Shown here: positions 1 to 64,000 of the stretch, piece by piece
How positions within the stretch are numbered: the first letter of the stretch is position 1
Layout of the letters: every line of letters starts with the position of its first letter
NCBI GenBank assembly: GCA_029747585.1
Contig: JAPEVF010000031.1
Location: 106,515 to 170,514 of the forward strand
Length of the DNA: 64,000 nucleotides
Reading direction: 5' to 3'
Source: Pleurotus djamor
Lineage: Eukaryota; Basidiomycota; Agaricomycetes; Agaricales; Pleurotaceae
The notes under the pieces: model-generated
The model's database searches: none
Told to the model about the DNA's origin: nothing
The model's input: the letters and a program-made list of their open reading frames with translations, nothing else
Translations under genes and position numbers: made by a program

Positions 1-898
1 GTTACTTTGTATGTTTCCCGTATTTGCTGCAGTCGCATATGGTTGAGCTCTACTATCCAGATTACACGATACATTGCTGCGCTGTACGGCGGTAAACACG
101 CCAAAGCATGGCACACGAACTTCCCTCTGTGCGTTTTTTCTTAGGAGATCCAACATCCTTACACCTGAACATTGTTTCTTAGTGATGCATTCCCCCATCC
201 TATCCACCGACCTCTTCTGTTCTTGAGCTACCTTTTTACACGCCAAACGCCTCGGGATAAAGCCGCTATGGAACGCTTGCAATGGACGGAGAAATACGGT
301 ATAGGATATCTCATGGAGCAGACGACCCAGCCGCAAACCTTAGGATACGGACTCGCTGATTCACCTGTTGGCTTGTTGGCGTGGATATACGAAAAACTCC
401 ATCATTGGACGGACGAATATCCTTGGGAGGATGATGAAGGTACCTTGGCTCGTCATCCCTTCTACTAAAGATTCCTCATGCTCTTCGTCAGTACTCAACT
501 GGGTTTCAATCTATTGGTTCTCCCGGAGTGGTCCTGCAGCGTCGCTACGTATCTACAAAGAGGCTGCTATGTCCGGAGACCTCGGTCGTGGTGCTGCGAA
601 ACCCAAGCACAACCCCACCATCCCCTTTGGATTCTCTTTGTTCCCAAGAGAAATCCTTCCTCTACCCAAGACGTAAGTTCACTACTTTCTCTCGCGCGTT
701 CTTATTGATGATTCCTGATTTCGTTTTCGCAGGTGGGCCAGATATACAGGAAATACCGTTTTCGAATCCGAACACGACAAGGGAGGACACTTTGCCTCTT
801 ATGAATGCCCAGACGCTTTGGTGTCTGATCTGAGAAAGATGTATGGGAAAGGAGGGCCTTGCTTCGGGATCGTCCCCGGGTTGACTGGTTACGCGTGA
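1..898 (+). CDS. epoxide hydrolase (alpha/beta hydrolase), 5'-truncated by window edge
   Basis: This is the C-terminal part of a microsomal/juvenile-hormone-type epoxide hydrolase, which opens epoxides to diols by an alpha/beta-hydrolase mechanism. Spliced exons read about 35-128, 183-439, 492-672 and 733-898. The peptide contains [14 protein letters not shown], then [19 protein letters not shown], a tryptophan-rich cap segment [31 protein letters not shown], and [12 protein letters not shown]. The His of GGHF is the expected catalytic base, and the gene ends in TGYA plus TGA. Each junction restores the frame with GT-AG borders (donors at 129, 440 and 673). The nucleophile elbow and N-terminal EHN domain would lie upstream of the window. 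The extreme 5' sequence (1-60) matches the family poorly, so the first exon border is uncertain. Confidence 0.8.
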
Positions 899-1707
899 CA
901 GCCTGGAGTTCGTAGATGTCGACCAATACAGTATGTATTTAGTTTTCCGCTTGATCACTACTCGCTGATATCTTCAAAGGTCGGGGTGGTACAAATTACT
1001 GGCGCAGGGAGCGGTACTCCCCCACAACTCTTACCATTACATCCTCGGCGCCAAGATAGGTATAGTGTCATGATGTTGACGAAACCTTGTCTCAATGAAA
1101 TTTTTCGTTACGATCTCCCTGGTTACTTGTTCTCGACACCATCAACGGTTGTAAGGATTGCTCATCAATTTCGGACGAACTATCTGTAAGTACGCGTTGG
1201 TTTACAACGTGTCTGAGTGCTTGTCAGCCTCGAGGTCTCGGGCTTGCCTCAAGCCGTGGTACTGGGAGGTGTCTGTATCGGTTTGTTATGTATTTTTGAA
1301 CTACGCTGACCTACATACACTACAGACTTATACATCCCGCGGGTGCATGGGGCACATCGGTGACAACGACCCTTCACGACTGACCTCAAGGAAGTCGGAG
1401 AAAGTGTATCCCTTATCTTATATGATGCGCCGTCCCTGGGTCACATCGACGACCAAGGACCAAGAAGGCAAAGGGTGGCAACCGCCCATCTCCCGGAGTC
1501 AATATTCAATGAAAAGCAAGTATAAAAGATCCCAAACGTCTTGTCATAATCCTCACCAGCAACTTCCTCTTTTCCTTCTTCTACTTCTCTTCAATCCACT
1601 CACGTCGCAGCGCGGCCTGACCAGGAATCCTTTCATTCTTTCCTACGACAATCTTTTCACATACACGCATCCTTCAATAAACGTTTCTCTTCCTTTCATT
1701 CGTCAAA
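899..1707. other. intergenic stretch with no recognised gene; TATA box near its right end
   Basis: There are short open frames on both strands, but none resembles a known family, and no splicing scheme yields a longer product. The last 190 bases act as upstream region of the secreted-protein gene: TATAAAAG lies at 1521-1528, about 180 bases before its ATG, followed by a CT-rich leader (about 1560-1700) typical of fungal transcription starts. Confidence 0.5.
1521..1528 (+). promoter_or_regulatory. TATA box of the secreted-protein gene
   Basis: TATAAAAG is followed by a long CT-rich pyrimidine tract and an ATG at 1708. The placement implies a leader of roughly 150 bases. Confidence 0.5.
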
Positions 1708-2914
1708 ATGTTCGCCAACTCCTCCAAGATTTTCCTTGCCCTCCTCGCCGCCTCTCTGTCTGAGATGGTCCTCGGCCGTGAGGTCTTGCTCGAGCGCGAA
1801 GGTCGCGCCGTAGCCCTGTATCCTCGTCGTTTCGGTCCGTCTTCATCGTGTACATGCACTCACATAATGTCACTAACTTAACAATTTGTCTTTGATTTGT
1901 CTAGGTGCCGAGAACCCTCCCGTTATCCAAAAGCTCAGTGGCGCCTGCCCGGGTCAAGTGTGCGGCGTCCTCGCTGGTAAAGCCATCACTCCTCTTTTGG
2001 CTGCACAGCCGGAATGCTCCCAGCAAGACATGGCCGATGAGATCATTGGTACGCACCCAGCTTGGCGAGTTTGTCCTCGTTTCTCACATCCTTTCTGTTG
2101 CACAGACGCTGCTAAGCAGTTTGACGCCGCTACCCAAGCCAACATGATCGCCCTTGCCATTGAATACCGTCAATCTGAGAAGAACACTCCTCCCGTGCGT
2201 ACTCTGTCTGTATCTCAAAGTGTACTGTCTCATGGTGATATCTGGGCACAGGATTTTACGACCAACCCTCCCTCCTTGAGGAACTCCGTCTTCTGCCAGA
2301 AGGCACCTAAGAACCCAGAGCTTAACGGACTTGTCCAGGCTCAAGATCCCAATAACGATCCCAACCTCTTCTTCGACCCCGCAACGAAGGCCACCGTTAC
2401 CTTGGGTTCTCAACCAAACACCTTCCCATTCGGTGGAGCAGGTGCTGCCGCCCCACCCCCTCCAGCACCCGTTGTCGTTGATGAACCTCCTGTTGTCGAG
2501 GAGCCTCCCGTTGCCGTCGAAGTTCCTGCTGCTCCCGTTGTAGTGCGTCTCTTTGACTAAAATCTGTGCCATGCTAACGAACCATCGCGATAGGCTGCGC
2601 CCGCTGCTGGTAACTTGCAACCCTTCACCGGTGCTCTTGGTTGCATCCTCCCTCCTACCGTCACCGAAGTCGCCCCTGGTACTTTCCAAGTCGAGAACAA
2701 TGCCAGTTTCAACAACCTCAACAGCGCTTTGAGACGGTCTTGGTGAGTCCTCATCCTCCAACCTTGTGTTTAGATCAGAGACTAACTCCTGTTTCTCCGC
2801 AGCGATGTCCAAGTCAACCTTTGCTCTAACGCTGCGAACGCTTCGGGCAACCAGGGCGATCTTACGGTCGCAAACTGCGGCGCACAGGGAAATCAATGCC
2901 GTGCTAACCTCTAA
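1708..2914 (+). CDS. small secreted protein with Pro/Val-rich linker, function unknown
   Basis: Six exons: 1708-1834, 1905-2048, 2106-2194, 2252-2542, 2594-2742 and 2803-2914. All introns are GT-AG and phases match. The product starts with a hydrophobic signal peptide (MFANSSKIFLALLAASLSEM). It continues with a Cys-containing segment around GACPGQVCGVLAGKAITPLL, a Pro/Val-rich spacer (PPPPAPVVVDEPPVVEEPP), and a C-terminal module with paired cysteines (LRRSCDVQVNLCSNAANAS, then VANCGAQGNQCRANL). Agaricomycete genomes carry many secreted proteins whose C-terminal module has this form; no activity is known to me. The Cys pairs suggest a disulfide-stabilised extracellular fold. Expression from the TATA box at 1521 is likely. 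Confidence 0.75.
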
Positions 2915-3890
2915 ATTTGACTTTGAGAGGAAGGATATCCGTTTGACGTTCGTAGTTGGAAACCGTGTATTATTTTTCATACCCCGAATACATCATACCT
3001 GGTCACAAAACTTCAGTTTGATTGATACCTGGCTGGTCCGCTTACCGTGACTTTCAATCAAGCTAGCACTTCACGCTACTTCACACCGTGTGGTATATGA
3101 TATGTATTCAGGAAGAATGTCCACATAGAGCTATCACCATAAACCAACTGAGGCGTGCAAACAAAAGCCAGGAAAAAGGATAAAGAAAAAATAATCATAA
3201 GTTAAATATGCAAATGGATGCATGGAACTATGGGGCGTAACGAAAGAACAAACGTAAAAAAGCGTAAAGTTCCATGAAAACAAAACCAGTCGGAGGTAGA
3301 AGCGTGCGTGCTACAATGACGCCGAAGTGAATCTATGTAAATGCTAAATGGGAAGAACCTCGACGAGGACGAAAGTTTGGTAGGTGGAGGGGAAATGAGG
3401 AAACAAGGAACCAGTCTACGGAATGGGCGTGTGGGCGAGCGTCCATGATCCAGTACCAAAGTTTCTTGCCAGCAGAACGAGACGGGTGATACACCATGCG
3501 CCCTCGCCCACAAAACCCAACGAACACCATAAATGCAATTGCGAAAAAGAACAAGAGCATCCAAACTGTGCAACTACCTCTACGACCAGAACATAACGAG
3601 GAAGGAAACAAAAGGGAAACCAAATGGGTAATAATGGAACAAATAAAAAACCAATTGTGGTCAAAGCTGTAAAGGTAAATGATGATGGCGAAATGTAACT
3701 ACGTAAGAAGGGGATATACTTCATTATCTTCGAGAGGAAAGCCAGGGTGCAAGACGCGAAGATGCAGAGAGGTGGTGGTAACAGTGTAGTGAGACCCGAA
3801 TAGCACGAAACAACACGCAGGAGGTAGATGGCAACAATGTGGTGGACGGGGAGAAGCCGAAAACGACAAGAACGGATGACCAACAACGGC
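2915..3890. other. intergenic, shared 3' flanks
   Basis: This lies between the convergent ends of the secreted-protein gene (+) and the mucin gene (-). It is AT/GA-rich with no supported coding region; the open frames here have no recognisable similarity and lack splice support. It probably holds both 3' UTRs. Confidence 0.5.
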
Positions 3891-6616
3891 CTACCAGTTC
3901 ATGCTGTTCTCCCGCAGGACGGGCGCAGAGATGGCGGCGGGCATGACTTGTCTGCGTTGAGTCATCTGCGAAGGTCCTGCAGCTGCATTTCCTCCACCAT
4001 ATCCACCTCCGTATGCAGCACCGGCACCGGCACCATAGCCAGACATTAGTCCTTCATCAACCCTCTGATCTTGATATCCTCTTAGTGAATCCTCAGCGAA
4101 GTAGAACGACCGTCTCCTAGCACCGCCAACGCTATCTTGATCAAAGTCCCTTCCAGCGGGTCGGTACCCAATGGCTTCTTCAGGAGTCGGGTCACTCAAC
4201 CGCCTGTGTCTCAATTCTTGCCTTCGCTTGATGGACCTATAAACTAGGTAGGCGAGGACAATGAGGGCAATAGCACCAAGCGAGCTGACAACGCCAATGA
4301 TAGCATCCTGACGAGCTTTATCAGATGACGAAGCACCAGAGGCTGCGGGGGCGCCGTTAGCACCGCCGAGACCACCGTTTCCGCCAGCGTTGGGATCAGA
4401 GACGGAGTTAATGGCGAAGCCGGAGTCGACACGGCGTGCGAGTTGCTCGGCAATGGGGTCCTGGACACCAGTGTAGAAGAGGGACTGCGGAGCCTTGATC
4501 TGAGCCGCAAGGTTGTCAAGCTCGGCCGAGGGGATGTAAGCAAGGAAAGTAGTCTGGACAAGGTCAACATCGTTGGGACCTTTATACGACGAGGGCACGT
4601 AAGCTTGGAGTGCGAAAGTCTTTACTTGAGTAGCTGTCAAAGCAAATCATTAGCAATGTGTCTAAAGTGCGACGATCGACTTCATAAATGATCAAGGACT
4701 AACCATCTAAGGCAAGAGCGCGTTGAAGGATGATCGGGAAGTAGGCGAAGATCTGACTAGACGAGACACCGTTCTCAACCACGAACTTCCATCCAAGATC
4801 CAAAGTGAAGAGGATACTGATGAAGGAGTAACCCGATAAATCCTCGGACTTGGGATCCATTCCATCCCTGGGGTAAATTCTGGATGGCAAGTTGGAAGGA
4901 AGGGGGGCTTGAGAAAGAATCGACGTCGCCTCGGCCTGAAGTTGAGCTACGGTCGTGGTTGCTTGGTCAGGATCCGTCAGCGTAGTAGGGATGGAAGTCG
5001 ACGTTGCAACAGAGGTGAACACCAATGACGATTCCGTCAAGATTCCCGACAACTCTGAGTTCAGGGAGAAGCTTGAAAAGACAGAGGAAGAGCTGAGGTC
5101 AGGTAGAGAAGTGAAGCTGGGATCAGCGGCTGAACTAGGTCCCGATGGGAAGGGGATGATAGTCGTCTCGGGAGGTGCAGTGGTCGTCGGCGGTAGAGAA
5201 CCAGGGTCGCTGGTGGGAGGCACACTGGTGGGTGGGACCGATGGCTCGCTGGTGATAGGATTGCTGGGCTCTTCCGTTGGTGGAACACTGGTTGTAGGAA
5301 GAGGAGGTTCACTTGTGGGTGGTTCACTTGTTGGGCCATCAGATGGGGGCACACTAGTAGGCGGGACGCTAGTAGGAGGAACTGATGGGTCGGCACTAGT
5401 AGGTGGAACGCTGGTAGGGGGAACTGATGGCTCCGCGCTGGTCGGTGGGAAGCTGGTTGGCGGAACCGATGGTCCACTAGATTCCGGTACGCTGGTTGGA
5501 GGGGGGTCCACAACGCTGGAAAGTACGCTCGAAACCTGGCTCACAACACTTGAAAGGATCGAAGTGATGGGATCAAGTGGGCCAGGCGAAGACGAGGGTG
5601 GTGCGGAGGTAATCGGTGTATCAGGTTCGGAGACAGGGCTGCTGCTCACAGGTGGCTCCGGCTCAGCGGTCGAGCTCACGGGCGGGGGAGTGATGACGGG
5701 CTCAGAAGCAGAGCTAGAGATGCTCGACGATGGCGGAGGTGGGAGAACCTCTGAAATGACTGAGCTCACGATCCCACCAACTTCTGATGTAAGGGACCCA
5801 ACAAGAGATGTGATGGGATCCAAGATACCTCCACCTCGAGTAGACGTGGGGGAAACCGAAGGTGCGGACGTGATGGTCGACGAAGCAGGTTCAGGTTCTT
5901 CTGATGCGGAACTAGAGATGGAGGGCGAAGGCTCCGGTTCATCAGAGGGGGAACTCGAGGGTGGTGGAGGTGGGGGCGGGGCTGGGTCTGAAGGCGAAGG
6001 CTCAGCAGACGAAGTCGAGCTGACCGAGGACGAAGACGAAACGCTTGAGGAGCTTGAACTTTCGACATCACTTGCGCTGCTCGTGGGAGTGGCCGAAATA
6101 GAACTCGAAGATACAGATGATGAAGATACACTGGATGAAGAGGGTAAGGATACTGATGATGAGACACTGGCACTAGAAACAACAGAGGAAGAGGAAACAG
6201 ACGAGGAAGTAGATGATATAGATGATGATGATGGGGATGAGGAGGAGGAGGCTGATGAAGATTCCGAGGACGTTGACGTTGGCAGCGGTAACGTCGGCGT
6301 TTCCGTTGGCGGTAGAACGGGAGTCGCTGGGAGAATAGAGGTGGTATCTGACAGCGAAGTCGATGGGCTGACCACAGGGGGGTTCAGGCCCAAAGCACCC
6401 GCTGAGAAAATGGAAATCAGCACCCTGGCCGTCCCCGTCGTCAAGGACCCGCGACTCACGGATATCAAGGTTCAAATTCAACTCTAACTGCCTCTTCTGC
6501 ATTGACCGTCGAGCGAACGACTTTTCCAGAGACGAATGCGCAGCATCAACTTCACCCGGATAAACGGCCAAAGCAGCAAGAACTGCGAAAAGTTGGTAGA
6601 TATTAGACAACTGCAT
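3891..6616 (-). CDS. MSB2: Msb2-like signalling mucin (single-pass membrane sensor)
   Basis: Three exons on the minus strand: 6616-6460, 6401-4704 and 4633-3891, giving 865 residues. The intron borders (GTGAGT..CTCAG and GTTAGT..GACAG) join the frames exactly. The order is a signal peptide at the N-terminus (MQLSNIYQLFAVLAALAVYP), then a roughly 400-residue Ser/Thr/Pro mucin region with SSS runs and PPTS(V/E)PPT repeats. Next comes a conserved extracellular domain (SILFTLDLGWKFVVENG, then SSQIFAYFPIILQRALALD and FALQAYVPSSYKGPNDVD, up to VDSGFAINSVS). It ends with one membrane helix (AIIGVVSSLGAIALIVLAYL), a basic stop-transfer (RSIKRRQELRHRR) and a Gly/Tyr-rich tail. This layout fits fungal Msb2/Hkr1-type mucins that feed Cdc42-dependent MAPK pathways for filamentation and surface sensing. 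The assignment rests on architecture and recalled family motifs. Confidence 0.75.
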
Positions 6617-9130
6617 TTCGGTTTTTTCTTCAAGTTGAACGAAGTAGTTTGAGGATTTGCTTGGTTGGAAGGGGGACTTGCGCAGAGTTCTTTCCGTGAA
6701 AGTCTCGTCGTCGTCGTTGTCGAAGATGAAGAGCTACACGGATGAAAAATCCAGTGGGCAGTCGACCCAAGGAAAGGTTTGTAGAAAGAGTGTGGTCGTT
6801 CTCGGCAAAATAGGCGGACCAGTCGCTTGAAAACTCGGTCTCCACAACGAAGACTAAGCTAGCAAACTGGTAATGGGGAGGAGGAGGGGTTGCGCGAGGA
6901 CAGCTGGACGAAAAAGTCGAAAGAAAAAGATGGAAGTGGGAGAAATAAAAGGATGAGAAACTGATTCAATCGTTTCTGATTCTCAGGGCTGATACCATTC
7001 CCACGGTCAATAGGTCATGTCGGCGAAATCCCCGTAACAATTCAGTTCCTCATCATCACCTCTACAAAGGTAGGGCTGCTCTGAGATTTTTAGGCACAAC
7101 AATCTCTGAACGCTGAGCGTTGAGCATTCGTCTGGCAAGAGCGTAGTAACCACGGCAGAACAAGCCCCAACAACGACCGAGTGCACGGCCTCGTGGACCA
7201 TCAAGAGCAGGATAACCCAATCCGGTATCAGCTCCTTTGAGCCCACCGCATCATCACTGAAACAATCACATCCACACTCTCAGACACCGTTTGATCTCGC
7301 TTCCTGACAGGTCCTTGCGCGCTTGAGGCTTGGGCATCATATGCCAATGCCGTATCACATTGATTCCAACGTCGAGGAATGATGTATTTATCAGATCCGG
7401 CGTGTACACGGATAGTCTGGATTGGGAAGACTCGAAGTAGTTCGAGGAACTAGACGGAACTCCATAGCTTCTCTTCGAATTCGCCAGCTCAACTGTGTGG
7501 GGGATGTGACCACGGCCGCGGCTACCTCTTCGGAACGGAGTTGATCATCGAAGGAAGAACTTGGTGTGCAAAGATAGTCGTAGAAGCCACTTGTACATTG
7601 TGATTCGTGGCTGTGTGCTAGAGAATGAACGGTACCTCGAATGAGAATGAGCGCATCTCTCCTATGATGTGACCTACGATCCAGCGAAGTGGTGAGTACG
7701 CAAAGCCACCCAATCGGTTCCATCCAGGATGGAAACGTTCAGCTGTCACCGGGGCTCGAAATTTGAGAGGAGCATCAGCGTCTCTGATACCAGAAGCTAA
7801 GCTTGACGCGTAACGACTAAAGTGCCAGAGTTCTAAAGCTTAAGAGACACTAGCTGTACTTGAGCGATCCAACATTGGGCAGGGTGCGCGCAAACTCTCT
7901 GAGGATGGCACTCACTTTTCTACTCTCTGTCCTCAGGCTGCGAATCCATTCAAAAGACCAAAAGTTCAACCTGCGACGAGGGACTGGGGGTAGTGGTCGA
8001 TTGAAATCCAATTTACGGTGAGTGAAGCTGGGTCCCGGGGTGCTGACGACCGTTGGATGGACCAGAGTGTACCGAAGACCTGAGCGAGGAGATCGCAGGA
8101 TCGTACGGTGGCTTCCATTTGTATTGGAGGAGTCTGCACCAGAAACGACGGTGGCGGTATTGCGCATATGTGCCTATGTTCTCTTCTCCTCCTGAACCTG
8201 AGTTACACATGCGCTATTTCCTCGTTAACAGCTGGGTGTTGTAGACCAGACGTCGCTAGAGGGGAATGAGAGAAGCTTGAATGAACCTGCATCCTGACTA
8301 TATGCTACGGCTGGGTGGCCAGATAGTGACCGCCTGCATAGATGTTGAGTATATGCGTAAGGTTTCAAAGCAGCATGCACCACTCACTGTATATATGTAA
8401 GTAGCTGCCCGTGATCAGTTCCGGAGGCGGAGCCATCGATAGTATGATACCTGGGTGCTAAGTACTGAGTACTTGAGTACTTGAGTGCCAAGAGCGAGAC
8501 CGGAGATTTAGAGATGGCAGAGTGTCCATAAGCTTGCGAATTCATTCATAAACCAGGCCTAACGCGTAGTGTTCGAGATAATGAGGGCCCTTATCAGGAG
8601 AGAGCACGATTCGATGGCCAGCGTATTGTGAAGCAGTCGAAGAGAGTTGGTGGTACAAGACAACAATTATGACAGGCGCCCTCTTCCTCTTCCTTTCCTC
8701 TTCTCCCCTGATTCTGAAAACACTGTCGCGGTTTGTCAACGTTCACCACTCATCATATACCAGCCGAACATTACTTACCACTTCGTTCATACCTACAAGC
8801 ACTCTTTACATACATATTGAAACAGATTCACCATGCACTCGTTGCAGTGTCCTGCCACCAAGATGGACATGACCTCTTGCGCGACCCGCCCCTCCCTGCC
8901 CTATCGTGACCAACTTACCAGAAGGCTATGGCGTATGCTAACGGGGATGATACCTTGCTGGTAGGTTTTGATTTATATTCATGCATGGGCATATGGCGTG
9001 GCGAAAAAGAGTATGCGTATATACGGGAAAGCATGAGTAGACAAGTTATACCATACAAGGAAGACGGCCTCAACGACGTCGCCTCAGACGCTGGCAGCGA
9101 TCACGCGACAGACTAACCACTCTGTATAGC
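6617..9130. other. gene-poor region upstream of the mucin gene
   Basis: The first few hundred bases are probably mucin promoter and leader. On the minus strand 7850-8167 is an open frame (Arg/Ser/Pro-rich, 105 codons), and 7007-7246 has a hydrophobic segment (DWVILLLMVHEAVHSVVVG). Neither joins to a recognisable family. The plus frame at 8928-9116 is also unsupported. The repeated 8461-8490 tract (GAGTACTTGAGTACTTGAGT) is a short direct repeat. I would not call a gene here. Confidence 0.35.
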
Positions 9131-9979
9131 TTAGATGAAGCCAATCTATGATAAGGAACGAGATGAGCGATGTCAACTTGGGCCATGGAGGGAGGGAAGC
9201 TAACCTTGTTGGCAACGTCCAAGGCATCGTAGTCGGCTGTTAGGCGGACATATGCTTTCTTCTTGCCATCAGGTCTGTTTGCGGAGAGACAATGTGGTCA
9301 GAGATCGTGTCCGAAGGTTATATAGAAGTAGAGATGGGGAAAAGGTAGCAAAGAAGAGGAGCGTTGGAATATGATGGATGCATCATCCGTATTGGCTATC
9401 AGCAAAAGGGAAAATGTAAGGATACGACCACTTACCGGATGAGGGTGTTGACCTTCGCGGCCTGGACATCGTACAGCTTCTTCACGGCGTCCTTGATTTG
9501 ACGCTTGTTGGCTTTGATGTCGGTGATGAAGACAAGGGTGTTGTGCTCCTCAATCTTCTTCATAGCCGATTCCGTGTTCAAAGGTCTAGTGATAAAGTCC
9601 GTCAGAACCACGATGCCAAGGGAAGAAGAAAACATGAATAGTTTGGCGAAAAGAAACTCACGAAACGATTGTTCGGAATTGGTCCATCCGTGGGGCATGG
9701 GGAATCGACTTGCGTGGGTACTTGGGCTCACGGGCCAGTCTGAGGGTCTTGGGGCGGTGGAAGGAGACGGAGTAGCGAGCCTTGCGTTGTGAGGTGGAGT
9801 GGGCGCCTTGGAGGGCAGCCTTCTTCGCGGATTTGGCTTTGGCATCTTTTGCTGTGAGTCCAAGTCGATCGAGATAGAAAAGAATGCAGCGGCTGGGAAT
9901 TAGAGATGCTGATTCTAATAGATGTGGTGGAGAACGTACATTGGGCAGCCTTGCCCTTGGCGGTTTTAGTGGAGGCCAT
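9131..9979 (-). CDS. RPL25: 60S ribosomal protein uL23 (L23a/L25)
   Basis: Five exons on the minus strand: 9979-9940, 9851-9662, 9585-9436, 9274-9205 and 9145-9131, giving 154 residues. The product runs [13 protein letters not shown], a basic N-terminal extension ([10 protein letters not shown]), [20 protein letters not shown], then [35 protein letters not shown] and [12 protein letters not shown]. This is the diagnostic uL23 fold and C-terminus. uL23 sits at the polypeptide exit tunnel, binds 25S rRNA domain III and docks SRP and nascent-chain factors. The last coding exon is only 15 bases (IGFI plus stop). The acceptor just before the ATG indicates an additional intron in the 5' UTR (separate entry). 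Confidence 0.95.
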
Positions 9980-9993
9980 TGGAGGGAGAGTGT

Positions 9994-10293
9994 CTGTAAA
10001 TGCGACGCAGGAGATCAGAATTTATTCAAACGGAAAACAGGCCGTCAAAAAGGAATGTCGCGCGTCTCGAAGCGTATCCTCTCGATAATCCCAGTCCAAA
10101 ACGCACATCCCAGCCCAATCGAATGCAAGAGTCGCATCCCACCTTCCAACCAAAAGTTCCGCCCAAAACCTCATCCGAACATAACCATCGCCATCCATCC
10201 AATCTTGCCCTTCCAAAGTCTCTCTGGCAGCATAGACGTATCGTAGAGGTGTCCAGGATAGCGCAGATGCATAGTTTCGGGATAATATGACTC
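9994..10293 (-). promoter_or_regulatory. putative 5'-UTR intron of the uL23 gene
   Basis: On the minus strand a strong donor AAG/GTGAGTCATAT (near 10293) is followed about 300 bases later by the acceptor TTTACAG at 9994. That acceptor lies 14 bases before the ATG context ACACTCTCCCTCCAATG. Leader introns are common in fungal ribosomal-protein genes and often carry transcription or autoregulatory signals. The splice sites are seen; use is inferred. Confidence 0.55.
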
Positions 10294-11093
10294 ACCTTGA
10301 GGTCGAGGCCGGCGTTGAGGACAGTGGGTGGTGTGTACTGTAGGTGTATTTTGGACTGTGGGAAATTCTTCGTTTCTTGGGCGCTTTTGCTCATCAGGGG
10401 GAACAGGAGTCAACAGGGGGGTTCCTGCTGTGGGAGATCGAATCGAGACAGACCCTCCGTGAAGTACACCCTGAGCCCTTCCAGTTAGGCTGGTAACCAG
10501 ACTTAATACCTTCCAGTAGTCTCATACTGAGTGAAAGTCTTCCTCTACTCAATCCCAAGTCAAGCTGGGTCCCCTACTTCGCGCATTCCCAATCGGTCAT
10601 GATGGATGATCCACGACGTGGACTTTGTCTAGCCACTTTGCCCCGAGCAAAGTCATAGGCGACTCGAGGTGGACTTATCTATGCACACGTACCAATTTGG
10701 TGGCGCCCAGGAGTCGCTTTGCCTGTCGAATCATGGAGCTGTGTCAATCCATTGTGATTCAGAATATTCATGGGTTGAGTGCAACGCCCCTACATTGGCA
10801 AAGTAAAATCAAGAAAGTGGCGGCCATCTATAATCTGTCTGGAGTTGACGAGCAAAGGATGATGCAACTACGTATTATTATGGAGAGCGTCCATGCTCGA
10901 TGCAAGGAGAACGAAGTAGCGAAGGCTATGGAATGATAATTCCTGGCGACTGAAAGCAAGATAACGGAGCACGTTCGAGTATCAAAACGAATGCGTATGA
11001 AGAGCGGTCGTAAATTGGTATGGATAATGTCCAAAAACAGTGGGTATCGGCCTTGAGACCTCCAGTTGAATAATCATAAAAATGTCTCTAACG
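10294..11093. other. uL23 promoter and intergenic DNA
   Basis: This contains the region upstream of the uL23 leader and the 3' flank of the peroxidase gene. Open frames such as 10625-10936 (+) have no recognisable similarity and no splice partners. Confidence 0.4.
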
Positions 11094-12984
11094 TCAAACG
11101 AATGGAGCCTTTGGGCGATAGGTCAGCAGAGATACGACCAAAATTGGCGAACAACTTACGCAATTACTCTCCAACATGGTGCTCTTGTATTCATCGGCGA
11201 CACGGTTCGCGCCTACGGTCTCAACGTCGAATGTTGTCACCCACTGCTCTGGGACAATTTTGTATGTCGCAGATTGGAGCAAGTATCCCGGAGCGGTTGC
11301 CCATCGACGCATAAAGATGCGCTTGGGAGAGAGAGCAGGGACCAATATGCCGGGCCGAGGGATCTTCTCCATGATCGTGACAGCGCTTGGATTCAAGGCG
11401 AATGGCATACGGACCTGGAATATTAATAAGGGTGAGTACTCTATAGATAGCATATCATGAGAGGGGAAGCTGGGACGTACAGCAGCTACGATAGTTAGAT
11501 TCCAGCGACCATCAGCATCAGGCTCTTGGACAAGGCAGGATTGGGGTTTTTGGAAGATGATGGAATCTTGCACAGGGAACCCAGCACCACCATTGTTATG
11601 CAACTCATCACCATCGCCTCCGGAGACGCTTACAGTGAAGCTGGATATGCCCGTACTTCCAGATACCGTCCCGCTGAATTGGTAGAACTAGAAAGGAGTA
11701 AAAGAGCTTGAGCATGATACTACCATAGAAGCATACAGGCGGCATTACCTTGAACGACCCGTCAAAGCCTGAGCCGATACCACTCTGAAACGTCGGCACC
11801 GTGGTGTCGATAACGTTGTTCGAAGGGGTGTTTCCAAGTCTATCAAGGTACTGAACTCTAACCACCGGCGTCTGATCTGTCCTCCCTGTAAGGAAGATGC
11901 GGATAGCACCACTAAAGGTGAGCGTCCCATCCGCGTTCAGAGTCAGTTGAATGTCCACGGGCTTGATGGGAATGGGTGTCATCGGGGCGGTCAGAGTAAC
12001 TGCGCGTGGAACGGTGTCGATCATTCGGGTCAGGATGCTTCGGCAGGTCGAGGTGAAAGCGGCTGGGGTAGCCATTCCTCGTACAGTAAGATTTCGATCT
12101 GCGATGAAAAGTTTGCGATCAGAACGCGTCGCCGAGGGGCCAACGATAAGAGGGTTGGTCGTCGTCGAGTCTAGGTACTCAGATATAACCCTATTGTCGA
12201 ATTGACCGTGCGTCGTGTCGAAGTGAGCATGAGGGTTGGTGGTAATATCTGGGAAGTTCGAACTGTGAACACCTCCTAGAGCTATCGTTGAAAGCAGGAT
12301 CAGCAATGTCGCTATATGGAGGTACGACAAGTAGCCAACGCACTATGCCCACAAGCCGTCATCTGGATCATCTCGGCCGCGAAGAATCCAGCAGTAGCAA
12401 ACCGGGAGGTCATGGAAGGCAGACTGTCCTGGGGCTCTGGAACACCCTCGGGACCAGGACCGGTCGCGTCGATACGTCCAAACCGCATGGGTAAGGAAGG
12501 ACCACCACATGTCCGCAACGCCATATGAGCACCCATTGCAATTAAGTCTGCCATGGACGCCCGAACGGAGTGGAAACCCATGAGAAAACCAATGGTCGAG
12601 TTGAACGCTGCCCCACTGTTTTCTGGACGGTGAGTTTCGAAGATGATCGATCCATCGACGCCGCCTGTTCCTGCGACCGAGTTGTGCGTGATCATGTCAT
12701 GAAACGCGGTCCTCACCTACACATCGACGCGTCAAAACCATCGCAGCACATAGAAACTTTGAAGAACCCACCCACTCAGCTGCATTCTGCTTTGCAGGAT
12801 CATTAAACCCAAAACTACATGGATTCACCGCGTCCATGAATCCGCTCCTACGAAATCCCGACTGGACGAAGAGAATGTCCTCCAGATGATCGATCTGCTT
12901 GTCTGGCCATGTGTACGCCGTGCCAAATGGAACGAATGCAAGAGACACCGCAGCGAACGCGGCTGAAGTTGATATGCCTCGCAT
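11094..12984 (-). CDS. secreted plant-type heme peroxidase with C-terminal extension
   Basis: Five exons on the minus strand: 12984-12772, 12716-12344, 12281-11749, 11687-11481 and 11414-11094, giving about 548 residues with a signal peptide (MRGISTSAAFAAVSLAFVP). The heme domain is clear. The distal site is VRTAFHDMITHN with Arg73 and His77, followed by GTGGVDGSIIFE and RPENSGAAFN. The proximal site is MTACGHTLGGVHSSNFPD with His195. These match the PF00141 superfamily related to class II fungal peroxidases, which use H2O2 to oxidise aromatic or other substrates outside the cell. I see no Mn-binding or exposed-Trp signature I can assign. After about residue 300 there is a long beta-rich tail (QLTLNADGTLTFSGAIRIFL, then FTVSVSGGDGDELHNN) not found in lignin peroxidases. 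The last 17 codons before APFV may be an optional in-frame intron. Confidence 0.85.
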
Positions 12985-13619
12985 CGCGTGCAGCAGAAGG
13001 GGAAAACATTCATGGCTTCAAGCAGCTGGTTTTATATGAACGTGTTGCTCGGGCAAGAGAGTCCGGCGAAAAAGTTTGTTGCCTCCGCTGACAACTTGTC
13101 CATCATGCCAAGCGAAGGCACAAACTCGCTGTCTTGGCTTAGCTTCAATTCTCGACATCTTGGGTTGGCTTGTTGTATTGAGGCCGTCATCTTCAGCCAA
13201 TCGACGATGGGGTATTTGGACCTGACCAGAGACTCGACTTGCCCAGATTTTCAAGAATGAATGAATGGGACAAGCATTCCCGCAGAGAGAAAGAATTGGG
13301 AAGGCATGAATTCATTCATTGTGCTATGCGTGGTGGTGGTGTGGTAGTGGCAAGAGGGAAGGTAGCTGACATACCAAGCTTGCTTCTTCAACTTTCTTGA
13401 ACCCCAACCACCACCACTACCGCCACCTCTACCACCCCTTCCATCCCCGCCACTATCCATGACCTCGATAAGATATACTACCAAAGAATCAACGTGGATA
13501 AGAACAATAATGACTGAACCGACAGTGGGTAAAGGCCTCTATAAGCGCATATAGCCGCTTGAAATCGAAGAAATGTACGACAGAACGAGGACAATGGGAG
13601 AATGTAAACGAAATGCATT

Positions 13620-14431
13620 CTAATCTGCGCCATGGATGGCCGTTCTCTCCGCGACGAGCACACCAAAAACGATAGCGATCAAGACACCCAGAAACGCGGT
13701 AATGGCAGTCATCACCACCCGCGCGACGGGGAACATGCCCTTTGTCAGTGCGGACTGAACGGTGAAGTAACGCGTCATTCCTGCCGTGAATGAGAAACTG
13801 ATGAAGACGGAAGGTGGTTGAAGCTCACCTATGACGAGAATTATCACAGCAAACACTACAGTCGTAGCACCCAACGGTCGAGCAAAAGATTGCAGCTTCC
13901 TTGAGGCCGGAGCGAACGACGCTGGTTCAACCGAGGCGTCGGTGGTATTCACAGAAATGGTGAATAGCTGGACCAGAGCTGAGTTGAAGGTTTGAGACAA
14001 CAATCCCTCTTGAAAATAAGGGGGAACTCACCAACGCCTGTAGAAGCGATAGCCAAACTCGTCCGCACATAAGCCAGAAACGTCCTCTCTGAGGCCAAAT
14101 GATCCCTAGCTACGCTCCCCGAATTCTCCAAAACGAGCATGGGCTGCAATCGTCGAAGAAGCGGCGCAGGACCAGCTTTTTTCTTTTTCTTCTTCGTGAT
14201 TGATTTGGGCAATGGTGTCGGTGACTGGTCGGCTTCAGAGACTTCGTACGAAAATGTGGAAATGCGAGATGGGCCAGGACATGGATCTGAGATGTTTCTG
14301 CCCAAGGTGCGTATGTCGTCGTTTTCATGAAAGCTCCCCGATAACGGGGATTCTGTCGTGTGGACAGGAGTACTTGGTGGTGCTGGGGCTACGTTTGGTG
14401 AACCCGACGTTGGTGACAGAACCTGAGGCAT
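13620..14431 (-). CDS. DUF202-domain membrane protein (YidH/VTC-like)
   Basis: Three exons on the minus strand: 14431-14032, 13978-13829 and 13780-13620, giving 236 residues. A disordered Ser/Pro-rich N-terminus with a KKKKKK run precedes the conserved DUF202 signature VARDHLASERTFLAYVRTSL. Three membrane helices follow (ALVQLFTISV, TTVVFAVIILVIGMTRYF, TAITAFLGVLIAIVFGVLVA). DUF202 (PF02656) is the membrane module also found at the C-terminus of vacuolar transporter chaperone proteins; stand-alone fungal members are uncharacterised vacuolar or plasma-membrane proteins. The start is uncertain: an upstream ATG at 14641 (MSASPNFDVSATSS) could be a 5' exon joined by an intron ending near 14425. 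Confidence 0.8.
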
Positions 14432-15263
14432 CGTTCAACGCAGCGAGCAACTATCAGAGAGATGAATTGGGGGACTGGGAGCACTGTCGGTGGAGTCGGT
14501 CGACAGGGTTCGAGAAAATCACATCGAGCTCCGAAGTGAACACCGTGGGTTGAGTTTACGTTTGAGGGTCTGAGACGTCGTTCCGGTGAGTCCCATCGTC
14601 GAGCTCGTCGCAGAAACATCGAAATTCGGAGATGCTGACATCGTGAGTGATGTAGGAAACCGCGGATGTGAACAGACATCGATTCGGGTTTTTTCAGCGT
14701 AGTTTTGCAAGAATCGCGTCATCGGGACTGGTGGACTCCCGGGACCAAGTCCCTTGGTCGCAAGAGACCTTCTCCACATGTCGAATCTGGGCCTTCAAGC
14801 ACAAACATTCATGGAACTTCGCAAGTCACCCGCCGTGTTTTCTGAAAAGAGTTGATCGCCTGACAACGGAACGGCATGCAACTTCGGGGGTTTCGGACGT
14901 CGATTGCTTTCCGGCACACTCAAATCTGCGTGCGGCGTCCTAGCCTCTTCTGCGCGAAGAACTCTACACTGTAGCTGTCCGATATGCATGGGCAGTAACC
15001 TTGTCTTCGATGCGCGCTGGAAAGCCTCGGAATAAGATGTGAACAAACAAACTGTGCTACGTTTGCTCCACATTGTCTTCCCCACGGTTCACCCTGCACG
15101 GAGGGCGAAGGGTGCTTGCAATTCAATTCTTCCATTTGGCGCTATCATCTCAGACTGGAGCCAACCCGTTGATCTGCCTGGTTTCCCATTTCACCTATGG
15201 GCGTAGGTATATATATACCAACCGTGCCGTTCAAGTGTTGCCCTCTCCTCTCCCCAACCCTCC
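14432..15263. other. divergent promoter region between DUF202 and DUF6533 genes
   Basis: The minus side may include an alternative first exon of the DUF202 gene (ATG at 14641). The plus side has ATATATA at 15212-15219, about 45 bases before the DUF6533 gene ATG and a plausible TATA element. No other gene is supported. Confidence 0.45.
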
Positions 15264-17421
15264 ATGGATGTCCCAGGCCCCATAGCTGACGCAGCTGAAT
15301 CGTACGTTCCCTTTCCATGAAGTTCCGAGATGAGGTTGAGGTGCTAATTGATTCCTGTGATTACTCCGGCAGTCTACGCACCGATGTAAGGCTCTGTTTC
15401 TTTGCCAGAAGCCTAGGCCTCTAATTTGAGGCTATCCTTAGTTTGTCGGGTTCGCCAGTTTCACTATCTTGATCTGGGACCATATTATCACCTTCGGAGA
15501 CGAGGTGCGGTACATTTGGAAAGGCAAGAAAGGTCCAAGTAAGTAAGTCTTTTTGCTTGTAAAAAGCCTCCGCCTGATAGCTTGGACTAGTAATATACCT
15601 TTTCATCCTAGTAAGCGTATCTACCCAGCTCTTCAATTATCGCTCCCTCATGGGCACTATAAGAACCGCTATGTCACCCCTCTTTCCTTTGTCGTCAACC
15701 TATACGGTGAGTCTCATCAATCTGTTGCTCATTTGATGGCTTCTGACTGATGCCCGCTCAAATAGCTTACCTAGCTCCAATATGGACGCTCGAGGTGATT
15801 ACCCTCCGTGCGTAACGATAGACACGCTCACATTCCTCGCTGCTCCCTTCTTCCATCAGAGGTACGAATCATGTATTGTCCCCGCCCTTACCTACTGCAC
15901 ACGCTCAATATGTCGCGCCTGCATAGATGCGCGCGGTTTATTCGATATGAAGGCACCACAGTGGCGTTTGCCATCGAAGTCGTTGGCCTGATGATGTCCT
16001 TACGGTATGTCTCCACCTCCACGATGCAGGGATGCCTTCGCCTGATCGCAACACTTTTCTTCGGCGCTGCGCTTATAAGGATTAGAGCGTTGTACCCACG
16101 CCAGCCTTGGATCACGTACTTCCTCTGGTTTCTACTATTGGTGGAGACAGGACTTAATGCGTGGCTAATAAGCGGTGGTAGAGGTGAGCATTTCTCACAT
16201 TCCATGATTTGGAATTGTCGAACATCAGGACTCATGGAAGTATAATTGCACTCATCAGCGGTACCCCACAATCCGGAATCTGGAGTCCATTGTAAGTAAT
16301 TCAAGTCACGCCGAAGTGGTGTCTTCGAACGCTGATTTGTGGATTCATCAAGCATGCACATTCATATTTGATCCAAAGTTGTACGTTGCTTTTCTACCAT
16401 GACCGGAGATCAAAGCTCTGATGCGAATACCAACTTTGTGTCTAAAGCAGCGCTGCGGCAACTTCATCAGCTTGGTTTCCACTGATGTACGACACTATCG
16501 TCTTCAGCCTCACATTCTATCGTACCTGGCCATCAATCCGCCGCAAAGAAGCTGGGTTTATACTTCAACGTCTGTTTGAAGATGGCCTGCTGTATTACTC
16601 GTAGGTTCATCTGGTTGCGTTCCGACTAGGTCGCCGTCCTGATTCTCTACAACCAGTGTCATTTTCTCGGTGACGCTGGTCTTGACGATCATGATCATCG
16701 CCGCTCCTCCTGGTATGTTCACACCTTGTTCCTTTCCGATGTCTCCGGTAGCTCGGGACTTACTCTTTCCCTTTTGTCAGGGCTCAAAAACATCACGGCA
16801 CAGTAGGTTTGATGTAACTTACTCATCAGGTCTCTGTTTCACTAACGGCTGCTTCGGTTGCTAGACTTGAACAATTGTAAGGAACCCTTTTACTCCGTCT
16901 CGATCTCCGAGTCCTTGTTCTCATTCGATCTTTTTTGCCTCTCGATCAGAATAACTGTACGTTTCTCCATGGATCCGCCATGTGCTGCCTTCAATTAAAT
17001 TTGCACTTTCCTCTAGGTTGCGATGATGTCTCGTATCACACTCAACTTACGAAAGGCCGGTAGGCACGCGGAAACCGAGATCCTCGCAGGTGGACCCAAG
17101 TGCCTGTTCTTTCAACGGCGGCAATGGTGGGACGATGATATCTTCGTCCAAACTGAGGTGGCTACCCACGTTTCGACGTCTGTACCGCCCCAACCGCCGC
17201 AGCCAGCCCGTGGACGTGCCACGGCTTCCAATGGTCGGGAGTCACCAACCTCTATGTACTCGGACATGCCAGAGACACCGCCGGACGCTGTCATCAAAGG
17301 CACCAACCTCAGATTCGCAAATCCCAGCTCCCATGAAAGCTCTGATTTGTTCCCGAGAGGGCATGAAGAGTATGAATTAGATCGTCTCCCGCAGAGGACC
17401 AAGCATTCAACTCGGCTTTAA
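15264..17421 (+). CDS. DUF6533-type multi-pass membrane protein
   Basis: An intron-rich gene of more than ten small exons. Exon 1 (15264-15301), exon 2 (15373-15385) and exon 3 from 15442 give MDVPGPIADAAESLRTDFVG, then FTILIWDHIITFGDEVRYIW. This is the DUF6533 hallmark: a helix followed by a D-x-V-x-x-IWK loop. Later exons give NRYVTPLSFVVNLYAYLAPI, VAFAIEVVGLMMSLRIRALY, PWITYFLWFLLLVETGLNAW, WFPLMYDTIVFSLTFYRTWP, SVIFSVTLVLTIMIIAAPP and SRITLNLRKAG, then a long polar tail to TAA at 17421. About seven helices are visible. Such proteins are greatly expanded in Agaricomycetes and look receptor-like, but have no proven ligand. The exon borders around 15540-15670 are the least certain. Confidence 0.75.
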
Positions 17422-17620
17422 AATGTACACCTTCATTTCTATGGATACATCTGTTATTCTAATGCGTATGTATAGTATAATTAACTGCTTACCCTACGTT
17501 CTTCTGTACGCCGGTATTGGTTGCCTACTACTGGGATCGAAGAGCATGCGCATGATCATTCAAAGGGTGTCTGGTATGTTATACTGCGCAGGTGTAATTG
17601 GGAAGCTCACTAAGTACTAG
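17422..17620. other. short intergenic region
   Basis: This separates the convergent end of the DUF6533 gene from the oxidoreductase 3' relic. No feature is seen. Confidence 0.4.
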
Positions 17621-17627
17621 ACGTCAA

Positions 17628-17850
17628 TTGTCCACAACGATCATTACTCTCTTTCCGTGACTTTTACTAGTTCTACCTTGTCCAATCCGCGCTTGGCATC
17701 CTCCAAAGACTTCAGCTTCCCATCTCCGATGAGAGCCGGAACTGTAGCGTAGAAGTCGGCAGCGCCTTCTGGCCTCATCAAATACCACCATCAACACAGA
17801 CATGACAATCCGCTTTAAATTTGCCCAGGGTTATAGTGGGGAAAGTTGTG
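17628..17850 (-). pseudogene. 3'-tail relic of the MDR oxidoreductase family
   Basis: Read on the minus strand, this matches the last exon of the intact oxidoreductase at 21710-23467: shared stretches cover GCGGATTGTCATGTCTG, the GCCGACTTCTACGCTAC segment and the 3'-terminal ATTGTCC tract. The frame is broken. Where the intact copy reads LMVPDLMTP, this copy has lost bases and runs into a stop. A segment before the C-terminal LVKVTERE-like end is also missing. Upstream of about 17850 the similarity ends, and the F-box gene begins about 280 bases further on. Confidence 0.7.
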
Positions 17851-18128
17851 ATATCTTGGTTCGCGCGTCTAGGACTGGTACAAATGCTGCGAAGAGTAAA
17901 ACACCAATGGCTTAAGTCGGTTGAAACTCCTGCTTCTTCTACAGAATCACCCATACTTACAATTTCGTGCCCGTGTTTGTCAAGCCTTCGTTTCCTGGTC
18001 CTCGCTTGGCGCAAACGAAACGAACAGCATGTATTGGGGTCAAATAGCTACATCATGGGAGTGACTAGATGAATCCTTGAGGCTGTCAGGTGGCTTAGGT
18101 TTGGCATACGTCCAGTCTCGTAAATTTG

Positions 18129-20354
18129 CTATTTCATCGATAACTCCCCATCCAGTTCAACGTTGACGAACTCCCTCAACTCAGCCACGATATCCCGACC
18201 GACCCCGCTACCTTTCACAATATACTTATCAATGGGTAGTCTCATCTCGCGCCGTCCTTTGAAAATCCTGATCACATCTGCCACCGCCCTGTCGTCCCAG
18301 GATGGATTGATGTCGACGATGGTTTTGAGCTTCACGTTACAATGCGGCGAATTCGGAGTCGCGTTTGGCGAAAGGAGAACATCAAGTACATCGTGGATTG
18401 TGTTATCCAACGTGAGTTGCGTGAGATTCAGAAATAATGGGATGATACTAGACCAGAGAAGAGCAGCTGCGGGCGAGGATATACGGCAAATGCGAAGCTT
18501 CTCAATGGCGGGCAGAGGTAACTTTGAGAAGAGGGAGAGGTAGGCATCTGCTGAGGTCGTCACCAAAGGTAGTGCCAGTATCATAAGCGTTTCCTCGGAA
18601 TTTGGACGCTTTAAGTTAAGTGTGAACTGGCCGTTCACATCATCCACCGTAAGAGCGACATCGCCAATGGGCGTCTCTTCTGCAAGAAGTCTCGTCAAGC
18701 GTTTTTCGAATGGAGATAGGTCTATGAATTCTCCATTATGCTCGTTGGGGTGCTCAATATAGAGTTTGGCTGAAGTTGGGAAATCTAGGTAGTTGAGTAG
18801 CTTCGATTCAGTGACTGATGCTGAGGCAATTTCACAATAGGCGAGTTTGGGAAGGGAAACGAAGGGGATGCCTGAGACGCCTGGGTCATCTGGAGATATG
18901 AGAGTAAGCCACATCTCCTCGACGTTGGGCGTATTGAGAAGAAATCGGGCAATCCAGCTGATAGAGGGTGATCCAGTAACAGCCAACTTGGTCAACGAAG
19001 GGAGATATAGGGAATCAGGTGGAGGAAGGATAGGTCCGTTGAGGTCTATGTAGCGGAGTGACGAGCTGGAAGCAGCATTCCGTATGAGGTACGGGTTGGC
19101 GGTGAGTAGGGACCACGTTAGCGGCGGTGTGGTGTCGATGGTATAAATCCCCAGCTCGGGGATGTGGGACATGGGAAGGGCCAGGAAGAGGCTGGCGTAT
19201 TCTTGCACCATAGGTGGAAGGAAAGGAAGGGATAGAAAGAATGTCGGCAATTCTATGGCGGCGGTGTAGAATTGAATTTCCCAAGTCGCCTCTTTAAATT
19301 TCAATACAATCTGTTTGGTAGAGGCGGGGCGAATACGCTTTTGGAGGAGGTTCTCCAGGTTCGAGTAGTTAAATGTTCTACCGGTGAGAGTTTGATCTGG
19401 AAAGTGTACCCGTACGACCGCGCTTGTCGGAATGTCCAAGTAATCAAACAGGGGAGATTCGTCAATCCCAGCCAATCCCATCCGGGCATGACGCAGCGCT
19501 GGCAGGGCAATGGGAGTAGTACAGTCAACGTTTGGGTGGCCATTGGAGTCAATTACATCGAGTTCGAGGGTTTCGAGATTTGGCGTGCGACGAAGGAATT
19601 TCGTAATCCATTGAAGTGATAAGCCGACGCCGTTGTGGGAGTAATCATAGAGAACAACGAGGTTCCTCAGTGACGGGAGGTATGGAAGCTTTTTCTTTTG
19701 CAAGCGGAAGATCACGTTGTGAAGTTCCAAGGAGTGAAAAGCATTGAACCTGGAACGGCGCGACCAGATTGATGCTGATAAAGAAAACGAGAGAGCGTCT
19801 AGATCAGCAGCGGCAATCCTCAGCACACGGAGCAGCGAAAAGTCGTGGGTTTCAATTTGCGTCATAAGTCCGTAGAGGATGCTGTACTGCCTGTCGGACT
19901 CGAGCAAGCTGAAGGTGATTCCCTCGATGCGTGAACTGTGATCAAGAATCGTGTTGAAGCCAGCTCGTGCCTCATCCGACTCCATCAAAGGCACCGCGAG
20001 TTGGAGAGTCAAAGGAAGACTCTTTGCGCGTTCTATCATGGTATCAACAAAGGGTAGGTCGTACGCCGTTATTGAGGACCAGAAGCGGGGCGTGCTGAGG
20101 AGGATTGCCCGCCATCGTTGGCAGATACTGACAATGTTCAGCCAAGCCCCATCGTCCATTGCCTTGGCTTTGTATGCGAGGAAGACGAGCGCAAGAACAT
20201 CGTCCGGAAGGTCTGGGATTGCGCTGAAAGTGAGTCCCTGGGTGCGAGCGATCGTCCCATCAATTGCTTTCAGAGTCTCGACGTCCGTGGAGGTTGTCTG
20301 ATCGAGAAGAGAGTCAGCCATTACCACCGTTCCACTGACGAAGATACGCACCAT
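18129..20354 (-). CDS. F-box protein with LRR-like C-terminal region (741 aa)
   Basis: One uninterrupted 741-codon frame, unusual in this intron-dense window. An F-box-like segment lies at about residues 45-95 (IPDLPDDVLALVFLAYKA, then WLNIVSICQRWRAILLSTPRFWSSI). It is followed by repeated leucine-rich segments such as LPSLRNLVVLYDYS, TPNLETLELDVID, LPSLTKLAVTGSP and TPNVEEMWLTLIS, spaced like the irregular LRRs of basidiomycete F-box proteins. F-box proteins recruit substrates to SCF (Skp1-Cul1) ubiquitin ligases; the LRR-like part would bind the target. It lies between a 3'-tail relic (17628-17850) and a 5'-half relic (20785-21472) of the oxidoreductase family, which suggests insertion of a single-exon gene copy. 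An upstream ATG choice (MADSLLDQTT, residue 12) is possible. Confidence 0.8.
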   Translation of the reverse strand: MVRIFVSGTVVMADSLLDQTTSTDVETLKAIDGTIARTQGLTFSAIPDLPDDVLALVFLAYKAKAMDDGAWLNIVSICQRWRAILLSTPRFWSSITAYDLPFVDTMIERAKSLPLTLQLAVPLMESDEARAGFNTILDHSSRIEGITFSLLESDRQYSILYGLMTQIETHDFSLLRVLRIAAADLDALSFSLSASIWSRRSRFNAFHSLELHNVIFRLQKKKLPYLPSLRNLVVLYDYSHNGVGLSLQWITKFLRRTPNLETLELDVIDSNGHPNVDCTTPIALPALRHARMGLAGIDESPLFDYLDIPTSAVVRVHFPDQTLTGRTFNYSNLENLLQKRIRPASTKQIVLKFKEATWEIQFYTAAIELPTFFLSLPFLPPMVQEYASLFLALPMSHIPELGIYTIDTTPPLTWSLLTANPYLIRNAASSSSLRYIDLNGPILPPPDSLYLPSLTKLAVTGSPSISWIARFLLNTPNVEEMWLTLISPDDPGVSGIPFVSLPKLAYCEIASASVTESKLLNYLDFPTSAKLYIEHPNEHNGEFIDLSPFEKRLTRLLAEETPIGDVALTVDDVNGQFTLNLKRPNSEETLMILALPLVTTSADAYLSLFSKLPLPAIEKLRICRISSPAAALLWSSIIPLFLNLTQLTLDNTIHDVLDVLLSPNATPNSPHCNVKLKTIVDINPSWDDRAVADVIRIFKGRREMRLPIDKYIVKGSGVGRDIVAELREFVNVELDGELSMK

Positions 20355-20784
20355 AGTTGACAGGTTTGAGAGTCTAAAGAGTGGCTGTACAAAGTGGCTT
20401 GCGGCCGCAAAGCAACCTTCCGTGGGATGAAAGCAACAAGCGACATGACTCCTCCTCCTTGTTGAGCTCCTGTTTTAGAGAGACACCCTATCTACCCCTA
20501 TCCATTGGAGAAACTTTTTTTTGGTTAACCTGCTGAAAGGATTAATTCGTTTTGGACCATACTTAGACACTATATGCTTACCTAGGCTGCGTGAAGACGT
20601 ACATCTAGGCCTCCGACCTTAATACGATGCACTTCAGGGACCTTGATCGAACAGCATTGTTAACTCCAGCTCGACTTGAACTACATACCGTTCTCAGTTC
20701 TTCAACCCTCTTCGTGTCGATAGCTCCGTTCCTGATAATGTGCCACTCGATGTGTATTCACATCTTACGTCGTTTCCTGAGCTC
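20355..20784. other. F-box gene promoter / junction DNA
   Basis: This is the 5' flank of the F-box gene up to the edge of the oxidoreductase relic. A T-rich tract (ACTTTTTTTTGG) lies at about 20514-20525. No gene is seen. Confidence 0.4.
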
Positions 20785-21472
20785 CTGTGGTCACGAAGAC
20801 CGTCTCTCCCTGGTAACAGCAGTCAACTACATTGTGACATCAGGTGATTTGAAGCAGCTTCCTGGACGAGGCTTCGCGAATGCTTTCCATCCAAGATAAG
20901 CAGTCTGACCTGTAAGCAAACGTCAGCATTCATCAAAGTACCTGAGTAAATGGGTATCTTGGCTTACCTGGCTTACCTGGCATACCAACGATACCGACTT
21001 GATACCAACGTATAACGACTAAGGAACACCCCAATTATCCCGTCTGGAACCAATCTGGAACCGCAAAAATAGTAAGAAAATATCATGGGTCAACGTAATC
21101 ATCAAACACTTACGGTTCACCAATTGCAAGGTATCGGGAAGTAGGGTTCGTACCAAATATGATGTACCAGCGAAACGCATCTTGCCACGCAAGTACGGAG
21201 CCATCGAAAGAACAAGGGTTGTAATGAGTATACCACCGGTTGAGAGGTACATTGTTCAGATCAATCGTCTGACTGTCATCGTAGATGGTCGTTCTTCCGG
21301 TGATGGGAAGTCCTATAACACGGGAGATGATAGATCAGAAGTGTGTTCCCTTTCCATGACCTCGAGGAGCACACCTGTCGGGACTTCGTTGGAAAGGCGG
21401 CGTCCGTTCCGTACTAAAGGTATTGTTCGTGCGGCTTACGTTGGAGGGCTGGTTGAAGCTGGAGGCCATCAT
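20785..21472 (-). pseudogene. 5'-half relic of the MDR oxidoreductase, with internal deletion
   Basis: On the minus strand this copies exons 1-3 and the QTAYLGWKAF exon of the intact gene at 21710-23467. Several lesions are visible. The start codon is ATA instead of ATG (ACAATACCTTTAG against CACGATGCCTTTCG in the intact copy). There is an extra base at CTCAACCGGTGGTATAC against CTCAACGGCGGTATAC. The sequence jumps near 21025 from the NWGV exon directly into the SLYVGI exon, deleting the QPGDHVYG and FQEYSVF exons. Homology stops at about 20785, in the exon reading GETVFVTTGA. Confidence 0.75.
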
Positions 21473-21577
21473 GAGGTTTAAGGAACCCAGCGCGTAAAGG
21501 GATCGACATCGGTTATCAACGCTGTCGAATTCCAAGTCTTGTTATACACTTTCTATGATAATTGAACAAGTTGATTA

Positions 21578-21700
21578 TTCATCAGCGACGATGATCAGAC
21601 TCTTGCCGTGATTCTTCCCACTTTGTACGTCCAAGATAGCCTCTCCAGCTTTATCGAAACCGTGCTTGGCGTCTTGAGGAACTTCAGTTTGCCATCGCCT
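21578..21700 (-). pseudogene. second 3'-tail relic of the MDR oxidoreductase
   Basis: About 120 bases nearly identical to the 3' end of the intact copy at 23742-25386 (the segment from KFLEDAKHGLDK to IIVADE). It also shares the downstream TTATACACTTTCTATGATAA spacer, and abuts the 3' end of the intact copy at 21710. Together with 20785-21577 it shows that a block spanning the 3' end of one gene, the spacer and the 5' half of the next gene was duplicated as a unit. Confidence 0.7.
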
Positions 21701-21709
21701 AGATAGACA

Positions 21710-23467
21710 TCAATTGTCCGCAACGACAATTACACTCTTTCCGTAATTTGTGCCAGTTTGGACGTCAAGAAGGGCTTCCCCTACCTTGTCCAAACCGCGC
21801 TTGACATCCTCCAAAGACTTCAGTTTCCCATCTCTGATGAGAGCCGGAACTGTAGCGTAGAAATCGGCAGCGCCTGATGGGGTCATCAAATCTGGCACCA
21901 TTAACCCAGACATGACAATTCGCTTTACGACGACTTGCCAAAGATTCTAGGAATGGGGGAAGTGTCAGATGCAACGGTGATGGCACGAGGCTTGCATGGC
22001 GCGAACCTTGACACCATATTTTTCTCCGTCGGAATTGTACTCTGTGATCATACCGCATTCCTAAAAGAAGTTGTGAGACAATGCCATGGGTGTTGAGTCC
22101 CTGTTAGAGAGAGAACATACAATGAATCTAGCGCCGAGTTTAGCAAAGTCTAAAGCTGTTTCGAGGGTTTCTCCGCCAACATGATCCCAGTAACTGCAGA
22201 AATTGAATCGGTGTAAACGCATTGGTCAAGTGAGCAAAACGACATACATGTCAATGGGACCATGTTCTTTCAAGACTTCACGAGTACTGGTCGTTTTGTA
22301 GTTGAAAGCAACGTCAACACCAATGGTCTTCATGAATTCAACCTTTTTGTCGCTTCCAGCGGATGCAATTACTTTCAGGCCATCACGTTTGGCTAGTTGT
22401 GCGACTACACTATTGGAAGAGGGTTAAGAATGAGGCTGGTTCAAGGGATCTAGCCGACGCACGAGCCGACAGGTCCTGTCCACATTCGAGTTGTCGAGCG
22501 ATAAATACCCCACCAAGCAAGCTACGAAGAACCGACGTACCTGCTCCTGTGGTCACGAAGACCGTCTCTCCCTAATAATAGCGGTTGGCCACATTGAGAC
22601 ATAAGGTGATTGGGAGTAGCTTACTGGACGAGGCTTCGCGAAGGCTTTCCATCCAAGATAAGCAGTCTGACCTGTAAGCAAACGTCAGCGCTGAACGTTT
22701 GCGAAAGTATCTGAGTGGATGGATATCTTCACTTACCTGGCATACCGGCGATACCAACGTATAACGACCAAGGAATGCCTTCCTTGTTTTGCAGGAGCCT
22801 GAGCTGATCTATCTCCGAAAAGACAGAATATTCTTGGAAAGCTGAGGGACGAGATGGATCAATGTTATTATGGGGTATATGAACGGCGGATAGGTGGGGG
22901 TCCTTACGGAGCATCCCATAGACATGATCGCCCGGCTGTAACTTCGGGGTCTGATGGAGAGGGGGCAACTTCTGAGTCATGGATCTCTGAGAGAAACCGA
23001 CAATATGATGCGCACCTCTGAACGGAGCACAACACCAACACCCCAATTATCTAGTCTAAATTGGTTCAGGCGGTAAGCAGCAATGGGGATTCAGCGTAAC
23101 CACCAATTACTCACGGTTCACCAATCACGAAAGAAGGCTACAGAATATACGGCTTCAGTCAGGCGCACCGGTCTAAATGCCTAATGAAGGAGGCTTTGTA
23201 CCAAGTATGATGTACCAGCAGGCCGCATCTTGCCACGCAAGTACGGATCCATCGAAAGAACAAGGGTCTTCAGGAGTATACCGCCGTTGAGAGGTACATT
23301 GTCGAGATCAATCGTCTGACTGTCATTGTACACGGTCGTTCTTCCGGGGATGGGAAATCCTACAACATGGGAGATACATCAGAAAGCCACGAAGATTCTA
23401 CGAACTGGAGGAACACACCTGTCGGGATTTCGTTGAAAAGATGACGTCCATTTCGTACGAAAGGCAT
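21710..23467 (-). CDS. NADP-dependent MDR oxidoreductase (alkenal/LTB4-reductase type), copy 1
   Basis: The family is the zinc-free medium-chain dehydrogenase/reductase group (prostaglandin/alkenal double-bond reductases), which reduce enone or alkenal C=C bonds with NADPH. Spliced from ATG at 23467: MPFVRNGRHLFNEIPTG, FPIPGRTTVYNDSQTIDL, PLNGGILLKTLVLSMDPYLR, LQPGDHVYGMLR, FQEYSVFSEIDQLRLLQN, WSLYVGIAGMPGQTAYLGWK, GETVFVTTGAGGPVGS, AQLAKRDGLKVIASAGSDKK, DVAFNYKTTST, YWDHVGGETLETALDFA, ECGMITEYNSDGEKYGVK, MVPDLMTPSGAADFYATVPA, then VIVVADN plus stop at 21710. The AGxxGxVGS cofactor loop is split by an extra intron absent from copy 2. About a dozen exons; no disabling lesion is seen. Confidence 0.8.
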
Positions 23468-23741
23468 CGTGAGGGAAGCTTGAGCTAAAGGACCAGTTGA
23501 AGCTGGAGCCCATCATGAGGTTTAAGGAACCCAGCACCTAAAGGGACCGACATGCTGATTAAACAGAGTGGCTTCCCACCAAATCGCTGACAGATGATGA
23601 CGTGCTTGATGCCTTAAGCATAGAGTATAGCGAGAATCATGGAGAAATAGACAGACAGTTGGGAAATCTGGGATATCAATGCTGTCGAATTCGAAGTCTT
23701 GTTATACACTTTCTATGATAATACTCGCACAAGTTGATTTG

Positions 23742-25386
23742 ATTATTCATCAGCGACGATGATCAGACTCTTGCCGTGGTTCTTCCCGCTTTGTACGTCT
23801 AAGATAGCCTCTCCAGCTTTATCGAGACCGTGCTTGGCGTCTTCGAGGAACTTCAGCTTGCCGTCGCGGATCATGGCGGGGACGGTGTTGTAGAAGTCTG
23901 CGGCGCCTTCTGGGGTCATGAGGTCGGGGACGAGGAATCCGTTGATGGTGATGCGCTTCCCGATGATGTGGAAGACGTTCTATGTATAGGGGAGGAAGTA
24001 AGTGACGCGTGGAAATTAGGGATGTGGGGGGNAAGGCTCACCCGGATTCCGTGACGCTCGCCAGAGAGGTTGTACTGCGAGATCATACCGCATTCCTGGA
24101 AAGGAGTGAGCACGCTGGAGGAGAACATCATTTCGCGAGGGCTTACGATGAATCGTGCGTGGACGTTGGCAGCCTCAAGCGCAGCTTCGAGGATTTCACC
24201 TCCAACGTTGTCCCAGTAGCTGTAAGTGTATAACAGTCAGTCGCGACTCCACGATCCAAAGAGAGGAAGCAGCCATACATGTCAATTGGACCGTGCTCTT
24301 CAAGCACTTTTGTCGTATCAGTGGTCTTGTAATTGAAGGCGACATCGACACCGATGGATTTCATGAATTCGACCTTCTCGTCGCTGCCGGCAGAAGCGAT
24401 GACTTTGACGCCGTCGAGCTTGGCAATTTGGGCGACGATACTAGGAGATGTTAGCGAGGATTTACAGGTAGGATGTATGGATACTCACGCTCCGACAGGT
24501 CCTGCACCCGTAGTAATGAATGCGGTTTCACCCTACGGAATCGTCGAGTTCAGCGCATTGTATCAGCTCAAATAATTCAAGAATACCTTCTTGGCTTTCG
24601 AGAAAGCCTTCCAGCCAAGGTAGGCGGTTTGACCTGTAGATGCCATGAGCATGTTTCAACCAGATGGTGTATTCGAAAGAACGGACCTGGCATGCCAGCT
24701 GCGCCAACGTAGTGCCTCCAGGGGATACCTTCCTTGTTCTCTAGCAACCTGACCTTGGGATCAGAGAAGACTGTGTACTCCTGGAAGGCTGGAAATGGCC
24801 ATTTCAGACGCATATATGAACTTAAAAGGCGGAAAACATACGAAGGAGTCCGTAGATGTGGTCTCCAGCTTTGAAGTTGGGATGCTGAATTTTCGTGGTG
24901 TCAGTTAGAGTCTTCAGCGCCCGCTTGGCAGAGAACACACCTCAGATCGCACGACGAGACCAACACCACCGTTCGCGAGCCTGAAATGAAGGCCACGACA
25001 TGAATTTCAACTTCAACAAACGCGAAACGTTGTGCTCACGGTTGCCCAATTATGAAAGGTGCCTAATCGCACCGGTCAATCAACACACTATCATCGAAGA
25101 AGTCCCCTGAGGCTACTCACCGAGTAATGCTTCGCGTCTGGGGCCTTCATTTTGCCCCGAAGATATGGATCAATCGACAAAACGAGGGTCTTGATGAGGA
25201 TACCTCCATTGAGAGGGACAGTCTCGAGATCGATGGTTTCGCTCTCGTCATGGATGGTCGTTTTCCCCGGTATGGGGTAACCTGCAAAGAAAAATCAGTC
25301 CGCCATCGTCGACGCCAACGCCGAGTAGAAAACTCACCGACTGGGATCTCGTTGAAAAGGTGACGTGCGTTCTTGATGGGTGCCAT
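23742..25386 (-). CDS. NADP-dependent MDR oxidoreductase (alkenal/LTB4-reductase type), copy 2
   Basis: The complete paralog of the adjacent gene, arranged head to tail with a 274-base spacer. From ATG at 25386: MAPIKNARHLFNEIPVG, YPIPGKTTIHDESETIDL, PLNGGILIKTLVLSIDPYLR, ANGGVGLVVRSE, FKAGDHIYGLL, FQEYTVFSDPKVRLLEN, WRHYVGAAGMPGQTAYLGWK, GETAFITTGAGPVG, AQIAKLDGVKVIASAGSDEK, DVAFNYKTTDTTKVLEEHG, YWDNVGGEILEAALEAA, ECGMISQYNLSGERHG, NGFLVPDLMTPEGAADFY, and IIVADE. The cofactor motif TTGAGPVG and the YWDNVGG segment are standard for this family. One ambiguous base (24032) lies in an intron. A TATA element (minus TTTATAAG) lies about 40 bases upstream of the ATG. Confidence 0.85.
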
Positions 25387-25420
25387 TTGTATTGTCGAGG
25401 CTGGTATCCTTTCCCCAGCT

Positions 25421-25428
25421 TATAAAGG
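25421..25428 (-). promoter_or_regulatory. TATA box of oxidoreductase copy 2
   Basis: Minus strand TTTATAAG within GGGGCCTTTATAAGCTGGGG, about 35-42 bases before the ATG at 25386. This implies a very short leader. Confidence 0.5.
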
Positions 25429-25429
25429 C

Positions 25430-26440
25430 CCCTCGACGTCGACCCCGGATGAGGGGTAATTGTCATTGCCAAGCGATGGTCTTTGTCATCGTTGCGGAAG
25501 AAGAGATACCGGGCTCCGGGTGCTCCGGGTTCAATCTGGAGGACGCGGTGTGACAGGATCACGTGTTTGGACCCATGATCGTCACGAATCGGTGTCACTT
25601 TCAACTTGAGCAAGCCCCGTCATCGTCGTGGTCAACGATGACTACAATCCTAGCTCCTACATGGTTGCGCGTAACGATGGCTGCTTCTCCCATGAACTCG
25701 AAAGCCTCTAAGAATACTGAACGAGTTTTTCCGTACCGTCATCGTCTAGCAGCATGGCATCCTAGGCGCGGACTCTGAGAGCGACATTCTCCAAAGAACT
25801 ATTGCTGGCTACTGACAATGGTGTTGTCCCAGCGTCTTCATAGATTTGTCCCAGCCATTGTCTAGTCCGCTCGGCGCTGAGCCTTGGTCGAGTCGAAAGG
25901 TGCGTTTCCTAATACCCAGTTCCCGAGATTATCATGAACTCATACGGTTCATGTACAGAGTTCGTGGCATTTCCGACTCAGAATAGGATGCCTACACCTT
26001 TGCTTGAATTATTTCTGGTCTGGACGACGCTGGGGGAGTACCACGACCCATGGAACCACGCACGTTGGGACTTTGTCACACGAAGATAAGGCTCGCGTAA
26101 TTTCTGTTCCAAAAGGGCGGATGGAGGCGAGCATTGCGAAGAACATTGGGAGCTCTCGCAGATTGTGAGTACGCCGTTCGTAACAGCGTTTCCGTTCTCT
26201 TATTGGCTCCCAACCCTAAGAATGAGTTGTAGACATGCCGCAACAGAAGCATCGTTCCCGTCTACTCCCTGAACTGCTTCTGCCAGACACGTGGAAGTCG
26301 CAATGGTTGATGAGGGTACAAACGACATACTCATAGATCCTTGCCTCTGTCAATCATCAGTCATGCTCCATGCCGCGCTGTCCTTGATCAATAGGTGCGT
26401 CATGCGTATCTTCACCATGAGGTTATCATTGAGCTTCCCT
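25430..26440. other. unannotated region upstream of oxidoreductase copy 2
   Basis: There are open-frame pieces on the minus strand (for example about 25780-26100), but they carry stops in all frames and have no recognisable family. This is possibly an old gene relic; I cannot identify it. Confidence 0.3.
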
Positions 26441-26444
26441 TCCG

Positions 26445-27165
26445 GATCGCGTGCAAATTAGTACCCATCGTCCTTTATGTTGTCGACGCCGTTGCCAGTT
26501 GAAGCCTGCAACAACGACCAGATCTATTTCTTCGAGCAAAGACACAACGCGACTTGTTGACGATCATTCCGCCGCCTCTACTCTGAAGCTTCATTCGAGG
26601 GTGTGTTTGTCCGTCCCCTCGTACAGCCTGAGACTCTCGACGATTCGGCCTTTTAATTAAATCAGTGGGATGAATCAGAATGGCTATCGACCTACCCGTC
26701 CATTCTGAACGATGATTCAATACCTCATCGCTGCATGAAGGGGTAGAAGAGGCTACAACCATCACCACTTGCCTCTCTCCTGACCAAAACTCCCTCCGAC
26801 GAGCTCAAGAACATAGATAGACATGTTCGCTCTGACTTGAATTTCGCATAGACGAATCCGCGGTCGCATAGACGATATCAAACCTTGTCGGGATCGGCGG
26901 TAGCGAGCCGCCTCTCCACACCCAATCCAAGAAGTGACTGATTATAACGGTGCCCTACTCGCGTCCATGTACCTACGTACTACACCGATATGAGTGCGGT
27001 ACTCAAACAGATATTTACGATATTCCCTATTCCGACTCCACGTTTTCCTCGTCCTCCTCGTCATCCCTGTCATCATCAGAGACATAATAAACTGAGCTCA
27101 GATAGGGAGTGTGTCCTGATGAAACCCAAGGCGTGCACGAGGAAGACAGCTTGGCCATTACGAGT
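26445..27165 (-). repeat. inverted, diverged copy of the 3' end and downstream flank of the F-box/SUKH-like gene
   Basis: Relative to 59430-60060 (sense, downstream of the gene at 58656) this stretch is in opposite orientation. The conserved part at 27010-27160 encodes, on the minus strand, the gene's C-terminal acidic tail region (AKLSSSCTPW, then the TPYLSSVYYVSDDDRDDEED segment). The flank at 26445-26660 matches 59860-60060, including the repeat-type segment at 26860-26960. The N-terminal four fifths of the gene are absent here, so this is a relic, not a gene. Confidence 0.65.
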
Positions 27166-28240
27166 CCTGAGTGCAACGAAGGCTCGTTGATACGAAACGA
27201 AGTTTCTCTTAGCATCAGCTTTTTCGTGGGATAGCTCGGTACGCCCTCCGATTGGCCAATCGCCTCTAGCGCGCATCGCTGATTGGATGGCCTTTGTTTA
27301 CGCTTTATTTGTTCGTTTTGCAAAAGTCACGCCTCTCTTTTCTTCCCACGCCGTGGTCTGGACCGCACCAGACTCGCCCCCTCTCCAGCCCCCTTGCTTT
27401 CGCTCCTATCATTCACAACTCTTGCTTCGTGGGGAGCTTCTCTCGTCCTTCTCAGAGGATCGACTGACTATAATTATCATCCTCTCGTCATAGAAGTTGG
27501 TTTCCAGCCTACTCTCGGCCTTGAACACTGCAGTAATATGAGAGGCGCACCCACCCCCCCTTCTGTTTACGTACCCCGATGGCCGTTGTCACAGTCCTGA
27601 CGTCCAAGTCTCAAATGCTCGCGCCTCCTCGATTCAACCTACCTGTCTCAAATTCTTCCCATGCTTGCTCGAAACCTGTCTTATGGACTCCAACGGACTT
27701 ACTTTAATTTTGATATTGACGGGGAAAGCGTATTAGATGCCGGGATTCAATGTTACAGGAAGGCAACCCGAATTCCTATGGCACGTATCTTTGCGTTAAA
27801 ATGTTGTTCAACCCCCTTTGACATTGTTACTGAACTTCTTCCCACTGCCCGTGGTCAATCAGCGCTGCAGTCTTGTCCTTAAAGATGGTGCGTGGAGCCC
27901 TCTTTCGTCTGATTGAAGGGGTTGGTCCCACAGAAGGTCAACGTCGTCTTTGATCCTATTATCTTGACGATCGTCTTTGAAGGGCATGCAACTACCTTCA
28001 CATGCGCTACCGAAGTTCACGTCTGGAAAGCTCTTGTCTGGTCAGACGCTTTGGATGATCTGCACAAACTGCGGCAAAGGTCAAGAAACCATTGTACCAA
28101 GAGATAAGGTGGAGACAAAGCGGTGAATGTACACATTGACAGTACTTATCCCTCATGGGGTGTGCACTCTCTGCGGTTGTGGGGGTCACATAAAGTTTGT
28201 CGATGTCATGTCCACCACGTCCGACTTGCATACCGATCAG
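27166..28240. other. unrecognised region, probable relic sequence
   Basis: Plus-strand frames at 27283-27600 and 27661-27882 have no recognisable similarity, and I cannot build a spliced gene from them. Codon use looks random. It precedes the tandem exon-intron relics beginning near 28245. Confidence 0.3.
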
Positions 28241-28244
28241 CAAA

Positions 28245-29500
28245 ACAAAGATACGTGAGTGACAGACACAATCGCAGTTTCAAAACAACTCACATATGTT
28301 TCGTAGAGATCCTACGAACGTCCTCCCGGTGTTCTTCCGGCGTTCCAGTCCAATTTCAAAAATTTGACCATGAACGCGTCCTCCGTGGTCGAAATTTTGA
28401 AAACTCGACCTAGCCTTTCGTAAACATGGGTGAACGTCCGCGCATGACGTACCAACTCGGGGGTATGGTTTGATTTGGCCAGCGTTTCGGCGTTTTNGGA
28501 GTTACTCAATGACTTCTGTGATGCCTGGAGGAATCACGAAAAACAAAGATAGGTGAGTAACACGAACACCAATGGCTACGAATTAACTCACATATGGTTT
28601 GTATAGGTTGTACGACCGTACCCCCAGCGCTCGTCTCGCGTCTCCAGCCATTTTTCAAGATTTCAACCTTGGAGGACGTTCATGGCCGAAATTTTGAAAA
28701 CTCGACCAACCCCTTCGCAAACTTGGGTGGACGTACGCGCATGACGTATGAACTCGGGTGTACAGTTTTGGACTACCAGCGTTTCGGGGTTCTGGAGTTA
28801 TTCAGGCATTTTCGATCGGTCGGGGGGGAAACCAAAAGTACTGTCCGTCACGTCGATGTGGATGCCTTTCAACTGACACTCAACGACTTACAGATGACTC
28901 GTCTTCAAGGCGCAGCAAGAACCTAGTCGACACATCAAGGTTCGAGCTCGGAAATCGAGAAATTCAAGATTTTGCGCGGATTTGATGACCTCGGGCAAAA
29001 ATATCATAATCGCAGCCTTGCCTTTTGTAAGCTCGGTTGGAGGTGCGTGTGTGACCCAGGAACTCGTCCGTATAGTTGGGTTAGGGCAGCGTAGCGGCGT
29101 TGGTGACTTATTCGAAGATTTGTGCGGCGGCGGGGGACGATGGGATGATCTTGGTCATGGCCTGGATTTCGTTGTCAGGGCTTTCGGAGTGATGCCAGAC
29201 AACGAACGTAGGGGTGACGTACCGTGAAGTTCCAACGATAATCTAACCGTTCATTCCAGATTTGGACGGAGAAATCAAGAATTCTGCGGGGAGGAGGAAA
29301 AAGTGAGAATGATACATCGTGAGTGATATAGTCAATGAAACAGCTTAGGAATACTTACATTGTCATAAAAGATTATCTTGAATCGCTTCGCATGCACCGC
29401 ATCCATGGTTTTTCACAGATTTCAGATTCGCGGTCAATGGGACGACCAGAGCACCGACATCGCAATTTCTACTCGCGAGCGCCTTGTAAACTCGGTCAGG
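28245..29500 (+). repeat. tandem degenerate exon-intron repeat units (period about 300 b)
   Basis: At least three units on the plus strand, with a possible fourth. Units 1 and 2 each begin AAAACAAAGATA(C/G) followed by an intron-like GTGAGT...AACTCACATATG...TAG (donors at 28255 and 28554). They share CGAAATTTTGAAAACTCGACC (28391 and 28688, a period of about 298) and CGCGCATGACGTA(C/T). Unit 3 (about 28960-29130) keeps the reading pattern PF-x5-GG..T-x-EL...QR-x-GV-x-x-LF in the same frame as unit 2. A donor-acceptor pair at 29319-29376 may mark unit 4. Conserved splice signals imply duplicated exons of one unknown gene. Stops and an ambiguous base (28497) indicate decay. Confidence 0.6.
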
Positions 29501-29745
29501 GCTGCCGATATGATGTAGGACTCTGTGCGTACCAGAATTACCCACTGATAGTTTAAGGTCGTCGCGCAATTCTTGAATTCTGCGGTCATGCAGGGTTTGG
29601 GTAGGTAAGTTCGAAGATTTCATCTATAAAACCAAGTAGTACTGAGTGTGGTGACTTATGATCTCTCTCTGCTGTTTGATCTACATACTTGGACTCTAGG
29701 GCCTCTCTGTGGGCTTGGTACCTGTATCTGTCAGTCTGTCTGCAT

Positions 29746-30135
29746 TTAATGGACTTCGTGCGACAGAAAATGAAAGGACTCGTATGCCGTGCCGTGGCAA
29801 CGGCCCACAGACCAAGTCTTTGTAGGTAGCCCTTTAGCAAAGACAATAGGGACTTCTTGCTTTACACCCAGTCCGTGCAAGTAACGGAGATAAGTGACTA
29901 GAGATCGAAGGTGACCTACCCAACCCCTCAGCTTTTGGTCCGCTTCAGCATCCTCACGGAATTCGTGGTCCGACTCAAAGGTCCTGACGACTTGGTCCCG
30001 ATATTTCCCATCCAACATCAACCAAGTCGTGTGCTCATTCCTTTCCATGAGTACCGGTAGACCAGGGAGTGGTTGAATGAAATCCGTCTGAACCATTTCA
30101 ACCGCTGGGTCAAGGTCGAAGTCTGGATCGACATC
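29746..30135 (-). pseudogene. internal fragment of the F-box/SUKH-like gene family
   Basis: Minus strand encodes MVQTDFIQPLPGLPVLMERN, then TTWLMLDGKYRDQVVRTFES and SLVTYLRYLHGLGVKQEVP. This is close to residues about 160-255 of the intact genes at 58656 and 43299. The N-terminal F-box and the C-terminal acidic tail are missing. The sequence diverges sharply at about 29815 and 30135, leaving a roughly 300-base internal piece, so it cannot encode a full protein. Confidence 0.75.
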
Positions 30136-30275
30136 CTGGTCAGAGGGATGCGAAGATCGATGTGTGATGTTCTTTGATTGATAACTCGTAGAATTCCTCA
30201 GGGTGGCGTCCGTAGTTCAACAAATGATCTAACGCAAGGAGGTTTGCCGCATTTAGCTTAGGGATCATGTAAGTA

Positions 30276-32411
30276 TTATAAAAGGAACAAAGCAATGCTT
30301 GAGGCAAAGAAGATACGAGATACAAGGGGTGCTAACAAGTAGCCAGCGTTACGTTGACTAGAGCTGGGCATCGCGGATGGAACAGCAAGTCTTAATGTAG
30401 TAAGGGCGGACAGGTCGGTGATGAAGGCAGGCGTCGACGGGCTGACAGTGGTGACGGGTACCCCAGCTGTAGCGGTGGGAGCTAGATCGTAAGTCGCTGT
30501 AATCAACTGTGAGCGGAAGGGGTAGGGACGAGAGAGGTATCTGACTGACATTCAAAGTTGCCACCGCTGTTACGAGCGTCTTGCACAGCCTGAGCGAAGA
30601 CCTCAGAGATGTTCTGCGGGACCAACGACAGGAATCCGATGCGAGGAGGATCGACCGAGGGATGTGTGAGGTTACCGTAGTGGAAGGCCACAAGATTACT
30701 GCAAAGGAGTCAGCGAGGAACTATTAGACGGCGGTGAAACTCACGATCTTAGGAAAGGATCTCCCAAACTCCAACGATATAGCGAACCTCTCGAAGGAGC
30801 ATCCGTAGAAACGAGGTTGTCAGCGACGCAGTTATCAACGCTGTTCTTCTTGTACTGCCCAATGAAATCACGGGGGTCCACGGGGAATTTCTACGAGAAC
30901 ATCAGTACAAGTTCGACAATGTAATGATGGAGGGGCCCTACCTTCCCACCAATTTCGAAGGCAAGCGTCCGTGGAATGGAACATGGTAGAACAGCATCAG
31001 CTTGAGGATCGTTGGATGCAGCGAATGTGGGCGAGACTTGTCTGAGGATATTGTGTACCACATCAGATGGCCCTCGAATGAGAGAGTTTCCCTATGGTTG
31101 ACTTGAGGAAACGACACGGAGTAGAGGGCGGCAACACGTACCGTATCTATCAATGCGGAAACACGACCACTAGCAGGAGCTTTAACAGGGACTTCAGAAT
31201 CTGGAAGTCGTCGGCCATCAAGGAAAACGCCTCCAATGTCAATCTCCCATCGACTAAAAGAAAGCGGTGTCAGAGATGGAAGGCTTTGAGAATAGGTTCT
31301 TCGTACGAGGGAAACACTTCGTCGGGTGCAAAACGAGGGGCTTTCAAACCACCCTCCTCGTGAGAGTACCGGCGAACGGGGACCCAGGTAAGGGATGAAT
31401 TATCGATGCCGTCAGGTAGTTTGCCGACAGTGAGTAGTCCCTGGCCACCTATATCAATTGTGTTACGCTGTAGGGTAATCTAAGGATCTCGGTCAACAGA
31501 CATATTCCAAAGGGAAGGACAGCAAACGAACCGTAAACATCGGTGCGGCTAGTTGGTTTGTCATAGAGATCCTGGACAGCAACGGTCCATCCAAGTACGT
31601 CCCGAACACGAAGTCGTCGGTCTCCTCGGGACTGCCAAACTATGGTCGCTGTTAGCGCGGGCCATAAATGCGAATTGAGAAACTGACCTGCTGATTGACT
31701 GCGGCATGTTGGATAGAACTGAAGCCAAGATAAGCATAAATAGTTCAAGCAGACAAGCGGAACGCGTACCTGGTACTGGGAAAACCAAGCCCAAAAATTC
31801 CAGCAGCACCGAACCTCACTGTGGGATTCGTCGTATTCTCTATTGCCGCAAAGTGCTGGTCTGTCATAGCGATCCCGGCTACCGTCACCGTATCCTTGCC
31901 AATCAACCCCGACGCGTATGTCCCGGTCTTGGAATCTCCGTAGCGCATGATAACGTTGGCTCCGATGGGCTTGAGAGAAGCACTAGGGAAGGTAGTTGAG
32001 GCTCCCGCTTCGCAGACGTCGGATTTGCAAGTGTCGGTGACGACCCATAAGTCGCTGGAGCCAGTATCTGAGGACAATGAGGCGTCGGCGCTAGGAAGCA
32101 TAGAGGAAACGCACCGAGATGAAGGGATGTCGTGACCGAGCCTATCTTCACGGGGACGCTATACAAGCTGGGATTGGACTGTCAGACGCCATAAACTCGC
32201 AAATTGGGCAGGTAACTCACAGGTCTGCTATGTTCCCCAAGCCCGTTGACCCGCTTGCTCCAGACTGAGTCCTCCGTAGGATAGGTAGTTCATAGGTTCC
32301 AGCCGTTGATGAGTTTGCCGTGCTCAAGGAACGTCGTGTACCAAAAGGAATAGCCAGAATCAAGGAAGGAAAGAAAAGGAATAGATTGAAAATGGTTGGA
32401 AATGAAAACAT
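30276..32411 (-). CDS. GPI-anchored pepsin-like aspartic protease (family A1)
   Basis: About 14 exons on the minus strand. From ATG at 32411: signal peptide MFSFPTIFNLFLFFPSLILA, a propeptide, then LYSVPVKIGSVTTSLHLDTG and SSDLWVVTDTC. DTGSS is the first catalytic aspartate motif, assembled across the 32115/32067 intron. Then follow the AAGIFGLGFPS flap-following segment, FGSPEETDDFVFGTYLDG, TIDIGGQGLLTVGKLPDG, FPSRWEIDIGGVFLDG and the second catalytic motif ALIDTGNSLIRGPS. The C-terminus is a Thr/Ser/Pro stalk (TVSPSTPAFITDLS) and a hydrophobic tail (YLLAPLVSRIFFASSIALFL) directly before the stop, as in GPI-anchored yapsin-like enzymes. It would act at the plasma membrane or wall, for example in shedding or maturing surface proteins. 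The DTGN in place of the usual DTGT/DTGS at site two is worth noting. Confidence 0.85.
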
Positions 32412-33070
32412 GGTTGCGACCGGCGCTTTGAAGGAAAGTTGCAAAAGGTTGCAGACGAACGCGAAGACAAAGGCCGCCTGGTCAACATTGATGTGGAGGC
32501 GTGTAGAGCTTTATGAGGGCGACATGGGTGGTAGCGACGACATGGTGGTTGCGAGGAAGAACTGACGTAAACAAAATCCAGGGACATTGATCAACGGAAT
32601 CAATTGTGACCGCTTGGCATAATCAATCCTTCCGCTGAAGCTGCTTTCCTCGACGGTGCACGCCCAGGCATCTAGCACGCTTATATGTATCGTTTGGCTT
32701 CGCTGAATGATTTCCAGCAGCTATCCGTAACGGCCGAGGACGACTAGAGAGATTTCGAAATTGGTTGAGGGTCAGTTTGGCTCGGCGCCTTGGCTAAACA
32801 CATTCGCACAAATCAACGCCCATGTCATCCCAATACGTTCAGCCCGGTCGGATATCATAGGTGCGGTGAGACCCATTGCAAGCGAGGTGATTCTTCTGTT
32901 CTGAGCATAATTAAACGTAGGTCCTACGCACAGCACACAGCATAAGACAATGTTTGAGTGGCTTAGGAATGGAACGTACCTTGGATAAACGGCATGCCAA
33001 CGGAATACCTGGTCTGGCTGGATGACTGTGGCACGGCTGATTGATACAAATTGACAAATGACTGTCTCGG
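32412..33070. other. intergenic: protease promoter and F-box 3' flank
   Basis: No coding signal. It lies between the 5' end of the aspartic protease and the 3' end of the 33071-34309 F-box gene. Confidence 0.4.
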
Positions 33071-34309
33071 TTATGTGTAAGATCGTCCATCCACGAACGT
33101 CGCTCGAATCCTGAGTCTGCCTAAACTATCCGACAATGGCCATTGCTCCCTGACCTGTCTGCTAAACAAAGCCTCGCCATCTCCTGAAGGTGACGCGCCC
33201 GCACCACTTTTAAAGTCTAAAAAGACTTCGCGCAGATGATGGAGACGAGAAGCTACTGCATCAAGGGATGCATAGTCGGAAGCAAGATCTCCGCCAAACG
33301 GGAAAGGACTAATGACTTGGACCTCGAGATGGCAAAGACATGCGGTAGGGGCGAGCGCTGAAAGACAATCATGAACCCACGGAAGGAAGACATGATATCG
33401 CGGGTTGCGGATGAAGAATTGGAGATGGGTAATTCTTGTGAATGAGGTGAGGTCTGGAGATGGCGGAGGCTCGCCGAAGGGCAGGAAGAGGGTAAAGGAG
33501 AGGCTGGAGAGCTCGGATGAAGACGACGTTGGGATTAAGATGGGACTCTCTGTCGTGAGGTCTACGTTCAACCGTTGTAGATTTGGACAATCGAGGCGAA
33601 GGAAACTCATCACCCTTGAGTCTACATCGAGATTGCGAAGATTCCGGAGGTCCTGATGAACCGATGGTACCTGGGTTGATTCGTTAAAAATGGATAAGCC
33701 AATGTCTGTGATATGGAGTTCGCTGAGGAGGGCGCCGCACGCGTCTAGAATGTGAAAGACATCAGCCTTCCCGTTTGAGAGGGACCACCCCACCAAAGAT
33801 AACGATTTCAAATGGGCAGAGCTGGCGAGGTCCCTTGTAGCCTTGACAATTTCGGATGGTATGGTACGCAGGCTGGTGTGTGGATTGTGAGCACGGAGGT
33901 GTAGAAAACGTAGGTTCGGAAAGGATTGTAGAGTTGAGCAAAATTGAGACAGTAAAACGGATGGAGGACCCGGTATTGGATCGACGCCATGGGAATTATA
34001 TCCGCCTTGTAGGATGTACCGAACTTCTTCGACAAATGCGCAGAGATGAGGATGGGTTGGAAAGAAGTGTACAAAAGAGCTCAGGGTGAACGAGTTTCTT
34101 TTGTAGAGATCAGAGCTGATCGTGATGACTCGGAAGACATGACGGCGAGTTGGTGGCAGCCATTCTCGACAAACGAGTGCACAATTTTTCGCAGAGTATT
34201 CATAGCTGCACTGCGTCGCATCAACAAGTACCCCGATGATGATTTCGATGATTTCGATAGGAAAAAATCCTGGAAACGGCCTAGGAAGATCTCGCTTCGA
34301 GTGCGTCAA
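33071..34309 (-). CDS. F-box protein (412 aa)
   Basis: A single uninterrupted frame. An N-terminal F-box-like segment at residues about 13-60 (FFPIEIIEIIIGVLVDATQC, then CALVCREWLPPTRRHVFRVI) is followed by leucine-rich repeats such as FPNLRFLHLRAHNP, SSAHLKSLSLVGWSL and CPNLQRLNVDLT. The layout is typical of the hundreds of F-box proteins in mushroom genomes, which would present targets to SCF ubiquitin ligase. Target unknown. It is not closely similar to the 741-residue F-box gene at 18129 or to the F-box/SUKH-like family. Confidence 0.8.
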   Translation of the reverse strand: MTHSKRDLPRPFPGFFPIEIIEIIIGVLVDATQCSYEYSAKNCALVCREWLPPTRRHVFRVITISSDLYKRNSFTLSSFVHFFPTHPHLCAFVEEVRYILQGGYNSHGVDPIPGPPSVLLSQFCSTLQSFPNLRFLHLRAHNPHTSLRTIPSEIVKATRDLASSAHLKSLSLVGWSLSNGKADVFHILDACGALLSELHITDIGLSIFNESTQVPSVHQDLRNLRNLDVDSRVMSFLRLDCPNLQRLNVDLTTESPILIPTSSSSELSSLSFTLFLPFGEPPPSPDLTSFTRITHLQFFIRNPRYHVFLPWVHDCLSALAPTACLCHLEVQVISPFPFGGDLASDYASLDAVASRLHHLREVFLDFKSGAGASPSGDGEALFSRQVREQWPLSDSLGRLRIRATFVDGRSYT

Positions 34310-34894
34310 AACGGCGGCCTATTTAACAGTCTTGATGAGTTCTGAGTATCAAATGAAGACCCGGCTTACATGCGAGTCCCTATCAGAGCCACACATTCGA
34401 GGTTTCGATGCCCTAACGGAAGAGCATCGTTGACCCATGATGGTGGTTCAACGTTCAAGTTGGAAGGAGCGTGCCGCGGATGACCCAAAAAAGTCGAGCG
34501 CGCGTTGATGAGATCTGCGTGGCCTGGTACAAGCCAATGAGCTGCAGTAAGGAAGTACTTATTTCTTGCTTGTTTCAGCACCCGCTTGGGTGTGTGTTCA
34601 CCGTGCGGAATTCGGCGAATTAATCATGGAACTAGGAGGACGGGAGAACACAAGTTGACGGATAAGGCCAACCCGGAGTCACGTAATATACATATACAGG
34701 AGCTAATAGGAGGACTCAGGAGACTTTTAAGAAGATAACGAGGTTCGCAAGACTTTACGGTCTCATTTAGTGAGGAAAAGGTATACTCTATGAGTTCTGG
34801 GCAGGCTAGAAAGTAGCTTCTATTGAGTTCCGCGTAAACAAAAANCTTCAAAATCTGTTCGCAATAAGCCGATCTGATTATGTCAGCAGTGTAT
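34310..34894. other. intergenic
   Basis: This is the F-box 5' flank and unassigned DNA up to the left edge of the inverted-repeat arm. One ambiguous base at 34845. No gene seen. Confidence 0.4.
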
Positions 34895-37370
34895 AAGTGA
34901 AGCTCCTATCGCTCTCCGAGGACGGAGATCTGTCCCAACCTCTACGATGAGAGGATGTCCTAGTCAATTCTCAAGGCCTCAATTCGCGTCCAACATTCCT
35001 GCCCGTCGAAATGACAACTCACGGTATTGGCACTGGAACCCATTCATGCTTCTGTCAAAGGCGCCCTCTTCTTGCTGGGCTCCATCATGTTGAGGTATGT
35101 ACGTTCTCGTCTCGGAGACAGTCTTGTTCAATGGTGACACCCACACCAAACAGCCCGCGCTGGATCGTCCACGAAAATTGCGGTTCATGGGATAGCTTCT
35201 CACGATTACCGTGTTGGGGCGGTCGCTGGCTAAGAAAACGCGAAGATCTTGCACTGTGGGCTGACGGAATGGATTCGCTTCGAGGGGTGCACAAGGACCA
35301 AATGGTGCGTACCCTACCCCCAGTCCATGTTCCAGTTATGTATTGATCTTGTTTTCAAGGTTAGAAGGATCCAAGCCGTCATCGATTCTATGTAGCATGC
35401 CGGTGACCGCAACAAGCTAGAGATCTTTATTCCAGTCAGACGCGGTGGAGAACTCGAAGACATGAGTCTTGAGCGGGTGGCCAGAAGCGAGCGATGTCCG
35501 GAGGAGGGATTCATGAGGCGCTGAAACTTTCTAGTCGGTTAGTTGCCCACACGAAACCGACATGGTGCGTTTACTCCGATGTACTGCTCAAGGGTGTTGG
35601 GCACTTATATCAGTTTATACCTCCGTAGCGCATGTATGAACACCATTGTTTGCCTTAAGAGGAAACTTCGATTCGCGATTTTAAGGTTTGAACTAGTTCA
35701 TGCCTGCCTTTGACTGGCGAATGTGACGGTGTCCGAATTTGCAGGCACTGTCTGGGTCGCTGGGAGAGGCGTTCAAGACCGTTCCTGACGCTTCGAGTTC
35801 CGTCGTCGGATGATAATCGCTGCGTCAATTGCTTTCAAACCGCACCCACCGTTGGGCATTGTCGTGTATCAGTGCTAAACGTGTATATTGTGTCAGTGCG
35901 TATTCAGATTTGTTATTCTTGGCGCTGCTAAGTCCCTGCGATAGGCTTCGTCCTGAAAGTTTAACAAACTGTAAAGCAGAGATTGCCATGGCGTGCTCAC
36001 CCACTCGAACGAGCGGGATGAAGCAGGGGTGCTACCTGATACGCCTCATCATGCTCGATGTTTCCCTTTTACCCCAACACTGCCCAAGAACTCGGATGTG
36101 GCGAGTTGCTCCTCGCTTCTCTCCCGACAAGATCCCTCTCCGACAACCTGAAGGACGTGATGAATGCAACAGTCGCATGGACGGTACCAGAAGTCGGGAG
36201 GATTGGCCATGACCTCTCCTCAACCAAATCCAATCCATAACCCCATCTATTACCATCNGATTCCTGTGCACCCACACCCGGCCATGGATAAATGCTACGA
36301 TCGCGTAGACAGTCCTAGAATTCGGAGGATGGACGGCAGCGCTACCGCTTCTCCTCGACGAATAATGGACCATGGACCATGACTATCACGACCGCGCCCC
36401 GTCCGTGGCCCTCCTCCCCTCTTCTCATGGCACACGGATGAATCCAGCAGTCGCATGGACGGCACCAGAGCTTGGGAGGATCAGCGATGGCCTCTCCTCA
36501 ACCGAAACTAGTCCATAACTATTACGACGCTGCCCCATCCCATGTCCATTCGACTCTTCGACACCCACACCCAGACATGGATGAATCCGACGGCCGTATA
36601 GACGGTACCAGTGCTCGGAGGATTGACGGCGGCGCCACCGCCTCTCCTCGACGAGCACTAGACCATGACTATCACGACCGCGCCCCATCCATGACGAGCC
36701 TGCCTCCACCGACGAATCCGGCTGCCGCATAGACGGTACCAGAGTCTGGGGGATCAACAGCGGCGCCGCTGCATCTCCACACCCATACCTGGACTATAAC
36801 TATCACGACAGCGCCCCGTCCGTGTCCATTCCCCCTCCCCCCTCCTACATCCTTTCCTCGCAAGTGAACACGGCTGAATCCAACAGTCTCAGAGCCGGTA
36901 CTAGATTTCGGGGGATTGGCGGTTGGCCTCTCCTCGCACGAAACTAGCCCATGACTATTCCAACCGTTGCCCCCTCCGTGTCCATCCGCCAAAACCAAGT
37001 ATTGAGCAACTCCCCAGTCGACGGCGTGTGCTCAAGGGCCGTACCGTCACAGTTCTGAATTCCTCAAGGATGGTCCCATCACACAGCTTACACCGCGATC
37101 CCAACGACCCCGGCGGAGGGGGTTGGACTACTAGTGGGCCTTTATGCCGAGGGCATCGAGTGATGTGGACCATTGCGCCCCTTGAGGATCTCAGACTCCG
37201 GGATTGAAGTGCAATACTTGGAATGGTTGCCTGGGGACTTGAGCAGGGAGCTGAGGGGTTTATATAGGTTTTCTGGATGGACAGACAAACAGAACCTAAC
37301 AGCGGATGTTCGTAGATCTGTCAACGGAACTTTATTTTCTGACAATGCCTCAGGGGGGACGCGTCGCGTC
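34895..37370 (-). repeat. arm A of a 2.4-kb imperfect inverted repeat
   Basis: The reverse complement of this segment aligns with 56205-58594 along essentially its whole length. The outer edge is CCTCAGGGGGGACGCGTCGCGTC at 37345-37367 here, and its reverse complement at 56214-56236. The inner part shares the TCTAGCTTGTTGCGGTCACC region, and the other edge shares GATAGGAGCTT (34897-34907; 58580-58590). Divergence is moderate, with indels. Neither edge shows an obvious terminal inverted repeat or target-site duplication to me. Internally the arm carries a tandem minisatellite (about 36080-36990) and a degenerate gene relic (about 34990-35560). Confidence 0.8.
36080..36990 (-). repeat. tandem minisatellite of about 145-b units in arm A
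   Basis: About six imperfect units, each read on the minus strand as GGGGCGxGGTCGTGATAGT, then CTCGTCGAGGAGAGG, then TCCTCCGA and GGTACCGTCTATGCG with GGATTCATCCGTG. The same array is in arm B, with units starting near 56594, 56757, 56896, 57045, 57184 and 57338. Open frames read through several units with related peptides, but stops and shifts argue against coding. Confidence 0.75.
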
Positions 37371-38114
37371 TTTCGATCACGTGATCAGGAAACCCACCAA
37401 ATTTTGACAAAACGCTACCAAACGCCTTGCAAACGCCAGCCACACGCTGAGCCTCCCACAATTTCGTTTACTTAGCTCCCCGCGGCCGTATCAAGTCAGT
37501 CCGCCACCATTGGCGGTATGTTTCCCTGACCTTGAAGCTTGATCAGCCAAATAGGTCTGTCGGTACTCATATTAGCACCGTACACCACCTACGCATCGTC
37601 AATTGTCACTTCATCGCGACAATGTTTCATACTCGGCAAGCCGTTTGGTGGATATGAGCCCGCTGGAATCGCTCCAGGGCGGTCATTCTCGCTTACGCGC
37701 GCACCAAACAAGCAACCAGATTGTCGCTTCTTGACTTCTGAGACTTCACTCCGAAGGCGTTCCATTCTTAGGCGGTTGCTGCACTTCTGCCCGTCATCCG
37801 ATGATAGGACGGCTGGTCATATCTACCTACGCCATCATAGCTTTATGGCATCACGAGGTCCAGAATTTCCACACCGTCAATGACTTCTGGGAGTAGTTTC
37901 TCGTTTCTCAAGCTGCCATTGGGCTCCCACCACATGCCGAGGGAAGCACCCCACATCCGAATAAGGGGATCATTCTCATATTACACTTGAGGTATTGTGT
38001 AAGGTCGACGGATGATCACCCTTTGATTAGTAGTGAGTAGGTGGACTTAAGGATGCGCCGCTCTATAAGTAGGTTCTCGTGTCGTACTCTTGTCTCTTCC
38101 CAACTCATCCCTCG
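37371..38114. other. P450 upstream region
   Basis: No gene seen. TATAAGT at 38064-38070 is a plausible TATA element, 45 bases before the P450 ATG. Confidence 0.4.
38063..38070 (+). promoter_or_regulatory. TATA box of the P450 gene
   Basis: CTATAAGT, with a CT-rich stretch (CTCTTGTCTCTTCCC) immediately after it and the ATG at 38115. Confidence 0.45.
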
Positions 38115-40697
38115 ATGTCCGTCTTATCTCTCAGCATCGTTGCCCTCGAGCTCGTCGTACTTTACAGTGCTTCTTGGCTCGCCTGGCGCACCCTCCGACA
38201 GTATATCGTGCAAAGTCGCCTAGATAACATCCCTGGACCCCCATCAGCATCTATCTGGAAAGGTCCGAACTGTTTCGTATGAAACCGGCACCTAACTCGA
38301 CTCACTCGTTATTCACAGGAAACCTCGGACAGATATTCAACGTAAAGGGCTGGGATTTTCATACCCAACTTACCAAGACATGTGAGAACATATCGTCCAA
38401 TGTCCACGATTCGCGGATATCTCACCGGTGACTCTCTAGACGGAAACGTCGTCAAGATACATGGCCTATTTGGGGTGATTGATCCGATCGTCCTTTTGCG
38501 ATGCTCAATATTCACAACGTCCGCAGGATAAGCAGCTTTATGTCTCTGACCCCAAGGCCCTCCACTATGTGATCGTAAAAGAGCAAGATATCTACGAGGA
38601 GACCTCCTTGTTTATTCAGTACGTTCACATCACAGGAACCACGAAGTCCATTATTAACCTCATTCTAAACTCGCAATCAGAGGAAACTTGCTGCTTTTCG
38701 GCCCTGGACTACTCTCCACGCTTGGTAAGTTTCATCATCACATTTTACCCCCCGCGATTTTTGTACTAACGAAACTATCTGATCTCTGACAGGCGATGTT
38801 CACCGAAAGCAAAGAAAAATGCTGAATCCCGTGTTTTCTATCGGTCATATGAGGCAGATGGTTCCTACATTCTATGGCGTAGTGAACAAGGTGAGGATGT
38901 TCGTAATCTGTCGCTCAAGCGTATTCATTTACCCTTGGTTCACGGGCTTAGCTTCGGGATACGCTTGCTGAGCGTTGTGCCCAAGGTCCCAAGGAAGTGA
39001 GTAGCATCCTCCGGTTCAGTCTGATACGGTTTTGAGCGGGATCGCATCGACAGATGGATATGCTCAAATGGATGAGTCGCGCCGCCCTCGAGCTGATCAG
39101 TCGGAGTGGACTCGGACACTCTTTCGATCCACTTGAAGATGATGAAGTACCACATCCGTATATCGTGGTAATGAAGAAGCTACAGTATGTTTCCATTGGC
39201 ATCTCTCCTCCTCTTTCCCCTTGACTCTACCTCGTCTCTAGACCGACGCTTTTCGGCATGATCATCGTCCGAAACTTCCTTCCTTGGGTAGTCAAAGTCG
39301 GGCCACCTTCATTCCGGCGTTGGCTCTTGAACGTTGTTCCATGGGAACGTCTCCACCAAGTGCGCGACATGTCTGATTTCATGCACAATACGTCTGTGGA
39401 GATATGGCGAAGTAAGAAGGCGGCAATGGAAAAAGGTGATGCGGCTGTCCTGGATCAAATTGGTCAAGGAAAGGATATCATGAGCATATTGAGTAAGTTT
39501 CGTCGTCCCCGTCAAAAGCTTACCTTGCTTTTACTTACATCCGTCACCTCAGTGCGAGCCAATATAGAAGCTGCAGACGAAGATAAATTACCTGAAGATC
39601 AACTCATCGGCCAGGTAAGTTGTCTTGCTTTCACGTCGTTTTGCTAGCCTTGACAATCATATCCCTCTAGATTTCGTAAGTTTCCTTTCATCTCATCGGG
39701 AATTGTCCTAAACGTACACCGTTCTTCAAGGACTTTGACCCTGGCAGCGGTTGACACCACCTCCGGCGCACTATCTCGCACTCTGGATCAGCTCGCGAAG
39801 CACCCTGAGGTTCAGGCCAAATTGAGACAAGAAGTACGCGAGGCAACTGCGCAGTTTGGTGGAGATCTCGATTACGATACACTCGTGGCCTTGCCTTATC
39901 TCGATGCCATATGTCGTGAGACCCTGCGATTGTAAGTAGCCTTTACTGCGTGGTTCAATCTTGGTTGAAGCTTAAATGTGATCCCATCCTTCGTTTCTTA
40001 GATTCCCTCCGGTTTCATTCCTCTCTCGAACGTATGTGTGCTAAGCCTTGTGTCATGATCATGTCACTTATTATTACGCCCGTAGCACTCGCAAAGAGAC
40101 TATCCTCCCGCTCCAAGACCCTATCCACGGGAACGACGGGAACTTGATCAACGAAATCCATATGCCCGCGGAAACCAATGTAATCATAGGTGTCCGAGCT
40201 TCGAACACCAATCCAGCGCTCTGGGGTCCTGACGCCGCTGAATGGAAACCCGAACGATGGCTGACTCCGCTCCCTGATTCCGTGACTCAGGCCCATGTTC
40301 CCGGTATTTACTCAAATCTGTAAGATTTATTGAACTCCCTCCCGGTCGAGTACTAACCAAGCTGGCCAGGATGACTTTCCTTGGGGGTGGACGTGCTTGC
40401 ATGTGCGTAGGCGTTCACGGGCCATACCTTCCCTCCCTGGATACTAACTTACCAATATTCATAGCGGATTCAAGTTCTCGCAGTTGGAAATGAGTGAGTT
40501 GCCTCATGGCCGACATTACCTCTTGCTAACTCTTTCCGTCAGAGGTCGTCCTCTCAGTTCTCATCTCATCCTTCGAGGTCAAGCCTTCACAAGAGATTGA
40601 TTGGCTGATGACGCCAATCGCTTCACCCGTCGCCAAGTCAGACAAAGCAACCTCGGTAACACCCAATCTACCGATGTCTCTGGAACTGGCGAAGTGA
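38115..40697 (+). CDS. cytochrome P450 monooxygenase
   Basis: About 14 exons. The product begins with a membrane anchor (LSLSIVALELVVLYSASWLA) and the proline hinge IPGPPSASIWKGN. It continues KTYGNVVKIHGLFGDKQLYV, SDPKALHYVIVKEQDIYEE, HRKQRKMLNPVFS (C-helix), the I-helix oxygen-activation motif TLAAVDTTSGALSRTLDQLA, the K-helix ExxR in ICRETLRL, PERWLTPLPDS, and the heme loop MTFLGGGRACIGFKFSQLEM with the Cys thiolate ligand. It ends SLELAK plus TGA at 40697. All P450 landmarks are present, so the enzyme is probably active at the ER in oxidation of small lipophilic or aromatic compounds; the substrate cannot be read from sequence. I do not assign a CYP family number. Confidence 0.9.
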
Positions 40698-40876
40698 TTG
40701 GGGTATCTAAATTTAATGATTGTACGCGCATCGTGACTACGGACAAATTTTGTATGACAATAAGATAGCCAAGGAATGAATGTCGAAGCAGACAAATGCT
40801 GATGCTGAGCGCCACTAATGGGCATAAAATCGTCCCAGATCGTAGACGTTCGAGCTTGAGGCCCTCGCTGAAGCCA

Positions 40877-42128
40877 TCATGACTTGCGGAAAACCTCGAC
40901 TTGCGCCTTCATTCGACTTGCTTGACCTACACGTCAAAGTGTCAGTTATCGCGCCTACTTTCTGAAAACACTCCGTACCAGGGGTGAAGTGGTCCATACA
41001 ACTATCAACCGAGTAATCCATGTAGTTGGCTGTTGGTGGAACCCGAAGGTTGCTTCATTAACGTACGTTTGACCTTTAAACTAGAAAGGCTCACTGATTG
41101 GATCATCTCCTAGTTCGTCAGGACAGGTATCCCGGTCGCGTGGACATCCTTGGCTGCTGTAGGCTTCTGCGGGGGTATCATCGACGTAGTCGCCAGGGCC
41201 GGTGCATCCACCTTCGAAGGTATGGTAGAGACCGAGCCAGTGTCCGACTTCGTGAGTGAGGGTCTGAAGCACATCTTTGTTAGGGCAGGATGACTGGGAA
41301 GGAAATTGAAGATTGAAGTACGTACCCGACCCATGTTGAAACCTTGCGTCGAACCGCCTGGAAGGGTCGAGTATAGGATCACCACACCGTCGTTGACTGG
41401 GTTGTTTTCGTATTCCGCTGGGATAGTTGAATAGCCCAGCAATCCACCTTCAGCATCTTCCCCCTCGATTTTGTCAAACCCAACGGTGTAAATATTCAGT
41501 GACTTCGCGTCTCCAACCTTTAAAGCGGCTTTCATCGCGTCTTGATAAGTTGAGTTGGGAGGAGGAGCCGAGCGGGAAAACCAGTCCGCATTGACGGTTC
41601 GTGTGGTTGAGGCGAGTGTGAATGATATTCCCGAAGTGTTGTAGTCAGTATTCAGAACGGAGATTTGTTGGGAGATTTGTGCGTCTCTGTGAACTAGGGT
41701 AAGGATAACTCGTTAATTGTGGGGAAGGGCCCGACGTACGAGATGTTTCCACCGCTCGTTGAATTATCGATAACGTGGAAGTATACACTAAAGGGATCGA
41801 GGGCGGGATGGCTGGTTGTCGCATTCGTCGGTTGTGAGGCGTATTCGTCGCGCGGACGAGCTATGTGCCCAAGCAAGTCTTGAAACCTCTTTTCCGCGTT
41901 GATCTTCCCCTCCAAAGTCAGGAAGGTGCCACAGCCACGGCCTCTGTATCGCGTAGACAAAAAAAAAACGCGTCAAAATGATGCACCGACTACCAAAGTC
42001 AGAGACTTTAATTACCTGGTACCACCGTGACTGCGATGAAAGACATGGGCCTGGGGTGTGTGACTGGCCGCTAGCGAAGTCAAGGATTGGATCAATACGA
42101 AAAGAAACCAGTGTTTGTCGAAAACCAT
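40877..42128 (-). CDS. secreted M43 (pappalysin-like) zinc metalloprotease
   Basis: From ATG at 42128: signal peptide ([19 protein letters not shown]), exon 1 42128-42016, exon 2 41943-41740, exon 3 from 41686. The product reads [60 protein letters not shown], then the zinc site [19 protein letters not shown], which is the extended HExxHxxGxxH of metzincins. Then come [11 protein letters not shown], the Met-turn [20 protein letters not shown] and [12 protein letters not shown] plus stop at 40877. The paired cysteines are conserved in the fungal Mep1-type branch. It is an extracellular protease in nutrition or interaction; convergent with the P450. The junction just before the zinc site (about 41323/41282) has two possible donors. 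Confidence 0.88.
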
Positions 42129-43298
42129 TGGAAGAGATAGGTGACGGTTGGCTTATGCGGCGTGCTTGAAAATTGAACCATGATGGCAGACCTGCCGTAA
42201 GTGATATTGTGAAGTCATCGAAAAATATGCTTTTTCGTGGGGTTCCCACTAAATTCGGTGGTGAGCTTGCGTGCCCGGCCTTCGGCCGGGTGTGGGCAAT
42301 GCTTAATCTGAGCTTTGTCTGAGTGAGCCCTCTTGATTCCTCCACTCTTAGTTCTTTGAGCAATAGTTAAACTTGATAATGGTCACACCCTGTCTGATAG
42401 TGATAATGCGAGTTATCAGCACAAGTTATCCAATATATATTTCTTCTTTCTGATGACGGAAACACTTCCTAAGGCTCCAGTTGTATGATGTATCTGGAGT
42501 CAGGCCTTAGTAAGTCACGCCGCTTCCAATACGTACATATCTTCTCCTTTTTCGCGATCTTTTACAAGATGACGACGGGCTTGGTACTTGCTGATTCACT
42601 TTTCTTCACTCTCACTGATTTATCCAGAGCATAATCGTAGCCCAAAGCAGCAAGACTCTAGTTTACGTGCATGGAGGCTGTGGAGGGTGTTCTCTTGCAG
42701 ATATTGACATTGCTTCAGCGCTCCTGGGTCTTGAAAAGGAGACAGGGGTATTGATCGTTTATCAAAACTACGTGCATACGATGTAGGCTGTAGCGAGGGC
42801 TGTAGCGAAGGCCAGTGCCTGTGTTCTTATATAGGAAAGGGGCTGACTTAGCCGTAGGACGCACCCAGGCGTCTCGTTCACTGTGACTCAACGTTCACTC
42901 GCGCACGCACGCACACTCACTATCCCACGCCGGAACACTCCCACGCCGGAACAGTTCACACGGTGACCCTTAACGTGTTTTGCACAGCCACCTTTGTATT
43001 TCGCATGGCCTGCGCAAGTAAATAGGGGAGCAAGCTCCCCAATTAGCGTAGTTTGGGTGGGTTCCTATACGTAAAGACAAATCCACCGCTGGCGTCGGCG
43101 AAAGTTAGGTGAAACAGTAAGAAAAAGCACCAGACGATGAGGTCCAGCGTACCTGCAACGCACCTTTGGTGGCTAGTGACAAACTCAGTCCATCGTAAGA
43201 CCAAAGCAAGGTGACCGAAACTTGTTCTCTTGTGATGTGCAGATTACATATACTCACACATAAATGGGGTAAGTAATACTCGAGGGGCGCGACAGCTT
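42129..43298. other. intergenic with hairpin and short direct repeats
   Basis: No gene seen. It contains the perfect palindrome at 42274-42290 and a duplicated CCCACGCCGGAACA at about 42925-42952. The GC(A)-rich CGCACGCACGCACA tract precedes the latter. Upstream sequence of the metalloprotease lies at the left. Confidence 0.4.
42274..42290. repeat. perfect 7-bp hairpin (CCCGGCC-TTC-GGCCGGG)
   Basis: A GC-only stem with a three-base loop, about 150 bases upstream of the metalloprotease ATG on its 5' side. It could be a regulator-binding dyad; no function is known. Confidence 0.5.
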
Positions 43299-44198
43299 TT
43301 ACTCCTCTTCTTCCTCTTCTTCCTCCTCATCAGAAACATAGTATACCGAGCGTAGATAGGGAGCATGGTTGGTAGAGATCCAGGGTGTACAAGAAGAAGA
43401 TAGCTTAACCATCTTCGAGGGTAGTTCTGGCATGGATACACTATGGACCTGTTGCTCTACGCCAAGTCCGTGCAAGTAACGGAGGTAAGGAAGAAGAGAT
43501 TGAAGGCGATCTACCCAGCCCTTCGGCTTCTTTTCCGCTACAACCGACGCACGGAATCCGTGATCAGACTCGAAGGTCTTGATGACTTGATCGCGGTATT
43601 TCCCTTCATCCAACATAAGCCAAGTAGTTTGTTCATTCTCTTCCATGAATATCGGTAGGCCAGGAAGTGGTTGGATGAAATCTGTCTGAACCATGTCGAC
43701 CGCTGGGTCAAGATCAAAGTCTGGGTCGACATCCGATCGGATGACATTGACTGTGCGGATCGTAGGTTTCGATGGGTCCAAAAGATTCCATACATCCATC
43801 CAACGCGCTGAATTACCTGACCGCGCAAGGTAGTTGGCGAACGCAGGAAGGCCTGGCCAAAATCCATAAAATACAGCCTTTGCCGGCCATTCCAACACCC
43901 AGATCCTGAATTCCTCTGGCAGATAGTTGTGTTGAGCGAGTAGAGCATCAACGAATGCTTTGCGGTCAAAGGGAAGAAGATTGTCGAGGACCCAAGGTCT
44001 ACTGTCCAAGAACCAAGGTTCTTGGATGATTTGGTTGTATAGGTCGAGTAAAGCGCGGCGAATTGGATGAATCTCGGCGAGGGGAAGCAGATCGCGCCAT
44101 TGGCGGCACACTGCTCGTCCAGTTATGAGCGTAGTGAGGTGAAATTCGCGAAATACGGCGAGAAGGAGTTCGTCTGGAAGAGCCGTGAGCGTCATCAT
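43299..44198 (-). CDS. F-box protein with SUKH (SMI1/KNR4)-like C-terminal half, copy 1
   Basis: A single exon of about 299 codons from ATG at 44198 (an in-frame ATG follows at 44195; the frame stays open to 44252). The F-box covers residues about 4-50 (LTALPDELLLAVFREFHLTT, then VCRQWRDLLPLAEIHPIRRA). The rest has LPEEFRIWVLEWPAKAVFYG, FIQPLPGLPIFMEENEQ, TTWLMLDEGKYRDQVIKTFE and WVDRLQSLLPYLRYLHGLG. That sequence order recalls SUKH folds (an LP-x-x-F/Y start, a Leu-Asp strand, a closing helix), and F-box plus SUKH is known in FBXO3. The tail is a run of about ten Glu from a CTTCTT microsatellite. It is close to the gene at 58656. F-box identity is solid; SUKH is an inference. Confidence 0.75.
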   Translation of the reverse strand: MMTLTALPDELLLAVFREFHLTTLITGRAVCRQWRDLLPLAEIHPIRRALLDLYNQIIQEPWFLDSRPWVLDNLLPFDRKAFVDALLAQHNYLPEEFRIWVLEWPAKAVFYGFWPGLPAFANYLARSGNSARWMDVWNLLDPSKPTIRTVNVIRSDVDPDFDLDPAVDMVQTDFIQPLPGLPIFMEENEQTTWLMLDEGKYRDQVIKTFESDHGFRASVVAEKKPKGWVDRLQSLLPYLRYLHGLGVEQQVHSVSMPELPSKMVKLSSSCTPWISTNHAPYLRSVYYVSDEEEEEEEEE

Positions 44199-44690
44199 GG
44201 TGGGCTTGTCTTGAGAGCGTTGACGGTGGCGTCGATCATATATGGGGATCATCGATCATTGCCCCTGTCCACGGTCGATCACAGAACAACGCTACAACTC
44301 TACACTGAGTCTCTACTTCGAACGGAAATTAGCGAGCGACTCATTTTGCCACGATGAGTCGCCGCAGAGAGTGACTTGATATTTCCGAGAAAGTGTACGG
44401 AAATCGCACGAAAGTGAGTTGATCATTCCGAGCGAGTGCTCGGAAAGTGCACGGAAACTACATAGACCGTTGCGACTTGTCCCAAACTTGTCCTTGATTT
44501 CCTTCTTCGGGTTGTCAGGGGCGTTAGGAGCTAGCACCTCACGACCGCTTTGTCCCTGTTCACCGGCACCATTTAGCTGTGTTGGGTTTCGCGCTAGATA
44601 AGAGGCGTACACGCTTGGTACACGCAGCTACTTTTCGTCCTCATCTTATCGTCCTTAGTCGACCACTTTAATACCTCAAATAACAGTATC
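44199..44690. promoter_or_regulatory. shared divergent promoter with two dyad elements
   Basis: This is the spacer between the divergent F-box/SUKH-like (-) and deaminase-like (+) genes. It holds two perfect inverted repeats: GCGACTCAT at 44336-44344 with ATGAGTCGC at 44354-44362, and TTCCGAGC at 44426-44433 with GCTCGGAA at 44438-44445. Partial repeats of the TTCCGAG...CGGAAA pattern lie around 44382-44402. These resemble binding sites of dimeric regulators; ATGAGTC is bZIP (AP-1/Gcn4)-like. That function is inferred. Confidence 0.5.
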
Positions 44691-45723
44691 ATGAACAACC
44701 AACAACCCAATTGGAATCAATGTACGGCGTTGAACAGAGTTGATGTTTCCTACTTGACCGCGACTGATTTTACCACCTTAGACGCCAGCCAGAACCAGCA
44801 AAATATTCCTTACTTACATCAAATCGCTGCTCAATATGAAGCGCAAAACCCGTTTGCATATTCAACGTACCCTGCCGGTGTCCATGCAGGAGCATGGGGT
44901 CTCCATAGCAGTGAACAGCGCTCTACACCTGGGTCCTACGACGTGCCTGGCAGCTCTCTTCGAGATCTATCCACTCACATGAGGGCCAGCTTGACGGCTG
45001 CGAACGGAGGGAGAATTGGCCGCCCTTTCGCTCTGTCAACCGCTTTCACCGACCCGGCAAATCAGCATTTCGGGACATCGTCCCCCATGGAAACAAAAGA
45101 TCTAAGAGACGGGGTTACCAAGTACAAGCTCGATCAAATTCCACAGCATCTTCACCCCGATCCAATGGCGCTGAATGAACAGCCGTACGAACCAGGTAAC
45201 TGTGGCGAGTTCTCGACCTTATACCAGGCTGCAGTGAGAAGCCACCCAGGAGAAAAATTCAATATCGTCTGGGCATGCTCCATCCAGACTTCAAATCCGA
45301 GAACCCCAATGAAATTCTGTTCACATTGCCGATCTTATGCAACTAACCTCGTTGCCGACATGCCCGGACTGGTGATCGTTGATATTGCGCGGAGGGGATA
45401 TGAAATATATGCATCGAATAACACAGTACGTCCACAAAGCATATCTACTTATGCGCGATGCTTATATCCGTCATCCGTCGCAGATAAGCACTCCTGGCTA
45501 TAAAGAAGAGGTTGAGAACCATGTAAATTACTACAAGCAATTCTGCAAGGAAAGCCCGGGACCTCATAGTGTCACTGAGGTCGCTTGCCCGTGCTCCTCT
45601 AACAGCGAGAGGCAGGGGAACGACACCCGAGATCAAAGGATCTCGCGGTGGACAGAAGGTGGGAAGGAGCAGGGAACCGAGGACGCGATTTCGAGGGGAC
45701 TCTGGAGTTCACGACGGTACTGA
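44691..45723 (+). CDS. predicted zinc-dependent deaminase-fold protein, function unknown
   Basis: Two exons, 44691-45425 and 45484-45723 (intron GTACGTCC..CGTCGCAG), giving 324 residues. The N-terminal 160 residues are polar and low in motifs. The core reads EPGNCGEFSTLYQAA (Cys171, Glu173), NIVWACSIQT, then PMKFCSHCRSYATNLV (Cys210, Cys213), and DMPGLVIVDI. A Cys/His-x-Glu followed by a CxxC in a strand-helix context is the zinc/catalytic signature of the cytidine-deaminase superfamily, as in YwqJ/SCP1.201-like nucleic-acid deaminases; the spacing of about 37 residues fits. No signal peptide. The C-terminal exon is charged (SRWTEGGKEQGTEDA). Substrate unknown. The alternative is a structural zinc site in an unrelated protein. 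Confidence 0.6.
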
Positions 45724-46048
45724 GTAAAACTACAAGCGCAGCTAGCACGATCGAGCCTAGGGTCCAAAGTCTTCCACCTATTGAGTGCATTTTTGGAGAA
45801 ATTGAGGTCATGGATCGCAATCACTTTAGTGCGTCCATGCTACAGCCGTATTCAGGCCCACAGAGACTCAACTACTAAGACCACTTGCCATTGCGCACAG
45901 CTTGTGCGTCCCACCGAGTTTTCTCGCAGAATCATCGAGTTCGAAGGCAACAGGGAGCTCCTATTGCGCGCATGTCACCTGTCATCCAACGGCGTGATGA
46001 TGGGGGACACGTGACAGATGCCACCCTTCCCGACCGCCGTCAGCAACG
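45724..46048. other. intergenic between deaminase-like and peroxin genes
   Basis: 325 bases holding the 3' flank of the deaminase-like gene and the peroxin promoter. CACGTGAC (46009-46016) lies about 35 bases before the peroxin ATG, an E-box-like element. Confidence 0.4.
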
Positions 46049-47929
46049 ATGGCGACGCTGGAATACGTTTCGTTTCCGTCGAGCGCGACGCGGCTGCGCT
46101 CAACCGATGGAAAATCCATACAACCAGAACCAGAACGCAAAATATCTCTTCCCGAAGAAACCCCAACTCACCAGACTTTCTCGCCAACATCACCGACGAG
46201 CCCAACAACCCCGGCAACGACGAGCAAGTATACCGTGTTGCCTCAAATACTCTTGTCGACTGCGTTGGTCTCGAGCGGGGCGGGTTCTGTGCTCACTTCC
46301 ACCCACGTCGCCTCGGTTGGAGAGGGAAAGCTGCTTTCCACGGGGGACCCATTGTCGATACCGATAACGACGGTGAACTTTAGGAGATTCGTTCCTCGTG
46401 TGGGGCCTGTTTTCTGGCTCCAGGACAGGGTTGAGGAGATTCTGCTATGGAAACGGGGCTGGAAGGTTACGTGCACTTGGATGGCGGCGTACGCATTCCT
46501 GTGTGAGTATTTTTCTTCTTCTTTTTTCTCCAAAGGGACTTTGCTGATGGAGATGTTTAGGCGTGTTTCCTCGACTTGTATTTGTCGTCCCACACGCTAT
46601 CGTTCTTGCCGTCATGCTGGCGAATTCACCGCCTGTGCCCCAACCCAAACCTCCGCCACATCCGACATTCTTGGCCCCGCCGCCCCCGACCCCAAAATCC
46701 AAGAAAATTGAGGAATCGGTTTTGAAGACTCCAGTGTCACCGGTCCCAGAGGGGAGTAAAGAATGGCTAGCGAACATCCAGGGAATACAGAACCTGATGG
46801 GTTTTGGGTACGTGTATCTGCAGGCTACGAAACGTCGTACTGAGTCAGGTTTCAGCGCAGATCTGCATGATCGACTAGCCCCCATATTCTCTCAACTGAA
46901 CCTATTGCCGGAACCTGCACAATCGTCCCAGCTCCGGGCGTCTTCATTCTACATCTTCACCGCTGCGGCCGTAACGCTTCCCCCTCTCGCACTGCTTCTT
47001 ATTTCGCCATACTTCCCAACGCGTTTGGTTGCTCTCATCGGAGGGCTCACGCCCTTCGCTCTCCTCCACCCAAGGGTCTTGCCCTACCTTCCTTTACTTC
47101 CTCAAGCTTCACAAGAAGTCTTCGTTCTCCTCACTGAAACCAGTCATTCCGCGTACGCCAAACTCCAGCCGTGGATAAACAACAAGATTGCTTCCACTCC
47201 CTATATCTCCAAACTCGCCAGGTTCCCCACCCCCTCTCCGAAGCTCGCCTCCATCAAGAACCACCCAATTCGTCACTTGCGAGCTTTCTCAAGGCGGCTC
47301 GTCGACAATGACCGGCTGAGTGACGACGTCTGGGGTGCCGAGCTCAGGGAAGTTGAGATATACGAGAACGAACGGTGGAAATTGGATGAAGCTTCTCCTT
47401 CATTGGGCTTGGAGAGTTCGCATATCTTTGATAGCGGGACTGCAGAAAGCGGAAGCGGAAGTTGGAGTAAGAAACATTTGAAGGAAGGGGAGAGATGTGG
47501 ATGGACGAGGGGGAGAGATGGGTGGAGTGGTGTTGGAGATGGCGGGTTTGTCAGGTTCGTGATCTATCTTGGTGGGTTATTGGAAATTGCGTTGTTGATG
47601 CACCGTTTGTATAGCAGCAATCTCACGTTTTCGCTCGCTTCTGGCTGGAAGTTTGTTGATACGGAAGATTGGCGAGAGGATATCGTTGGGGAATGGGTGG
47701 GCGGGTTGATCGATGATGGTACGTCGGGCGATTCCTGGTTTGCGTCTGTCCGAGTGCTTGTAGCTGATAATGTCTCTGTGTAGATGGATGGACGTACACG
47801 AACGACGTCTGGTCAGACCCCAGACCATACCCTGTTTACAAGGCTTCTCCCGATGTGGCTACTGCTACAGTGACTCGCCGACGACGATGGACTAGGCGTA
47901 TATGGTACAAAGGAGAATCCCATCGCTGA
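46049..47929 (+). CDS. peroxisomal membrane peroxin with Pex24/dysferlin domain (Pex28-32 group)
   Basis: Exons 46049-46502, 46561-47554, 47615-47718 and 47784-47929, giving 565 residues. The 47555-47614 intron is 60 bases and in frame, so it is easily missed, but its removal joins GGFVSSNLTFSLASGW cleanly. A Ser/Thr/Pro N-terminus precedes membrane segments (TWMAAYAFLC, FPRLVFVVPHAIVLAVMLAN, SSFYIFTAAAVTLPPLALLL and PTRLVALIGGLTPFALLHP). The C-terminal dysferlin motifs are ELREVEIYENERWKLDE (DysF-N) and GWKFVDTEDWREDIVGEWV plus DGWTYTNDVWSDPRPYP (DysF-C). Family members are ER/peroxisome membrane proteins that control peroxisome number and contact sites. No peroxisome-targeting tripeptide is needed. 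Confidence 0.88.
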
Positions 47930-48528
47930 CTCTGTTCATTTGACTTCGTCCATGTATAGTATGTAGTGTTGTATGAATTACTAGCTGCTAAGAATCCGTT
48001 TGTGGAGGTGCTGATCCTTCATTTTGGAGGATTGCTTACTTCCCAGTTTGAAGGACGCTGATGGCAGGAATTCTTCCGCTCTGAGTCTGGACATGGTCAA
48101 TGGGAGTGATCTCAACTGGGACTGGGGACGCGTCCGTGGACATAGACTCGATCACGTGCTCATGATGGGACAGGTCCGGACACTGGGCGGACCGCCATCA
48201 AGTCTGAGCCCCTCAGACTCCGGCTACAGTTTCTTCTTGGTCTCTTCCCAACCATCCAATCTGCCGCCAATCAGACCATAAAGGTATTAAATTTCTTGGA
48301 TATTACGACGGCGTCATCACTTAAACAATCTAGGTAGAGGTGACAACCTTGACGCATTGAATGGTTCTACCGAGCTCAAAATCGACATGTCACTGTTCAC
48401 GGTTGGATACCACCAGCGAGCAACCGCCAGCCTGGCGAGGAACGGCCACCACGCTCTTTTTAAGTATAGAGGGATGACGGCCTCTTCTTTCTTCTCTTTT
48501 GGGACCTCGTCAACCAGCTGCGCTCGAC
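47930..48528. other. intergenic upstream of the sedolisin
   Basis: No gene seen. The stretch shortly before the sedolisin ATG is CT-rich (GGCCTCTTCTTTCTTCTCTT at 48479-48498), a likely transcription-start region. Confidence 0.4.
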
Positions 48529-50934
48529 ATGCGCTGGTCTTCTGCCCTTCTGCTCTCGGCATCCGTGGGCGCACTGCGACTACCCGACAATTTAAGGATT
48601 CGAAAGCGATGGGATGGGCTTGCTGAAAGGCATGCATGGGATGCTGTTCCCAAAGGGTGGACGTACCACTCGGAAACGCCTTCTGACTACCAAATGACCA
48701 TGCACATCGGTCTCAAGCAGCACAGGCTGGGCGGCTTGCTGACATCGCTTGATTCTGCTAGCGATCCCTCAACATCCAAGTATGTACACGAATTTGTAAT
48801 CGAGCTTCCTTGTAAACGAACTTACTGGCATATCCCAGGTACGGGTCCCACCTCTCAAAGGCCGACGTTGAATCCCTGGCCGCCCCGCATTCCTCGACCC
48901 AGGAGGTCGTATTCTCCTGGTTATCTGACCACGGGGTAGAAAGAAAGGATATCAAACAGTCTGGGGGTGGAGACTGGCTAACGCTACAAGTCTCTGTGCC
49001 TCAGGCTGAGACTCTGCTGAACGCTCAATACGCCGTTTATCGTCATGCGTCAAGTCTGGCTTCCGATAATCAGACACACGAATACGTCGTCCGCACCTTG
49101 AAGTATTCTCTTCCAGAGGCCGTCAATGATCATATCACGGTAATCTCGCCGACCACTTACTTCGGAACGTGGAAGTCAATGCGTGCAACTTCGTTTGTTG
49201 ATGCGGAAGAAGATATCACCCCCAATAACCTTCAAGTCGGGGACCTCTACGATAATGATATCCCTTCCGTGTGCGCGCTACACACCACACCTGATTGCTT
49301 GCGGAAGCTGTACAATATATGGTACACGCCTCAGGCTACGAGTCTCAATCGCTTGGGCATAGTGGGATACCTGAACGAGTTTGGAAATCGTCAAGATCTA
49401 CAGGTACGTTCTTCAATGACTTCCTCAATTCTCCGTCGTTCTAAAGTCTTACTGAAGACATTCCTCCAAGAGCAAATGCCTTCCGCTCTTGGGGCATCCT
49501 ACAACACGACATTGGTCAACGGAGGTGGGGATGACCAATCCAAGCCTGGTAGAGAGGTACGTACTTCAACGCTCTCGCTACTATGAAAAAGTATAATGTG
49601 GATGGTGGCAGGCGAATTTAGACATCCAATACGCGTTTTCGATATCTTACCCTACGCCAAATGTCTACTATTCCGTCGGTGGTTCACCGCCCTTTATACC
49701 AGACAGCCGATCCAAGACGAACACGAACGAACCGTACCTTGAGTGGCTTCAATACATGCTCGCTCTTCCGGACGAGGAACTACCCAAGACCATCTCGACT
49801 TCGTACGGTGACGATGAACAAACGGTGCGATTTTCTTGCAAAGCTATCTCGGTTGCCTCCACTCAAGCTGGTTTTTGGTTAGGTCCCTCGGGATTATCAG
49901 ATTGCCGTGTGCAATATGTTCGCTCAACTCGGTGCTCGAGGGGTGTCAGTGCTCTTCTCTAGCGGAGACGTTGGGTAAGTCAATTTCTGTTTGCTCCTCA
50001 TCGATCATCTCTCGCCGTTGACCCTCGTGACCCATAGCGTTGGCGGAAGTGATTGCATGACCAACGATGGCTCTAACGTCAAGCGGTTCCAACCAGGTTT
50101 TCCTGGTTCATGTCCATATGTCACCACGGTTAGTCCTATACACAGCCATGTCGCAACTGCCAATTGACCCCGCTTTCGTTTGCTACCCAAGGTTGGGAGC
50201 ACGACCGATATACCTGAAAGAACAGTGAAGTTCAGCTCTGGTGGATTCTCGAACACTTTCAGCCGGCCTGCGTACCAAGATACAGCCGTTCCGGGTTACC
50301 TAGCGGCCCTTGGTGGGATGCATGCTGGGTTATACAAGTAAGCCACTTCGTTGTGCCGGCAGGCTAATCTAGGCAACTCACATATGGCCTAGTACATCTG
50401 GTCGTGGAATACCCGATATATCTGCGCAGGGCACGAAATACCGGGTGATTTTGGGTGGTAAAGCCATCCTGGTTGGGGGTACCAGTGCTAGTACGCCGGT
50501 AAGATAGACTGATACAGATATCTTGGCCGTTGATCTTCATACTCATGCGTGGTTCCTCTGCGCCCATAGGTCGTCGCTGCAATGATTGCCCTAATCAACG
50601 ACCACAGAATAGCTAACGGTAAACCAACCCTTGGGTTCTTGAATCCGATATTATACTCGACCGAAGTATCGAGGATATTCAATGACATCACGGAGGGTTC
50701 CAATCCTGGATGTGGTACGATTGGTAGGTCCATTTGCATTGACCGGCTTCAGCGCACATTAGTAGCTCAAGGCTTGTTTGTTGACGTTGGTAGGTTTCCC
50801 TGCTAGAGAGGGATGGGATCCGGTTAGTGCCTCTAGCTACCTTCGCAATGATGTATAAAAAGTGCTGATATATATCTGTAGGCCACTGGCTTGGGCACGC
50901 CAGATTTCCTGCGCTTGCTAGCCATCTTGGGTTG
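48529..50934 (+). CDS. secreted tripeptidyl-peptidase / sedolisin (family S53)
   Basis: From ATG at 48529: signal peptide [17 protein letters not shown], then the S53 prodomain ([39 protein letters not shown]). The mature enzyme starts around VISPTTYFG, with [17 protein letters not shown]. The Ser-Glu-Asp triad is visible: Glu and Asp four residues apart in [12 protein letters not shown], the oxyanion Asp in VLFSSGDVG, and Ser in [14 protein letters not shown] Ca-binding-type segment ([13 protein letters not shown], then [14 protein letters not shown]) closes the domain. About ten exons, ending LLAILG plus TGA at 50934. Such enzymes cleave tripeptides from protein N-termini at acid pH outside the cell, working with endoproteases such as the neighbouring aspartic and M43 proteases. 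Confidence 0.9.
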
Positions 50935-56204
<5,270 letters not shown>

Positions 56205-56593
56205 TGAGCACCGACGCGACGCGTCCCCCCTGAGGCAATGTCAGAAAATAAAGTTCCGTTGACAGACGAACATCCGCTGTTAGGTTCTGTTTGTCTGTCC
56301 ATCCAGAAAACCTATATAAACCCCTCAACTCCCTCCGCAACCCCCCAGGCAACCTTGTCAAGTATTGCTTTTCGATCCCGGAGTCTGAGGTCCTCGAGGG
56401 GCGCAATGGTCCACATCGCTCAATGCCCTCGGCATAAAGGCCCGCTAGTAGTCCAACCTCCCCGCCGGAGTCGTTGGGATCGCTGGTGTAAGCTGTGTGA
56501 TGGGACCATCCTTGAGGAATTCAGAACTGCGACGGTACGGCCCTTGAGCACACGCCGTCGACTGGGGAGTTGCTCAATACTTGGTTTGGCGGA

Positions 56594-57440
56594 TGGACAC
56601 GGAGGGGGCAATGGTTGGAATAGTCATGGGCTAGTTTCGTGAGAGGAGAGGCAAACCGCCAATCCCCCGAAATCTAGTACCGGCTATGAGACTGTTGGAT
56701 TCAGCCGTGTTCACTTGCGAGGAAAGGGGGCAAGGTTGTGAGAGGGATGGAATGGACGCGGACGGGGCGCTGTCGTGATAGTTATGGTTCAGGTTTAGGG
56801 TGTGGAGATGCAGCGGCGCCGCTGTTGATCCCCCAGACTCTGGTACCGTCTATGCGGCAGCCGGATTCGTCGGTGGAGGCAGGCTCGTCATGGATGGGGC
56901 GCGGTCGTGATAGTCATGGTCTAGTGCTCGTCGAGGAGAGGCGGTGGCGCCGCCGTCAATCCTCCGAGCACTGGTACCGTCTATACGGCCGTCGGATTCA
57001 TCCGTGTCTGGGCGTGGGTGTTGAAGAGTCGAATGGACATGGGATGGGGCAGCGTCGTGTTAGTTATGGACTAGTTTCGGTTGAGGAGAGGCCATCGCTG
57101 ATCCTCCCGAAACTTGGTACTGTCTATGCGACTGCTGGATTCATCCGTGTGCCATGAAGAGAGGGGAGGAGGGTTATTAAGGATGGGGCGCGGTCGTGAT
57201 AGCCATGGTCCAGTGTTCGTCGAGGAGAAGCGGTAGCGCTGCCGTCTATCCTCCGAATTCTAGGACTGTCTACGCGATCGTAGCATTCGTCTACGTCCGG
57301 GTCTGGGTGCACAGGAATCGGATGGGAATAGATGGAGCAACGTCGTGATGGTTATGGACTGGATTTGGTTGAGGAGAGGTCATGGCCAATCCTCCCGACT
57401 TCTGGTATCGTCCATGCGACTGTTGGATTCATCATGTCCA
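56594..57440 (+). repeat. tandem minisatellite of about 145-b units in arm B
   Basis: Six units begin near 56594, 56757, 56896, 57045, 57184 and 57338. Each has a (G)GGGCG..GTCGTGATAGT start, a TCG.(G/T)GAGGAGAGG middle, and a TCCTCCGA..GGTACCGTCTATGCG end followed by GGATTCATC. The consensus was read by eye. Related solo units occur at 59640-59740 and, inverted, at about 26860-26960. Confidence 0.75.
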
Positions 57441-57959
57441 TCCGCATCAGAGAGTGTTCCTGATTCATCCCGTTCGTTTGAGCGGGCGGGCACTCTATGT
57501 CAATCTCTGGGTAAACTCTCAGGACGAAACCTATCGCAGGGACTTAGCAGCGCCAAGAATGAAAAATCTGAATACGCACCGGCACTCAACGATACACGTT
57601 TAGCACTGGTACACGACAATGCCCCACGGTGGGTACGGTTTGAAAGCAATTGACGCAGCGATCATCATCCGCAGACGAAACTCGAAGGGTCAGGAAAGGT
57701 CTTGAACACCTCTCCCAGCAACCATACAGTGTTTACAAATTCGAAGACCGTTACATTTGCCAGCCAAAGGCAGGCATGAACCAGTTCAAACCTCAAAGGC
57801 GCGAATCGATGATTTCCTGGACTTGCTTCCAAGGCAAACAAAGATGCTCATACATGCGCTACGGAGGTATAAGTACCCAACACCCTTGAGAAGTACATCG
57901 GAGTAAACGCACCATGTCGGTTTCGTCTGGGCAACTAACTGACTAGAAAGTTTCAGCAC

Positions 57960-58460
57960 CTCATGAATCCTCCCTCCGAACGGCACTCCCTCCTAGCTAC
58001 CCGCTCAAAACTCAGGTCTACGGGTTCTCTACCGCGTTTGACTGGAATAAAGATCTCTAGCTTGTTGCGGTCACCGGCATGCTACATAGAATCGATGACG
58101 ACTTGGATCCGTCTAATCTTGGAAACAACATCAATACATGACTGGGGCATGGACTGGGGGTAGGATACGCACCATTTGGTCCTTGTGTACACCCCCTCGA
58201 GGCGAATCCATTCCGTCAGCCTATGCACGTTCTTCGCGTTGTCTTAGCCAGCGATCGCCCCAACACCGTAATCGTGAGCAGATATCACAAGAAACGCGTC
58301 TTTCGCGAAGGACCCAGTGCGAACTGTTTGGTGTGAGTGTTAGCATTGAACAAAACTGTCTCCGAGACAAAAACGCGCACAAGCCTCAACATGATGTCGC
58401 CCAGCAAGAAAATGGTGCGCTTGACAAAGAATGGGTCCTAGTGTTGAAACCGTGAGTTTT
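57960..58460 (+). pseudogene. degenerate gene relic shared by both repeat arms
   Basis: A reading with stops: STAFDWNKDL, LVAVTGMLHRIDDDLDPSN, GHGLGVGYAPFGPC, VLASDRPNTVIV and LNKTVSETKT. Arm A (about 34990-35520, minus strand) gives closely similar peptides: LVAVTGMLHRIDDGLDPSN, VFLASDRPNTVIV, LNKTVSETRT. The conserved peptides in both arms suggest a former multi-exon protein gene. I do not recognise the family. Confidence 0.5.
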
Positions 58461-58655
58461 CATCCTGCCGAGTAGGGTTGTTGGACGTGAATTGGGCCCT
58501 CGACGTTCCCCTGTTGTGCTCTCGTTGTAGAGGTTAGCATTAGATGGACCGTTGGGCGCTAATTATGTGCTCGAAAGGAGATAGGAGCTTTTCCCTGGGG
58601 GGACTTGAGGCGCAAAGGGTCTAAAGCCCACACACGACGAAGGTGAGTCGCTTTC

Positions 58656-59561
58656 ATGACTACCATCCCAAACGAGCTCTTGCTTGCCATATTTCGCGAG
58701 TTCCACCTCACTACACTCATCAATGGAAGAGCAGTATGCCGCAAATGGCATGACTTGCTCCCCCTCGCTGAGATTCATCCAATACGGCGAGCATTACTCG
58801 ATCTATACAACCAAATCATCACAGAACCTTGGTTCCTGGACGGTAGACCTTGGGTACTCAAGAATCTCACCTCCTTCGATCGACAAGGCTTCCTCGACGC
58901 CCTACTCGCGCAATACAACTATCTCCCAGAGGAGTTCAGAATCTGGTTGTTGGAGTGGCCTGCGAAGGCTGTATATTACGGATTTTGGCCAGGCCTTCCA
59001 GCGTATACCTACGACCTTGTAGGGCCAGGTATCCCAGCACGTTGGCTGGACGTATGGAATTTCATGGATCCGTCGAAACCCACGATTCGCACAGTCAATG
59101 TGATCCGCTTGGATGTCGACCCCGACTTCGACCTCGATCCAGCAGTCGACATGACGCAAACGTATTTCATTCAACCACTCCCTGGTCTACCGGTACTCAT
59201 GGAAAGGAACGAGAACACGACTTGGTTGATGTTGGATGGGAAATATCGGGACCAAGTCGTCAAGACCTTCGAGTCGGACCACGAATTCCGTGAAGATGAT
59301 GAGGCGGACCAAAGGCTGAAGAGTTGGGTAGGTCACCTTCGATCTCTAGTCACATATCTCCGTTACTTGCACGAACTGGGCGTCAAGCAACGTGTCCCTA
59401 TTATCCTATCTAAAGGTCTGCCTTCGAAGATGGCCAAGCTGTCTTCCTCTTGTACGCCTTGGGTTTCATCAGAACACACTCCCTATCTGCGCTCAGTTTA
59501 TTATGTCTCTGATGATGACAGGGATGACGAGGAGGACGAGGAAAACGTGGAGTCCGAATAG
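58656..59561 (+). CDS. F-box protein with SUKH-like C-terminal half, copy 2
   Basis: A single exon, 301 codons. The F-box is TTIPNELLLAIFREFHLTTL, then VCRKWHDLLPLAEIHPIRRA. The C-terminal half has LPEEFRIWLLEWPAKAVYYG, FIQPLPGLPVLMERNEN, TTWLMLDGKYRDQVVKTFES and WVGHLRSLVTYLRYLHELG. The acidic tail DDDRDDEEDEENVESE replaces the poly-Glu of copy 1. The two copies are strongly similar along their entire length, while the fragment at 29746-30135 is even closer to this copy over its span. The F-box implies an SCF adaptor; the SUKH-like part would be the ligand-binding module. No frame-disrupting change is seen, so it is probably functional. Confidence 0.75.
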   Translation: MTTIPNELLLAIFREFHLTTLINGRAVCRKWHDLLPLAEIHPIRRALLDLYNQIITEPWFLDGRPWVLKNLTSFDRQGFLDALLAQYNYLPEEFRIWLLEWPAKAVYYGFWPGLPAYTYDLVGPGIPARWLDVWNFMDPSKPTIRTVNVIRLDVDPDFDLDPAVDMTQTYFIQPLPGLPVLMERNENTTWLMLDGKYRDQVVKTFESDHEFREDDEADQRLKSWVGHLRSLVTYLRYLHELGVKQRVPIILSKGLPSKMAKLSSSCTPWVSSEHTPYLRSVYYVSDDDRDDEEDEENVESE

Positions 59562-60540
59562 TTATCGTAAATATCTGTTTGAGTACCGCACTCATATCGG
59601 TTTAGTACGTAGGGACATGGACGCGAGTAGGGCACCGTTATAATCATCATGTTCTTGGATCGGGTGTGGAGAGGCGACTCGCTACCGCCTATCCCACAAG
59701 ATGTGGTATCGTCTTTGTGACCGTTGGATTCGTCCGTAAGCTATTATGGCTGTAACCTCTTTCCCTCCTTCACGCAGTGATGAGGCGTAAAGACATCCTT
59801 CAGAATGGAGGGGGTAGGTCGAGGATTCTGATCCACCCCACTAATTGAAAGGCTAGATACCCGAAAGCCTATACGAGAGGACGAACAAACGCGCCTTGAA
59901 TGAAGCTTTGGGGGCGTCGGAGCGGTCATCAACGTGTTGAATCCAATTGGGTCGCGCCGTCTCATTGTTCGGAGAAATATACCTGGAGGTCGTTGCAGCT
60001 GGCTTCGAGTGACGACGGCGTCGACGACATAGAGTAAGGGCACTAATTTGCACGCAATCTGGAAGGAAAACTCAATTTCAATCTCGCGGTGAAAATAAGT
60101 TCGCAGGACGCACTGAAGCCAAGACTCAGACTGACCAACCCACTCATCCGAGAAGCAAGGATATGAGAGTATTTTTTGGCAAATAATAATGACTTCGCTT
60201 GACGGGGGTTCAGTTTTGACTTGCCCCTGCTTTTGGTCACGGTCTTGGTCAGTTAGGGGTGTTTTCGCCGCCCCGTTTGGTCTTAGTCCTCAGTTTCAGC
60301 CTTTAGTCTCACTGTCTCGGTTTTGATATCACACCACACGGTTAGTACTGCTGTTACTGAGCACTGCGGATCTTCCTTGCGCTGTGGAGCAGGCCTGAGT
60401 CCTCCGTACTCAGTACTGAGTCCTGGTTTCCCGGTCCCAAATCCTAAAGGAGGCATGATCGTCACGTGAGAAATGCGTGATAGCCATTTCTCGCGGCACT
60501 TTTGTTTATCGTTCCTCTCTCTTTTCCTCTGCCCAAGGCC
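59562..60540. other. repeat-derived flank; one further minisatellite unit
   Basis: 59640-59740 is one more copy of the 145-base unit (GTGTGGAGAGGCGACTCGCTACCGCC and GGATTCGTCCGTAAG, in two blocks). 59860-60060 matches, inverted, 26445-26660. The rest up to the ATG at 60541 is promoter-like, CT-rich just before the start (TTCCTCTCTCTTTTCCTCTG). A TACTCAGTACTGAGTCC near-palindrome lies at 60407-60423. Confidence 0.5.
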
Positions 60541-62869
60541 ATGCCCGAGCACAACGAATGTCTGGCGTCTTTCCTCGTTGCTCACCGCTGGTTCACCACT
60601 GCAGAATGCTCATTTCGGCTCACCAACATGTATGTTGATGCTACTGAAAAGGAAGCGAAGAAATTCAAGCGAGACTCTTTACCGCGTCGCGGTCTCCCTT
60701 ACCCACTGGATGCCACTTCTAAGGTTGCTCGCGGTCCTCCACACTCGCAGACAAAAGTCTTCCCGCCTTTCAAGTGTTCTTTACTCGACTCCCACCTCAC
60801 TCTGAGCGGTGTTCATTTTCATCCTCGCAATTTAATCTTAGAGTTCTTGTCGAAATGCGAAGACGAGGAAGTGCGGGGTACCTGGTGGATGCAGGTGAGG
60901 GTCTTTTCTCTACTTCCTTATACACTGCTCCATCTCTTTTCCTCTAGGTTCAACTCCTTACGCACACCGTTGTACAAGTGTATACCGCGTCCGAGTGGCA
61001 TGATCGTATAGCTAAAGTTGCTAAGGAAGTAAGGCAACTACGTGACTAATGTTGCTACCTTAGCTCACCACCACTATCCCCCTTCTAGGAACGCGGATTT
61101 CGCGTCGGAATGGCTCTTGACTTTGGAGAGTACGTCTTGGCTTTCGTAACACTTGATCTTCTCTTTAAGGTGGGTAATCTCCCAACTCCCAACGAGTGAT
61201 ATTTTCAACTCAACCTCCTATACAGGTCACATATGCGCGCGCTCGGAGCGACCTTGACGCTCCGGTCCATGATATCTACCATGACTTCGAAACCACAGCT
61301 CTGTGTATAATTGATTGGGCTGAATCGCGTCTTGGCGCTGACCGCTCTGGCTTAGCTATACATGCCATTCGCAGAGCCAGCAAGGTGTTCATTGGCATTG
61401 GAGTCTACACCGTTGTGGAAATATTTCTGATGGCAGGTAAGCCTTTCGTCTGGTTGTTATCTGTTTGAATACATGTACTCATGGTCAAACTTTGCCTAGG
61501 TTTACTTCCAATATATACCGAAGAAGAAGTTTTCGATAATCCCTCCCGTACTGGACGCTTTATCGAAGCGTTTTACTCCTTTTCAAGTTTTGCACACGAG
61601 AATATGCTGTAAGCCGCACCAATCTTCGTACACAATGACGTTTACTCACATCTATTCACTCAAGGACATTCCTTCTACCGTACCTAGGACCAAACTATTT
61701 TCTATCACTTCACAATGAGCAGCGTCTCAACTACAAGTCCTGGCTCAAAGTCTACGCAAAGGACCGAGTGTGGGTCTCGCTGCGCTGGATGCTTCAATAT
61801 TGGGATTTGATTGTACGTCTGTCAGCTTCGCTTGACCTCTTATCACTCATTCTCCTGACCGCCTTTCATCTCTCTCTTCTTAGGACTGGTTTTCCGCATC
61901 ACGCGGCAGAGACGGTGGACTGCCCCGATGCAGTACGCTGGGCTTTTTTGATGTGTTTGAACCTACCTACCTTAGGGCGGGCCTTGAGAAAGACAAGAAC
62001 TTCGGTCCAATCATCTTTGGCATTGATGTCTGGACTTTTTTTGGAGGTAAAGTTTGGCTCAATGATCCGCTTACTGCATATTTCCGCCGTCGAGGTGAGT
62101 GCTGCCCTTCCCTCAGCCGCCCAACGCTTAACCTTCTTTTTTTATGATATAGGCCTTCTCCATAGCCCTACTTTTATTCACCCATCCCTTCCGCTTATCT
62201 CCTCTCCCCTTTTCCTTTCGCCAAAGGAAATGTCTGACTCCTGGACAACATCGTATCTATATCATACTGATGGGAAGCCTTTTTGGTGTGCGGTTCCTAA
62301 TTTACCGTCAAACAGCTATCCTGTGTCATCAGCGTGAGTTGCTTTATCATTTACTGAGTATATCTTTATATCTGAACATCATCATGATATCTAGAGTCTC
62401 CTCAGCTCAGCCAGTTGCTACGATGGCCTCCAAGTCCGAGCGCGCCAACCATTTATTTGACACCATCGTCAATTTCAGCAAGGAATTTGCCATTGGTCCA
62501 ACGGACTACTGTGGAATTGCTCGCATCCACCGCAACCAGTCAGTACCAAATTACCTCTTGTGACCGATCTCCCTCACCCACCAATCCATTCTGAGCAGGA
62601 TCATCCTTTGTCACCATGACCCCATCCTAACTGATTACTCCAAGTCGTCGTTTGAAGCAAACTTTACGCGTCGCCAGCACCTCAAACTTGGCAAGCAAAA
62701 AACAGCAGATCCGCAGGTAGCCAAGAAGCGCAAGCGGGAGTCAGAGTCAACCAAGGCATCTGATATGAAAGAGAACAAATCGGTTGAAAGTGTACCTACC
62801 AGTAGCACCAAGAAGCGTCGTATATCAGCAGATAAGCAAGTTGTACTACAGCATGTTCAAGTAGTTTAA
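60541..62869 (+). CDS. unrecognised ten-exon gene with nuclear-type basic clusters
   Basis: Exons: 60541-60894, 60948-61028, 61089-61169, 61226-61436, 61500-61610, 61665-61812, one from about 61884 to the donor GTGAGT near 62094, one from about 62154 to 62332, one from about 62396 to 62539, and one from about 62599. All junctions restore the frame, and the stop is TAA at 62867-62869. The peptide starts MPEHNECLASFLVAHRWFTT and has WAESRLGADRSGLAIHAIRR, then VFIGIGVYTVVEIFLMAGLL, YAKDRVWVSLRWMLQYWDL, and FGPIIFGIDVWTFFGGKVWL. It ends in a polar tail with KKRKRESESTKAS and STKKRRIS, which look like nuclear-localisation signals. I do not recognise a domain. The consistent splicing argues for a real, expressed gene. 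Confidence 0.65.
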
Positions 62870-63788
62870 TAGAGTGTATCTGCAACCATCAGGAAAAACG
62901 AATATTTTGTACTGACCTGTACAGTGCTGGACAGAGCTGTGAGGCACTGACAGTACTACAGTATTTACAGGTTGGGTATGCGCTGTGATTATTCTGCACA
63001 GCACGTCACAGATACCCAACAGAAACCCGACAGGGCTACCCAGCTCCTCACAGCTTCGTCCAGGCAGCAATGTGACCCTTGTTTCATTGTCATTTCAGCT
63101 GGATTACTTCAGCACCAGGAACGTTTCTGTTCATTCTCAGCTATACCATTGCATGTTCACACCTTTTCTGTCCTTAATCCAATTTGATACCAAACCAACG
63201 TATGTTCTTCAATTTTATATTCCAATCAGGTTTGAATCTGAGACTCAATTTGAGATCTCCGATGTGACTCGGCTGGCGGATCTGAGACTAAAATTCAAAT
63301 TCATCTAGGGCAAATCTGAGATTAAAAAAGCCTTCAGCGCCTCCATTTACATCCGGTGTAGAAAATTAGTTTTATGTCTGAGATAGAATCTGAGATTAAA
63401 AGCGATCATCAATACATCCGGTGTAGAAATATATCTGGGACCAAATCTGAGATTTAAAAAGGCTTCAGCGCCTCCATTTACATCCGGTGTAGAAAATTAG
63501 TTTTATGTCTGAGATAGAATCTGAGATTAAAAAGCCATCAGCGTGTCCATTAGAAAGTTTTGAATCTGAGACTAAATCGGACATATAGCCATATGCTCCA
63601 ATCTACTTTTGAATCTGAGATTTAATCGTGACAAAATGTCCTCAAGTAACTTCGTTTCATTTTCGCATCTGAGAGTGAATCTGAATTTCAATTCCTTCCA
63701 AGCAGAATCTGAGAGTGAATCTGAAGTTGAATTATGAACCGATCTATTACGTACGCATACGTTATCTACGCGTATTATCTACTTTGTA
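62870..63788. other. AT-rich intergenic DNA with direct repeats
   Basis: This contains the 63308-63540 direct repeats and many scattered (A)ATCTGAGA(T/C)T(A)AA motifs. No gene seen. Confidence 0.45.
63308..63530. repeat. direct repeat, about 100 b, two near-identical copies plus scattered motif copies
   Basis: A block from CTTCAGCGCCTCCATTTACA through TCCGGTGTAGAAAATTAGTT to ATGTCTGAGATAGAATCTGA occurs at about 63333-63400 and again at about 63463-63528. A shorter ATACATCCGGTGTAGAAA lies in between (63411-63428). Around them, TCTGAGA(T/C)T recurs more than ten times up to 63730. Confidence 0.7.
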
Positions 63789-64000
63789 CTAGGTTGTAAC
63801 CACGTCAATGGCATCCAGGTCGAATTCATCCTCAAATGGGACCACTTCAACATCCAGTGAGGGCATGTTGTTTCTGTAGATCATATTAGCTTGCTTGTGG
63901 AATGGATGAATGACAGGGCAGCGTACGTTGCTCTCCGATAGAGCACCTTCCGTATTTCAGACAATGCATGCGGGGCCTTGACTTTTAATCCTTCCNACCG
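63789..64000 (-). CDS. 3' end of an unrecognised gene, truncated by the window edge
   Basis: The minus strand reads EGLKVKAPHALSEIRKVLYR, then RAT, an intron (GTACGCTG..CTACAG, about 55 bases), and NNMPSLDVEVVPFEDEFDLD and AIDVVTT plus TAG (63789-63791). The splice borders and the acidic C-terminus suggest a genuine terminal exon. An ambiguous base at 63996 lies in the first visible codons. Family not recognised. Confidence 0.5.

Follow-up and report, generated by a model that had tools for sequence, protein, structure and literature searches.

An F-box/SUKH-like gene and a deaminase-like gene are linked at several loci of the Pleurotus djamor genome

In the basidiomycete Pleurotus djamor, a gene for an F-box protein with a SUKH-like domain lies beside a gene for a deaminase-like protein, and the same linkage recurs at other loci of the genome. 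The pair is in a window of 64,000 nucleotides (the whole stretch of DNA that was analyzed), which an own-genome search placed at C652:106515-170514 of the 55.9-Mb, 1413-contig genome. The parts are of known kinds; their linkage as a pair, repeated across loci of a fungus, appears to be new. A fungal F-box/SUKH-deaminase pair was not found among the literature matches listed, which is weak evidence of absence. We read the two genes, tentatively and with slightly less than even confidence, as an intracellular module resembling an effector and its antidote, formed by a deaminase and an SCF adaptor that carries a SUKH-like domain.

The F-box/SUKH-like gene is a single-exon ORF on the minus strand (43299..44198, about 299 aa), and the deaminase-like gene, called the plus gene here, is on the plus strand (44691..45723). 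Both ORFs were present as described in the original prediction, in divergent orientation, with 492 bases between the start codons (44199..44690). This spacer contains a 43-base tandem repeat in 2.1 copies (44363-44453) and may be a shared promoter region. Close relatives of the F-box gene share roughly the same initial Met, and another in-frame ATG is located upstream at 44252. The plus gene has two predicted GT-AG introns (44722-44781 and 45426-45483), and the predicted splicing gives exons at 44691-44721, 44782-45425, and 45484-45723. The intron at 44722-44781 is 60 bases long, in frame, and GT-AG bounded, and its position matches that of a 60-base intron in the copy on contig C131, which is absent from the annotated C131 protein P0001. 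The C1018 copy likewise requires an intron at this position. The plus protein is therefore likely to have 304 aa, and the length of 324 aa given originally has to be corrected by removal of this additional intron, which the longer version probably retains. In each of the three head-to-head pairs (window, C131, and C1018), the plus gene starts with the sequence ATGAACAACCAAC. When compared with the C131 copies, the F-box gene showed a dN/dS of 0.20 (dS, 0.72) and the plus gene, with the first intron removed, a dN/dS of 0.18 (dS, 0.98), values by which both genes are under purifying selection. Because both frames have close relatives and these low dN/dS values, the two genes are more than chance ORFs.

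Directly 3' of the F-box gene, the window carries 821 bases (42223-43043) that match a stretch of C322 at 100% identity and one of C1073 at 97%. End pieces of this segment, which is probably a recent mobile repeat, are also present at around a dozen further sites.

The plus family was found at five loci in the genome, namely, those in the window and on C131, C1018, and C473 and a broken copy on C661, and at four of the five, an F-box copy lies no more than 3 kb away. The plus genes of the window, C131, and C1018 are head to head with their F-box copies, and on C473 the two genes face each other tail to tail across about 1.5 kb containing an unassigned ORF. Three head-to-head pairs and one tail-to-tail pair among five loci correspond, in layout only, to polymorphic-toxin loci. 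The F-box family gave 34 matches in the genome, some of which are pieces of one gene; 31 of the 34 rows entered the linkage calculation and, at a distance of 3 kb, cover 0.38% of the genome. The binomial chance of linkage at four of five loci was 1e-9, or 6e-8 with the window, C131, and C661 loci counted as a single lineage. Both values are rough and leave gene clustering and joint duplication out of account. When 1.5 kb of flanking sequence around the F-box copies (30 of the 34 rows) was searched with the plus-family HMM, no further member was found. The recurrent linkage asked for in the original prediction was thus supported by further loci within this genome and not by loci of other Agaricomycetes.

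Other F-box copies were observed in arrangements of their own. Three pairs of them are head to head with each other (L019/L023 on C480, L018/L020 on C1128, and L016/L026 on C1223). In the window, a second open F-box/SUKH-like gene (58656-59561, plus strand; P0004) is 76% identical to the first and has no deaminase-like neighbor. The block directly upstream of this gene (about 57160-58500) matches another part of the window (34971-36690) in inverted orientation with 80 to 85% identity. A third copy (about 26851-30136, minus strand) lacks its 5' part and is interrupted by 2658 inserted bases (27159-29816). Its pieces share about 90% identity with the C131 copy, one of those that do have a deaminase-like partner.

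The history of the pairing was followed in a tree of 26 genomic F-box copies and 6 proteins of other fungi; fragmentary or split copies and one interrupted by a stop were omitted. The four partnered copies fell into three supported clades: the window and C131 copies formed one clade with three copies that lack a partner, the C1018 copy was sister to five unpartnered copies, and the C473 copy was placed likewise. The partner label required four changes on the tree and was not clustered (500 of 500 shuffles were as low). One old pairing followed by repeated loss of the plus gene may explain this tree. Repeated gain would explain it too and is more demanding, because the head-to-head layout would have to arise anew. 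The order of divergence from the window copies is alike in both genes, with C131 closest (73% identity for the F-box protein and 72% for the plus protein), followed by C1018 (48% and 35%) and C473 (44% and 27%).

The two families also differ in the state of their copies. No internal stop was present in 31 of the 34 F-box matches, several of which span only part of the protein, and the C661 plus copy is broken by stops and frameshifts in DNA that is 80 to 93% identical, by piece; none of the 34 F-box matches is on C661. This asymmetry, which rests on one copy, is the pattern that would be expected if an antidote survives alone but a toxin cannot. A poison-antidote meiotic driver (spore killer) or a heterokaryon-incompatibility locus would have the same biochemistry and would be selected for killing antidote-less nuclei or spores. 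In favor of this reading, which we consider unlikely, related contigs differ in state, as C661 does and as is seen at 27 to 30 kb of the window, where the F-box copy is split and unpartnered and C131, 89 to 92% identical there, keeps its partner; the unpartnered F-box copies would then be resistant leftovers. However, the C131 and C661 contigs may represent the other nucleus of a dikaryon or paralogues, and the spread of partnered copies over three clades within a single genome resembles an old family rather than a recent driver.

The assignment of the minus-strand protein to the F-box family was confirmed by Pfam PF12937, which matched residues 6 to 38 of window:43302-44201:- (44088..44186, minus strand) with an E value of 3.8e-7 and a score of 30.2 bits against a cut-off of 24.3. 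The protein search yielded 20 homologues at E values up to 10, and 18 of 21 scanned proteins had an F-box-like Pfam match (E up to 10). The predicted structure (pLDDT, 79.3; pTM, 0.80) places a putative SUKH-like domain at about residues 44 to 253 (43440..44069, minus strand), and the best structural matches of the model were the SUKH-type proteins FBXO3, Knr4, and Syd, with modest scores. In contrast, none of the 21 scanned proteins matched any SUKH Pfam family at E values up to 10. The SUKH-like half of the original prediction is supported by these structural matches and not by a sequence profile.

The combination of F-box and SUKH is known in FBXO3, an F-box protein with SUKH and ApaG domains. 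The match to the fungal protein stops at FBXO3 residue 266, with 14% identity, and the fungal protein appears to have no room for an ApaG domain. Knr4/Smi1 of yeast, which gave SUKH its name, has no F-box, unlike the protein described here. To our knowledge, FBXO3 is not paired with a deaminase, and Knr4/Smi1 is not linked to one. The anatomy of the fungal protein suggests an SCF receptor whose SUKH-like part would bind the product of the neighboring gene. On the minus strand of the window at 18132-20474, a long frame was also observed that matches an F-box-like profile at an E value of 0.006, under the cut-off, and that the F-box family search did not return.

The paired motifs [CH]xE and CxxC are the signature of the zinc deaminase superfamily. 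Both of the motifs named in the original prediction, NCGEF and FCSHCR, are present in the plus protein. The C-x-E motif (CGE, 45201..45209, plus strand) would provide a zinc ligand and the catalytic glutamate, and the C-x-x-C motif (CSHC, 45318..45329, plus strand) would provide further zinc ligands; each is invariant in four of the four aligned members. The residues C171, E173, C210, and C213 in the earlier 324-aa numbering, or C151, E153, C190, and C193 in the 304-aa protein, are among 25 positions that are invariant in these members, and the spacing of the motifs fits a deaminase core. The same signature is stated for deaminase toxins in PMC3482391.

Profile searches of the plus family gave no significant match of any kind in Pfam, NCBIfam, PHROGs, or PADLOC. 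The best deaminase match was to the NCBIfam cytidine deaminase TIGR01354, found for the C473 copy only (one of four members), with an E value of 0.54 and 10.6 bits, far under the cut-off of 113.65. The matched stretch of the C473 copy includes both motifs, apparently in register with the zinc site, and the other three members had no match. NCBIfam also returned an anti-sigma-factor match (E = 0.12), and PHROGs returned matches at E values of 0.014 and 0.073 to families of unknown function. A PDB sequence search with the plus family gave unrelated rows only (best E, 0.52) or none. A single-sequence model of the plus protein had very low confidence (pLDDT, 32.3) with unrelated Foldseek rows, and it showed around the motifs the helix-strand-helix-strand-strand order of a deaminase core. 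The earlier call of a deaminase thus retains its invariant signature and gained no significant profile match or model. From its sequence, the plus protein is likely a deaminase, and we consider the deaminase fold itself fairly probable.

Alternatively, the two genes may be functionally unrelated, sharing a promoter and duplicated together, with the plus gene encoding another zinc or structural protein and the F-box gene belonging to an ordinary expansion. F-box expansions are common in fungi, a plus-family neighbor is present at four F-box places and at none of the other listed places, and the lack of a significant deaminase match is also in keeping with this explanation. However, the linkage spans three F-box clades and persists at about 27 to 35% plus-protein identity, and the signature glutamate and all three cysteines are invariant where most of the remainder has diverged. 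We consider this explanation improbable.

The distribution of the plus family was narrow at the sensitivity of the searches. The eight own-genome rows were reduced by merging the two C661 rows and setting aside two others, a C409 row (E = 0.05) inside what we take to be a GAPDH gene and a C1040 row (E = 1.04), and a second own-genome search with the C473 copy as query revealed no further locus. Among about 5.8 billion proteins, the sole match was the C131 copy, with none outside the genome, in a protein search that needs shared short exact words and that distant kin may escape. No relatives were found in bacterial genomes or viral contigs. Plasmids gave three weak matches (E values of 0.02, 6, and 8) and nothing credible; the first, on a Shinella plasmid, was rejected because it is antisense to a long peptidase-like frame. 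An enzyme that edits or mutates nucleic acids of transposons or viruses, with the F-box protein limiting its amount, would be another reading of the plus protein. Such roles are among those proposed for fungus-acquired deaminases in PMC3482391, and repeats adjoin the locus, but the family was found at only five loci of one genome at this limited search sensitivity. This reading is quite improbable in our judgment.

Bacterial YwqJ deaminases were compared with the plus family. In bacteria, SUKH proteins are listed among the immunity partners of YwqJ, XOO2897, and BURPS668_1122 deaminases in PMC3482391. In the bacterial YwqJ/SUKH pairs, a C-x-E/C-x-x-C protein likewise adjoins a SUKH-like protein, and a further likeness is that unpaired immunity-like copies outnumber toxin-like ones here. 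The pairs described here differ in that the genes are fungal, the plus gene has introns, the layout is head to head, the antidote candidate is fused to an F-box, and no secretion or delivery domain was seen. The plus protein also gave no significant sequence match to YwqJ. An own-genome search with PF14431 (YwqJ) had no hit, with a positive control in B. subtilis, and PF14441 had no hit with an equally silent control and is hence uninformative.

In the YwqJ test, matches with E values up to 0.001 were obtained in 0 of 5 genomes, in 3 of 294 genomes of a planctomycete phylum, in 0 of 386 of a cyanobacterial phylum, and in 1 of 58 from the order to which a clostridial genome belongs; for the class of a Chlorobiota genome, 1 of 198 had a match, below the cut-off (the groups are named after the loci leading to each). 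A search of plasmids and viral contigs to extend the set from L127 yielded no more. The comparisons used three or four bacterial members and had mixed outcomes. Aligned with L123-L125 by hhalign, the plus family gave a P value of 0.0013 and a probability of 18.6%, without a shuffle control. Against L123, L125, and L127, the score was 22.9 (probability, 6.8%), which none of 400 shuffles reached (highest, 22.8). When the alignment of these three was anchored on the motifs, the score was 16.2, reached by 10 of 600 shuffles and exceeded by an F-box decoy (18.7). In a rank test on 991 ORFs, the plus-family model placed the bacterial YwqJ proteins 13, 30, 43, and 298 of 745. In the reverse direction, the free YwqJ model placed the broken C661 piece 4, the window copy 6, C1018 12, and C131 42 of 759, and the anchored model placed C1018 8 and C131 157 of 763.

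The effector/antidote-like reading would work as follows. The plus gene would encode a zinc-dependent deaminase-like enzyme, with a layout resembling YwqJ-type toxin deaminases of bacteria, that may act on a free nucleotide or on nucleic acid. The minus gene would encode an SCF substrate receptor whose F-box docks on Skp1 and whose SUKH-like domain binds the deaminase. Binding may mask the enzyme, SCF ubiquitination may remove it, or both may occur, and transcription from the single spacer could hold the two products in balance. The enzyme would be set free where the antidote is absent or mismatched, for instance, between heterokaryon nuclei or in spores. Neither protein has an obvious secretion signal by eye, which makes an intracellular role the best fit. 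A more specific version, in which bacterial SUKH-based immunity is coupled to the ubiquitin system, with SUKH binding the deaminase and the F-box sending it to the proteasome in self/non-self recognition or drive between nuclei, is speculative and rather unlikely.

In PMC3482391, the deaminases acquired by fungi are suggested to serve probably in intraspecific conflict, defense against selfish elements, or (hetero)incompatibility. If the plus protein is a deaminase and the F-box/SUKH-like protein its antidote, this proposal would gain a concrete, testable pair. The pair would also illustrate a way in which immunity proteins can be converted into receptors of ubiquitin ligases.
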